45,066 nucleotides of DNA from Ignavibacteria bacterium (lineage in GTDB: Bacteria; Bacteroidota; Ignavibacteria; UBA10030; SZUA-254), in the NCBI GenBank assembly GCA_016178595.1, contig JACOSY010000043.1, positions 1 through 45,066 of the forward strand, in the 5' to 3' direction. The stretch's first letter is position 1. Every line of letters begins with the position of its first letter. Under the pieces are notes generated by a model. It ran no database searches. It was given only the letters and a program-made list of their open reading frames with translations, and had not been told where the DNA came from. The translations under genes and the position numbers were made by a program. Positions 1 to 45,066 of the stretch are shown here, in pieces.

Positions 1-2
1 CG

Positions 3-1751
3 CCATCGCCGATTCAGTGTCCTGCGACGCCTGTGTTCCCGGCGCCGACGGCAACTGACGTGTGCGATCCGAGCCCGACAATCACGTTCGCCGATGTACT
101 GACACCGGGGAACTGCCCTGGCGTGTACAGCGTGACGCGTACATGGACGGCGACAGATTGCTCAGGCAATCATTCAAGCTGTCAGCAGACGGTGAACGTC
201 ATAGACACGACACCGCCGACAATTACCTGTGCGGTGGTGACATCACCGATTCAGTGTCCTGCGACGCCTGTGTTCCCGGTGCCGACGGCAACTGACGTGT
301 GCGATCCGAGCCCGACAATCACGTTCGCTGATGTACTGACACCGGGGAACTGCCCTGGCGTGTACAGTGTGACACGTACATGGACGGCGACAGATTGCTC
401 AGGCAATCATTCAAGCTGTCAGCAGACAGTGAACGTCATAGACACGACACCGCCCGTGATTACCTGTGCTGGACCGAAAACGATAGATTGTGCGGCAACG
501 GTCGTATTCGATACGCCGACATTCAGCGATAACTGCGATCCAAATCCTGTCCTGAGCATTATCTCGACAGTTGGTACGGCAGGAAGCTGCGTAACGGAAT
601 CGTGCTACACTCGTACGTGGCGTGTGACTGACTGCGCAGGCAACTTCAGTGAGTGCAGCCAGACGATCTGCAAGCATGATGCGACACCGCCGGTGTTGAC
701 GTGCCATGCGGATACGACTGTTGCCTGTACATCAGCGGTTGCGTTCACGCCGCCTCAGGTGACGGACAACTGCGACCCGAATCCGACGGTCGTCATCTTG
801 TCGACGGTCGCCACACCTGGAGTGAACCTTGGTGACACGGTCTATACACGAACGTGGCAGGCTACGGACTGCGCCGGCAATGCAAGCGCGCAGTGCAGCC
901 AGAAGATTACTCGATTGGGTTGTCCAGTCGGTGAAGGCTGTACGCCTGGCTTCTGGAAGAACCATTTGTCGCTGTGGGATGGTTGCTCCGATGCGACTGT
1001 TGTCTGCATCAGGAACACCATCACGACTCTCGGCGCTCCATACTCGTATGGCAGTACGTCACCATGTACCGCTACACAGAATGGATTGACCGGTAAGTCG
1101 TTCTGGAATATCTTCGGGCTCGACATCGTTGCGCATCCGGAGTACAAGCGTGGACTGTCCTCGACACTGACGATGCAGCAAGCAATCAATCTTGGCGGCG
1201 GTGGGTTCTCGAAGCTTGCCCGTCATGGTATTGCCGGTCTGCTGAGTTCATGCGCGTTGAGCCAATATCCGTTCACCTCGACGCAAATCCTCCAGATGGT
1301 GCACGATGCGTTCGTGAACAATACACCAGAACCGACGGCGACTCAGATTGCCGCTGCGAACGATGTCAATAACTGCCCGCTGGGTGCTACCTCGACGGGC
1401 CAGATCATCCAGCAAGGCTCGGAAGAAGAAGTGAACAGTGCATCGGTAAAGCCGACAAAGTTTGCACTGCACACCAACTATCCGAACCCGTTCAACCCGA
1501 CGACGTCGATCAAGTTCGACCTCCCTGAACAGAGTGTCGTACGCCTCAGTGTGTTCAACATTCTCGGTCAGGAAGTGGCGGTCTTGGTCAATGGAGTAGT
1601 GGAAGCGGGATTCCGAGAAGTCGAATGGAACACCACCACAGGAAATGGTGTGGTCCTGCCGTCCGGCATCTATCTGTACCGGATCCAGGCAACATCGCTC
1701 TCCAGTGATAAGGAGTTCACTCAGATCAACAAGATGGTTCTGATGAAGTAA
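3..1751 (+). CDS. T9SS-secreted HYR-repeat surface protein, C-terminal part (5' end outside window)
   Basis: The reading frame is open from base 3 and the first in-frame start-like codon (GTG at 33) lies inside a repeat, so the gene begins upstream. Four tandem HYR-like immunoglobulin-fold repeats of about 79 residues follow, each with a DxCDPxP motif, a TRTW-x-(A/V)TDC(A/S)GN core and a TPP linker; the first two are almost identical. Next come a Cys-containing region with the TPGFWKNH motif seen in bacterial surface proteins and a Ser/Thr-rich region. The last ~95 residues are a T9SS type A sorting domain (NYPNPFNPTTSIKFDLPE, then ILGQEV, ending KMVLMK), so the product should be exported by Sec and then by the T9SS to the cell surface. 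HYR domains are generally linked to adhesion; that role is inferred. A strong terminator follows the stop. Confidence 0.85.
   Translation, partial: PSPIQCPATPVFPAPTATDVCDPSPTITFADVLTPGNCPGVYSVTRTWTATDCSGNHSSCQQTVNVIDTTPPTITCAVVTSPIQCPATPVFPVPTATDVCDPSPTITFADVLTPGNCPGVYSVTRTWTATDCSGNHSSCQQTVNVIDTTPPVITCAGPKTIDCAATVVFDTPTFSDNCDPNPVLSIISTVGTAGSCVTESCYTRTWRVTDCAGNFSECSQTICKHDATPPVLTCHADTTVACTSAVAFTPPQVTDNCDPNPTVVILSTVATPGVNLGDTVYTRTWQATDCAGNASAQCSQKITRLGCPVGEGCTPGFWKNHLSLWDGCSDATVVCIRNTITTLGAPYSYGSTSPCTATQNGLTGKSFWNIFGLDIVAHPEYKRGLSSTLTMQQAINLGGGGFSKLARHGIAGLLSSCALSQYPFTSTQILQMVHDAFVNNTPEPTATQIAAANDVNNCPLGATSTGQIIQQGSEEEVNSASVKPTKFALHTNYPNPFNPTTSIKFDLPEQSVVRLSVFNILGQEVAVLVNGVVEAGFREVEWNTTTGNGVVLPSGIYLYRIQATSLSSDKEFTQINKMVLMK
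11..453 (+). repeat. Two near-identical 237-bp tandem repeats in the HYR gene
   Basis: Unit 1 (11-247) and unit 2 (248 to about 453) are colinear with a 237-bp (79-codon) period and differ at only about five positions by eye, for example 44/281 and 93/330. Similarity breaks off at about 453, where a diverged third repeat begins. The first ten bases of the window look like the end of the same unit type, so more copies probably lie upstream. Confidence 0.9.
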
Positions 1752-1774
1752 GACTTCTCATCGAAGGAGTGAAT

Positions 1775-1810
1775 ATGGGGTGGGTATTTTACCCACCCCA
1801 TTTTGTTTTG
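1775..1810 (+). terminator. Rho-independent terminator of the HYR gene
   Basis: A perfect 11-bp stem (1776-1786 with 1790-1800) closes a 3-nt loop of T and is followed by TTTTGTTTT. It lies 24 bp after the stop codon, and the next gene starts 34 bp after the stem. Confidence 0.9.
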
Positions 1811-1833
1811 CAGCCAACGCTACATCGTAGTTT

Positions 1834-3714
1834 ATGAAACAGAATTTAGTAATCAAGTTGCGCCACGTTATTCCGGCAAGACTGGACAAGTTAACAATCC
1901 TGTGGCGAGCGGCGACTCTTTTCGGCATTATCACATTTCTTGCTATCTCCCAGCTCTCTGCACAGGTAAGTCACTGGGTGAAGCAGCAAAGTACAACGTC
2001 GAAGTGGTTGAATGGGGCCGACTTCATAAATGGGAATGTCGGCTGGGCAGTAGGATTCGATGGTATCATCGTGAAAACGATTGATGGCGGGGATCATTGG
2101 CTGCAGCAGCCTCTTGATTCGAGTATTTCGCTTCTTGCAGTCGATTTTATCAATCCGGATACAGGATGGGCCACGGGATATGATACGAGTGGCATCATAC
2201 TCAGGACGACGGATGGTGGTGCACATTGGGATACACACCACGTTAGTTCTTCTCTTAGTGACGTCCAATTCTCCTCACCTGCGTATGGTTGGTCGGTTGG
2301 TCCGGATGGAGTACTCCATTCCACGGATGGCGGGCATACATGGGAACAACAAGTTGTTGATACTTCTGGCGCATTCTTCACATCAGTTTTTTTTCTGAAC
2401 GATAGTATAGGTTGGATTACCGGGCAAGTTCCCGGGCTTGTTCTGCGGACAATTGACGCCGGTCTCACGTGGCAACGTCAGACAAGCGGTATCATTGATT
2501 CTTCAGAGACCATCAATGATGTATTCTTTATCAATGCGGATACTGGCTGGATCGCGGGCTTTGGCTATAACGAGAGCCAATCGTATGGCCTCCTTCGGAA
2601 ATCGACCGATGGAGGAACAACATGGGTCGATCCCCCAAGTGGAACGGATCAGTATCTTCTCTCGATTGGATTTTCAAATGCAAATCGTGGCTGGGCTGTT
2701 GGGGGAAGTGGCACGATTGTAACGACGACTGACGGTGGTCAGACATGGACGAAAGATCTTTCCAATACGACATCTGAGCTGAACAAGATCGTCGTCCAGA
2801 ATAGTGGTGCCTGGGTCGCAGGGTCCGACGGTCTTATTCTCAAGCGTCCGTTTGGTTCGGCGTATCTCCAGGCGAACGTTCGCGTTCAGGATGGGTGGAA
2901 TCTCATCGGCCTGCCTCTTCTTCCCGATGAGGTGCGGAAAGATTCGATCTTCCGAACTGCGACCTCGCATGCCTTTACCTATTATCAGACCTATGAACAG
3001 CGAGATACGATCGAGTTTGGGAGGGGATATTGGCTGAAATTCTTAGGCGACCAAACCATCAACCTTACTGGTTTATCGGTCGACAGTCTCAGGATGAGTT
3101 TACCTCAGGGCTGGAACATGGTGTGTGGTATCACTGATCCATTGCCGGTTGATAGTATCATCGAAGACCCGCCGAATTCAGTCACGGCAGTCTTTGGATA
3201 CGATGGTGCATATTATCCTGCTACGGTTCTCGATCCGGGAAAAGGCTACTGGATAAAAACGAATCAGAACTGTACAGTGACATTCCTCTCTTCTCCATTA
3301 CGCGGCAATGTCACGAGCCACACGTGGATTAATCTCGCACGGTTGCGGTCAGACGAACTGCCGCCCGTAGCACCCATTGGAAATACTATCAAGGAAGAAG
3401 AAAAGGCACATGTGCCGGCGGTCTATGCGCTTCGTCAGAACTATCCCAATCCATTCAATCCGTCAACGACGATATCCTTCGATTTGCCGGAGGAGAGCCG
3501 AGTAGATCTCGGGATTTACAACATGCTTGGACAAGAGGTTTTTGCAGTTGTATCGGGAATGCTTAATGCAGGATCGTACACATATCGATGGAATGCGACC
3601 GGAGATCAGCCAGGACAATATTCATCCGGAGCCTATTTTTATTGGATGACCGCAACTTCGCGTCTTTCCGGGAAAATATATAGTGAAGTGAAGAAAATGA
3701 TTCTCACCAAGTGA
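1834..3714 (+). CDS. T9SS-secreted Ycf48/BNR-like beta-propeller protein
   Basis: A 626-aa secreted protein. Residues 1-24 are basic, 25-44 are hydrophobic and a signal peptidase site follows at about QLSAQ. Residues ~50-345 contain at least six repeats of the Ycf48/sialidase BNR type (GWAVG...G.I..T.DGG..W), which form beta-propellers. Residues ~350-495 hold two copies of a beta-rich unit starting GWN(L/M)(I/V) and ending G(R/K)GYW(L/I)K. From ~529 comes a T9SS sorting domain (NYPNPFNPSTTISFDLPE, ending KMILTK). The ligand or function is unknown. The N-terminal region before the hydrophobic core is unusually long and no clear ribosome binding site precedes 1834, so a later non-ATG start (for example TTG at 1858) is possible. 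Only 34 bp separate it from the upstream terminator. Confidence 0.85.
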   Translation: MKQNLVIKLRHVIPARLDKLTILWRAATLFGIITFLAISQLSAQVSHWVKQQSTTSKWLNGADFINGNVGWAVGFDGIIVKTIDGGDHWLQQPLDSSISLLAVDFINPDTGWATGYDTSGIILRTTDGGAHWDTHHVSSSLSDVQFSSPAYGWSVGPDGVLHSTDGGHTWEQQVVDTSGAFFTSVFFLNDSIGWITGQVPGLVLRTIDAGLTWQRQTSGIIDSSETINDVFFINADTGWIAGFGYNESQSYGLLRKSTDGGTTWVDPPSGTDQYLLSIGFSNANRGWAVGGSGTIVTTTDGGQTWTKDLSNTTSELNKIVVQNSGAWVAGSDGLILKRPFGSAYLQANVRVQDGWNLIGLPLLPDEVRKDSIFRTATSHAFTYYQTYEQRDTIEFGRGYWLKFLGDQTINLTGLSVDSLRMSLPQGWNMVCGITDPLPVDSIIEDPPNSVTAVFGYDGAYYPATVLDPGKGYWIKTNQNCTVTFLSSPLRGNVTSHTWINLARLRSDELPPVAPIGNTIKEEEKAHVPAVYALRQNYPNPFNPSTTISFDLPEESRVDLGIYNMLGQEVFAVVSGMLNAGSYTYRWNATGDQPGQYSSGAYFYWMTATSRLSGKIYSEVKKMILTK

Positions 3715-3807
3715 ATGCGCTACACGGCTTACTGGCCGGTATGATGTGTTCGCATTCAGTGATTATATAAACCACAATTGCATTAAGAAGAATTAATGGA
3801 TTTTCTA

Positions 3808-3836
3808 TTGCATAGTTCCTGACAAGGCACTATATT
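3808..3836 (+). promoter_or_regulatory. Candidate sigma-A promoter, distal
   Basis: TTGCAT at 3808-3813, 17-bp spacer, TATATT at 3831-3836. It fits the pattern seen at other intergenic regions here, but lies 370 bp upstream of the next start. It could give a long leader or a separate small transcript. Confidence 0.35.
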
Positions 3837-4098
3837 ATTATTGTAGAAGAACTTACACAGCCCGCCGACCATAACCTCAAATGTAGGGGTAATGCCTGTG
3901 CGAATACGTCTGATCACCTCCTTCCTCTCCATCCCGACATGCGTACAGTGCCAGCATAGATCTCCGTAGATGTTCATTTTCCTCAAATCCGCGCTTATAT
4001 GCGACTCAAGGGGATCAAACATTTGCGTTCGTTTCGATTGTCATGGAACACACACTGTTGCGGAACAAAATGACGCAGTGATAGCAATCACCCTTTAG

Positions 4099-4127
4099 TT
4101 GAATGGAAGACACCAGTGTGATAAATT
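4099..4127 (+). promoter_or_regulatory. Candidate promoter of the 2043-aa surface protein gene
   Basis: TTGAAT at 4099-4104, 17-bp spacer, TAAATT at 4122-4127. The predicted transcript would start near 4134, giving a leader of about 80 nt before the start codon at 4214. Confidence 0.5.
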
Positions 4128-4213
4128 GAGGGCAATTAAAAACAGCCGCCTGTGTAACTGGCTCTGACACAACCGGCTGACGTAATAATAGAGGATTTTA
4201 TGGAGAGACAAAA

Positions 4214-7200
4214 ATGAAACGGACAATGCTTTTGGTTATTATCGCTTTGCTCCTAACCAATTTGCAAGCGTTTTCCCAATCTTTCAATGCTGTTAAGTTT
4301 ATCGATGCCAGCACCGCATCGGCCGTGGGTACGTCCGGGGCGATAATTCGATCAAGCGATGGAGGATCAACATGGAGCAATCAATCGAGTGGAGTGTCGG
4401 TGACATTGTCTGGTCTATCATTTCCAAGTGCCGGTACCGGGACTGTGGTTGGAGGTGATTTCTTTACAGGTCCAGTTATCACACATACGACGAATGGAGG
4501 TGCCAATTGGAACAACCAAGCTGCTGGCACGTCAAATTCCCTGACTGATGTATTCTTTGTTGATGCAAACATCGGCATCGCTGTAGGCAATAGTGGGACG
4601 ATTTTGCGCACGACGAATGGAGGCAGTACATGGTCTACACAGACGAGCGGAACAACGTACCCATTGTATGGGGTTTCCTTTGCTGATCAGAACACAGGGG
4701 TTGCTGTAGGATATGCTGGCATGATCTTGAGAACAACGAATGGAGGGGTTGGATGGACCACTCAAGTTGCCCCGAACAGCAATCAGTACACTCTGTATGA
4801 CATTTCCTTTGGCGACGTGAACAATGGTACTGCTGTCGGCGATGGAGGTACTATCTTGCGCACTTCCAATGGTGGATCCTCATGGAGCGCCCAATCCAGT
4901 GGCGCCACTCGCACGCTCTACGGTGTCTCTATGGTTGGGTCAAGCACTGGCACGGTCGTCGGCAATGGAGGTTTAATCCTACGTACAACTAATAGTGGCG
5001 CAACATGGACGACTCAGGCGGCTGGCCAGTGGGGTAGTTATGTGCTCTATGGTGTCTCGTTCATCAATGCCAATAATGGTGTTGCAGTCGGTAGTTCCGG
5101 TTTGATACTCCAAACGGTAGATGGTGGTTCATCGTGGACACAACGTTTGGTCAGCAGTGGCGGTTCGCCTCCGTCAGTAATGGTCAATTCCTTAACGGTC
5201 TGCTCGGGAACATCCGGCACGCTCACAGCAACGGTGACAGGAGGAACATCACCATATACGTACTCTTGGAACACCGGCGCAACCACACAATCTATCACGA
5301 CCTCAACAGCCGGCACTTATACCGTCACTGTAACGGATTCAAAAGGCGCCACAGCTACGAGCTCAGGAACGCTCACGGTTAATCTTCCGCCGTCAGTATC
5401 AGTGAATTCACTTACAGTTTGCTCAGGCTCGTCGGGTACACTCACTGCGACTGTCACCGGTGGGACATCTCCCTATACGTACTTGTGGAATACCGGTGCT
5501 ACGACTCCCTCAATCACGACCTCGACCGGAGGTACCTATAGCGTGACCGTCACCGACTCCAAGGGCTGCTCGGGGATAGGGTCGGGTATCCTGACGGTCA
5601 ATCCGCCGATGACGATGAGTCTGGCTTCGACGAATGTTAGCTGTAACGGCGGTGCTAATGGATCGATAACTGCAACCTTTAGCGGCGGTTTGGTTCCATA
5701 CACAATACAGATTGACGGAGGCGCATACGCTGCGGCCACTTCTCCCAAAATATTCTATAGCCTTGCCGCAGGTGCCCACACCGTCTATCTCAAAGATGCT
5801 CTTGGATGTATTGTTTCCCAATCCGTCACACTGACACAGCCGGCTGCTCTGACGCTGAGCCTCTCAAGCAGCAATGTATCCTGCAACGGCGGATCGAATG
5901 GAACTATTACATTGACGGCGACAGGCGGAACCTCGCCATACTCGTACTCCAAGGATGGTGGAGTTACATTTCAGGCTTCTAATATTTTTAGTGGATTAGC
6001 AGCAGCTACGTACTCGATTGCGGTGAAGGATGCGAATGGATGCTTGGCGAGTCAATCGGTTACCATTACGCAGCCGGCCGCCATCGCTGTCAATCTAACG
6101 GAGACGGATGTATCGTGTTTCGGCGCAGCGAATGGCACCATCAGTATTACCGCATCTGGCGGTACATCGCCATACACGTACTCGAAGGATGGAATAACCT
6201 TCCAATCAACATCGAGCTTCACAGGGTTGACAGCAGGTTCCTACACCATTACAGTGAAGGATGTTTCGGGCTGCACTAATGCTGCCTCGACCTCGATTGC
6301 ACAACCAGCGCAGTTATCATGCAGTGTCGCATCTGTCGCCGTTTGCGCGGGGAGTTCTGGAACTCTCACCGCATTGGTAAGTGGTGGCACATCTCCCTAT
6401 ACTTACAACTGGAGTACCGGGGCGACGACCTCTTCGATCACTGCGTCCACTGCGGGAACGTATAATGTGACCGTCACCGATGCAAAGGGATGCACAGCAA
6501 CCGCTTCGGGTACATTGACCGTAAATTCACTTCCAGTCTTGACCTGCACTGGCGATAGTCTCACATCCACAAAATTGACAGCCACGACGACTGTATCCTC
6601 GACTCCATCGACAGGTGTGTCGTATAGTTGGAGCGGCGCAGGTTTGGTCTCCGGTGGAACGACGTCGAGCGCGACGTGGAATCAAGCCGGTCCCAAAACG
6701 GTTGTTGTTACTAATACATCAACCGGATGCCAGTCCTCGTGTGTTTCGCAAGTAACTCAGGTTTTAGCATCTCCACCTCCCGCTCCGATCTTAAGTGCAC
6801 CGGCTAACGGGTCAACAGGACAAGTGACAACCTTGACATTGGCATGGAATGCCTCCAGCGGAGCGACTAGTTATCGACTACAAGTCGCAACAGATTCAAA
6901 CTTTGTGAGCAAAGTGCTTGATGATTCAACATTGACAACTACATCAAGATCCGTTGGGCCGCTTTTGAACAATACCAAGTACTACTGGCATGTTAACGCC
7001 AAAAATAGCAGTGGCACGAGTTCCTACTCGAGTTTTTGGAATTTCACTACCGTGCCATTGCCGCCGACTGTAACAACGACGGCAGCGACATCAGTGACGT
7101 CGAGTTCAGGAACACTGAACGGAACGGTGAACCCGAACGGAGCCGCGACAACAGCATGGTTCGAATGGGGAACGAGTAGCACGCTTGCAACCTATACAAG

Positions 7201-10200
7201 TACGACCTCTCAGTCGATCGGGTCCGGCACATCGGCAGTCTCGGTGAGTGCCGGACTTACAGGATTGAGTCCGAATACGACGTATTACTATCGTATTGCA
7301 GGACAGAACAGTGCAGGCACGCAGAAAGATGGCATCCTGAGTTTCACGACGAGCGCTGTACTACCGACGGCAGTGACAACGGCAGCGACATCGGTGACGT
7401 CGAGTTCAGGAACACTGAACGGAACGGTAAACCCGAATGGAGCCGCAACAAACGCATGGTTCGAATGGGGGACGAGCAGCACGCTTGCAACATTTACGAG
7501 TACAACCTCTCAGTCGATTGGATCTGGCACATCGGCAGTCTCGGTGAGTGCCGGACTTACAGGATTGAGCGCGAACACCACCTACTACTATCGCGTTGTC
7601 GGACAGAACAGTGCAGGCACACAGAAGGATGGTATCCTGAGCTTTACGACGAGTGCTGTACTGCCGACCGTAACGACGACGGCAGCCACATCGGTTACTT
7701 CCACCGCCGCAACATTGAACGGAACGGTAAACCCGAATGGAGCCGCAACAAACGCATGGTTCGAATGGGGAACGAGCAGCACGCTTGCAACCTATACAAG
7801 TACGACCTCTCAGTCGATCGGGTCCGGCACATCAACAGTCTCGGTGAGTTCCGGACTCACAGGCTTAAGTGCGAACACGACCTACTACTATCGTGTTGTC
7901 GGACAGAACGGTGCGGGGACACAGAAAGACGGCATCTTGAGCTTTACAACAAGTGCTGTACTGCCGACTGTAACAACGACGGCAGCGACATTGGTGACGT
8001 CGAGTTCAGGAACACTGAATGGAACGGTGAACCCGAACGGAGCCGCGACAACAGCATGGTTCGAATGGGGAACGAGCAGCACGCTTGCAACCTATACAAG
8101 TACGACCTCTCAGTCGATCGGGTCCGGCACATCGGCAGTCTCGGTGAGTGCCGGGCTTACGGGGTTAAGTGCGAACACGACGTATTACTATCGTGTTGCA
8201 GGACAGAACAGTGCAGGCACACAAAGAGACGGTATCCTGAACTTTGTTACTCCGCCGCCTCCGGCAATTCCATCACCGTCACTTCTTTCACCTGCTGATG
8301 CTTCTACCGGCCAACCGACGACAGTGACCCTGAGTTGGAGCGCATCGAGCGGTGCGACATCATATCGCGTCCAGGTATCGACAAGCTCGCTTTTCACTTC
8401 GGTTGTGTTAGATGATTCGACGGTGACGACTACATCACGACAGGTTTCCGGTCTTTTGAACAATACGACGTACTACTGGCGAGTCAACGCCAAGGGCAGC
8501 AGCGGAACAAGTAACTGGTCGAGCACATGGAGTTTCACTACCGTGCCATTGCCACCGACCGTAACCACGACGGCAGCCACATCGGTGACGTCGAGTTCAG
8601 GGACACTGAACGGAACGGTAAACCCGAATGGAGCCGCAACAAACGCATGGTTCGAATGGGGGACGAGCAGCACACTTGCAACATTTACGAGTACAACCTC
8701 TCAGTCGATTGGATCTGGCACATCGGCAGTCTCGGTGAGTGCCGGACTTACAGGGTCGAGCGCGAATACGACGTATTACTATCGTGTTGCAGGACAGAAC
8801 AGTGCAGGCACGCAGAAAGATAGTATCCTGAGCTTTACGACGAGTGCTGTACTACCGACGGCAGTGACAACGGCAGCGACATCAGTGACGTCGACTTCAG
8901 GAACACTGAACGGGACAGTGAACCCGAACGGAGCCGCGACAACAGCATGGTTCGAATGGGGGACGAGCAGCACGCTTGCAACCTATACAAGTACGACCTC
9001 TCAGTCGATTGGATCTGGCACATCGGCGGTATCGGTGAGTACAAATCTCACAGGCTTGAGTGCAGGGACAATCTACTACTACCGGATGGTAGGTCAGAAC
9101 AGTGCCGGCACACAGCGTGATGGTATCCTTAGCTTTACAACAACGGTACCCGTCACGAAGTGGACATTGACGGCCGCGTCGTTGAATCCTAGTAGCGGTG
9201 TTGGACTTACTGCAAGCCCTGCTGATAATAATGGACTGACAAGCGGATCAACATTGCTTACCCTTAACTATAACGACGGTACCGTGGCGAACCTAACTGT
9301 GCCGGCGACGGTCGGTGGAAACAATTTCCAGAAGTGGCAGCTCGATGGCGTGGATTACTCTACAAGCCAGTCGGTCGGTATCACTGTGAATAAGAATTGC
9401 ACGCTGACGGCAGTATACGTCACACCGCCGCCTGCAGCGCCAGTCCTGATATCACCGGTTAATGGAGCGACAAATCAGGCGACGACACTGACTTTGTCGT
9501 GGAATCCATCGTCCGGCGCAGCGTCGTATCGACTGCAAGTTTCAACCGGCACGAGCTTCAGTTCGTTGTTCCTGGATGATTCGACATTGACGACAACATC
9601 GCGACAAGTGAGCTCGTTGGCGGGTGGGATCACGTACTACTGGCGTGTAAATGCAATGAACTCCGGAGGCACCAGCCCTTGGTCGACAGTGTGGAGCTTC
9701 AAGACGAAGAAAGGTGGAAAAACGCGTCTCAGCACTGCGAGTATTAACTTTGGCCCCGTCGCGGTCGCTACCTCTGAAAAGGATAGCTTCGGAATCACCA
9801 ATATCGGCGATACGACTGTGAATATTATCAATGTCGTCTCTACAGATCAGGTTTTTAAGGTGAACCAGCGAGGAATTGCTATCCTGCCAGGTGATACGCA
9901 ACAAATCTATGTGGTTGCTGCACCAGATACGCCTACCTCTACCGTTGCTTGGGTGATTGTTACGTACGACGACGGTCTTCCGCCGGATACGATTATTGCG
10001 CAGGTTGATTCAGTCTCCGGCATAACGGGTGTTGATGACGATAAATCGAACCATCCGGTGTCGTTTGCGCTGCATCAAAACTATCCAAATCCGTTTAACC
10101 CGATGACGCGAATCAGCTTTAGTTTGCCAACCAATAGCACGGTGACTCTTCGTGTATTGAACCTCCTTGGGCAGGAAGTTGCAACGCTCTTTGAGAATCA

Positions 10201-10345
10201 GAGTGTGAACGAAGGAGACCATACCGTGGAGTTTGAGGGAACAAACCTTGCATCCGGTGCATACTTCTACCGCATTGATGCGACAGCTGTAAGTAATCCG
10301 AATAAAACATTCACTCAGATACACAAGATGGTTTTGATGAAGTAA
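4214..10345 (+). CDS. Giant T9SS-secreted multi-repeat surface protein (2043 aa)
   Basis: The start is fixed by GGAGAG at 4202-4207 and by a clean signal peptide (MKRTMLLVIIALLLTNLQAFSQ). Order of domains: Ycf48/BNR-like repeats (~23-317); SprB/PKD-like repeats (~318-850) with GGTSPYTYxW or SxxCNGGxNG cores; an FN3-like domain (~854-951); four near-identical 100-aa repeats (952-1351); a second FN3-like domain (~1348-1448); two more 100-aa repeats (~1449-1648); an InlB-B-repeat-like segment (~1649-1737); a third FN3-like domain (~1738-1835); an ASPM/SPD-2/Hydin-like domain (~1836-1940); and a T9SS sorting domain from ~1947 (NYPNPFNPMTRISFSLP, ending KMVLMK). SprB repeats are known from the Flavobacterium gliding adhesin; an adhesin or motility role here is inference. 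Cysteines occur mainly in the SprB-like part. It probably forms a single-gene transcript. Confidence 0.9.
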   Translation: MKRTMLLVIIALLLTNLQAFSQSFNAVKFIDASTASAVGTSGAIIRSSDGGSTWSNQSSGVSVTLSGLSFPSAGTGTVVGGDFFTGPVITHTTNGGANWNNQAAGTSNSLTDVFFVDANIGIAVGNSGTILRTTNGGSTWSTQTSGTTYPLYGVSFADQNTGVAVGYAGMILRTTNGGVGWTTQVAPNSNQYTLYDISFGDVNNGTAVGDGGTILRTSNGGSSWSAQSSGATRTLYGVSMVGSSTGTVVGNGGLILRTTNSGATWTTQAAGQWGSYVLYGVSFINANNGVAVGSSGLILQTVDGGSSWTQRLVSSGGSPPSVMVNSLTVCSGTSGTLTATVTGGTSPYTYSWNTGATTQSITTSTAGTYTVTVTDSKGATATSSGTLTVNLPPSVSVNSLTVCSGSSGTLTATVTGGTSPYTYLWNTGATTPSITTSTGGTYSVTVTDSKGCSGIGSGILTVNPPMTMSLASTNVSCNGGANGSITATFSGGLVPYTIQIDGGAYAAATSPKIFYSLAAGAHTVYLKDALGCIVSQSVTLTQPAALTLSLSSSNVSCNGGSNGTITLTATGGTSPYSYSKDGGVTFQASNIFSGLAAATYSIAVKDANGCLASQSVTITQPAAIAVNLTETDVSCFGAANGTISITASGGTSPYTYSKDGITFQSTSSFTGLTAGSYTITVKDVSGCTNAASTSIAQPAQLSCSVASVAVCAGSSGTLTALVSGGTSPYTYNWSTGATTSSITASTAGTYNVTVTDAKGCTATASGTLTVNSLPVLTCTGDSLTSTKLTATTTVSSTPSTGVSYSWSGAGLVSGGTTSSATWNQAGPKTVVVTNTSTGCQSSCVSQVTQVLASPPPAPILSAPANGSTGQVTTLTLAWNASSGATSYRLQVATDSNFVSKVLDDSTLTTTSRSVGPLLNNTKYYWHVNAKNSSGTSSYSSFWNFTTVPLPPTVTTTAATSVTSSSGTLNGTVNPNGAATTAWFEWGTSSTLATYTSTTSQSIGSGTSAVSVSAGLTGLSPNTTYYYRIAGQNSAGTQKDGILSFTTSAVLPTAVTTAATSVTSSSGTLNGTVNPNGAATNAWFEWGTSSTLATFTSTTSQSIGSGTSAVSVSAGLTGLSANTTYYYRVVGQNSAGTQKDGILSFTTSAVLPTVTTTAATSVTSTAATLNGTVNPNGAATNAWFEWGTSSTLATYTSTTSQSIGSGTSTVSVSSGLTGLSANTTYYYRVVGQNGAGTQKDGILSFTTSAVLPTVTTTAATLVTSSSGTLNGTVNPNGAATTAWFEWGTSSTLATYTSTTSQSIGSGTSAVSVSAGLTGLSANTTYYYRVAGQNSAGTQRDGILNFVTPPPPAIPSPSLLSPADASTGQPTTVTLSWSASSGATSYRVQVSTSSLFTSVVLDDSTVTTTSRQVSGLLNNTTYYWRVNAKGSSGTSNWSSTWSFTTVPLPPTVTTTAATSVTSSSGTLNGTVNPNGAATNAWFEWGTSSTLATFTSTTSQSIGSGTSAVSVSAGLTGSSANTTYYYRVAGQNSAGTQKDSILSFTTSAVLPTAVTTAATSVTSTSGTLNGTVNPNGAATTAWFEWGTSSTLATYTSTTSQSIGSGTSAVSVSTNLTGLSAGTIYYYRMVGQNSAGTQRDGILSFTTTVPVTKWTLTAASLNPSSGVGLTASPADNNGLTSGSTLLTLNYNDGTVANLTVPATVGGNNFQKWQLDGVDYSTSQSVGITVNKNCTLTAVYVTPPPAAPVLISPVNGATNQATTLTLSWNPSSGAASYRLQVSTGTSFSSLFLDDSTLTTTSRQVSSLAGGITYYWRVNAMNSGGTSPWSTVWSFKTKKGGKTRLSTASINFGPVAVATSEKDSFGITNIGDTTVNIINVVSTDQVFKVNQRGIAILPGDTQQIYVVAAPDTPTSTVAWVIVTYDDGLPPDTIIAQVDSVSGITGVDDDKSNHPVSFALHQNYPNPFNPMTRISFSLPTNSTVTLRVLNLLGQEVATLFENQSVNEGDHTVEFEGTNLASGAYFYRIDATAVSNPNKTFTQIHKMVLMK
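7067..8266 (+). repeat. Four tandem 300-bp repeats (copies 1-4)
   Basis: Copies begin at 7067, 7367, 7667 and 7967, each exactly 300 bp (100 codons), in phase with the reading frame. Each encodes an FN3-like unit with GTLNGTVNPNG, WFEWGTSSTLAT and NTTYYYR motifs. Copies 1 and 4 share one set of variant bases, copy 2 another, and copy 3 switches from one set to the other. Confidence 0.95.
8558..9157 (+). repeat. Two further 300-bp repeats (copies 5-6)
   Basis: Copies begin at 8558 and 8858 and match copies 1-4, from which they are separated by one diverged FN3-like module (about 8255-8557). Copy 5 resembles copy 2. Copy 6 mixes the two variant sets. Confidence 0.95.
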
Positions 10346-10370
10346 GTTGAATTGAACGGCCTGAAAATGA

Positions 10371-10403
10371 GAAGCCGATCTTGCGGAGAGCGAGATCGGC
10401 TTC
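10371..10403. terminator. Hairpin between convergent genes, possible bidirectional terminator
   Basis: An 11-bp perfect stem (10371-10381 with 10393-10403), extendable by 3 bp with one G-T pair, sits 25 bp after the stop at 10345 and about 90 bp beyond the end of the convergent minus-strand gene. There is no proper T-tract on either side, so termination would be weak or factor-aided. Confidence 0.5.
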
Positions 10404-10493
10404 GTGCTATCTATGACAAAGGGTCTTTTATTGAATTCGTTCGGAAATCAAATTAATCCTCGAACAGTCGAGGGAGACATCGGCGGCAATTGT

Positions 10494-11489
10494 TTACATC
10501 ATCCTCTTCAGAACGAGCATCGTCAAGTCGTCTAACCGTTCTCGTCCGGCGGAAAACGTTGTGAAGTTTTCCCGGCACTCCTGAATAATGTCGTGTGGCG
10601 CTCGGTGGTGAGTTCCATCCACATCCAATAGTGAGATCAACCGCTCTTCGCCAAATTCTTCCTCAGATGGGTTTCGTCCCTCCGTCAAGCCATCGGTGTA
10701 AAGAAAGAGCGTATCGTCCCGGCTCAGCTTTATTCTCTCCATCTCGTAATGACCCTCTTTCACCAATCCGATTGGGAATCCTGTCGGCGCAATTTTCACC
10801 GTCGATACGCCGTGGCGGAGAAGTAATGGCGGATTATGGCCCGCATTGACAATCTCAAGCATCCCATCGGGCGATATCCTGCCGCAGACGAGCGTTGCAA
10901 AATGAGTGGAGAGCGTGCTCTCCGAGAAAATTCTGTTTGCACGTTCAATGAGCTGCGGTAACGGGATGTCGCTTGACGTGAGGCTGTGAAAGATAGCGTG
11001 GAGCTGCGTCATCAAGAGTGAGGCGGAGACGCCTTTTCCCATTACGTCGCCGAGGAACAGATATGCCGTGCCATCATCGCGTTTCAAGATGTCGCAGTAA
11101 TCGCCGCTCACCGGCCCCACAGGCTCATAGCGGTATGCAAACTCGTATCCATCAAGCTTGAGGTCGCTCGGCGGGAGCAATTGTCCTTGAATCTGTGAAG
11201 CAAGCTGAAGATCCCGCTCGACGGCCCGTTGCTGTTCCTCGGAAAGATGCCCAAGACAGACGGTCACCATGGGATATGCTCGAATATAATTGGGCTCAAT
11301 CGAATCGTTACAGACATCGCAGATGCCGTAATTGCCCGAGTCGATGCGTTCGAGCGCCGATTCGACTTCCTGAAGAAGTCCAAGAAGGCGAGCGGATGCA
11401 GAAGGAGTTTCGCGTATCGTTTCCTGCAACCTGCGAGCTCGGTAGTCAAGTTGTGCGCGGAGTGCGTGAGGATGCAATGAAGTATCCAT
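10494..11489 (-). CDS. SpoIIE/RsbU-type PP2C phosphatase with N-terminal DksA-type zinc finger
   Basis: A 331-aa cytoplasmic fusion. Residues ~10-52 are predicted helical/coiled-coil and lead into a TraR/DksA-type finger: C57-x2-C60-x17-C78-x2-H81, the DksA spacing but with His as the fourth ligand, preceded by ALERIDSGNYGIC typical of the family. Residues ~90-330 are a SpoIIE/RsbU serine phosphatase (PP2C fold) with acidic metal ligands in SGDYCD (D130, D133), GDVMGKG, NAGHNPP, TDGLTEGRN and DDLT. RsbU-type enzymes dephosphorylate STAS-domain anti-sigma antagonists; the STAS protein at 30111 is a possible but unproven substrate. There are no membrane or receiver segments, so the finger presumably supplies the input. 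The gene is divergent from aspS; no confident promoter was found for it. Confidence 0.88.
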   Translation of the reverse strand: MDTSLHPHALRAQLDYRARRLQETIRETPSASARLLGLLQEVESALERIDSGNYGICDVCNDSIEPNYIRAYPMVTVCLGHLSEEQQRAVERDLQLASQIQGQLLPPSDLKLDGYEFAYRYEPVGPVSGDYCDILKRDDGTAYLFLGDVMGKGVSASLLMTQLHAIFHSLTSSDIPLPQLIERANRIFSESTLSTHFATLVCGRISPDGMLEIVNAGHNPPLLLRHGVSTVKIAPTGFPIGLVKEGHYEMERIKLSRDDTLFLYTDGLTEGRNPSEEEFGEERLISLLDVDGTHHRAPHDIIQECRENFTTFSAGRERLDDLTMLVLKRMM

Positions 11490-11664
11490 GAGAATCTTCC
11501 TGTATTATTCAGCGAACATTTCTTCTTTGATATACGATTATCATACGCCATTGTTCCGATTCGAAATGTTCGGGCTACAGCAACCATGAATGCACACAGA
11601 AGAGACACGAAAACGACACGGAGAAATGAATGAAGATGTGCACCATCCGAGTTCTTCACTCTGT

Positions 11665-11693
11665 TTGCCCCTCACCCATTTTTTTCCTATCTT
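11665..11693 (+). promoter_or_regulatory. Candidate aspS promoter
   Basis: TTGCCC at 11665-11670, 17-bp spacer, TATCTT at 11688-11693, about 75 bp before the aspS start. Confidence 0.5.
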
Positions 11694-11730
11694 CTAACCG
11701 TCTCAACTCATTGATTTTTCAACGTATTAC

Positions 11731-11745
11731 CCCGCCTTTGGCGGG
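11731..11745 (+). other. Short GC hairpin in the aspS leader
   Basis: CCCGCC-TTT-GGCGGG, a 6-bp perfect stem with a 3-nt loop, lies between the predicted promoter and the start codon, 22 bp before the ATG. It may affect leader folding; no T-box features are seen. Confidence 0.5.
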
Positions 11746-11767
11746 CACTGCATTCTCAAAGGGATAA

Positions 11768-13531
11768 ATGCATTACAAGAAACGCACGTGCACGTGCGGT
11801 GAGCTTCGTTCCTCAGATGTCGGCAAGACCGTCACGCTCACAGGCTGGGTGGATACGCGGCGCGATCTCGGCGGTGTGGTATTCATCGATCTCCGCGACC
11901 GTTACGGCAAGACGCAAGTCGTCTTTAATCCGCAAACGAGTCCGGATGCGCACGGGACTGCCGGCGAATTACGCAGCGAGTACGTCATCTCCGTGACTGG
12001 AAAAGTCGAGTACCGCCCAGCAGGCACGGAGAATCCCAGCCTCGCCACCGGCAGCATCGACGTGATGGCAACCGAGTTAACCATCCTCAACCGTGCCGAT
12101 ACGCCGCCGTTCCCCATCGAGGATGAGATCGATGTCCACGAAGAAATGCGTCTCCAGTATCGTTACCTCGACCTCCGCCGCGCACCGATGCAGAAAAATC
12201 TCATCACGCGGCACAAGATGTATCTCATCACGCGCAATTATTTCGATGGACAGGGATTCGTTGAAGTGGAGACGCCGGTGCTCATGAAAAGCACGCCGGA
12301 AGGCGCACGAGATTACCTTGTTCCAAGCCGCGTTCATCATGGAAAATTCTACGCGCTTCCGCAGTCGCCACAAACGTATAAACAAATTTTGATGGTTGCG
12401 GGAATGGATCGTTACTTCCAGATCGTCAAATGTTTTCGCGACGAGGACCTCCGAGCCGACCGGCAGCCGGAGTTTACACAGATCGACGTCGAGATGTCGT
12501 TTGCGGATGAGCAGGATGTGCAGAATGTTGTTGAGGGATTGATGACGCGATTTTTCAAGGAGCTCAACGGCGTTGACGTGCCAAAGCCATTCCCGCGTCT
12601 CACATACAAAGAGGCGATGGAGACGTACGGCTCGGATAAGCCGGATACGCGGTTCGATTTGAAGTTTACAAATGTCAACGGACTGGTTCAAGATTCAGGA
12701 TTCAAGGTCTTCAGTGAGATGGTCAAGAAGGGAGGAGTCGTTGCGGGATTTGTCGCGCCCGGTTGCGGCAACTACACGCGCAACCAGCTCGATGTCCTCA
12801 CCGACTTTGCCAAGAAGCTTGGCGCAGGCGGATTGATCTGGATGCGTGTGACAGAAGCCGGAGTCGAAGCGCCGATTGAGAAGTTCGTCGGGAAGGATGG
12901 ACTCAATGCCATCGGTCAAGCAATGCATGCAAAGCCCGGTGATTTGATTCTTGTTCTTTCCGATACATGGACGAAGTGCCACATGCTGCTTGGCGCACTG
13001 CGTCTTGAAATGGCTCGCAGGTTGGAACTCATCGATGGGACGAAGAACAATCTCCTCTGGGTCACCGACTTTCCGATGTTCGAATATGACGAAAAGGATA
13101 AGCGCTATGTTGCGATGCACCATCCATTCACGTCGCCGAAACTCGAAGACGTCCATTTGCTGGATAGTGATCCATCCAAAGCGTGCGCTCGCGCGTACGA
13201 CCTGGTGCTGAACGGCAATGAGATCGCCGGCGGAAGTATTCGTATTCATGATCGTGGATTGCAGAGCAAAGTATTTGGATTACTCGGCATCAATGAAGAG
13301 CAGGCGAAGAAGAAGTTCGGATTTTTGCTGGATGCGTTTCGTTTCGGCGCGCCGCCGCATGGTGGGATTGCGTTCGGCTTCGACCGCATCTGCATGTTGT
13401 TGAATGGCGAGAAGTCGATCCGCGACGTGATTGCATTCCCGAAGACGACAAGTGCCATGTCGTTGATGGATGATTCTCCGTCAGAGGTTGACCCGGACCA
13501 ATTGAAAGAGCTACACATCAAGATTGTATGA
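11768..13531 (+). CDS. aspS: Aspartyl-tRNA synthetase
   Basis: A 587-aa class II aminoacyl-tRNA synthetase that charges tRNA-Asp with aspartate; full length for the bacterial type. The N-terminal OB-fold anticodon-binding domain (GWVDTRRDLGGVVFIDLRDR) is followed by the catalytic core with motif 2 (FRDEDLRADRQPEFTQID), a bacterial GAD insertion (~290-405), the segment TDFPMFEYDEKDKRY and motif 3 (GIAFGFDRICMLL). The ATG at 11768 places the OB domain at the usual distance. The stop codon overlaps the next start (ATGA), so aspS is translationally coupled to the AtuA-like gene. Whether it also charges tRNA-Asn was not judged. Confidence 0.97.
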   Translation: MHYKKRTCTCGELRSSDVGKTVTLTGWVDTRRDLGGVVFIDLRDRYGKTQVVFNPQTSPDAHGTAGELRSEYVISVTGKVEYRPAGTENPSLATGSIDVMATELTILNRADTPPFPIEDEIDVHEEMRLQYRYLDLRRAPMQKNLITRHKMYLITRNYFDGQGFVEVETPVLMKSTPEGARDYLVPSRVHHGKFYALPQSPQTYKQILMVAGMDRYFQIVKCFRDEDLRADRQPEFTQIDVEMSFADEQDVQNVVEGLMTRFFKELNGVDVPKPFPRLTYKEAMETYGSDKPDTRFDLKFTNVNGLVQDSGFKVFSEMVKKGGVVAGFVAPGCGNYTRNQLDVLTDFAKKLGAGGLIWMRVTEAGVEAPIEKFVGKDGLNAIGQAMHAKPGDLILVLSDTWTKCHMLLGALRLEMARRLELIDGTKNNLLWVTDFPMFEYDEKDKRYVAMHHPFTSPKLEDVHLLDSDPSKACARAYDLVLNGNEIAGGSIRIHDRGLQSKVFGLLGINEEQAKKKFGFLLDAFRFGAPPHGGIAFGFDRICMLLNGEKSIRDVIAFPKTTSAMSLMDDSPSEVDPDQLKELHIKIV

Positions 13532-14889
13532 AAGATAAGATTCGCGTCGCAAGCGGCCAGGGTTTCTGGGGCGATCTTCTCACCGCCCCCGTCGACCAGG
13601 TCACGAAGGGTCCCATCGATTACATGATGATGGACTACCTCGCGGAGGTGACGATGTCCATCATGCAGAAGCAGAAGATGAAGGATACCACCCTTGGCTA
13701 TGCGAAGGATCTCGTTCCACTCATGGAGAAAATCCTTCCGACCATTGTCGAGAAGAACATCAAAGTCATCACGAACGGCGGCGGAGTCAATCCTGAGGCC
13801 TGCCGCGATGCGATCTTCAAGGTCGCAAAGAAGCTTGGGATTACGGGACTGAAGATTGGCATTGTCCTCGGCGATAATATACTTGGCTGCCTTGATGAAT
13901 TGAAGCAGAAGGGCGTCGACCTCAAGAACATGGAAACGGGCGATAGTCTCGACAGTGTGCGTCAGAAGATCGTCAGCGCAAATGTGTACTTCGGTGCGCG
14001 ACCGATTGTGGAAGCATTGAAACAAGGCGCTCGGCTTGTTATTACCGGACGAACAACCGATACCGCGCTCACCTATGCGCCGATGATTCATGAATTCGGC
14101 TGGACATGGGATGACTGGAATAAACTCGCAACAGGCGTCGTTGCCGGACATATTTTGGAATGCGGCGGCCAGGCAACCGGTGGAAATTTTTCGGCGGATT
14201 GGAAATCAGTGCCTGACCTGGCACACATCGGGTTCCCAATTGCCGAAGCGTATCCGAATGGTGAAATTATTATTACGAAGCATGAGAACGCCGGCGGACT
14301 TGTCAGCGTGCAGACGGTGAGCGAGCAGCTGTTATATGAAATCGGAGATCCGGCGAATTACATTACACCGGAGTGCATCGCAGACTTTACCACAATCCGG
14401 TTGGAACAAGTTGGAAAAGATCGCGTCAAGTTTTCCGGCGTGAAGGGAAGACCGGCCACCAATCTGTATAAAGTTTCAATGTCATATTCCGACGGGTATA
14501 CGGCAGTCGGAACGCTCACATACGCTTGGCCCGATGCATTGGAAAAAGCGAAAGCGGCGGATCAAATTCTTCGCACGAGACTTGCTGATCTTGGATTGCA
14601 GTTCGACGAGATCAGGACGGAATTCCTCGGCCTCAATTCCTGTCACGGCCCCATCGCGGAGATGCCAAACGTGATCAACGAAGTCGTTCTGCGTGTCGGT
14701 GTGCGGGGACATGATTATAAAGCCGTCGAGCGGTTCGGGATGGAGATTGCGCCGTTGATTCTCACGGGACCACCCGCTGTAACCGGGTTTGCAGGCGGCA
14801 GACCGAAACCAAGCGAGGTCATCGCCTACTGGCCGGCACTGATGCAGAAGGACGCGGTGAAGGCGGAAGTGATTGTACAGGAAGTATAA
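13528..14889 (+). CDS. AtuA-like DUF1446 protein
   Basis: A 453-aa protein of the DUF1446/AtuA family (N-terminus KIRVASGQGFWGD, then YMMMDYLAEVTM, ITNGGGVNPE, ITGRTTDTAL and ECGGQATGGNF). The family is named after Pseudomonas AtuA, linked to acyclic terpene degradation; its reaction is not firmly known. In many members a short C-terminal domain is fused; here that domain seems to be encoded by the separate gene at 14916. The ATG overlaps the aspS stop by 4 bp and the next gene starts 26 bp downstream, so aspS, both AtuA parts and perhaps prfB may be co-transcribed. A metabolic role with acyl-CoA or hydroxy-acid substrates is only a guess. Confidence 0.85.
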   Translation: MKDKIRVASGQGFWGDLLTAPVDQVTKGPIDYMMMDYLAEVTMSIMQKQKMKDTTLGYAKDLVPLMEKILPTIVEKNIKVITNGGGVNPEACRDAIFKVAKKLGITGLKIGIVLGDNILGCLDELKQKGVDLKNMETGDSLDSVRQKIVSANVYFGARPIVEALKQGARLVITGRTTDTALTYAPMIHEFGWTWDDWNKLATGVVAGHILECGGQATGGNFSADWKSVPDLAHIGFPIAEAYPNGEIIITKHENAGGLVSVQTVSEQLLYEIGDPANYITPECIADFTTIRLEQVGKDRVKFSGVKGRPATNLYKVSMSYSDGYTAVGTLTYAWPDALEKAKAADQILRTRLADLGLQFDEIRTEFLGLNSCHGPIAEMPNVINEVVLRVGVRGHDYKAVERFGMEIAPLILTGPPAVTGFAGGRPKPSEVIAYWPALMQKDAVKAEVIVQEV

Positions 14890-14915
14890 CGGTAGATGAG
14901 TTCCGAAGCGAGACA

Positions 14916-15260
14916 ATGATGAAACTCCAACTTCTCCAAATTGCACACGCACGCTCGGGCGATAAAGGAGATACCGGCAACGTCGGGCTCATCGCACGGA
15001 AGCCGGAATATTATCCGATCATACAAAAATATGTCACGACGGAAGTGGTGAAGAAACATTTCGAAGGAATTTGTCATGGCAACGTAGAGCGGTTCGAGAT
15101 GCCGAATCTCTATGCCATCAACTTTCTTCTGCACAACTCGCTTGGCGGTGGTGGAACTGTTTCATTAAAGAACGATGCGCAAGGCAAGACACTGAGCAGT
15201 GCGATGCTAAGAATGGTGATTGAAATAGACGAAAAGGATTCACAGCAGATTAAGGGATAA
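14916..15260 (+). CDS. AtuA-like C-terminal (ferredoxin-fold) domain protein
   Basis: A 114-aa protein matching the small domain that follows DUF1446 in AtuA-type proteins: LLQIAHARSGDKGDTGNVGL near the N-terminus, then NLYAINFLLHNSLGGGGTVSL and a C-terminus rich in hydrophobic strands. It probably forms a complex with the DUF1446 protein encoded 26 bp upstream. The start is either 14916 or the adjacent ATG at 14919; GAAGCGAG upstream is a poor ribosome binding site. No cysteines for an Fe-S cluster are present, so 'ferredoxin-fold' is structural only. Confidence 0.8.
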   Translation: MMKLQLLQIAHARSGDKGDTGNVGLIARKPEYYPIIQKYVTTEVVKKHFEGICHGNVERFEMPNLYAINFLLHNSLGGGGTVSLKNDAQGKTLSSAMLRMVIEIDEKDSQQIKG

Positions 15261-15322
15261 AAGGATGTGGTTTGCTATGCGCTTTGTTTAATCCATTCAT
15301 CTACTGTGAAAAGGAAGAACTT

Positions 15323-16430
15323 ATGTTTGAAAACATCAAAGAGACATTGCACGAATTCGAGAGTAAGCTTTCCGCACTCCGGGGGTATCTTTGACCTCGA
15401 TACCAAAGAAAAAGAAATAGCCGATCTCGAAGCCCGCGCTCACGCGCCTGATTTCTGGAACGACAACGTTATGGCGCAGAAGATCATGCAGCAGCTCAAC
15501 CAGCGGAAGATCTGGGTGGATGGGTGGACTGCCATCAAGAGAAAAATGCAGGATGCTCAAACTCTCCTCGATCTTGCCGAAGAATCGGGCGATGCTTCGT
15601 TTGCCGATGAACTCCAATCCGAAGTAACGCACATCCGGCAAGGATTGGAAGATCTGGAATTCCGCAACATGCTGAGCGGGGAGGATGACGTGAAGAACTG
15701 CATCCTCACGATCCATTCGGGCGCCGGAGGGACGGAGTCGCAGGACTGGGCAGAGATGTTGCTGCGCATGTACTTGCGCTGGTGTGAGAAGAAAGGATTC
15801 AAGACGTTTCTCCTCGATGAACAAGCCGGCGAAGGCGCAGGGATCAAGAGTGTCGCCGTCGAAGTGCAAGGGATGAACGCCTTCGGCTATTTGAAAGCCG
15901 AGAGCGGAGTTCACCGGCTGGTTCGCATCTCGCCGTTCGATGCGAATGCACGCCGGCATACTTCCTTCGCTTCTGTCTTCGTCTATCCCGAGATTGAGGA
16001 TGAAGTCGAGATTGAAATAAATCCGGCTGATCTCGATATTGGAACATTTCGATCCGGCGGGAAAGGCGGACAAAACGTCAACAAGGTCGAGACCGCTGTT
16101 CGTATCAAGCATATACCGACTGGTGTAGTCGTTGCGTGCCAGCAGGAGCGGTCGCAGTTCCAGAATAAAGAGCGCGCGATGAAGATGTTGAAGTCACGCC
16201 TCTACCAGATGCGGAAGGAAGAAGAAGAAGCGAAACGCGATGCGATCAATAGCACGAAGAAGAAAATCGAATGGGGAAGTCAAATTCGCTCGTACGTCTT
16301 CCACCCTTACAATATGGTGAAAGATCATCGGACGGATGTTGAAACCAGCAACGTGCAAGCTGTCATGGATGGCGACCTTGATGAGTTCATCAAGGCATAT
16401 CTGATGGAATTCGGGCCGAAAAATAAATAG
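15323..16430 (+). CDS. prfB: Peptide chain release factor 2 with programmed +1 frameshift
   Basis: Class I release factor for UGA and UAA codons. Translation starts at ATG 15323 ([12 protein letters not shown]) and reads 23 codons to CTT at 15389-15391, followed by an in-frame TGA (15392-15394). The rest of RF2 continues in the +1 frame from GAC at 15393. The slippery context GGGGG-TAT-CTT-TGA-C is the classic autoregulatory site: low RF2 lets ribosomes pause at UGA and shift, producing full-length RF2 of 368 aa, the normal length. The body shows the SPF stop-codon recognition tripeptide ([15 protein letters not shown]) and the catalytic GGQ loop ([18 protein letters not shown]). Calling the gene as a single frame from 15267 would give a false N-terminus. 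Confidence 0.97.
15380..15395 (+). promoter_or_regulatory. prfB programmed +1 frameshift site
   Basis: CGGGGG (15380-15385) acts as the internal Shine-Dalgarno-like element, followed by TAT, the slippery CTT (15389-15391), the UGA stop and C. The arrangement and spacing match the E. coli site; only the first base of the SD element differs (C for A). Confidence 0.95.
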
Positions 16431-16534
16431 GTGAAAAGTCAAGGGCTGAGAATACGCAGATGGAAGGAAGAGAAAACCGATGACACGCACCTGTTTCCTC
16501 ATTACAAAATCAAAATTCTAAAATCGAAAATCTT

Positions 16535-17752
16535 TTGTCTCTCTCCTGGTTCATAGCGAAGCGGTACATGCAGTCTCACCGTCGTGATCGATTCCTCTCC
16601 TTCATTACCGGTTTTGCTATTCTTGGCGTCACACTCGGGACAGCGGCGCTCATCATCACGCTCTCCATTCTTGACGGATTCGAGCAAGAGATCAAAGAAA
16701 AAGTTATCGGCTTCACGTCGCACATCGAGGTCGTCGGGTTCCAAAACATTCCACTTGCACATTACCGGCAATCGCTTGAACGTGTTCGAGACAATGTTCC
16801 CGGAGTGAAATCGATTGCGCCGTACGCAGCGAAAGAAGGGATGATTCGGTCGAGAGATGCGGTGGATGGAGTGTTTCTCAAAGGGATCGATCCATCACTT
16901 GATGTTTCAACCGCTCGCACGCATCTCATTGAAGGAAAATTCCTTTCCTCAGCATCCGAACGGACTTCACAAATTATTATTGGAAGAAAGCTCGCCAACC
17001 GGCTCAATGTCGGAGTCGGCGATAAACTCGTTGTGTTTGCATTGCCGGCCGGGCAAGGCGAAGCTTTGCAGCCCCGCGCGATGCAATTCCTGCTCGTCGG
17101 CATCTATGAGTCCGGCATGGCAGAATTCGATGACGTCTATGCCTATACGCGGCTTGAAGATGCGCAGAAGTTATTTCAACTTGGCGACAACGTCACAGGC
17201 TATGAGGTACTCGTGAATGACATCAATGAGATCGATCTCATTGCAGGGCAGGTGCAGGAGACTCTTCACTATCCGCACTACACGCAAACGGTCTTTCAGC
17301 TCTATCGCAATCTCTTTTCGTGGGCCGAATTGCAGAAGAAGCTTTCGCCGATTCTCCTCAGTCTCATTATCGTGGTTGCAACGATCAACAGTATTGGAAC
17401 TCTCTTGATGTTCGTTCTGGAAAAAATCCGAGCGATCGCGGTTCTCAAAGCGTTGGGTGCAACGCAACGACTCATCCGCTCGATCTTCATTCTCCAGGGT
17501 CTCGTCATTGCTACTTTCGGAGTCATCCTCGGCAATCTTCTCGCATTCGGTTTCTGTTGGGTGCAAATGAAGTTTCAACTGATTTCGCTCCCTTCCGATA
17601 TCTACTACATGAGCACTGTTCCAATCTCATTGAAGCCCGCGAATTTCGTTCTCGTGACCGCAGCTGCAATGCTTCTCTGCCTCCTCACCACGCTCCTGCC
17701 TTCTCGTGCAGCGGCAAAACTCGATCCAGTCACTGCATTTCGGTTTGGGTAG
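16535..17752 (+). CDS. LolC/LolE-type lipoprotein-releasing ABC permease
   Basis: A 405-aa inner-membrane permease of the FtsX/MacB fold. It begins SWFIAKRYMQSHRR, standard for the family, from a TTG start; no ATG lies in frame upstream near enough. TM1 is at ~22-46, then a large periplasmic domain (~47-265), then three TM helices (~270-400) with ALGATQRLIRSIFILQG between the first two and a terminal DPVTAFRFG. With the next two genes it should form the LolCDE complex that extracts mature lipoproteins from the inner membrane; a related MacB-like export role cannot be excluded. Its TAG stop abuts the next ATG, which indicates coupling. Confidence 0.88.
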   Translation: MSLSWFIAKRYMQSHRRDRFLSFITGFAILGVTLGTAALIITLSILDGFEQEIKEKVIGFTSHIEVVGFQNIPLAHYRQSLERVRDNVPGVKSIAPYAAKEGMIRSRDAVDGVFLKGIDPSLDVSTARTHLIEGKFLSSASERTSQIIIGRKLANRLNVGVGDKLVVFALPAGQGEALQPRAMQFLLVGIYESGMAEFDDVYAYTRLEDAQKLFQLGDNVTGYEVLVNDINEIDLIAGQVQETLHYPHYTQTVFQLYRNLFSWAELQKKLSPILLSLIIVVATINSIGTLLMFVLEKIRAIAVLKALGATQRLIRSIFILQGLVIATFGVILGNLLAFGFCWVQMKFQLISLPSDIYYMSTVPISLKPANFVLVTAAAMLLCLLTTLLPSRAAAKLDPVTAFRFG

Positions 17753-18988
17753 ATGGGACAAAGCATCGAGACATTGATTGCCCGACGATACCTCGTTTCG
17801 AAGCGGAAAGTTCGCTTCATCAACGTTATAGGGATCATCTCAATCTGTGGGATTACGATCGGTGTCGCGGCATTGCTTGTGGCTCTATCGGTTTTTAATG
17901 GCTTCAGCGGTGTTGTCACATCGGTGCTTGTCGGCTTCGATCCTCATATCCGAATTGAAAAACGTGGTGGCTTTACGCAAGAAGAGCATGACAGCATCGA
18001 GCACGTCGTGAAGGCGACGATGCATGTTCGTGCCGAATCACCATTCATTACGGGCAAGGCGATGCTGGTTGTGCAAACACTCAACCGTGTCGTTTTTCTT
18101 CGTGGTGTTGATGAACGGCAAGTCGCCGGCGTGTCGGGATTAGCCGAGAAGATGGTGCTCGGTGCGCTCTCACTCAAAGATTCGGCGGGCGACGGCAGCA
18201 TCGTCATCGGGATGACACTGGCTGATCGCCTGGGAACAGTTGTGGGGGATGAGATTTCGATCATCAGTCCGTACGGTTTCCAGACGGCGCTATCGGGCTT
18301 TGCAGCGCCGCAAACGATCCGCTTTCGTGTCGCCGGCATTTTTGAATCAAACAATAAGGACTACGACGCAAGCTACGCCTACATCTCAACCGGACGTGCG
18401 CAGCGACTTTTCAATTTCGAGGGGCGATACAACGGGATGGAGATTCGTTTGGATGATTTCTCGCGGGCGGAAGAAGTGAAAGAAGAGTTGCAACAACATC
18501 TTCCAGCGGATATCATGATTTCCACCTGGTACGATTTGCACCAGAACCTCTATTCCGTCATGAAAATTGAGCGCTGGTCTGCTTACGTACTGTTGTCGTT
18601 GATCATCCTCGTTGCGACATTCAACATGCTCGGCTCTCTTACGATGGCTGTCATTGAAAAGCGACGCGATATTGCTGTGCTGAGAGCCATGGGCATGACG
18701 ACGAAGAGCGTCGTACGCATCTTCATGGCTGAGGGAATGCTGATCGGTATGATCGGAACGATTATGGGAGTGCTGCTCGGACTGTTTGTTCTTTGGCTCC
18801 AGGTGCGGTACCATCTCTTCCCGCTCGATCCGACCATCTACATCATTCCCGCGATACCTGTCGAGATTCATTTGGCAGACTTTGTTGCCATCGCAGTGTC
18901 ATCGATGGGACTAACGATTCTTGCCGCGTATTACCCGGCTCGCCGGGCCGCATCAATGCTTCCTGCTGAAGCCTTACGATGGGAATGA
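17753..18988 (+). CDS. LolC/LolE-type lipoprotein-releasing ABC permease (second subunit)
   Basis: A 411-aa paralogue of the preceding protein (IETLIARRYLVSKRKVRFINVIGIISICGIT... at the N-terminus) with the same layout: TM1 at ~22-48, a periplasmic domain, and three C-terminal TM helices with RAMGMTTKSVVRIFMAEG and the ending MLPAEALRWE. Having two different permease genes beside one ATPase matches the heterodimeric LolCE arrangement rather than the single-permease form. The start directly follows the previous stop and its own stop is 1 bp from lolD, so the three are one operon. Confidence 0.88.
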   Translation: MGQSIETLIARRYLVSKRKVRFINVIGIISICGITIGVAALLVALSVFNGFSGVVTSVLVGFDPHIRIEKRGGFTQEEHDSIEHVVKATMHVRAESPFITGKAMLVVQTLNRVVFLRGVDERQVAGVSGLAEKMVLGALSLKDSAGDGSIVIGMTLADRLGTVVGDEISIISPYGFQTALSGFAAPQTIRFRVAGIFESNNKDYDASYAYISTGRAQRLFNFEGRYNGMEIRLDDFSRAEEVKEELQQHLPADIMISTWYDLHQNLYSVMKIERWSAYVLLSLIILVATFNMLGSLTMAVIEKRRDIAVLRAMGMTTKSVVRIFMAEGMLIGMIGTIMGVLLGLFVLWLQVRYHLFPLDPTIYIIPAIPVEIHLADFVAIAVSSMGLTILAAYYPARRAASMLPAEALRWE

Positions 18989-18989
18989 A

Positions 18990-19685
18990 ATGACTTCGCC
19001 AATCCTGCGCTGCTCAAACATTCACAAACACTTCACGCTCGACCAGAAAGCGCAATCGGGTCTTCATGTCCTGCTTGGCATTGATTTACGAGTGAATGCC
19101 GGCGAGATTGTCTCCATCGTTGGCGCTTCCGGCTCTGGCAAGAGCACATTGCTGCACATCCTCAGTGGACTCGATCGACCGACGGAAGGAGAAGTGTATT
19201 GGCAGGAGAAGAACATCGTTACCGTAAGTGATGATGCGCTTGCACGGCTTCGCGGAAGCACTGTCGGGTTCGTCTTCCAATTCCATCATCTCTTACCCGA
19301 ATTCACAGCACTCGAGAACGTGATGATCCCGATAATGATTCATCGCGGAACCAAATCGGAAGCTGAGAGGCGGGCGAAAGAACTTCTTTCGCGAGTAGGG
19401 GTATCGAAACGTCTTGAGCATAAGCCGAGCGAGCTTTCCGGAGGAGAGCAACAACGTGTCGCAGTCGCCCGCGCACTTGCGAACAATCCAAAGATTGTTT
19501 TCGCCGATGAACCCACCGGCAACCTTGATTCGGTCAGCAGCCGGCAGTTGCACGAGTTGCTGTGGGAGCTGAACCGGTTGGAGAATCAGACCTTCATTAT
19601 CGTCACTCATAACGAACAATTTGCCGAGAGATCGCACAGAGTTTTTCGTATGCTGGATGGCAAGCTGCACGCTCTGGATTCGTGA
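18990..19685 (+). CDS. lolD: LolD-type ABC ATPase
   Basis: A 231-aa ATPase that powers the two adjacent permeases. Walker A is GASGSGKS (residues 45-52), the signature is LSGGEQQR, Walker B is [10 protein letters not shown] and the switch His is in FIIVTHNEQ. The start at 18990 ([15 protein letters not shown]) gives normal LolD length and is 1 bp after the upstream stop; the frame is open further upstream but that would overlap the permease needlessly. Family members closely related to LolD serve other FtsX-like permeases, so the name rests on the two LolC/E neighbours. Confidence 0.9.
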
Positions 19686-19687
19686 AC

Positions 19688-19715
19688 TTGCTTTTATCTG
19701 CTTTTTTCTTAAATT
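19688..19715 (+). promoter_or_regulatory. Candidate promoter of the DUF3098 gene
   Basis: TTGCTT at 19688-19693, 16-bp spacer, TAAATT at 19710-19715, immediately after the lolD stop and about 35 bp before the next start. Confidence 0.35.
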
Positions 19716-19749
19716 TTACACTCACGAAATCTTATTTTGGAAGGGACCT

Positions 19750-20028
19750 ATGGCAAAAGTTGAAAAGGGAAAGTTCGCCAAGAAACAGAAACGCGACGAT
19801 ATTTTTCCGCTTGAAAAAGAAAACTTCGTCATCATCGGCATTGGTTTGCTGACGATCGTCCTTGGCTACATCGCACTCTCCGGCAATACCGTTGAAGGCT
19901 TCCGGCAGTTGACGCTTTCACCAATACTGCTCCTTCTTGGCTACTGCGTCATTATCCCAATCGGTATCATGTATCGAAAGAAGGAGAAGAAAAGCGTACA
20001 GAAAACAGCTGAAGGGCAGACGCAGTAG
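19750..20028 (+). CDS. DUF3098-type small membrane protein
   Basis: A 92-aa protein. The start at 19750 follows GGAAGGGA by a few bases, and the frame upstream runs into lolD. A basic N-terminus (MAKVEKGKFAKKQKR) and the family-like FPLEKENFVIIGIGL lead into TM1 (~28-46), a short periplasmic turn with SGNTVEG, TM2 (~56-75) and a basic, Gln-rich tail, giving both ends in the cytoplasm. DUF3098 proteins are small Bacteroidota proteins often found near FtsX-like or Lol genes; their function is unknown. Confidence 0.8.
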   Translation: MAKVEKGKFAKKQKRDDIFPLEKENFVIIGIGLLTIVLGYIALSGNTVEGFRQLTLSPILLLLGYCVIIPIGIMYRKKEKKSVQKTAEGQTQ

Positions 20029-20057
20029 CACACCGTGCCTGCCCATTCCGATCAGGT

Positions 20058-20318
20058 ATGATGGGACGTATTCAATACAAACCTACACTGTACCTCCTAT
20101 TACTCGTATGCGTGTTGAGTAACATCTCCTGCCAGCGTGCATCGAATCGGCGAAGACTGAAGGCAGAGATGGAAAGCATCAAGAAAGAAAGCACGAAGTC
20201 CGCGCCGAATCCCTATAAGCTCGGACAAGGTACGAAGGCATACGATGCACAACGCGACGCTCTCGGCAATCTCGATAGCGCCGCAAGTCCTCCCGAGCCG
20301 GTAATTCCCAACCACTGA
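20058..20318 (+). CDS. Small putative lipoprotein
   Basis: An 86-aa protein with an N-terminal hydrophobic segment (residues ~10-22) ending at C25 in the context SNISC, a weak lipobox because position -3 is Asn. The mature part is short, charged and proline-containing (KKESTKSAPNPYKLGQGTKA) with no recognisable domain. Start 20058 or the adjacent ATG 20061. It may be co-transcribed with the DUF3098 gene 29 bp upstream, and ends 14 bp from the convergent receiver gene. Not recognised as a named family. Confidence 0.6.
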   Translation: MMGRIQYKPTLYLLLLVCVLSNISCQRASNRRRLKAEMESIKKESTKSAPNPYKLGQGTKAYDAQRDALGNLDSAASPPEPVIPNH

Positions 20319-20332
20319 AAAATCCTTGGCGG

Positions 20333-20701
20333 TTACGCTCCCAGAACTTTAATCACGACGTGCAGCAACTCCTCCGGATCGTACGGCTTTGAGATGTAAT
20401 CTTTTGCGCCGAGCTTCACGCATTCAATGGCAGTCGGCACGTCGTCGGTAGCTGTGAGCATGATGACGTTTGTGTACTTGTTGAGCTTCTTCATCTCCTT
20501 CAAGACCTTCATCCCGTCCATCCGTGGCATGCCGATATCGAGGAGGATGATATCGTAGTGAGTATTCTTGATTTTCTCCAATGCGGCCAGTCCGTCTTCA
20601 GCGGTATCGACGTCAAAGTCCTCAGCCGCGAACTGCTCCTGCAAACTTTTTCGAAGATCCGGATGGTCGTCGACGCATAGCATTTTCAAGTTGTGTCCCA
20701 T
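20333..20701 (-). CDS. Stand-alone response regulator receiver (CheY-like)
   Basis: A 122-aa single receiver domain with acidic pair D11/D12, phosphoacceptor D55 (LLDIGMPRMDG), conserved Thr in MLTATDD (~83-85) and K105 in SKPYD. There is no output domain, so it must act through a partner protein; none is encoded next door. A GGGGGAGAGG ribosome binding site lies just upstream of ATG 20701, and a well-formed promoter lies 42 bp further up. It is monocistronic, convergent with the small lipoprotein gene. Confidence 0.92.
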   Translation of the reverse strand: MGHNLKMLCVDDHPDLRKSLQEQFAAEDFDVDTAEDGLAALEKIKNTHYDIILLDIGMPRMDGMKVLKEMKKLNKYTNVIMLTATDDVPTAIECVKLGAKDYISKPYDPEELLHVVIKVLGA

Positions 20702-20742
20702 TCCTCTCCCCCATAAGTGAATAGATTTTTTCTTACCGCGAA

Positions 20743-20771
20743 AAATTACAAAAGTAAAATTCGAATGTCAA
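20743..20771 (-). promoter_or_regulatory. Promoter of the receiver gene
   Basis: On the minus strand TTGACA (20771-20766), 17-bp spacer, TAATTT (20748-20743). The -35 is a perfect sigma-70 consensus. Confidence 0.6.
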
Positions 20772-20796
20772 TACAGCAAAGGCGGCGTGCCGCTGT

Positions 20797-23700
20797 TTAT
20801 TCCCAGAAGAACTTCTCACGTTTCTTTGGATGGTTGCCGATTTCATCCATCGTCTTTCCATCATAGAGCCGGCCATTCTTCATGACATAACGAATGGATT
20901 CGCTATTCTGGATGTTCTCAAGGGGACTCTTATCCATCACAACTAAGTCGGCCAGCTTTCCGGGTTCGAGTGAGCCTATATCATGATCGAGACCAAGGTA
21001 GTATGCGCCGTACAATGTCGCGCACCGGATTGCTTCGAGCGGCGTCATTCCCCCTTGCGCGAGCATCCAAAGTTCCCAGTGGGCGCCAAGACCCTGAAGC
21101 TGTCCATGTGCACCGAGCTGGACTTTTGCACCGGCATCCAGTGCGGCTTTGGCGGCTTTGGCATTCTCGATGTGGTTAAAATCGTCATCGTCTGCCATCA
21201 TCCGGCGACGCGATCGCGAGTCGATGATCTCGCGCGGCGAAAAGGTGAGCAAGCGTTCGTTCTCCCATACCTTTTCTTTCATGTACCAGTAGTTCTCGCC
21301 GAAAAGGCCGCCATAGCTCACGATCAACGTGGGAGTGTAGCCGGTATGGCTCTTTGCGAGAAGAGTGATCGCGTCTTTGTAGAGCGGCGAGACGGGGAGC
21401 GAATGCTCGACGCCGGTGTGGCCGTCGAGGATCATTTCCATGTTCCAGAAAAACGTGGAGCCGCCTTCCGGCACCACCATCATCTTGAGTGCGCGCGCTG
21501 CTTCGATGATCTGTTGTCGTTGATCGCGCCGCGGCTGGTTGTAGCTTTTCACGCTGAATGCACCGACCGCTTTGAGCCGTCGAAGGTGCGACATCGCGTC
21601 ATCAAAGTTGTTGATGACGGCTTTGAAGGCTGCTTCAGCACCATACAGAATAGCGCCGGTGGAATACAGACGCGGGCCAATCATCATTCCGGCTTTGATC
21701 ATTTCAGAGTTCGAGAAGACCATCTCGGTGTTGGATGATGGATCATGCGTGGTGGTGACGCCGAACGCGAGGTTTGCATAATATCTCCAGTTCGTCTCCG
21801 GCGGGAGCGACTCAAAGCCCACGTGCGCGTGCACGTCGATCATGCCCGGCATGACATATTTTCCACTCACGTCAACTTTGGCCGCTCCGGTAGGAACAAG
21901 AACGCTGCTCGAAGGACCAATCTCCTTGATACGATTCTTCTCGACGAGAATTGTAGCATTCGGAATCACTTCATCGCCCTTCATGCTGATGACAGTTGCA
22001 CCAATGAGCGCGATAGAGCCGGTCGGAACGTCGGTCGGATACGAGAAACCGATGTAGAGGCCCGAGGTATCGGGCTTTTCTTGAATGCTGTCCCTAGCGC
22101 CTTCAACGAATTTGAATGTGTTCGTCAGGTCGCGTGAATACAATTCCGGGCCAAGCGACCAGTACAGCTTTTTGCTATCGGATGACCAGTTGAGGTACGA
22201 TCCTGCGTCTCGTGATACTCGCTTGATCGGGTAGTCGGTAGTAACGGGACTGAACGTGACCGGCTGGCCGGTCTTCGGGAAGACGGCAATGTATGCATTG
22301 AAGCGCTCGACAATTGCGATCCACTTCTCATCCGGTGAAGGAATGATCTCGACCGCATTGTCGGAGAGAAAATGAACACGCCGCTGCTCGCCATGCAATC
22401 CAACACTGATGAGAGCATTCTTGTCTCCTTCGTTCGATGAAAGAAAAATCCGATCTCCGGATTTACTGAAGGCCGGATCGGATCCCTCCTCGGTAATGAA
22501 TATCGCTTCGCCGCCACCTGCGGGCATCCAATAGATTCCTCGATCTTTGCTGTAGAGATTACCTCGCAAGTTGTCGCCGCCGCCGCGCTGGAATACGATC
22601 TTCGAGTCATCGGGTGAGAACTTCGGCTCGAAGTAATGTCCCTTGCGCGGGGTGAGTTTTGTTGCAGAGGATCCGTCCGGATGAATTTTCCAGATCGCTC
22701 CGTATTCCCCATCGTTCCACGTTGAGTATACAATCCACTTTCCATCATGCGAGAAGGAGGGAAAAAGCTCAAAGTTCTTCTCACCGTTTGTAATTCGTTT
22801 CGGTGTTCCGTTCGGAAGCCGTTTGATGTACAGCTTGCCAAGAGCAGTGTACACGACCGACCGTTGGTCGGGAGAGACGGTCACGTAGCGAAGCATCTTT
22901 ACTTCAAATTTTTCCGGAGAAACTTCTTGGGGGAAGCGCACAGCCTCCGTGATCGCTTGCTTCACATGAACAGAGAAGGGAATTTGCACTGCCTGTTTGG
23001 ACTGGATGTCGATCTTCCAGAGGTGTCCCTTGGCGGAAATGACAATGGATTTTCCATCAGGCATCCATGCAAATCCCGGATGCACGCCGAACATCGCCCA
23101 CGTCTCTTGTGCGTCGCGGTTGAGATTATCGTAGATAGGTGTTTCTTTTCCCGTTTCGATATCGTACAGATAGAGTACAGTATTCAACCGGACGCGTTTG
23201 ACGAAGGCGATTGTTTTTCCGTCGGGAGATACTTGAGGCCGTGCCGCTCCGCCCTGACTATTGATGAATTGTTCCGTCTTTCCGGTTTGAAGATCGAGGC
23301 GTTGAATGACGTAGATGGTTCCATTGGGATCTTTATTGTACTGGAATCCTCCACCCGGGCTTACATCTTCACTGTAGTAGAGATACCGACTGTTAGGCGA
23401 GAGGCACGGCTCGCCGGCATCTTGTTCCCAATTGCGTCGCTTCGTCAGTTGCAATCCGTCCCCACCGTCGATGTAGTACATCCACATTTCACCGGCGCCA
23501 AGCGATCGTGTGTTACGGTAATGCTTGCGCGTGACGATGGACTGTCCGTCTGGCGACCACACCGCGTTATTCGTTTGTCGTTCCTTCTCCTTTGTGATTT
23601 GCATTGGATTTTTTCCATCCACATCCATCATCCAGATGTTATCGCAGCCGTCGCGATCGCTGGTGAAAGAAATTTTCTTTCCATCCGGACTGAACCGTGG

Positions 23701-24015
23701 CTGAACTTCGTATGCAGATCCACCGGCGAGGAGCGTCGCCTGTCCTCCGGTGATTGGCATGATGTAAATGTCGCCAAGCAGGTCGAAGACAATCTTCTTT
23801 CCATCCGGGCTTACGTCGCAGGAGATCCAGGTACCTTCGTCGGTATCGAATTCAATCTCCGTGACCGGGCCATGCTTCGCAGTGACGTCCCATTTCTGCT
23901 CGGCTTTCTTTGATGTATCCTTGCCGGTGGTTGAATCACTCTTTGTCGTCTGTGCGTCGGAGCGAGCGAAACTAAAGAGTGTAATTGCGAGAAGAATGTG
24001 GAAGAGACGGTGCAT
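20797..24015 (-). CDS. Secreted TolB/PD40 beta-propeller-amidohydrolase
   Basis: A 1072-aa protein with a signal peptide (MHRLFHILLAITLFSFARSDAQ). Residues ~40-660 are PD40/TolB-like propeller repeats (SPDGK.I.F.S, SPD..., WSPDGQSIV and similar). Residues ~675-1065 are an amidohydrolase (urease superfamily): PGMIDVHAHVGFE with metal ligands H729 and H731, DGHTGVEHS, LGAHGQLQGLGAHWEL and the closing GSLEPGKLADLVVMDKSP. Such fusions are annotated as amidohydrolase-family proteins in Bacteroidota and their relatives; the substrate is unknown, with cyclic amides or peptides as possibilities. It is exported to the periplasm or beyond; no T9SS tail is present. The promoter lies just upstream (24061-24089). 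Confidence 0.88.
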   Translation of the reverse strand: MHRLFHILLAITLFSFARSDAQTTKSDSTTGKDTSKKAEQKWDVTAKHGPVTEIEFDTDEGTWISCDVSPDGKKIVFDLLGDIYIMPITGGQATLLAGGSAYEVQPRFSPDGKKISFTSDRDGCDNIWMMDVDGKNPMQITKEKERQTNNAVWSPDGQSIVTRKHYRNTRSLGAGEMWMYYIDGGDGLQLTKRRNWEQDAGEPCLSPNSRYLYYSEDVSPGGGFQYNKDPNGTIYVIQRLDLQTGKTEQFINSQGGAARPQVSPDGKTIAFVKRVRLNTVLYLYDIETGKETPIYDNLNRDAQETWAMFGVHPGFAWMPDGKSIVISAKGHLWKIDIQSKQAVQIPFSVHVKQAITEAVRFPQEVSPEKFEVKMLRYVTVSPDQRSVVYTALGKLYIKRLPNGTPKRITNGEKNFELFPSFSHDGKWIVYSTWNDGEYGAIWKIHPDGSSATKLTPRKGHYFEPKFSPDDSKIVFQRGGGDNLRGNLYSKDRGIYWMPAGGGEAIFITEEGSDPAFSKSGDRIFLSSNEGDKNALISVGLHGEQRRVHFLSDNAVEIIPSPDEKWIAIVERFNAYIAVFPKTGQPVTFSPVTTDYPIKRVSRDAGSYLNWSSDSKKLYWSLGPELYSRDLTNTFKFVEGARDSIQEKPDTSGLYIGFSYPTDVPTGSIALIGATVISMKGDEVIPNATILVEKNRIKEIGPSSSVLVPTGAAKVDVSGKYVMPGMIDVHAHVGFESLPPETNWRYYANLAFGVTTTHDPSSNTEMVFSNSEMIKAGMMIGPRLYSTGAILYGAEAAFKAVINNFDDAMSHLRRLKAVGAFSVKSYNQPRRDQRQQIIEAARALKMMVVPEGGSTFFWNMEMILDGHTGVEHSLPVSPLYKDAITLLAKSHTGYTPTLIVSYGGLFGENYWYMKEKVWENERLLTFSPREIIDSRSRRRMMADDDDFNHIENAKAAKAALDAGAKVQLGAHGQLQGLGAHWELWMLAQGGMTPLEAIRCATLYGAYYLGLDHDIGSLEPGKLADLVVMDKSPLENIQNSESIRYVMKNGRLYDGKTMDEIGNHPKKREKFFWE

Positions 24016-24060
24016 GGTACATTGGTTCCTTTTAGTTAAGCGATGAAATCAATGAGGATG

Positions 24061-24089
24061 AAGATACGGAGTTCGACGGATGGATGCAA
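24061..24089 (-). promoter_or_regulatory. Promoter of the amidohydrolase gene
   Basis: On the minus strand TTGCAT (24089-24084), 17-bp spacer, TATCTT (24066-24061), giving a predicted leader of about 40 nt. Confidence 0.5.
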
Positions 24090-24117
24090 GCACGTTCTCG
24101 GGAAGGTGGGAACCACT

Positions 24118-24145
24118 TTGAATATTGGCGGAAATCCCGTACATT
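24118..24145 (+). promoter_or_regulatory. Candidate promoter at the 31-aa ORF
   Basis: TTGAAT at 24118-24123, 16-bp spacer, TACATT at 24140-24145. The predicted start of transcription falls at about 24152, on or next to the ATG at 24153. Confidence 0.35.
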
Positions 24146-24152
24146 ATCGCCG

Positions 24153-24248
24153 ATGTCAAAAGAGACACGCCTCCGAATCATTATCGTGCTTTCATTGCTG
24201 ATTGGCTATGTCATCGTAGCCGTTCTTCGTTCCGGTACCGCGTGGTAG
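24153..24248 (+). CDS. Possible 31-aa single-span membrane peptide
   Basis: An open frame of 31 codons: a short basic N-terminus (MSKETRLR), about 17 hydrophobic residues (IIIVLSLLIGYVIVAVL) and RSGTAW. The K/R-rich start before an uninterrupted transmembrane stretch is typical of real small membrane proteins. There is no Shine-Dalgarno sequence, but the promoter at 24118-24145 would make it leaderless. It could equally be chance in a 344-bp intergenic region, so confidence is low. Confidence 0.35.
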   Translation: MSKETRLRIIIVLSLLIGYVIVAVLRSGTAW

Positions 24249-24301
24249 CGAGCGGCGAGGCTACATGAGTATTTTTCTCCGCCGGGTTTTCCCCGAACTA
24301 C

Positions 24302-24330
24302 TTGATTCTTCAGTTTGCATTCTCTATATT
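24302..24330 (+). promoter_or_regulatory. Promoter of the second receiver gene
   Basis: TTGATT at 24302-24307, 17-bp spacer, TATATT at 24325-24330, 30 bp before the start codon. Confidence 0.55.
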
Positions 24331-24359
24331 GCGGCAGAATTGCTGAAACGGAGCATATC

Positions 24360-24749
24360 ATGACCAAAGAAAAACGGCAACGGAAGATTCTGCTCGTCGA
24401 TGACGAAGCGGGCTTCACTGATTTGATGCGGGATCTTTTGCAGATGGACAACTATGAAGTCGAAGTTGCCAACGATGGGCAAGAAGGACTCGAGAAAGTC
24501 CAGAGCTTCATGCCCGATGTCATCATCTCGGACGTGGTGATGCCCCGGCTCAGTGGCTTCGAAATGTTCAAACGGGTTAAAGGCATACCGGAAACCTCAT
24601 CAATCCCATTTCTCTTCATTACAGGATTCCAAGACGAGCGGGTGCTGGCAGAGGCACGCAAGGTTGGAGTCTTCGGTATCCTTCGCAAGCCGATCGACAT
24701 CGAGCAGATCGAGAATCGGTTGAAGGAACTTACCAAGGATCAGGACTAA
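24360..24749 (+). CDS. Stand-alone response regulator receiver
   Basis: A 129-aa receiver domain with acidic D14/D15, phosphoacceptor D58 (IISDVVMPRLSG), conserved Thr in LFITGF (T88) and K110 in RKPID. No output domain. The start at 24360 is chosen because GGAG lies 6-7 bp upstream and because the promoter at 24302-24330 would barely leave room for the upstream in-frame ATG at 24315. It converges with the APC permease gene, with only 1 bp between the two stop codons. The cognate kinase is not evident. Confidence 0.9.
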   Translation: MTKEKRQRKILLVDDEAGFTDLMRDLLQMDNYEVEVANDGQEGLEKVQSFMPDVIISDVVMPRLSGFEMFKRVKGIPETSSIPFLFITGFQDERVLAEARKVGVFGILRKPIDIEQIENRLKELTKDQD

Positions 24750-24750
24750 T

Positions 24751-26475
24751 TCACGCGCGGTAAATTGAGAGTTGGATTTCCTCCGGCAGGAGTTCCGAGA
24801 CGGATCTGATGACGTCTCCACGCAATGCTTGCTCTACGAGCGATCGTTGCGTCGAGCCGAGAACCACCCGATCCACGCCCAATGTCGCTGCCTGCTCTGC
24901 AATCGTGTAGCCAATCTCCGGAGAGAGGATGCTGATGACCTTGAAGGGAATCGTGTATTCACGGCAGATGGTATCCATCCACTGATTATCGACGAAGGAC
25001 TCGGCAGGCATTTTTTCCGGGAGGATACCGGCCACTGAAACTTGCTTGATGTTGAGGACGAAAAGGAATGCATGTTGCCGTTTCGCGTCCTCACATGCCT
25101 GACGTAGCAACCGTTCGCCGCCGCCGCGCACAGCCACGAGCATCCGACTGGTAAAAGGGATTGCCTCAGGCCGTTGTACGGCCGAGACTGCCGGAGCGGG
25201 CGCGGCTGCGACAGGTGGAGCGGCTTCCATTGCCAGCCGCTGCCGCTTTGCGATTGCGCGGGCCGACAATCCTATAAACAAAACCGATGATGCAAACGCC
25301 AATGCCTTTGTCTTCTCGATAGCAATCGTTGTCTCAATGAAAAAGAGTAATGCCGCCGACGCGAGCATGAAAAATCGACTCCAGGGCTTCAATTGAAGTG
25401 ATCGATCAGTGCCGGTGGAACCCACGTTGATCATGATTGCGCCGACGACTCCTATTGCATAGAGCGCCGAAAGCGTAATGACATCATGAATGAGAAGCAA
25501 GATAATAATTGGGAGTGCAATTGCAACAAACAACGGAATAACCGGCACACCATACTTGTTCAATCGCCGAAGATTGCTTGGAAGTTCTCCATCAACAGAC
25601 ATGAGAAACTGGATGGACACGAGATCATTCAGTGCAGTGTTTCCTGCGGAGATAAGAAGGAATCCCAGGGCAAATCCGATGATTGGTCCGAACCAACCGC
25701 CGACATAATACTCGCCAAGATACCGGATCATCTCCTCCTTATGTGTCTCGGGACTCAAGCTGGGAATTGCAAGCATCGCAAATCCAAGAATGATCGTCGC
25801 AAAGGAAATTTTTGTAAGGACGGCAAAGATCGCTCTCCTGGAATCCTTCGCCGGGTTCTTCATCAATCCCGTCATGTTGGAGATCGCTTCGATACCGGAG
25901 ATCGAGAGGATGATCGCGACGAAGAAATGCCAATTGGGCAATAGTCCGCCCGGTGCAGGCTGAAGGTTGATGTTACGCGCTGCGGTCGGGAATACCGCCG
26001 TCAACAAGACCAGGAGTCCCAGCAGTGTCGCAGCAGAAATTGCGATTGCGACTGTACCGGCATGACGGGGGCCAAACCAGTTCAGCACTCCTATGCACAG
26101 GATAATGCCGATGGCCCAACCTTCGGGGAATTCGAGCGCAAGGTAATGGCAAGCATCGAGGACGGAGAGAGATGCTGTGATAACATAGTCGGCGCTCAGA
26201 AGCAATGCGCCTACAACCGCCAGGGTGCGCGAACGGTGACTCACGGAACTGTAGACTCCTCCTCCATTCGGATAGAGCCTGCAAATGGTGATATAGTTGA
26301 AAGCAATAATCGTCGTGAAGACAAGCATCATCATGAGATGCCATCCGCTATAGTAGCCGGCGTGAAAGAATGCAATACCGAGGACGTAGCAGATGCTCGT
26401 TCCCCAATCGCCGTCGAGGATCGCAGCACTGCGGAGCCAACCGAGCACTCGTGGTCGGCTAGTGGAAAGTTCCAT
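24751..26475 (-). CDS. APC-family permease with C-terminal UspA domain
   Basis: A 574-aa membrane protein. Residues ~1-415 hold about 12 TM helices of the amino acid-polyamine-organocation superfamily (GDWGTSICYVLGIAFF, NGGGVYSSVSHRSR, SGIEAISNMTGLMKNP). A Pro/Ala-rich linker (~425-445) leads to a cytoplasmic universal stress protein domain (~447-574) with the nucleotide-binding-like signature VLGSTQRS...GDVIRSVSELLP. APC-UspA fusions are known and are thought to couple transport to a nucleotide or stress signal; the substrate (amino acid or cation) is unknown. It has its own promoter, back to back with that of the histidine kinase. Confidence 0.88.
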   Translation of the reverse strand: MELSTSRPRVLGWLRSAAILDGDWGTSICYVLGIAFFHAGYYSGWHLMMMLVFTTIIAFNYITICRLYPNGGGVYSSVSHRSRTLAVVGALLLSADYVITASLSVLDACHYLALEFPEGWAIGIILCIGVLNWFGPRHAGTVAIAISAATLLGLLVLLTAVFPTAARNINLQPAPGGLLPNWHFFVAIILSISGIEAISNMTGLMKNPAKDSRRAIFAVLTKISFATIILGFAMLAIPSLSPETHKEEMIRYLGEYYVGGWFGPIIGFALGFLLISAGNTALNDLVSIQFLMSVDGELPSNLRRLNKYGVPVIPLFVAIALPIIILLLIHDVITLSALYAIGVVGAIMINVGSTGTDRSLQLKPWSRFFMLASAALLFFIETTIAIEKTKALAFASSVLFIGLSARAIAKRQRLAMEAAPPVAAAPAPAVSAVQRPEAIPFTSRMLVAVRGGGERLLRQACEDAKRQHAFLFVLNIKQVSVAGILPEKMPAESFVDNQWMDTICREYTIPFKVISILSPEIGYTIAEQAATLGVDRVVLGSTQRSLVEQALRGDVIRSVSELLPEEIQLSIYRA

Positions 26476-26519
26476 ACAGAATTAGTCTACGAAGTCGATG
26501 TTGAGAAAAAATGAGGCTT

Positions 26520-26548
26520 ATGATACCAAGAAAACGCTGAAAAGTCAA
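26520..26548 (-). promoter_or_regulatory. Promoter of the APC permease gene
   Basis: On the minus strand TTGACT (26548-26543), 17-bp spacer, TATCAT (26525-26520). Confidence 0.55.
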
Positions 26549-26552
26549 ATGG

Positions 26553-26581
26553 TTGAATTTTCTTCACTTTCTGGATATATT
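26553..26581 (+). promoter_or_regulatory. Promoter of the histidine kinase-regulator operon
   Basis: TTGAAT at 26553-26558, 17-bp spacer, TATATT at 26576-26581. It lies 4 bp from the divergent permease promoter. The kinase start at 26598 leaves only about 10 nt of leader. Confidence 0.55.
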
Positions 26582-26597
26582 AAGCAAACAGGGTACG

Positions 26598-28466
26598 ATG
26601 AAGATTCCATTCCTTTATAGTCTTCGCTTTAAGGTCGGCTTTGGGTACGTCGTCCTGGTTGCGATCAACATTGCTGCAACCGCGTGGGCAATTTACAACT
26701 TTGGCAGACTTACCAGTTCTCTCAACACGATTCTCACCGAGAATTTTTCCAACATCATGGCTGCTGAGAAAATGGCGAGCACGATCGAGCAGCACGAAGA
26801 TGCGTTATCCTCAATCATGAATCGGGATATCAATAATGGGAAGATCAAGTTTACGCAGGCGAAAGATGACTTCTTCCAGTGGTTCCAGGCGGCGAATGAC
26901 AATCGTGCATTGCCTGATGCCGGCTCGATCCTCGACAACATTCGATTGACGTACGAGGGTTACCTCATCAACTCAGATTCGCTGATCGCATTCTCCGAGC
27001 GACAAGAGTTCGAGCGGGCGAAAGCCTATTATGCGAATATTGTAAGACCGTTCTCTCAGCGGTTGTCGGACAACTGCTTCTGGCTCATCGAGATCAATCA
27101 GAAAGAGATGAAGCGAGTAGCGAAACAAACGAAGTCGACATCCGACGAAGCCATCATTGCAGTGCTCTTCGCAACAGTGTTCGCGACAGTGCTCAGCATT
27201 CTTACGATGATGCAATTTACGAAAAGGATTATTGAGCCTGCGGAACGATTGACGCAAACAGTGAATCAAATTGGGCGCGGTCGCCTTGACTTAAAAATCG
27301 ATATTGAGACGAATGACGAAATTGGCGAGCTCAGTCGTGAATTTAATAAGATGACCGAACGGCTCCGAAAATTCGAAGAAATGAATATCGACAACATTCT
27401 CGCGGAAAAACAGAAGTCTGAAACAATTGTGGAGAGCATCTCCGATGCTCTCATCGTCTGCGATTCCGAAGGTACGATTCAACTGATGAATCGATCAGCG
27501 GAAGATCTTCTCAGCGTCAGAGAAACGGACGTTGTCGGAAAACCAATCTCCGCCTATCTCGCTGATGATCGGCTCCTCGGAATATTGAGATCGCACAATG
27601 ATAATGCGGATAATGCGCAGAGAAGCAGTCCTTACATACAGTTCAACCACAAGGGCCATCAAGTATATGTGCGTCCGCAGGTTTCGGAAATAGCGACACC
27701 GCAAGGAATCCGGCGAGGAGTTGTTCTGATCTTGCAAGATGTAACACAGTTCAAAGAGCTCGACAAAATGAAATCCGATTTTATGGCTGCTGTCTCGCAC
27801 GAGTTCCGTACGCCGCTGACGTCAATCAATATGAGCGTCGATATTCTGCGGCAGCAGATACTTGGGCCGCTAACGTCCTCACAGGAAGAACTCCTCGAAG
27901 CTTCGAAGCGTGACTGTGAACGTCTCACAAAACTCATTCGCGAACTCCTGCAACTCTCGAAGCTTGAAGCAGGCAAGATCGAATTTCGCGAAGAAGTGTT
28001 GGATATTCGAAAGGTTATCGAGTCCTCTGTTCAACCACATGAGCTCCCCTTCAGGGAAAAGGGCGTCGGTTTAAAGTTAGTGCTTGAGAAAAATATGCCA
28101 AGGCTCGTCGGTGATGAGCAGCAGTTATCGTGGGTGATTTCCAACCTGGTGAGCAATGCGCTTCGCTATACGAATAGCGGCGGATGTGTTGAAGTGTACG
28201 CAGGTCATGATGGAAGTGATATGTTGCTTGTACAGGTGAAGGATACGGGGCGGGGTATTTCGCAAGAATACCTGGGCAAAATCTTCGATAAGTTTGTCCA
28301 GGTGAAGCAGACCTTCGATTCGACGCCAGGAAGTGTCGGACTCGGTTTGGCGATTGCAAAGGAAATCATCGAGCTGTACGGCGGAAGAATCTGGGTTGAG
28401 AGTGAGCCTGGCAAGGGCTCGACGTTTTCATTTCGGTTACCGGTGGAGCGCAGGGCGATTGCATGA
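26598..28466 (+). CDS. Membrane-bound sensor histidine kinase (HAMP-PAS-HisKA-HATPase)
   Basis: A 622-aa sensor. TM1 (~10-32), a periplasmic four-helix-like sensor (~33-180), TM2 (~182-205), HAMP (~206-258), PAS (~275-390), HisKA with the phosphorylated H401 in AAVSHEFRTPLTS, and HATPase with VISNLVSNALRYT (N box), VKDTGRGIS and GSVGLGLAIAKEI. The start 26598 (MKIPFLYSLRFKVGFGY) is preceded by CAGGG; an in-frame ATG upstream at 26553 overlaps the promoter and is rejected. It overlaps the next gene by 4 bp (ATGA), so it almost certainly phosphorylates that NtrC-type activator. The signal sensed is unknown. Confidence 0.93.
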   Translation: MKIPFLYSLRFKVGFGYVVLVAINIAATAWAIYNFGRLTSSLNTILTENFSNIMAAEKMASTIEQHEDALSSIMNRDINNGKIKFTQAKDDFFQWFQAANDNRALPDAGSILDNIRLTYEGYLINSDSLIAFSERQEFERAKAYYANIVRPFSQRLSDNCFWLIEINQKEMKRVAKQTKSTSDEAIIAVLFATVFATVLSILTMMQFTKRIIEPAERLTQTVNQIGRGRLDLKIDIETNDEIGELSREFNKMTERLRKFEEMNIDNILAEKQKSETIVESISDALIVCDSEGTIQLMNRSAEDLLSVRETDVVGKPISAYLADDRLLGILRSHNDNADNAQRSSPYIQFNHKGHQVYVRPQVSEIATPQGIRRGVVLILQDVTQFKELDKMKSDFMAAVSHEFRTPLTSINMSVDILRQQILGPLTSSQEELLEASKRDCERLTKLIRELLQLSKLEAGKIEFREEVLDIRKVIESSVQPHELPFREKGVGLKLVLEKNMPRLVGDEQQLSWVISNLVSNALRYTNSGGCVEVYAGHDGSDMLLVQVKDTGRGISQEYLGKIFDKFVQVKQTFDSTPGSVGLGLAIAKEIIELYGGRIWVESEPGKGSTFSFRLPVERRAIA

Positions 28467-29788
28467 CAATGCGTGGGCGAGCGCTCGTTGTTGATGACGA
28501 GCCAAATATCCTGAAAACGCTCTCCATCGGTCTCCAGGCGATTGGCATGGATGTCGAGTCATTTGGAAATCCCTGCGATGCATTAGATCAGTTCGAAGAT
28601 GGAAAGTACGATATCGCGTTTATCGACTTAAAGATGGAACCCATCGATGGAATGCAAGTCCTCAAAGAGATCCGCCTTCGATCGCCGATCACCACCTGTG
28701 TCATCCTCACTGCCCACGGTTCCATCGATAGCGCTGTCGAAGCAATGAAGCTCGGGGCATTTGACTTTCTGCAAAAGCCCTTCGATCTCAAAGAGCTTCA
28801 AGTCTTTACCGGGAAAGTTCTCGAACACCATAAGCTGCAGGTTGAAGTTCGGACACTGCGGCAACAGCTTTCTGCAGAGCATATCGGGCAGGATATTATC
28901 ACACGGAATCCGCTTATGCGTCGGCAGATCGAGCTTGCCAAGCAGATTGCTGAAAGTCCGCTGACGGTCTTGATCGAAGGAGAAAGCGGAACAGGGAAGG
29001 AGCTGGTTGCGCAGCTTATTCACCGAAACTGCAATCGACGGGAAAAACCGTTCGTGAAGGTAAACTGCGCGGCACTTCCGGAAAACCTCCTTGAAAGTGA
29101 GTTGTTCGGTCACGTGAAAGGTGCGTTTACGGGTGCATTCAAGGGTCGAGCAGGACGATTTGAACTGGCAGATGAAGGCACGGTTTTCCTTGACGAGGTT
29201 GGGGAAATTCCACCGGCATCGCAGGTAAAGCTATTACGGTTTCTGCAACATCGTGAGTTCGAACGCGTGGGCGATAGCGTTACGCATAAAATCGATGTGC
29301 GAGTGATCGCCGCGACAAACAGAAGACTTTCAGAAGCGCTCGAGGAAGGGAGCTTCCGTGAAGATCTCTATTACAGACTGAATGCAATCCGAATCACATT
29401 GCCGCCATTGCGCGAGCGTCCTGAAGATATTCTTCTCCTCATCACCCATTTTCTCAAGAAGCTTTCGCCGGAAAGGGACATGCAGATTTCTCCGGAGACA
29501 CTGAGGTTGTTGACGCGGTATCGCTGGCCCGGCAATGTCCGTGAGTTGGAGAACGCTATGGAGCGCGCAGTACTGCTCGCGAAGAGTGGCACAATAGAGC
29601 CGGGGCATCTTCCTTCCGATCTTCAACAAGAGGAAAAGAGTGTTGCAGGACTCCTTTCCCTTGATGAGATAGAGAAGCAACATATCGCTCGTGTGCTTCG
29701 GGTTGCCGGGGATCTTGAAGAGGCAGCTCGTGTTCTCGAGATCGACCCGGCTACACTGTGGAGGAAGCGAAAGAAGTACGGCCTCTAA
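28463..29788 (+). CDS. NtrC-family sigma-54-dependent response regulator
   Basis: A 441-aa activator. Receiver domain at ~5-120 with phosphoacceptor D55 (AFIDLKMEP). AAA+ domain at ~140-375 with Walker A GESGTGKE, the sigma-54-contacting loop GAFTGA (residues 220-225), Walker B GTVFLDEVGEI and the R-finger region. A Fis-type helix-turn-helix lies at the C-terminus (EEAARVLEIDPATLWRKRKKYGL). It remodels sigma-54 RNA polymerase at -24/-12 promoters after phosphorylation by the overlapping kinase. No convincing -24/-12 promoter was found by eye in this window, so its targets are probably elsewhere. Confidence 0.95.
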   Translation: MTMRGRALVVDDEPNILKTLSIGLQAIGMDVESFGNPCDALDQFEDGKYDIAFIDLKMEPIDGMQVLKEIRLRSPITTCVILTAHGSIDSAVEAMKLGAFDFLQKPFDLKELQVFTGKVLEHHKLQVEVRTLRQQLSAEHIGQDIITRNPLMRRQIELAKQIAESPLTVLIEGESGTGKELVAQLIHRNCNRREKPFVKVNCAALPENLLESELFGHVKGAFTGAFKGRAGRFELADEGTVFLDEVGEIPPASQVKLLRFLQHREFERVGDSVTHKIDVRVIAATNRRLSEALEEGSFREDLYYRLNAIRITLPPLRERPEDILLLITHFLKKLSPERDMQISPETLRLLTRYRWPGNVRELENAMERAVLLAKSGTIEPGHLPSDLQQEEKSVAGLLSLDEIEKQHIARVLRVAGDLEEAARVLEIDPATLWRKRKKYGL

Positions 29789-29799
29789 CAAATTCCTTT

Positions 29800-29889
29800 C
29801 TTGCAGATTGCAATCGATCTAATTGCTTTTCCTGCAACGTCTTTAGTGATAACAGGCTCCTACTTTCCCGAACGGTTGCAATCTGCAAG
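29800..29889. repeat. 17-nt inverted repeat bracketing 56 nt
   Basis: CTTGCAGATTGCAATCG (29800-29816) and its inverse (29873-29889) pair at 16 of 17 positions, the exception being a G-T pair. It begins 12 bp after the regulator's stop codon. No T-tract follows, so it is not a typical terminator; it may be a structured RNA, a binding site pair or a tiny mobile remnant. Confidence 0.7.
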
Positions 29890-30006
29890 CCGCGTTCTTC
29901 ATAGCGTCTGTTCTTCGTTTTATTTTTCATTGTTTTTGTACGATTATAACATTCTCTCCGGAGAATTTCCACTTACTTCTGGCATTAGATTTGTCTCACT
30001 CTAAAG

Positions 30007-30034
30007 TAGACAAGCAGTACACTTGCCTTATGCT
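30007..30034 (+). promoter_or_regulatory. Candidate promoter of the STAS-TonB operon
   Basis: TAGACA at 30007-30012, 16-bp spacer, TATGCT at 30029-30034, about 77 bp before the STAS start. Confidence 0.35.
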
Positions 30035-30110
30035 TCGATCTATTCAACGTCATCACGCACAGAAGGAATACATGTTCAGTATCAGTTCCACCGGGATTTG
30101 AAGACATACA

Positions 30111-30473
30111 ATGGCCATCAAGTCGAAAACGATACAGAGCGGCAGAATTGCGATCATAGAACTCAAAGGTTCACTCGTTGGTGATCGTGACACAGACACT
30201 CTTCGTGACACTGTTGCCGATTTCATCGAACAGGGAAACAAATGCCTGGTCATCGACCTCCAGCGCGTCAACTATATGAATAGTTCCGGCATTGGCGCCC
30301 TCATCGCCGCGCATGCGAGCTATGCCAGGAACGCAGGACAAGTGCGGCTGGTGGGAATCAGCAAGAACGTCCAGAATCTCTTCGTTATCACCAAGCTCAT
30401 CGATACTTTTGAAGTCTTTGATAGCATGGACGACGCAATACAAAGTTTTGTAAGTACGAAATCAACCACATAA
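30111..30473 (+). CDS. STAS-domain protein (anti-anti-sigma factor type)
   Basis: A 120-aa single STAS domain like SpoIIAA/RsbV: IAIIELKGSLVGD (strand 1-2), CLVIDLQRVNYMNSSGIGALI with phosphorylatable S58 in NSSG, then VRLVGISKNVQNLFVITKL. Such proteins are switched by an anti-sigma kinase and a PP2C phosphatase; no kinase gene is adjacent. It sits 40 bp upstream of exbB with no terminator between, so it is the first gene of the TonB operon, which is unusual. The SpoIIE-type phosphatase at 10494 is a candidate partner by family logic only. Confidence 0.9.
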   Translation: MAIKSKTIQSGRIAIIELKGSLVGDRDTDTLRDTVADFIEQGNKCLVIDLQRVNYMNSSGIGALIAAHASYARNAGQVRLVGISKNVQNLFVITKLIDTFEVFDSMDDAIQSFVSTKSTT

Positions 30474-30513
30474 TCTCAACTCATGTTTCACAATTCATAG
30501 GAGTCCAACTCAC

Positions 30514-31296
30514 ATGAAGCAATCGACATTTGTCTTCGTGCTGGTTATTGGCGCCCTTGTCGCGTCTATCGTCATCTACCAGTTCGTGCTCGGCCATCCA
30601 GGTAACTTCTCCGACGGCGCAGGCCGTGAAAAACCCCTCAACCTCATGGGCCAGGTCTACACGGGAGGTGTTATCGTTCCGATCTTGATTACTCTATCGA
30701 TCATGGTCGTGACCTTCGTCGTAGAACGTTTCCTCTCTCTACGCAAAGCTCAGGGCCGCGGTTCTCTTGCGACCTTCTTGAAGAACGTTCAGCGTAGCCT
30801 CTCGACAGGCGATACCGATGCCGCCGTTGCGGTATGCGATCAGCAGCGTGGATCGCTCGCCACCATCATCCGGGCAGGCCTCGAGCGCTATCAGGGGCTT
30901 CAGCGTGAAACCAAAGGGATCGAAGCCGAAAAGCAGATGGCAGAAGTTCAGCGTGCGATCGAGGAAGCGACCGCACTTGAAATGCCGATCCTCGAAAAGA
31001 ATCTCATTGCTATGTCGACCATTGCTTCGATTGCAACGATGTTCGGTTTGCTCGGCACCGTTATCGGAATGATTCGTGCGTTCCGCGCTCTTGCACAACA
31101 GGGCGGCGCGCCGGATGCAATCCAGCTTTCGATCGGTATTTCTGAGGCGCTCATCAACACCGCGCTCGGTCTCTTCGCAGCCATCGTCGGTATTGTTGCG
31201 TACAACTTCTTTGTCAATAAAGTCGACAACTTCACCTACATGATCGACGAAGCGAGCTACGACGTCGTTCAGACGCTCACGACTCGCAACAAGTAA
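30514..31296 (+). CDS. exbB: ExbB/TolQ/MotA-type proton channel subunit
   Basis: A 260-aa inner-membrane protein forming the pentameric stator of an energy-transducing complex. An extra N-terminal helix (~5-27) typical of Bacteroidota ExbB precedes the family core: TM at ~52-72, a long cytoplasmic part (RFLSLRKAQG... to EKQMAEVQRAIEE), then two conserved TM helices, TIASIATMFGLLGTVIGMI (~168-188) and ISEALINTALGLFAAIVGIVAYNFF (~208-235). With the ExbD proteins downstream it uses the proton motive force to drive TonB. An Shine-Dalgarno-like AGGAG lies about 10 bp before the ATG. Confidence 0.92.
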   Translation: MKQSTFVFVLVIGALVASIVIYQFVLGHPGNFSDGAGREKPLNLMGQVYTGGVIVPILITLSIMVVTFVVERFLSLRKAQGRGSLATFLKNVQRSLSTGDTDAAVAVCDQQRGSLATIIRAGLERYQGLQRETKGIEAEKQMAEVQRAIEEATALEMPILEKNLIAMSTIASIATMFGLLGTVIGMIRAFRALAQQGGAPDAIQLSIGISEALINTALGLFAAIVGIVAYNFFVNKVDNFTYMIDEASYDVVQTLTTRNK

Positions 31297-31314
31297 GAAC
31301 GAAAGGGTTCTTCT

Positions 31315-31776
31315 ATGCCAAAAATCAAAAAGGCTAGGATGTCAGTGCGGGTCGACATGACCCCGATGGTGGACGTCGCCTTCCTGCTGCTGACATTCTT
31401 CATGTTGACGACGCAGTTCCGTCCTCCGGAGGAAGTGCAGATATCGCTTCCATCGTCGCACTCTGCAATCAAGCTGCCCGAATCCAAGGTCATGCTGATT
31501 TCGATTGCCAAAGACGATCGCATCTTTCTCGGCTTTGATTCTCCCAAAATGATGGGGAAAATCTTCGGCGATGAGAACAGGCTCCGGACGAGTGTGGAAG
31601 TGTCGACGAAGGATCTTGGAAACCTGCTCGTGCAGGCTCGAATCGCAGACCCGCGGCTTTTCACGGTTGTGAAAGGTGACAAGGACGCCGGGTATGGCGT
31701 TAGCGAGGACGTGATGAACATTCTCCAGAAGACGAACATCACCAGGTTCAACCTGGTAACAGATATGGAAAAATAA
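31315..31776 (+). CDS. exbD: ExbD-type transport subunit, first copy
   Basis: A 153-aa protein with one TM helix near the N-terminus. The conserved protonatable Asp is D20 in DMTPMVDVAFLLLTFFMLTT; the rest is a periplasmic domain. It is shorter at its N-terminus than the second copy and has an acidic, less conserved periplasmic region. It starts 18 bp after exbB with GAAAGGG as binding site. Confidence 0.9.
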   Translation: MPKIKKARMSVRVDMTPMVDVAFLLLTFFMLTTQFRPPEEVQISLPSSHSAIKLPESKVMLISIAKDDRIFLGFDSPKMMGKIFGDENRLRTSVEVSTKDLGNLLVQARIADPRLFTVVKGDKDAGYGVSEDVMNILQKTNITRFNLVTDMEK

Positions 31777-31794
31777 ACCAGAAGGAGTTTCGCT

Positions 31795-32295
31795 ATGGCA
31801 GGAATGGATGCCGGTGCCGCCCCGCGCGGGCACGATAAAAAGAAAAAGAAACACAAGAAAATGCGCCGTCTCGGTGTTCGTATCGATATGACACCGATGG
31901 TGGACGTCGCGTTTCTCCTGCTGACATTCTTCATGCTGACCACCTCGATGAGGCGGCCTCAGACGATGGAGATCAACTTGCCGCCTGAGAAAGCGCAGGT
32001 AGAGGTTGCCGAGAGTAACTTGCTTACACTGCGGGTTAAAGAAGATGGCGCCATCTATTACAATGTCGGCGCTGAACCGCCACAGAAGGTGGAGTTTAAA
32101 GATCTCGGAAATCTCGTTCGGCAGAAGAATCAGCAGAATCCGCGGCTCATAACGCTTATCAAAGTCGATCGCAAAGGGAAATACCATTATATGGTTGATA
32201 TCATGGACGAGTTGAATCTTGCCAATATCAATCGCTTCAGTTTGGCTCCGATGCTCGACGCCGATAAGCAGATTCTCCAAAAAGTATCATCGTAG
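31795..32295 (+). CDS. exbD: ExbD-type transport subunit, second copy
   Basis: A 166-aa paralogue of the preceding ExbD. A lysine-rich N-terminus (HDKKKKKHKKMRR, residues 13-25) anchors the cytoplasmic side, then D37 in DMTPMVDVAFLLLTFFMLTT and a periplasmic domain (~60-160). AGAAGGAG lies 9 bp before the ATG. The pair probably forms a heterodimeric ExbD rod inside ExbB; tandem exbD genes are common in Bacteroidota. Confidence 0.92.
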   Translation: MAGMDAGAAPRGHDKKKKKHKKMRRLGVRIDMTPMVDVAFLLLTFFMLTTSMRRPQTMEINLPPEKAQVEVAESNLLTLRVKEDGAIYYNVGAEPPQKVEFKDLGNLVRQKNQQNPRLITLIKVDRKGKYHYMVDIMDELNLANINRFSLAPMLDADKQILQKVSS

Positions 32296-32312
32296 AAAGG
32301 AGGGAAGAAAGT

Positions 32313-33032
32313 ATGTCAGCAAAAGCAGTTGCCGTGTCGGTGATGTACGGCATGCGCGAGTTACGTGGCCTGTATCAGAAGTACGCATCCTTTGCGCTCA
32401 TCTTTGCGGTTGTTGCTCACTTCCTGATCATCGGAGTGTATTATCTTTCGCAGATACTCGGCGAAGAGGATGAGCCTGTTATGACCGTACGCATCATGAA
32501 GTACAGTGATCTCGGTCCACCACCTTCGATTACGAATACGGAAGCAGCACCGCAAGTCAATGTGAGCGTGCCCGTAGCAAAACCGACCGTCGGTGTTCCC
32601 GTTCCGGTTCCTGATGCGGAAGTCAATCCTGAACAGACGATTGCAACACAGAAGGAGCTGTCCGAAGTTCAAGCTCCAACAGTTTCAACCGGTGAAGGAA
32701 CAGGTGTTGCAGTGCAACAGGATATCAACATCGATGAAGACCCGCCGGATTTCGTCCCTGTCGAGAAGCTGCCCGTGCCGGTCAAGCAAGTCCAGCCCAG
32801 TTATCCTGAGATCGCGCGTCGCGCAAGCGTCGAAGGAACGGTATGGGTGAAGATTCTTGTCGATAAGGAAGGAAAGGCAAAGAAGGCCGTCATCATGAAG
32901 AGCGATGCGGAAATCTTCAACGAGCCTGCGCTTGAAGCCGCGAGGCAATGGGTCTTTACGCCTGCGCTCATGAACAACGGCCCCGTGGCAGTGTGGGCGG
33001 CGGTGCCGTTCCGGTTCAAGCTGAATAAATGA
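32313..33032 (+). CDS. tonB: TonB-type energy transducer, first copy
   Basis: A 239-aa protein with one TM helix (~26-47), a Pro/Val-rich periplasmic spacer (~65-150) and a C-terminal TonB domain (~155-239: QVQPSYPEIARRASVEGTVWVK ... ALEAARQWVFTPALMNNG). TonB contacts TonB boxes of outer-membrane receptors and pulls them open. A strong GAAAGGAGGG precedes the ATG. A second tonB follows after an 82-bp spacer with a palindromic element. Confidence 0.9.
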   Translation: MSAKAVAVSVMYGMRELRGLYQKYASFALIFAVVAHFLIIGVYYLSQILGEEDEPVMTVRIMKYSDLGPPPSITNTEAAPQVNVSVPVAKPTVGVPVPVPDAEVNPEQTIATQKELSEVQAPTVSTGEGTGVAVQQDINIDEDPPDFVPVEKLPVPVKQVQPSYPEIARRASVEGTVWVKILVDKEGKAKKAVIMKSDAEIFNEPALEAARQWVFTPALMNNGPVAVWAAVPFRFKLNK

Positions 33033-33036
33033 ATAC

Positions 33037-33070
33037 AACCTTGCGAAGGTTTTGGAACCTTCGCAAGGTT
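33037..33070. repeat. Perfect 15-bp inverted repeat between the two tonB genes
   Basis: Arms 33037-33051 and 33056-33070 with a 4-nt loop. Each arm is itself a hairpin (AACCTT-GCG-AAGGTT), so AACCTT/AAGGTT occurs four times. There is no T-tract downstream, so it looks like a REP/IR-type palindrome rather than a classical terminator. It may stabilise or attenuate the operon transcript. Confidence 0.85.
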
Positions 33071-33128
33071 AAACCCAGGCTACGCCACAGTTCCTCCAAT
33101 TGATTCACCAATCATGAAAGGAGCTGCC

Positions 33129-33863
33129 ATGACAACAGGATCGTTCTTCAAGTCGATTGATGGGTTCCATAATGCGGAACGGCTTTATCACCGTCATGCG
33201 TCTATCGCGTTAAGTGTGGCAATTACGTGCCACTTCATGATGGTAACCGGTTACTACTTCTACAGCCTCCTTGTTCCTGTACAGCCTGTAGAGCATAGCG
33301 GATCGCGCCGGGATACGATGTGGGTGCTTCCAAGATTTCCAGAAGTACCGGAAATCCTATCAAATGCTTCCACAAAGTCCGGAAGATTGCCAGGCAAACT
33401 CTCCCACGCTTTCTTCGGACTTCCGCTTCCGACTGCAGAACCGTTTGTGGATTCAGCGCTAGAATCAGACGTCGGTCCCATGGAACAAAACGATCCCGAT
33501 GGAGACGGAGGAGAATCACTCGGAACGGATGAGGCGATCTCCAGTGGTTTGACTGACGAGGTTGAGCCATCACCGGATAACTTGCGCTTCGTCGAGAAGG
33601 AACCTATCCCGGTACGTCAAGTTACGCCGGGTTACCCCGAACTCGCTCGTCGTTTAAGTGTGGAAGGAACAGTCTGGGTGAAAATTCTGATTGATAAAGA
33701 AGGGCATGCACGGAAGGCCTTTGTCATCAAATCGGAAAATAGTTTGCTTGAAGACTCTGCTAAAGCGGCAGCACTTCGCTGGCTCTTCATTCCTGCAATG
33801 ATGAATAACGGCCCGGTGATGGTATGGGCAGCGGTGCCGTTTCGATTCCGCCTCGCACGATGA
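33129..33863 (+). CDS. tonB: TonB-type energy transducer, second copy
   Basis: A 244-aa paralogue of the upstream TonB: TM at ~24-46, a spacer poor in proline but acidic (EQNDPDGDGGES), and a TonB C-terminal domain (~160-244: QVTPGYPELARRLSVEGTVWVK ... ALRWLFIPAMMNNG). The start at 33129 is preferred because AAGGAG at 33118-33123 lies 5 bp before it; the ATG at 33114 would contain that site. The different spacers suggest the two TonBs serve different receptors or reach different distances across the periplasm. Confidence 0.9.
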   Translation: MTTGSFFKSIDGFHNAERLYHRHASIALSVAITCHFMMVTGYYFYSLLVPVQPVEHSGSRRDTMWVLPRFPEVPEILSNASTKSGRLPGKLSHAFFGLPLPTAEPFVDSALESDVGPMEQNDPDGDGGESLGTDEAISSGLTDEVEPSPDNLRFVEKEPIPVRQVTPGYPELARRLSVEGTVWVKILIDKEGHARKAFVIKSENSLLEDSAKAAALRWLFIPAMMNNGPVMVWAAVPFRFRLAR

Positions 33864-34039
33864 GTGTGTCGAAATTGCCACAAGTATGAATGATTGTTGA
33901 GACGATTGGGTAGCTTCGGTTTCTCCGATGATGCAAGTGTTGCCGGAATAATGATCGATACTCTTTTGAAACGGATGTGGCGTTAGTTTTGCAGGATTCA
34001 CGGTATGAGCAACGATGATCTGCCAATAAATGGTGATGA

Positions 34040-34267
34040 ATGAATCCACAAGTATTATTCTATATCGTCAGCCTGATAACGGCGAGCCTTATTCTGATTC
34101 TTGGAATAATTATCCTTGCAGGTTATCTGCTGCCTGCGTATGTTCAGGCAAACTACCGCATTATCATGAGTACGGTGATGATTCTTTACGGAACGTACAG
34201 AACGTTCATAGCTGTCATGAAAATACGCAACATTCGGCAAACACGACGACTCGACGAAAAGTTATGA
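34040..34267 (+). CDS. 75-aa membrane protein of the TonB operon
   Basis: Two hydrophobic segments (~6-32 and ~42-62) and a basic C-terminus (KIRNIRQTRRLDEKL), so both ends are probably cytoplasmic. Its stop overlaps the start of the PstS-like lipoprotein gene by 4 bp (ATGA), a sign of translational coupling and thus of a real gene. A longer frame in the +1 register covers the same bases but has no signal peptide there and is rejected. The ribosome binding site is weak. Not recognised as a named family. Confidence 0.65.
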   Translation: MNPQVLFYIVSLITASLILILGIIILAGYLLPAYVQANYRIIMSTVMILYGTYRTFIAVMKIRNIRQTRRLDEKL

Positions 34268-35202
34268 TAAACGTGTTGAGCCATAGATGGCTGATAATCA
34301 GCATCGTACTTCTCATCGGTTGTCAGGAAGAACGGAAGGAGACCGCTACAAAAGGCCGCGTCACCATCATCACGTCCGAGTCGGTAGCGCCGCTCATGCA
34401 GGAAGAGAAGGCAAAGTTCGAGGAACTCTATCCCCAGGCGCACGTCGGTCTAACGGTGGCGACTGCCCGGGAAGCAATCACGCAATTCTTCAATGTCGAG
34501 ACTGTTAAGGTGATCGTTTCCTCCCGTCCGTTGAATCAGGAAGAGCGTGATGCGGCGAAAAAGTTCAACCTGACATTCGGAGAATACAAGACGGCGATCG
34601 ATGCGATAGCGATTGTCGCGAATCTCGAAAACCCGGTTGCCCAACTCCGGACGACTCAGCTCGATAGCATCTTCAACGGTTCGATCACGCACTGGGAAGA
34701 GATCGAAGGAGAAAAACATCTTGCGGGAGCGATTGAGTTGTGTTTGCCCTCACGAAACTCGGGAACATACGAAGTCGTCGCAAGTACAATTCTTAAAGGG
34801 AAAGAATTCGCGAAAGCTGCAACGATAGTGAATTCATCTCCCGAAATGATAACGTTTGTAACAAATCATTCGCGGGCCTTCGGTATGCTGAGCTTAAACT
34901 GGCTGAACCAAAATCAGAATAAAGACAAGATGAAAGTCATCGAGCTTGCCGATCCCAATGCTCCTGATTCTCTTGGAACTCGTGGAAAGTATTTCTCGCC
35001 ACACCAGGCATACGTATACGAACGGTATTATCCGCTCACGAGGGAAATATTCATTTACTCCCGTGCAGATGTCTATAATGTCGGGGCGGGCTTCCTCACG
35101 TTTGTAACCAGCGCACCCGGGCAGAAAATTGTCTTGAATCAAGGTCTTGTGCCGGCGACGATGCCGGTTCGTCTTGTCCAACTAACGAATAGAGGTCAAT
35201 AA
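34264..35202 (+). CDS. PstS-like phosphate-binding lipoprotein
   Basis: A 312-aa periplasmic binding protein. The signal peptide ends in a good lipobox, LIGC, with C20. The mature protein has the PstS-like fold: TIITSESVAPLMQEE near the start, then SSRPLNQEE, DAIAIVAN, the loop LPSRNSGTYE that resembles the phosphate-binding SGT motif, and the family's C-terminal YPLTREIFIYSR. No pstCAB transport genes are nearby; in Bacteroidota such genes recur in exb-tonB-TPR clusters, so a role in the TonB complex rather than in ABC uptake is likely. The start at 34264 is set by the lipobox and by the ATGA overlap. Confidence 0.88.
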   Translation: MINVLSHRWLIISIVLLIGCQEERKETATKGRVTIITSESVAPLMQEEKAKFEELYPQAHVGLTVATAREAITQFFNVETVKVIVSSRPLNQEERDAAKKFNLTFGEYKTAIDAIAIVANLENPVAQLRTTQLDSIFNGSITHWEEIEGEKHLAGAIELCLPSRNSGTYEVVASTILKGKEFAKAATIVNSSPEMITFVTNHSRAFGMLSLNWLNQNQNKDKMKVIELADPNAPDSLGTRGKYFSPHQAYVYERYYPLTREIFIYSRADVYNVGAGFLTFVTSAPGQKIVLNQGLVPATMPVRLVQLTNRGQ

Positions 35203-35204
35203 CC

Positions 35205-36743
35205 GTGAAGCATTCTGTCAGAATATTGTTCATCTCCGTTCTTACCGTACTCACATTCGTATCGCGCTCCTTTGCAAGTGATCAGATCAAGGAAGGAAAG
35301 GATGCGCTGAACCGCGGTGATTACATAAAAGCGATTGAGGCATTCCGCGAAGCGACACAGAAGGACAAGAAGAACCCGGAGGCATTTTTGCTGCTTGGCA
35401 CTGCATACCTGAAAGCCGACTCAGCCGATCAGGCGGTCGGAGCACTGGTTCAAGCGCGAGAACTCTCACCCAATGATGCACAAATCTACTTGCTGCTCGG
35501 AGACGTTTATGCCCAGCAACACTTTACAGCGCCCGCACTCGAACAGTACAAGAAAGCTGCAGAACTGGATAGCGTGAAGCCGGATATTTTCCTGAAGATC
35601 GCTGAGTATAGCTGGAAGGCACGATCGTACAACGAGACAAGAAATGCATACATGAAGGTACTGCAACTCGATTCAACGAACGCCGTAGCGCTCACGCATC
35701 TGGGCAGCATTTATGTCCGTGCCAAACCACCCCAATGGCAAAATGCATTGCCGATTTATATTCGGCTTTCAAAAATGTATCCCGATTCGTTGTCCATCCT
35801 CAGTATATATGTGAGAGTGTTGGCGGAAAACGAATTCTGGAAGGACCTTGTTCCTGTGGCGAAGAAAGTTCTCGATCGCAACCCGGACAACGACGAGATC
35901 AATGCAATTTATGGTGAAGCGCTGGTCAAGACCGGACAAAGCGAAGAAGCAATCAAGCAACTTGAGAAATTAAATCCCGACTCGATGAAGACCGAAGACC
36001 TGATCAGTCTTGCAAAAGCCTATAAAGGCACCGAGAAGTACGACAAAGCGATCGCAATATATCAGCGCGTGCTCAAGCGCGATTCCACGCGGTGTGACAT
36101 TCCGTACGACCTCGGTACGACGTATATGAAGGTCAAGGACTACAGCAGTGCAGTGACGATGTTTGAGAAAAAGATCGCCTGCGATACAGCCGGTGGCTAC
36201 CAGTTTGCCTCGCACCTGAATGCCGCCATGTCGCTTATGCAGTTGAAGAATTTCAAGGATGCAAAAACACATGCGTTGAAGAGTGTTGAGTACAAACCCG
36301 ACCATGTTCAAGCCTGGCAGATTGTCGCTCAAATTTACGGTCAGTTGGATCAGACGGATGATGAAATCACTGCTTACAAAAAGGTTATCGATCTCGCCCT
36401 GGCTGCAAGCGAGAATGGAGATGCCGGGAAGTACAATGCCCAGCTCCTGGAAGCGTACCGCATGATCGGGGTGCGACATCTTATCGATGCCACAAAGACA
36501 AAAGAGCCTGATGCCGCCAAGAAGAAGTATGTCGCATCTCTAGAATATCTGAAAAAAGCTCTCGCGTTAAATCCAAAAGATTGTTCGCTCCTTCTCTGGA
36601 CGGCACAGTCGTACCAAAACAGCAACAACAAGGAAGAGGCGAAGAAATACTATTGTCGCGTCCTTGAAAATTGTCCGAAATCCAAAGAGGCAAAGGATGC
36701 ACAGACCGGGCTCACCAGTCTCGGCATGACATGTGGACAATAA
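35205..36743 (+). CDS. Secreted tetratricopeptide-repeat protein
   Basis: A 512-aa protein with a signal peptide (MKHSVRILFISVLTVLTFVSRSFAS, cleavage near 24) and about ten TPR motifs from ~28 to ~505 (for example ALNRGDYIKAIEAFREATQ, AFLLLGTAYLKADSADQAV, IAIYQRVLKRD, CDIPYDLGTTYMKV). TPRs form protein-protein interaction scaffolds; in the periplasm it may organise the TonB-ExbBD complex. It starts with GTG 2 bp after the previous stop, preceded by AGAGGT, and is the last gene of the operon. Confidence 0.9.
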   Translation: MKHSVRILFISVLTVLTFVSRSFASDQIKEGKDALNRGDYIKAIEAFREATQKDKKNPEAFLLLGTAYLKADSADQAVGALVQARELSPNDAQIYLLLGDVYAQQHFTAPALEQYKKAAELDSVKPDIFLKIAEYSWKARSYNETRNAYMKVLQLDSTNAVALTHLGSIYVRAKPPQWQNALPIYIRLSKMYPDSLSILSIYVRVLAENEFWKDLVPVAKKVLDRNPDNDEINAIYGEALVKTGQSEEAIKQLEKLNPDSMKTEDLISLAKAYKGTEKYDKAIAIYQRVLKRDSTRCDIPYDLGTTYMKVKDYSSAVTMFEKKIACDTAGGYQFASHLNAAMSLMQLKNFKDAKTHALKSVEYKPDHVQAWQIVAQIYGQLDQTDDEITAYKKVIDLALAASENGDAGKYNAQLLEAYRMIGVRHLIDATKTKEPDAAKKKYVASLEYLKKALALNPKDCSLLLWTAQSYQNSNNKEEAKKYYCRVLENCPKSKEAKDAQTGLTSLGMTCGQ

Positions 36744-37118
36744 GCTTTCTGATCCTTGCGTTAGCGCAAAGCCCGAGCAATGAGACCTCGGGCTTTTTCT
36801 TTTTCCGGTCGTGCAATCAATACGAAATTCGCCTTTTTCATTTTCTTTCGCTATATTAATCCCGCTTTCCGGATCGACTCTCTCATTGTACGATGTTTGG
36901 CCATATCTTCGGCCTCTCGACGTTCAATCAGACTTGTGATTCCTGCGCAGTCGCTTTCGGAGTTTTTCTGAACCGGATTTGTTCACCATGTTGATAGGTG
37001 TTCTCTCAGAAGAGCGGGAGAACGTATGGACAACCTCTGAATAATTAAGTTGGTCTACGCCGAACGGATATATGTCAATCAATCAGTCACCTAAAAACGA
37101 AAGGATACCCGTCATCCT
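36744..37118. other. Intergenic region before hppA
   Basis: 375 bp. It holds the operon terminator at 36768-36804 and a TATATT box at 36852-36857 whose best -35 is poor (TTCGCC, 18 bp up). Close to the gene there is no confident promoter. A small hairpin GTTCTC...GAGAAC lies at about 37000-37023. Confidence 0.5.
36768..36804 (+). terminator. Rho-independent terminator of the TonB operon
   Basis: A 10-bp perfect stem (36768-36777 with 36787-36796), 9-nt loop and a TTTTTCTTTTT tail, 25 bp after the TPR stop codon. Confidence 0.92.
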
Positions 37119-39284
37119 ATGGAATTAACACTGATTCTTGGAATAAGCATTCTCGGGCTTCTGTTTGCCTTGTATCTGATTCGTGACGTATTGCGTCGCG
37201 ATACCGGAACGGAGAAGATGCAGGAAATCTCCAATGCCATTAAGCAAGGCGCTGAAGCATTCTTGCGTCGTCAGAACAGAACAATTGCATTTCTCGCTGT
37301 TGCTCTTGCCTGTCTGATCTACATTCTTTACGCGTTTGTTCGTGCGCACAACGATCATGATCCCGCAAGCGCTTCGGCCCTTGCTCTCTGGACAACGCTC
37401 TCGTTCGTTCTGGGCGCCACATGTTCCGTCGCGGCAGGCTACATGGGAATGTGGGTCGCGATTCGCTCGAACATTCGCACAGCGGCTGGCGCAACAAAAA
37501 GTATGAACAGCGCGTTACAGCCGGCGCTGCGCGGCGGTGCCGTCTCCGGCTTTTTCGTTGTTGCGATGAGCTTGCTTGGCGTTGCAGGATTGTTTGCGAT
37601 CGTGAAGGCAACGGGCGTTACGGATGATATCACAAAGATCCCGCTGTTGATTGTCGGTTATGGTTTTGGCGCGAGCTTCGTTGCGCTCTTTGCCCAGCTT
37701 GGCGGCGGCATTTATACGAAGGCGGCGGATGTCGGCGCCGACCTCGTTGGAAAAGTTGAAGCGGGAATTCCGGAAGATGATCCGCGCAATCCTGCGGTCA
37801 TTGCCGATCTCGTTGGAGACAATGTCGGTGATTGTGCTGGCCGTGGCGCCGACTTGTTCGAGTCGACTGCTGCGGAAAATATCGGCGCAATGATTCTTGC
37901 GGCTGGACTGTACAAAGCAAATACAATGACGTTTGCAGGTGCCGGGCTTACATTGATCGGCGTGCTTCTCTTCCCGCTCGTGGCCCGTGCTTTTGGTATT
38001 CTCGCTTCCATCGTCGGCATCATGATAGTGAAGACGAACGATACTGAAGATCCGATGAAGGCCTTGAATAGGGGTTACTACATCACGGCAACCCTCGCGA
38101 TGATCGGTTTCTATATTGCGTCGCGCTGGCTGCTTGGTCCTTTCTATTTCAACTTTTTCCTCTGCGGATTGATTGGCGTTCTCACCTCCGTCGCATTTGT
38201 TCTCATTACACAATACTACACCGAGTACAAGTATCGTCCGGTGAAGTCCATTGCCGAGGCTTCGCAGACCGGTCCGGCAACAAACATCATCAGCGGTATT
38301 GCAGTCGGTATGGAGTCAACGGGATATCCGGTGCTGGTGATTGCAGCAGCAATTGTTGGAGCGTACTTCCTTGGCGAGCACTCAGGTCTGGCGCACGCCG
38401 GGCTTTTCGGAACGGCAGTTGCAACGATGGGCATGCTTGGAACAGCGGCATACATTCTCGCGATGGACACGTTCGGACCGATCACCGATAACGCCGGCGG
38501 TATTGTCGAAATGAGCCAGCAACCGCACGAGATCCGCGAACGTACCGACCGTCTCGATTCTGTCGGTAACACGACGAAAGCTCTCACCAAAGGCTATGCA
38601 GTCGGTTCAGCCGCGCTTGCAGCGTTCCTTCTTTTCAGTGCGTACATCGACGAAGTGAAGATTTACATGCCGAGTTTCGAAGGCACAATCAATTTGAACA
38701 AGCCTGAAGTCTTCGTTGGCGCGATGTTCGGTGCGGTGCTCGTCTTCTTGTTCTCATCGATGGCGATTAAAGCTGTGGGACGTGCGGCGTACTCGATCAT
38801 CAACAACGTGCGCGAGCAGTTCAAGAAAAACCCCGGCATCATGAAAGGAACGTCAAAGCCCGATTACGGCCAGTGCGTTGATATTGCAACGAAGGCAGCG
38901 CTGAGGGAGATGGTGATGCCCGGCTTGCTCGTTGTCGGTATGCCGGTTGCGGTTGGGCTCATCTTCAAGGGGCTGTTTCTTGCACAAGACTCGCCGGTAC
39001 ACGGCGCAAGTGGTGCTGAAGTGGTTGGTGGTTTCCTCATGGTAGGAACTATTACCGGTATTCTCATGGCGCTCTTCCTCAATAACGGCGGCGGCGCGTG
39101 GGATAACGCGAAAAAATATATAGAGACTGGTGCTTACGGTGGCAAGAAGTCCGACCCGCACAAGGCATCCGTCGTCGGCGATACGGTCGGCGATCCGTTC
39201 AAAGACACCGCGGGCCCATCGCTCCACGTCTTGATCAAGTTGCTCTCGACGATCACCCTCGTGTTGGCGCCGTTGTTTATTTAG
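37119..39284 (+). CDS. hppA: H+-translocating membrane pyrophosphatase, K+-independent type
   Basis: A 721-aa integral membrane pump that couples hydrolysis of pyrophosphate to proton export. About 16 TM helices; the substrate motif IYTKAADVGADLVGKVE, the second acidic motif NPAVIADLVGDNVGDCAGRGADLFES and the C-terminal GDTVGDPFKDTAGPSLHVLIK are intact. The position that sets cation dependence is Lys (K487 in GNTTKA); in the family Lys marks K+-independent H+ pumps and Ala marks K+-dependent ones. AAAGGATA upstream is the ribosome binding site. It is single, downstream of a terminator, and would save energy from biosynthetic pyrophosphate. Confidence 0.96.
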   Translation: MELTLILGISILGLLFALYLIRDVLRRDTGTEKMQEISNAIKQGAEAFLRRQNRTIAFLAVALACLIYILYAFVRAHNDHDPASASALALWTTLSFVLGATCSVAAGYMGMWVAIRSNIRTAAGATKSMNSALQPALRGGAVSGFFVVAMSLLGVAGLFAIVKATGVTDDITKIPLLIVGYGFGASFVALFAQLGGGIYTKAADVGADLVGKVEAGIPEDDPRNPAVIADLVGDNVGDCAGRGADLFESTAAENIGAMILAAGLYKANTMTFAGAGLTLIGVLLFPLVARAFGILASIVGIMIVKTNDTEDPMKALNRGYYITATLAMIGFYIASRWLLGPFYFNFFLCGLIGVLTSVAFVLITQYYTEYKYRPVKSIAEASQTGPATNIISGIAVGMESTGYPVLVIAAAIVGAYFLGEHSGLAHAGLFGTAVATMGMLGTAAYILAMDTFGPITDNAGGIVEMSQQPHEIRERTDRLDSVGNTTKALTKGYAVGSAALAAFLLFSAYIDEVKIYMPSFEGTINLNKPEVFVGAMFGAVLVFLFSSMAIKAVGRAAYSIINNVREQFKKNPGIMKGTSKPDYGQCVDIATKAALREMVMPGLLVVGMPVAVGLIFKGLFLAQDSPVHGASGAEVVGGFLMVGTITGILMALFLNNGGGAWDNAKKYIETGAYGGKKSDPHKASVVGDTVGDPFKDTAGPSLHVLIKLLSTITLVLAPLFI

Positions 39285-39571
39285 TTTTGTTTTTTGGAGG
39301 TGATGTCGCGCGACATCGCCTGCGGTTGGATGAAGGGTTTCCTTGAACGTGGGAACTCTTTTTTATATCCTGCGCTTGTGTAGCCAGGACTGAATTCGAT
39401 CCGGGAGTTTGGTACATTTGGCAGAATCATGTGATTGCATTTTCCATACAGGTGTCACACTCTCCTGTTGAAGGGGCACCGTTACACCATGACACTCTGA
39501 GTTCCAAGAATAAATAATAAATGCCTTGCTATTGGCAGAGGAAGTGTTACATTACATACACTAACTTTTGG

Positions 39572-39625
39572 CCCACTGTACTCACCGTCATCTCAAGGGT
39601 GAGGCTCTCTTAGGCTCGCAGTGGG
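39572..39625 (+). other. Nested stem-loop, possible structured RNA
   Basis: CCCACTG (39572-39578) pairs with CAGTGGG (39619-39625), and inside it CTCACC (39581-39586) pairs with GGTGAG (39598-39603). It lies upstream of the promoter of the following gene, so it is not that gene's leader. No known riboswitch was recognised. Confidence 0.35.
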
Positions 39626-39647
39626 TCGTCCCGTCAAACAGCGTTCG

Positions 39648-39675
39648 TTGTAAGCCTACCTCGATTCGATATACT
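39648..39675 (+). promoter_or_regulatory. Candidate promoter of the VOC-fold gene
   Basis: TTGTAA at 39648-39653, 16-bp spacer, TATACT at 39670-39675, about 80 bp before the start codon. Confidence 0.45.
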
Positions 39676-39755
39676 TCGCTGCTTCTTCATTGTTCTGCGG
39701 TACGGTAGCCTGCCATTTCTCTTCACCTTACAACATCATGAAGGAGTACCACATT

Positions 39756-40226
39756 ATGGAAACACGCAGAAATAACACAATCGCACCGAGCATCAGGGTA
39801 AAAGACATGCAGAAGAGTCTGGACTTCTACACGAAGACGCTCGGTTTTCAAGCATCAGGCAAATTAACTCGCAAGGATGGAAGAATCGCCCATGCCTCAG
39901 TCGGGTTCGATTCACCTCTGCTTATGCTTTCGCCGGTTGAGTACGTTCGAACGCCGCAGACGAAGGAAGAGTTGGCGAAGAACAAACTCGGCGTCGGTGT
40001 TGAGTTTCACATCGGCATGAACGGATCCAAGAAACTCGATGAGTTCTTCACCGAAGTGAAAGCAAAAGGAATCACGGTAATCAACGAGCCAAAGACCGAG
40101 TTCTGGGGCGACAGACAGTTCACAGTAAAAGACCCGGACGGCTATTCCCTCACGTTCTCCGAACACGTTAATGACGTGACACCGGAAGCGTGGACGGCAG
40201 CGTTCGAGAGCGCTCACCAAAAGTAA
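39756..40226 (+). CDS. VOC-family (glyoxalase/bleomycin-resistance fold) protein
   Basis: A 156-aa protein with the vicinal-oxygen-chelate fold: SIRVKDMQKSLDFYTKTLGF at ~11-30, a middle VGVEFHIG, and the C-terminal QFTVKDPDGYSLTFSEH. The start at 39756 is 9 bp after AAGGAG (39741-39746); the upstream in-frame ATG lacks support. The family covers glyoxalases, dioxygenases and antibiotic-binding proteins, and the substrate cannot be told. It is monocistronic between its own promoter and terminator. Confidence 0.9.
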   Translation: METRRNNTIAPSIRVKDMQKSLDFYTKTLGFQASGKLTRKDGRIAHASVGFDSPLLMLSPVEYVRTPQTKEELAKNKLGVGVEFHIGMNGSKKLDEFFTEVKAKGITVINEPKTEFWGDRQFTVKDPDGYSLTFSEHVNDVTPEAWTAAFESAHQK

Positions 40227-40277
40227 TTCCCGGTAACTTGGCAAAGCCATCCCTCCGGGAGAAGTACGAGACGCAAG

Positions 40278-40306
40278 AGCCCCGCTTCAAAACGGGGCTT
40301 TTCTTA
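40278..40306 (+). terminator. Rho-independent terminator of the VOC gene
   Basis: A 7-bp GC stem (40278-40284 with 40293-40299), 8-nt loop and a TTTTCTT tail, about 50 bp after the stop. Confidence 0.88.
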
Positions 40307-40516
40307 TAGTAAACTATTCCCCTGAACAAACACGATCATGAGACAGCAGACAAGTTTTACGAAACACCATACACATGCAGGAAAAGAGTACATCATCGAG
40401 AAGGGCGTTATTAACGAAGTTGCGTGGCAAAGGTGGCAAGCCTTATACGCCGTTAGACGAAGAGAGACTTTCCTACGTATCCTTGAAGCTCAAGAGAAAC
40501 ATCTCCTACTATTATA
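40307..40516. other. Stretch without a confident gene
   Basis: A 79-codon frame starting at 40375 runs into the next ORF in another register. Its composition (SSRRALLTKLRGKGGKPYTP) has no family features and there is no ribosome binding site, so it is not called. A TTGAAG-N18-TACTAT promoter-like pair at 40483-40512 could serve the next ORF. Confidence 0.4.
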
Positions 40517-40771
40517 ATGAAGGATATGACTATCATATCGAATGCTCGAGATTGTCCCGCTTTCCGGGATTCCGCTTTCAGAGGGGGATTCTTTGTAAGG
40601 CAGAACTTCATTGAGATTACTCACCGTGACTCTGACCCGGGCTCGTGGATTGTACGGCGCTGGAGAAAATTCATGTGGTTCAAGAAGCGGATCTCGTCGG
40701 ATTGGTTCAATGATGAGCATCAAGCCCTCGCATTTGCACATGAGATGAAGAGAGAACACGATGGACAATGA
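40517..40771 (+). CDS. Small hypothetical protein (84 aa)
   Basis: Basic, aromatic-rich protein. The C-terminal half looks like a folded domain (HRDSDPGSWIVRRWRKFMWFKKR, then WFNDEHQALAFAHEMKREH), with an amphipathic helix at the end. The start is uncertain: ATG at 40517, or 40526 with AAGG in front. No known family was recognised. It lies in a region of small frames between two terminators. Confidence 0.5.
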   Translation: MKDMTIISNARDCPAFRDSAFRGGFFVRQNFIEITHRDSDPGSWIVRRWRKFMWFKKRISSDWFNDEHQALAFAHEMKREHDGQ

Positions 40772-40801
40772 AGATCCTCGTGATAAAAAGAGAATTTCAC
40801 T

Positions 40802-41053
40802 ATGCAGAATAATGATTATCGAAGAATGCACCTCCCGGGAAGTTCGCCCCACCAAGAAATGAAGCAGGGATTTGATGATTGGGTGAGAAGGCTTCGGTCA
40901 ACCGAACAGGCCGGTAAAGACACGTTGACCCCGCTATGCGGGGTTGAGCAGCGAGGAAACCAAAAAATGGAATTCATTGCTCAGGAATCTGGTTCTCCAC
41001 AGCAATCGGACGACGAAGGACGTTGGCAGGATGATGGAGGAGAAGGCGGATAA
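40802..41053 (+). CDS. Doubtful small ORF (83 aa)
   Basis: A hydrophilic frame with a plausible first half (HQEMKQGFDDWVRRLRSTEQ) and a low-complexity tail (QQSDDEGRWQDDGGEGG). A perfect hairpin at 40928-40944 (ACCCCGC-TAT-GCGGGGT) lies inside it, which argues that part of the region may be non-coding. There is no clear binding site or known family. Confidence 0.3.
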   Translation: MQNNDYRRMHLPGSSPHQEMKQGFDDWVRRLRSTEQAGKDTLTPLCGVEQRGNQKMEFIAQESGSPQQSDDEGRWQDDGGEGG

Positions 41054-41126
41054 GTGCACCGAGTCAAAGCATCGATAGTATGTAGATCCAAAGGGAAAGC
41101 CCGTTCATCTTACTGCGAGGTAATGT

Positions 41127-41558
41127 ATGTCTGACACTCAACAACATTCTTCGGCAGCATCCACTGCGGAGATACGAATCGTGGGTCTGAATACCGACAA
41201 GACCCGTAAAACAGAAAAATCTGATACACTATATCAAGTGTATTTCGAACTGTCAGGCACTCCATCCCAAACATGGAGAAACAGTTTTGAGCGGGAATGG
41301 AAAGCGTTGAACCCGGCGTTCCGTCAACAGGCGGGATGGCAAGAGGCAAGCATAGACAGAGAATTTCTTGTGATACACTGTACGCTTCAAGAAGTCGCCA
41401 CACAGTTACAGGTACTGAAGAAGGCAATCGCTGCGACGAACAAAACATACGAACATGATGTTCAAGAGCAAGCAGCGGAACAAGAACGTCGAGATGATGT
41501 GTGGAAGCTCGAACGGAAAGCTGTTGACGATATGGCTAAGTCGTTGCGTTTCGATTGA
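41127..41558 (+). CDS. Hypothetical protein (143 aa)
   Basis: A cytoplasmic protein without signal peptide or membrane segments. Strand-rich N-terminal half (AEIRIVGLNTDKT, LYQVYFELSGTPSQTWRNSF) and long helices from ~95 (LQVLKKAIAATNKTYE, then EQAAEQERRDDVWKLERK). GAGGT lies about 7 bp before the ATG. Strand pattern, length and the terminator at 41634-41667 support a real gene. Function unknown. Confidence 0.78.
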   Translation: MSDTQQHSSAASTAEIRIVGLNTDKTRKTEKSDTLYQVYFELSGTPSQTWRNSFEREWKALNPAFRQQAGWQEASIDREFLVIHCTLQEVATQLQVLKKAIAATNKTYEHDVQEQAAEQERRDDVWKLERKAVDDMAKSLRFD

Positions 41559-41606
41559 TTCTTGTCTTAGGTGAGAGACAATCTCATCGGATTCGAATAT
41601 TTTAGG

Positions 41607-41628
41607 GAGACGTTCTGTTGAGCGTCTC
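41607..41628 (+). other. Hairpin after the 143-aa gene
   Basis: GAGACG (41607-41612) pairs with CGTCTC (41623-41628), loop 10 nt, just before the terminator hairpin. Confidence 0.5.
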
Positions 41629-41633
41629 TATTT

Positions 41634-41667
41634 GGGCTTTCACAGTAGGTGGAAGCCCTTTTATTTT
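41634..41667 (+). terminator. Rho-independent terminator of the 143-aa gene
   Basis: An 8-bp stem with one G-T pair (41634-41641 with 41651-41658), 9-nt loop and TTTTATTTT tail. Confidence 0.85.
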
Positions 41668-41694
41668 GCTTTCCGCCCCAATTTTTGGTAAGTT
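41666..41694 (+). promoter_or_regulatory. Promoter of the 45-aa gene
   Basis: TTGCTT at 41666-41671, 17-bp spacer, TAAGTT at 41689-41694. Its -35 sits at the end of the terminator's T-tract. Confidence 0.45.
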
Positions 41695-41742
41695 AGGCCA
41701 TTCGATTAAATCTTTTCTGAGTATGCTCAAGGAGAGTCTTTC

Positions 41743-41880
41743 ATGAATCAATTCAAAGAGAGCATGTTGAAGCTCATCGCCATCGTCACAATGGACGCGC
41801 ACGGGAACAGTCTCCATGCCAATGTCGAGAAAACGTCGGCTGCTGAGCTGGCGAAGTTTGCAGAGCCGATGGTGTTCTAA
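41743..41880 (+). CDS. 45-aa small protein
   Basis: AAGGAG (41729-41734) lies 8 bp before the ATG and a promoter lies 50 bp upstream. The product is MNQFKESMLKLIAIVTMDAH..., with a short hydrophobic helix (LKLIAIV), then EKTSAAELAKFAEPMVF. It is not long enough for a membrane protein of known type and no family was recognised. The next gene starts 35 bp later and may share the transcript. It is easily missed because of its size. Confidence 0.65.
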   Translation: MNQFKESMLKLIAIVTMDAHGNSLHANVEKTSAAELAKFAEPMVF

Positions 41881-41915
41881 TCAAATCATCCGTAGATTTG
41901 AAATAGGAGGTGTAT

Positions 41916-42158
41916 ATGACGCTCTATATCCTTGTGGTCTTTGTTTCGTTCGCCGGACTCGGACTCTACTATAATTTCAAAGCGTTTCAAAATCTTTCGC
42001 CATCTCACCGTCATGAGTCTTTCCAAATCTTCCGCTCACGTGGATATATAGGACGAGACTACTTTACGGCCACGGGTTGGAAATACCGAATCCTCGGCCT
42101 TATACTTCCGCCACTCTCCTTTGTTATCAGCATTCTGCTCTGGCTCTTACTGCAGTAA
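41916..42158 (+). CDS. Two-span small membrane protein (80 aa)
   Basis: TM1 (~3-18: LYILVVFVSFAGLGLYY), a cytoplasmic or periplasmic loop with SPSHRHESFQIFRSRGYIGRDYF and TM2 (~58-79: ILGLILPPLSFVISILLWLLLQ). The ATG at 41916 is chosen over the GTG at 41910 because TAGGAGG (41905-41911) is then correctly spaced. Not recognised as a family. It lies 10 bp upstream of the alkyltransferase-like gene and may be co-transcribed with it. Confidence 0.65.
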   Translation: MTLYILVVFVSFAGLGLYYNFKAFQNLSPSHRHESFQIFRSRGYIGRDYFTATGWKYRILGLILPPLSFVISILLWLLLQ

Positions 42159-42168
42159 TTACTGTATC

Positions 42169-42525
42169 ATGCCGTACCGGAAGCCGCCGTCGAATTACGA
42201 AATCATCTGGGAGACTGTGAGCCGCATTCCCAAAGGCAAGGTTGCGACGTACGGACAAATCGCCGAGTTGTGCGGACTTCCCCGTCAAGCTCGCCTTGTC
42301 GGGTATGCACTGCACAATCTTCCTCGCGGCAGCGATGTCCCGTGGCAACGCGTCATCAATGCGCAGGGAGGAATTTCTCTCTCTGATCTTGATGGAATGT
42401 ACGAGGAGCAGATTCGTCTCCTGAAAAAAGAGGGAATCAAGTTCATCCGCGGCAAAGTCAATCTCTATCGGTATGGATGGCGATATGGATGGATGAAGAA
42501 ATCTTCTGCCATGCTTATCAAGTGA
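42169..42525 (+). CDS. Alkyltransferase-like protein (ATL), DNA repair
   Basis: A 118-aa protein of the O6-methylguanine-DNA methyltransferase family. The helix-turn-helix region (KGKVATYGQIAELCGLPRQARLVGYAL) is intact, but the active-site PCHR is PWQR here (W59 replaces the alkyl-acceptor Cys). This is the hallmark of ATL proteins, which bind O6-alkylguanine without repairing it and flag it for nucleotide excision repair. The start at 42169 gives the family's usual N-terminus (YEIIWETVSRIPKGKVATYG). Confidence 0.93.
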   Translation: MPYRKPPSNYEIIWETVSRIPKGKVATYGQIAELCGLPRQARLVGYALHNLPRGSDVPWQRVINAQGGISLSDLDGMYEEQIRLLKKEGIKFIRGKVNLYRYGWRYGWMKKSSAMLIK

Positions 42526-42534
42526 TATCGACAG

Positions 42535-42563
42535 TAGTAACTTACTCTAACAAGTCGTATCTT
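42535..42563 (+). promoter_or_regulatory. Weak candidate promoter of the lyase gene
   Basis: TAGTAA at 42535-42540, 17-bp spacer, TATCTT at 42558-42563. The -10 matches the pattern used here; the -35 is poor. Confidence 0.25.
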
Positions 42564-42600
42564 ACCAGAGATACCAGCATCATCACTGTGGAAGATTGCC

Positions 42601-43992
42601 ATGCAAACACGCGTTGAACGAGATTCGCTCGGTGAACGGCACGTTCCTGCCGATGCATACTACGGCGCGCAGACCCATCGTGCGGTAGAGAACTTTCCCA
42701 TCAGCGGGTTACGGCCGAAACCTGCGTATATCGAAGCGACGGCTTGCATCAAGAAAGCGGCTGCAACGGTCAACCGGGACCTGGGCTTGCTCGAAGCGAA
42801 GAAAGCGAATGCCATCATCCAGGCAGCCGATGAAATAGTCGGCGGCAAGCTGCGCGAGTGGTTCGTCGTCGATGTCTACCAGGCCGGCGCCGGGACATCC
42901 CACAATATGAACGCGAACGAAGTGATTGCCAATCGCGCCATCGAAATTCTCGGCGGCTCGAAAGGCGATTACTCGATCATTCATCCGAACGACCATGTGA
43001 ACATGGCGCAATCGACCAACGATGTTTGCCCGACCGCCATTCGCGTCGCCGCCCTTCTGATGACGCAAGGATTGCTGGAATCGCTCGATCGACTTCAGCA
43101 ATCGTTCACGAAGAAAGCAAAGGAATTCGATCCCATTATCAAGTCGGGACGAACGCACTTGCAAGATGCGGTGCCGGTCCGATTAGGACAGGAGTTCGGC
43201 GCTTATGCAGAGAACATTCGCAAGCATCGTTCAGCGATCGAACGTGCAGTAGATAGTTGCCGCGAGCTCGGTATTGGTGGAACGGCAACAGGCACCGGTT
43301 TGAACTCGCATCCTCGATATCGTGAAATGATGGTAAAGGAATTGAGCAATGAGATCAAGATCGAGTTCCGCATGGCGGACGATTACTTCGAGGCGATGCA
43401 AAGTCTCCGGCCGTTTGTCGAACTCTCCGGTGCCGTTCGGAATCTTGCCCAGGATCTCATTCGCATTGCCAACGACGTACGGCTGATGAGTTCCGGTCCG
43501 AAGACCGGATTGTCGGAGATTGCGTTGCCGGCGGTTCAACCGGGTTCATCCATTATGCCGGGAAAGATCAATCCCGTTATGGCCGAAATGCTCGATATGG
43601 TCTGCTTCCAGGTAATCGGCTGCGATGCGACGATCCTTCTCGCAGCACAAGCGGGACAATTGGAATTGAATGTCATGATGCCCGTGGTCGCCTTCAACCT
43701 TCTTCATGCAATTGAAATCCTCACGAATGCAATCGGTGTTTTTGTGAAGTACTGCGTTTCCGGGATTACTGCCAATAGCAAACGGTGCGAGGAATATGCG
43801 GAAGGAAGTATAAGCATCGTGACGGTACTGAACCCACACATTGGATACACGAAAGCTGCGGAAGTTGCAAAGGAAGCTCTTCGTTCCGGCAAATCCATTA
43901 AGGAGATTGTGCTGGAGAAAGGATACCTGACTCGAGAGAAGCTCGACAAAATTTTCGACCTGCGTGCGATGACTGAGCCGGGAATACATTGA
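42601..43992 (+). CDS. aspA: Aspartate ammonia-lyase / class II fumarase family enzyme
   Basis: A 463-aa homotetrameric lyase of the fumarase/aspartase superfamily. The superfamily signature GSSIMPGKINP is at 315-325; further sequence includes GAGTSHNMNANEVIANRA, QSTNDVCPTA and GRTHLQDAVPVRLGQEF. The pattern (YYGAQTHRAVENFPI, KINPVMAEM, AAQAGQLELNVM) is closer to Bacillus-type aspartases than to FumC, so L-aspartate to fumarate plus ammonia is favoured; fumarate hydration cannot be ruled out from sequence. Single gene; no terminator was recognised. Confidence 0.85.
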   Translation: MQTRVERDSLGERHVPADAYYGAQTHRAVENFPISGLRPKPAYIEATACIKKAAATVNRDLGLLEAKKANAIIQAADEIVGGKLREWFVVDVYQAGAGTSHNMNANEVIANRAIEILGGSKGDYSIIHPNDHVNMAQSTNDVCPTAIRVAALLMTQGLLESLDRLQQSFTKKAKEFDPIIKSGRTHLQDAVPVRLGQEFGAYAENIRKHRSAIERAVDSCRELGIGGTATGTGLNSHPRYREMMVKELSNEIKIEFRMADDYFEAMQSLRPFVELSGAVRNLAQDLIRIANDVRLMSSGPKTGLSEIALPAVQPGSSIMPGKINPVMAEMLDMVCFQVIGCDATILLAAQAGQLELNVMMPVVAFNLLHAIEILTNAIGVFVKYCVSGITANSKRCEEYAEGSISIVTVLNPHIGYTKAAEVAKEALRSGKSIKEIVLEKGYLTREKLDKIFDLRAMTEPGIH

Positions 43993-44099
43993 GATTTTAG
44001 AATTTGGATTTTTGATTTCGGGAACTAACAATTATTGGTTATTTGTTCTTCGCATACTCGCTTTTTTTGCTCCATGCTCTTCGCTCTCCGCTGCGTTAC

Positions 44100-44128
44100 T
44101 TGAATCTCAGCCGAAAATTTCATTTATT
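44100..44128 (+). promoter_or_regulatory. Candidate ferredoxin promoter
   Basis: TTGAAT at 44100-44105, 17-bp spacer, TTTATT at 44123-44128, about 42 bp before the start codon. The -10 lacks the usual TA. Confidence 0.3.
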
Positions 44129-44169
44129 ATGTCGTCACGATTCAGTTTCTATTCATTGAGGAAACGGTA

Positions 44170-44583
44170 ATGTCCGAGGTACAGACGCCAGCCGCTCCTG
44201 CAGCAGCGAAACCTGCGGCTCCGGCACGGAAAAAGAAGCCCAAGGAACTCGCGGTTGTCAACCAATCCGCATGCACGGGATGTGAAGTATGCCTCGAGGT
44301 GTGCCCGGTTGATTGCATCTACGTCGTTGCCGGGCCGGAGTACGATGTTCACAAGAAGCTGGTTGAGATCGATCTTGATGTTTGTATCGGATGCAAGTTG
44401 TGCGTAAAGTATTGTCCATGGGAAACGATCGACATGATTGAGACGGAACAGGCATACGATGTTGCAAAAGAATGGACGATGCGCACGGTATTACCTGAAA
44501 AAGAATGGATGAAGGATACAAGCGCTGAAGTCGGAGAGTTTTTCCCCACCGTGTTTTACGGAGAGAAACCCGAGGCCCTCTAA
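44170..44583 (+). CDS. Two-cluster 4Fe-4S ferredoxin
   Basis: A 137-aa electron carrier. Two 4Fe-4S motifs: C35-x2-C38-x2-C41-x3-C45-P and C72-x2-C75-x2-C78-x3-C82-P. They are preceded by an Ala/Pro/Lys-rich tail (AAPAAAKPAAPARKKKPK) and followed by a 50-residue extension ending FFPTVFYGEKPEAL, longer than in simple ferredoxins, which may dock a specific partner. GAGGAAACGG precedes the ATG. The partner oxidoreductase is not encoded here. tRNA-Thr follows 36 bp downstream. Confidence 0.92.
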   Translation: MSEVQTPAAPAAAKPAAPARKKKPKELAVVNQSACTGCEVCLEVCPVDCIYVVAGPEYDVHKKLVEIDLDVCIGCKLCVKYCPWETIDMIETEQAYDVAKEWTMRTVLPEKEWMKDTSAEVGEFFPTVFYGEKPEAL

Positions 44584-44619
44584 GCTTATCTGAATCATGA
44601 AATTCCAGTCGTTTCGTAC

Positions 44620-44692
44620 GCTGAAGTAGCTCAGCTGGTAGAGCAGCGGTTTCGTAAACCGCAGGTCGTCGGTTCAAATCCGACCTTCAGCT
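44620..44692 (+). tRNA. tRNA-Thr (anticodon CGU)
   Basis: Full cloverleaf: acceptor 44620-44626 with 44685-44691 (7 bp), D arm GCTC...GAGC, anticodon stem GCGGT/ACCGC around loop TTCGTAA (anticodon CGT, reads ACG), variable region AGGTC, T arm GTCGG/CCGAC with TTCAAAT loop. The discriminator is T and CCA is not encoded. Confidence 0.95.
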
Positions 44693-44721
44693 CTCAAAAA
44701 GGAATGAAATCTTTTCGCGTC

Positions 44722-44750
44722 ACTCCCGCGGACAGCGGGAGTTCTTTTTT
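44722..44750 (+). terminator. Rho-independent terminator after tRNA-Thr
   Basis: An 8-bp stem ACTCCCGC/GCGGGAGT (44722-44729 with 44735-44742), 5-nt loop and TCTTTTTT tail. Confidence 0.88.
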
Positions 44751-44764
44751 GTCAAAGTTTGAAC

Positions 44765-44780
44765 TCCGGCTTTCGCCGGA
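44765..44780. repeat. Small GC hairpin
   Basis: TCCGGC-TTTC-GCCGGA, a 6-bp perfect stem, in the non-coding space after the tRNA terminator. Similar in style to the aspS-leader hairpin at 11731. Confidence 0.5.
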
Positions 44781-44860
44781 ATACCAAGGAGGAAGGTGAA
44801 GAGGTTTTTTCGATAGCCTAAAGAATTCTTTCCGACAGGAAGCGACTCAACTGGAGAGTG

Positions 44861-44911
44861 TGGCAAAAAGAAAACCCCGATCGATGAATACCGATCGGGG
44901 TTGATCATTTT
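44861..44911 (-). terminator. Strong terminator of the minus-strand T9SS gene, probably bidirectional
   Basis: An 11-bp perfect stem (44873-44883 with 44892-44902), 8-nt loop. On the minus strand it is followed by TTTTCTTTTTG, and it starts about 22 bp after the stop codon of the minus-strand gene. On the plus strand a run of T's follows a few bases later. Confidence 0.88.
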
Positions 44912-44923
44912 TTGGAAAGACAA

Positions 44924-45066
44924 TCACTTCATCAACACCATCTTCTTCGTTTGCGTAAAGGTCTGGCCGATGACGTTGCCGTCATCATCCAAGCCCTCGG
45001 CAACGATGCGATAGATGTAGACGCCCGACGAGAGCGTGCTCGCGTCGAAATCTACAGTCTGCTCGC
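44924..45066 (-). CDS. T9SS cargo protein, C-terminal tail only (continues outside window)
   Basis: The stop codon is TGA at 44926-44924 on the minus strand. The 47 visible residues (EQTVDFDASTLSSGVYIYRI, then VAEGLDDDGNVIGQ, TFTQTKKMVLMK) are the end of a T9SS type A sorting domain: the same LSSG(V/I)Y(I/L)YRI and KMVLMK ending as the three cargo proteins at the left. The rest lies to the right of the window. Confidence 0.88.
   Translation of the reverse strand, partial: EQTVDFDASTLSSGVYIYRIVAEGLDDDGNVIGQTFTQTKKMVLMK

Follow-up and report, generated by a model that had tools for sequence, protein, structure and literature searches.

DksA is a zinc-bearing regulator of RNA polymerase, and the gene at 10494-11489 of the window (the whole stretch of 45,066 nucleotides of Ignavibacteria DNA that was analysed) raises the question of whether a finger of this type is truly joined there to a SpoIIE/RsbU-type phosphatase and, if so, what it might do. 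The open reading frame runs on the minus strand from an ATG at 11489 down to 10494 and encodes 331 aa; its parts are listed in Table 1. An earlier note on this DNA had described C57, C60, C78 and H81 at DksA/TraR spacing on top of a full phosphatase catalytic domain, and both descriptions were confirmed. The ligands were read directly in the sequence, the SpoIIE family (PF07228) matched residues 138-329 with an E value of 5.9e-50 and 170.3 bits against a cut-off of 25, and the catalytic aspartates D130, D148, D266 and D320/D321 were conserved in 67 of 67 aligned homologues. The finger gave a weaker match, as the Pfam family zf-dskA_traR (residues 52-79, E 7.7e-5) scored 23.0 bits, 1.9 bits short of its curated cut-off of 24.9. 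The NCBIfam models yteA (residues 38-91, E 4.8e-10) and DksA_like (residues 32-79, E 1.7e-9) also matched, both under the NCBIfam cut-offs, which are set for full-length members. The first Cys was preceded by 56 residues, compared to 54 in most homologues, and the start is therefore credible.

Table 1. Coordinates of the fusion gene and its parts within the window.
Feature	Position	Strand	Evidence
Fusion gene, 331 aa, DksA-type module + SpoIIE/RsbU-type PPM phosphatase	10494..11489	minus	ORF, Pfam, NCBIfam, AF2
Helical hairpin, residues 7-27 + 33-51, equivalent to the DksA coiled coil in shortened form	11337..11471	minus	AF2 secondary structure, DksA superposition
Zinc site C57-x2-C60-x17-C78-x2-H81	11247..11321	minus	Sequence, conservation
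Single helix 84-104, both DksA C-terminal helix and RsbU-type linker, end IQxxLLP	11178..11240	minus	
PPM/SpoIIE phosphatase domain, residues 112-331, catalytic aspartates intact	10497..11156	minus	

The AF2 model of the whole protein (pLDDT 94.2, pTM 0.84) contained helices at residues 7-27, 33-51, 66-71 and 84-104, followed by the phosphatase. Residues 82-329 superposed on residues 144-391 of P. aeruginosa RssB (Z 23.7, rmsd 2.3, 228 aligned) and residues 83-330 on SiaA (Z 28.3), the linker helix being included in both cases, and the phosphatase also superposed on Rv1364c (Z 26.2). The PP2C domain of SiaA (P. aeruginosa) and Rv1364c (M. tuberculosis) were the closest solved phosphatase folds, although their N-terminal regions differ from that of the fusion protein, Rv1364c combining a kinase and a STAS domain with the phosphatase in one chain. 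RsbU of Bacillus and RssB share with it the phosphatase domain, the catalytic residues and the preceding helical linker, with RssB superposing from the linker onward, whereas the sensor is a four-helix domain in RsbU, a response receiver in RssB and the DksA-type module in the fusion.

When the module was modelled in isolation (residues 1-108, AF2 pLDDT 89), only DksA structures (6ptg, 4ijj and 5vsw) were matched by Foldseek at E<=0.001. The six best Z scores of the predicted model were all with DksA (8.3-9.9, all others being 6.2 or lower), and the superposition covered the whole length of the module. Compared to residues 28-151 of E. coli DksA (1tjl), module residues 1-94 gave 94 aligned positions with about 30 residues missing, a shortening that we place in the coiled coil of the module. 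The homology thus extends beyond the finger to the entire fold (hairpin, zinc site and C-terminal helix; residues 1-95). In the predicted model, the last helix of the module passes without a break into the linker helix leading to the phosphatase. The fourth ligand, H81, stands three residues before this linker helix. The hairpin, the spacing of the zinc site and the C-terminal helix are common to the DksA/TraR/YteA proteins, but in the fusion the coiled coil is short, the DxxDxA motif is not conserved, the fourth ligand is mostly His instead of Cys, and the C-terminal helix runs into an enzyme. The protein is an RsbU/RssB-type serine phosphatase with a complete but shortened DksA-type module in the sensor position.

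In the homologue alignment, C57, C60 and C78 were invariant (67/67), and position 81 was occupied by His in 63 sequences, by Asp in three and by Cys in one. As zf-dskA_traR was detected at E<=0.01 in 66 of these 67 homologues and SpoIIE in all of them, the finger is no chance motif, and the true fusion proposed in the earlier note stands; homologues without the Cys/His set, which would have spoken against it, were looked for, and the set was kept. When all sets were pooled, 116 distinct finger-linker segments were obtained, with His as the fourth ligand in 100, Cys in 10, Asp in five and Glu in one. The three Cys were kept in all 116 distinct fusion proteins; the script used here required the Cys set, yet none of the fusions listed elsewhere was without it. 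The first two Cys were also partly selected for, because one of the two scan patterns contained them; neither pattern covered the third Cys or the fourth ligand, and many scan matches (for example CPTCNDTVEK) did not fit the finger pattern. The spacing between the Cys pairs was 17 in 115 of the segments and 19 in the remaining one, and exactly 22 residues separated the fourth ligand from the Leu-Leu-Pro that closes the linker helix in every case (116/116). Strong selection on the metal-ligand set is supported by these alignments.

With the pattern CX2CX17CX2C, the spacing in the 10494-11489 protein was exact but the fourth ligand was His, as the earlier note had pointed out, so the site is a C3H variant and not a C4 finger. 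By contrast, stand-alone DksA-type proteins from the same phylum, found with a script that required three Cys and left the fourth ligand free, had Cys at this position in 10 of 10 cases. Given the His in 100 of the 116 fusions, His is therefore a trait of the fusion family, in which a C4 branch exists in some Acidobacteriota. Asp or Glu was found as the fourth ligand in the homologues L118, L125, L132, L204, L205 and L209. At the end of the linker (IQxxLLP), Q101 and P106 were conserved in 67 of 67 homologues, and the A-x-x-IQ-x-x-LLP ending was also present in most non-fused paralogues (18/23 with the strict pattern).

Full-length fusion homologues were present in at least 12 of 60 relatives, seven belonging to one subfamily and five to a second, more distant one. 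Across the phylum, the fusion was detected in 10 of the 296 genomes drawn (long frames, E<=1e-8); it was also found in about 30 of 199 Acidobacteriota and in some Zixiibacteriota. A contig scan with the 10494-11489 protein alone gave no matches, and an N-terminal alignment was needed as the query. The scan of named genomes yielded 135 relatives, of which 80 were kept, mostly from Acidobacteriota and Ignavibacteria/Bacteroidota, with two from Zixiibacteriota. Single scan matches labelled Verrucomicrobia, Chloroflexi or Bacillota may be misbinned, and the 'Bacillota' locus L147 has acidobacterial neighbour genes. In plasmid records, the phosphatase-domain matches did not exceed about 35% identity, and none of those listed was clearly a full-length fusion. 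In the phosphatase-domain tree, each of the two subfamilies formed one group, the main one with 42 rows (support 100/100) and the second with six (100/99), and a single fusion event for both is no more than possible (30/92). The same join between DksA module and phosphatase is kept in many soil and sediment bacteria. Literature searches returned no description of a DksA/SpoIIE fusion, although sequence databases may list the architecture; it constitutes a new domain arrangement of known parts.

In the window, aspS and the fusion gene are divergently oriented and lie 278 bases apart. Around the fusion, no neighbour gene was conserved across phyla in the neighbourhoods fetched, nor were aspS and the other neighbours in the window conserved in the Bacteroidota loci, where several contigs were short. 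In 13 acidobacterial-type loci, the fusion directly followed genes for an MrfA-type helicase (MZB domain) and an RNase_H_2 exonuclease, with a gap of 37-141 bases; these loci include L116, L106, L104, L081, L078, L147 and seven others. This adjacency makes a link to DNA repair possible. The genome itself encodes eight SpoIIE phosphatases, eight STAS matches and two small RsbW-like kinases, on C52 and C15, and as its phosphatase-STAS-kinase cluster of the usual type is on contig C52, away from the fusion, the latter is an orphan.

A histidine kinase, an NtrC-type regulator and a stand-alone STAS gene lie in a row at 26553-30473 of the window. The STAS protein at 30111 had been named in the earlier note as a substrate to try, but 49 of 60 relatives had a homologue of it whether or not they carried the fusion, and a STAS gene was near the fusion in only one fetched neighbourhood. 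Neither neighbourhood nor occurrence thus supported a specific link between this STAS protein and the fusion. In L131, a STAS gene and an NtrC-type regulator are near the fusion, and that STAS is a second paralogue in its genome. L131/L170 have a regulator-STAS pair like the one at 26553-30473, no more than 3 kb away from the fusion.

Linker-mediated dimerisation has been described as a general control of RsbU-type phosphatases, with interchangeable sensors (PMC12143880), and a passage of PMC4815678 citing Henard 2014 reports that thiol modification of the Salmonella DksA fingers leads to loss of zinc and helicity. Taken together, they make a linker controlled by zinc or thiols the most economical reading, and one that we infer from these two precedents. 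Like RsbU and RssB, the fusion protein would act as a dimer; whether its linker helices are ordered would depend on the zinc site, and this order would in turn determine the phosphatase activity. With zinc bound, H81 would clamp the base of the linker helix, and upon zinc loss or oxidation of the three thiols this base would loosen. As in the rest of the family, the enzyme would probably act on the phosphorylated form of a STAS anti-anti-sigma protein that belongs to a partner-switching system. We consider it the likeliest explanation, at about even odds, that the DksA module stands in for the usual sensor and acts on the phosphatase via the dimer linker helix, the input possibly being the state of zinc or of the thiols. 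Its stricter form, a direct switch in which zinc loss or oxidation of C57/C60/C78 frees H81, alters the pairing of the linkers and thereby switches the phosphatase, either on or off, is possible but less likely than not; redox or zinc state would then feed into a sigma-factor partner switch with no contact to RNA polymerase. Metal or redox control of the phosphatase is a plausible hypothesis. The STAS proteins and the two RsbW-like kinases of the genome are potential targets and count for the linker mechanism, whereas the orphan position without conserved partner-switch neighbours counts against it. The constant 22-residue spacing could also reflect common ancestry of a helix free of indels, and with C4 in 10 and Asp or Glu in six of the 116 segments, the exact metal chemistry varies.

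The main rival to such a linker is a module that is purely structural, serving for dimerisation or docking, in which zinc holds the fold and the input is a protein partner bound to the hairpin, like RsbT on RsbU. Many zinc sites are structural, and R17 and D93, neither of them a metal ligand, did not vary in any of the 67 homologues. For RsbU itself, switching by a bound partner is described (PMC12143880), and P. aeruginosa DksA2 is described in PMC9213440 as having the DksA fold without zinc; since DksA folds are possible without the metal, the zinc site of the fusion may be only structural in effect. However, no conserved neighbour gene that could encode the partner was found across the family, and no shared operon outside one acidobacterial group, and we regard this explanation as a real possibility that falls short of being probable.

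Two further explanations received less credit. The module could bind RNA polymerase in the manner of DksA, bringing the phosphatase to the sigma/anti-sigma machinery; the homology to DksA is true across the whole module, and TraR, a short relative of DksA, can bind the secondary channel. Nevertheless, in the comparison with 1tjl the coiled coil falls short of the DksA one by about 30 residues, and DxxDxA, the acidic motif of the coiled-coil tip in DksA, preceded the finger in only four of 67 homologues. The hairpin-tip columns were mostly unconserved in the same alignment, and the genome carries a separate DksA-like gene (C59:66047). The short coiled coil and the lack of conservation of DxxDxA make this reading weak, and the RNA polymerase contact raised in the earlier note is accordingly unlikely. 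A decayed or accidental finger, with an N-terminal region devoid of metal function, would agree with the Pfam score slightly below the curated cut-off in the 10494-11489 protein, but it is hardly credible when the three Cys were invariant in every fusion examined, the fourth ligand was only His, Cys, Asp or Glu, and the Pfam finger was recognised in all but one of the aligned homologues.

In the fusion, a DksA fold, most probably acting away from RNA polymerase, takes the place of the input domain in a signalling phosphatase, and this use is kept across several phyla. The conservation of the join points to zinc or oxidation as a possible switch of the enzyme. As the protein is predicted to be soluble and single-chain, and only 22 residues lie between the candidate switch and the enzyme, it offers a simple and direct test case, both for the proposal that exchangeable sensors control PPM phosphatases via linker helices (PMC12143880) and for the idea that DksA fingers may serve as thiol switches in settings other than transcription.

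Elsewhere in the window, the start of prfB (release factor 2) was found at 15323-15400, where the ATG at 15323 is followed by cgggggtatctttgac. This fits the classic programmed +1 frameshift site; therefore, translation of the real gene uses two frames, and the start of the listed frame is not the true start. The region 33-10345 encodes three large proteins whose C-termini resemble type IX secretion sorting signals (NYPNPFNP...), the third of them consisting of 2043 aa of tandem repeats.
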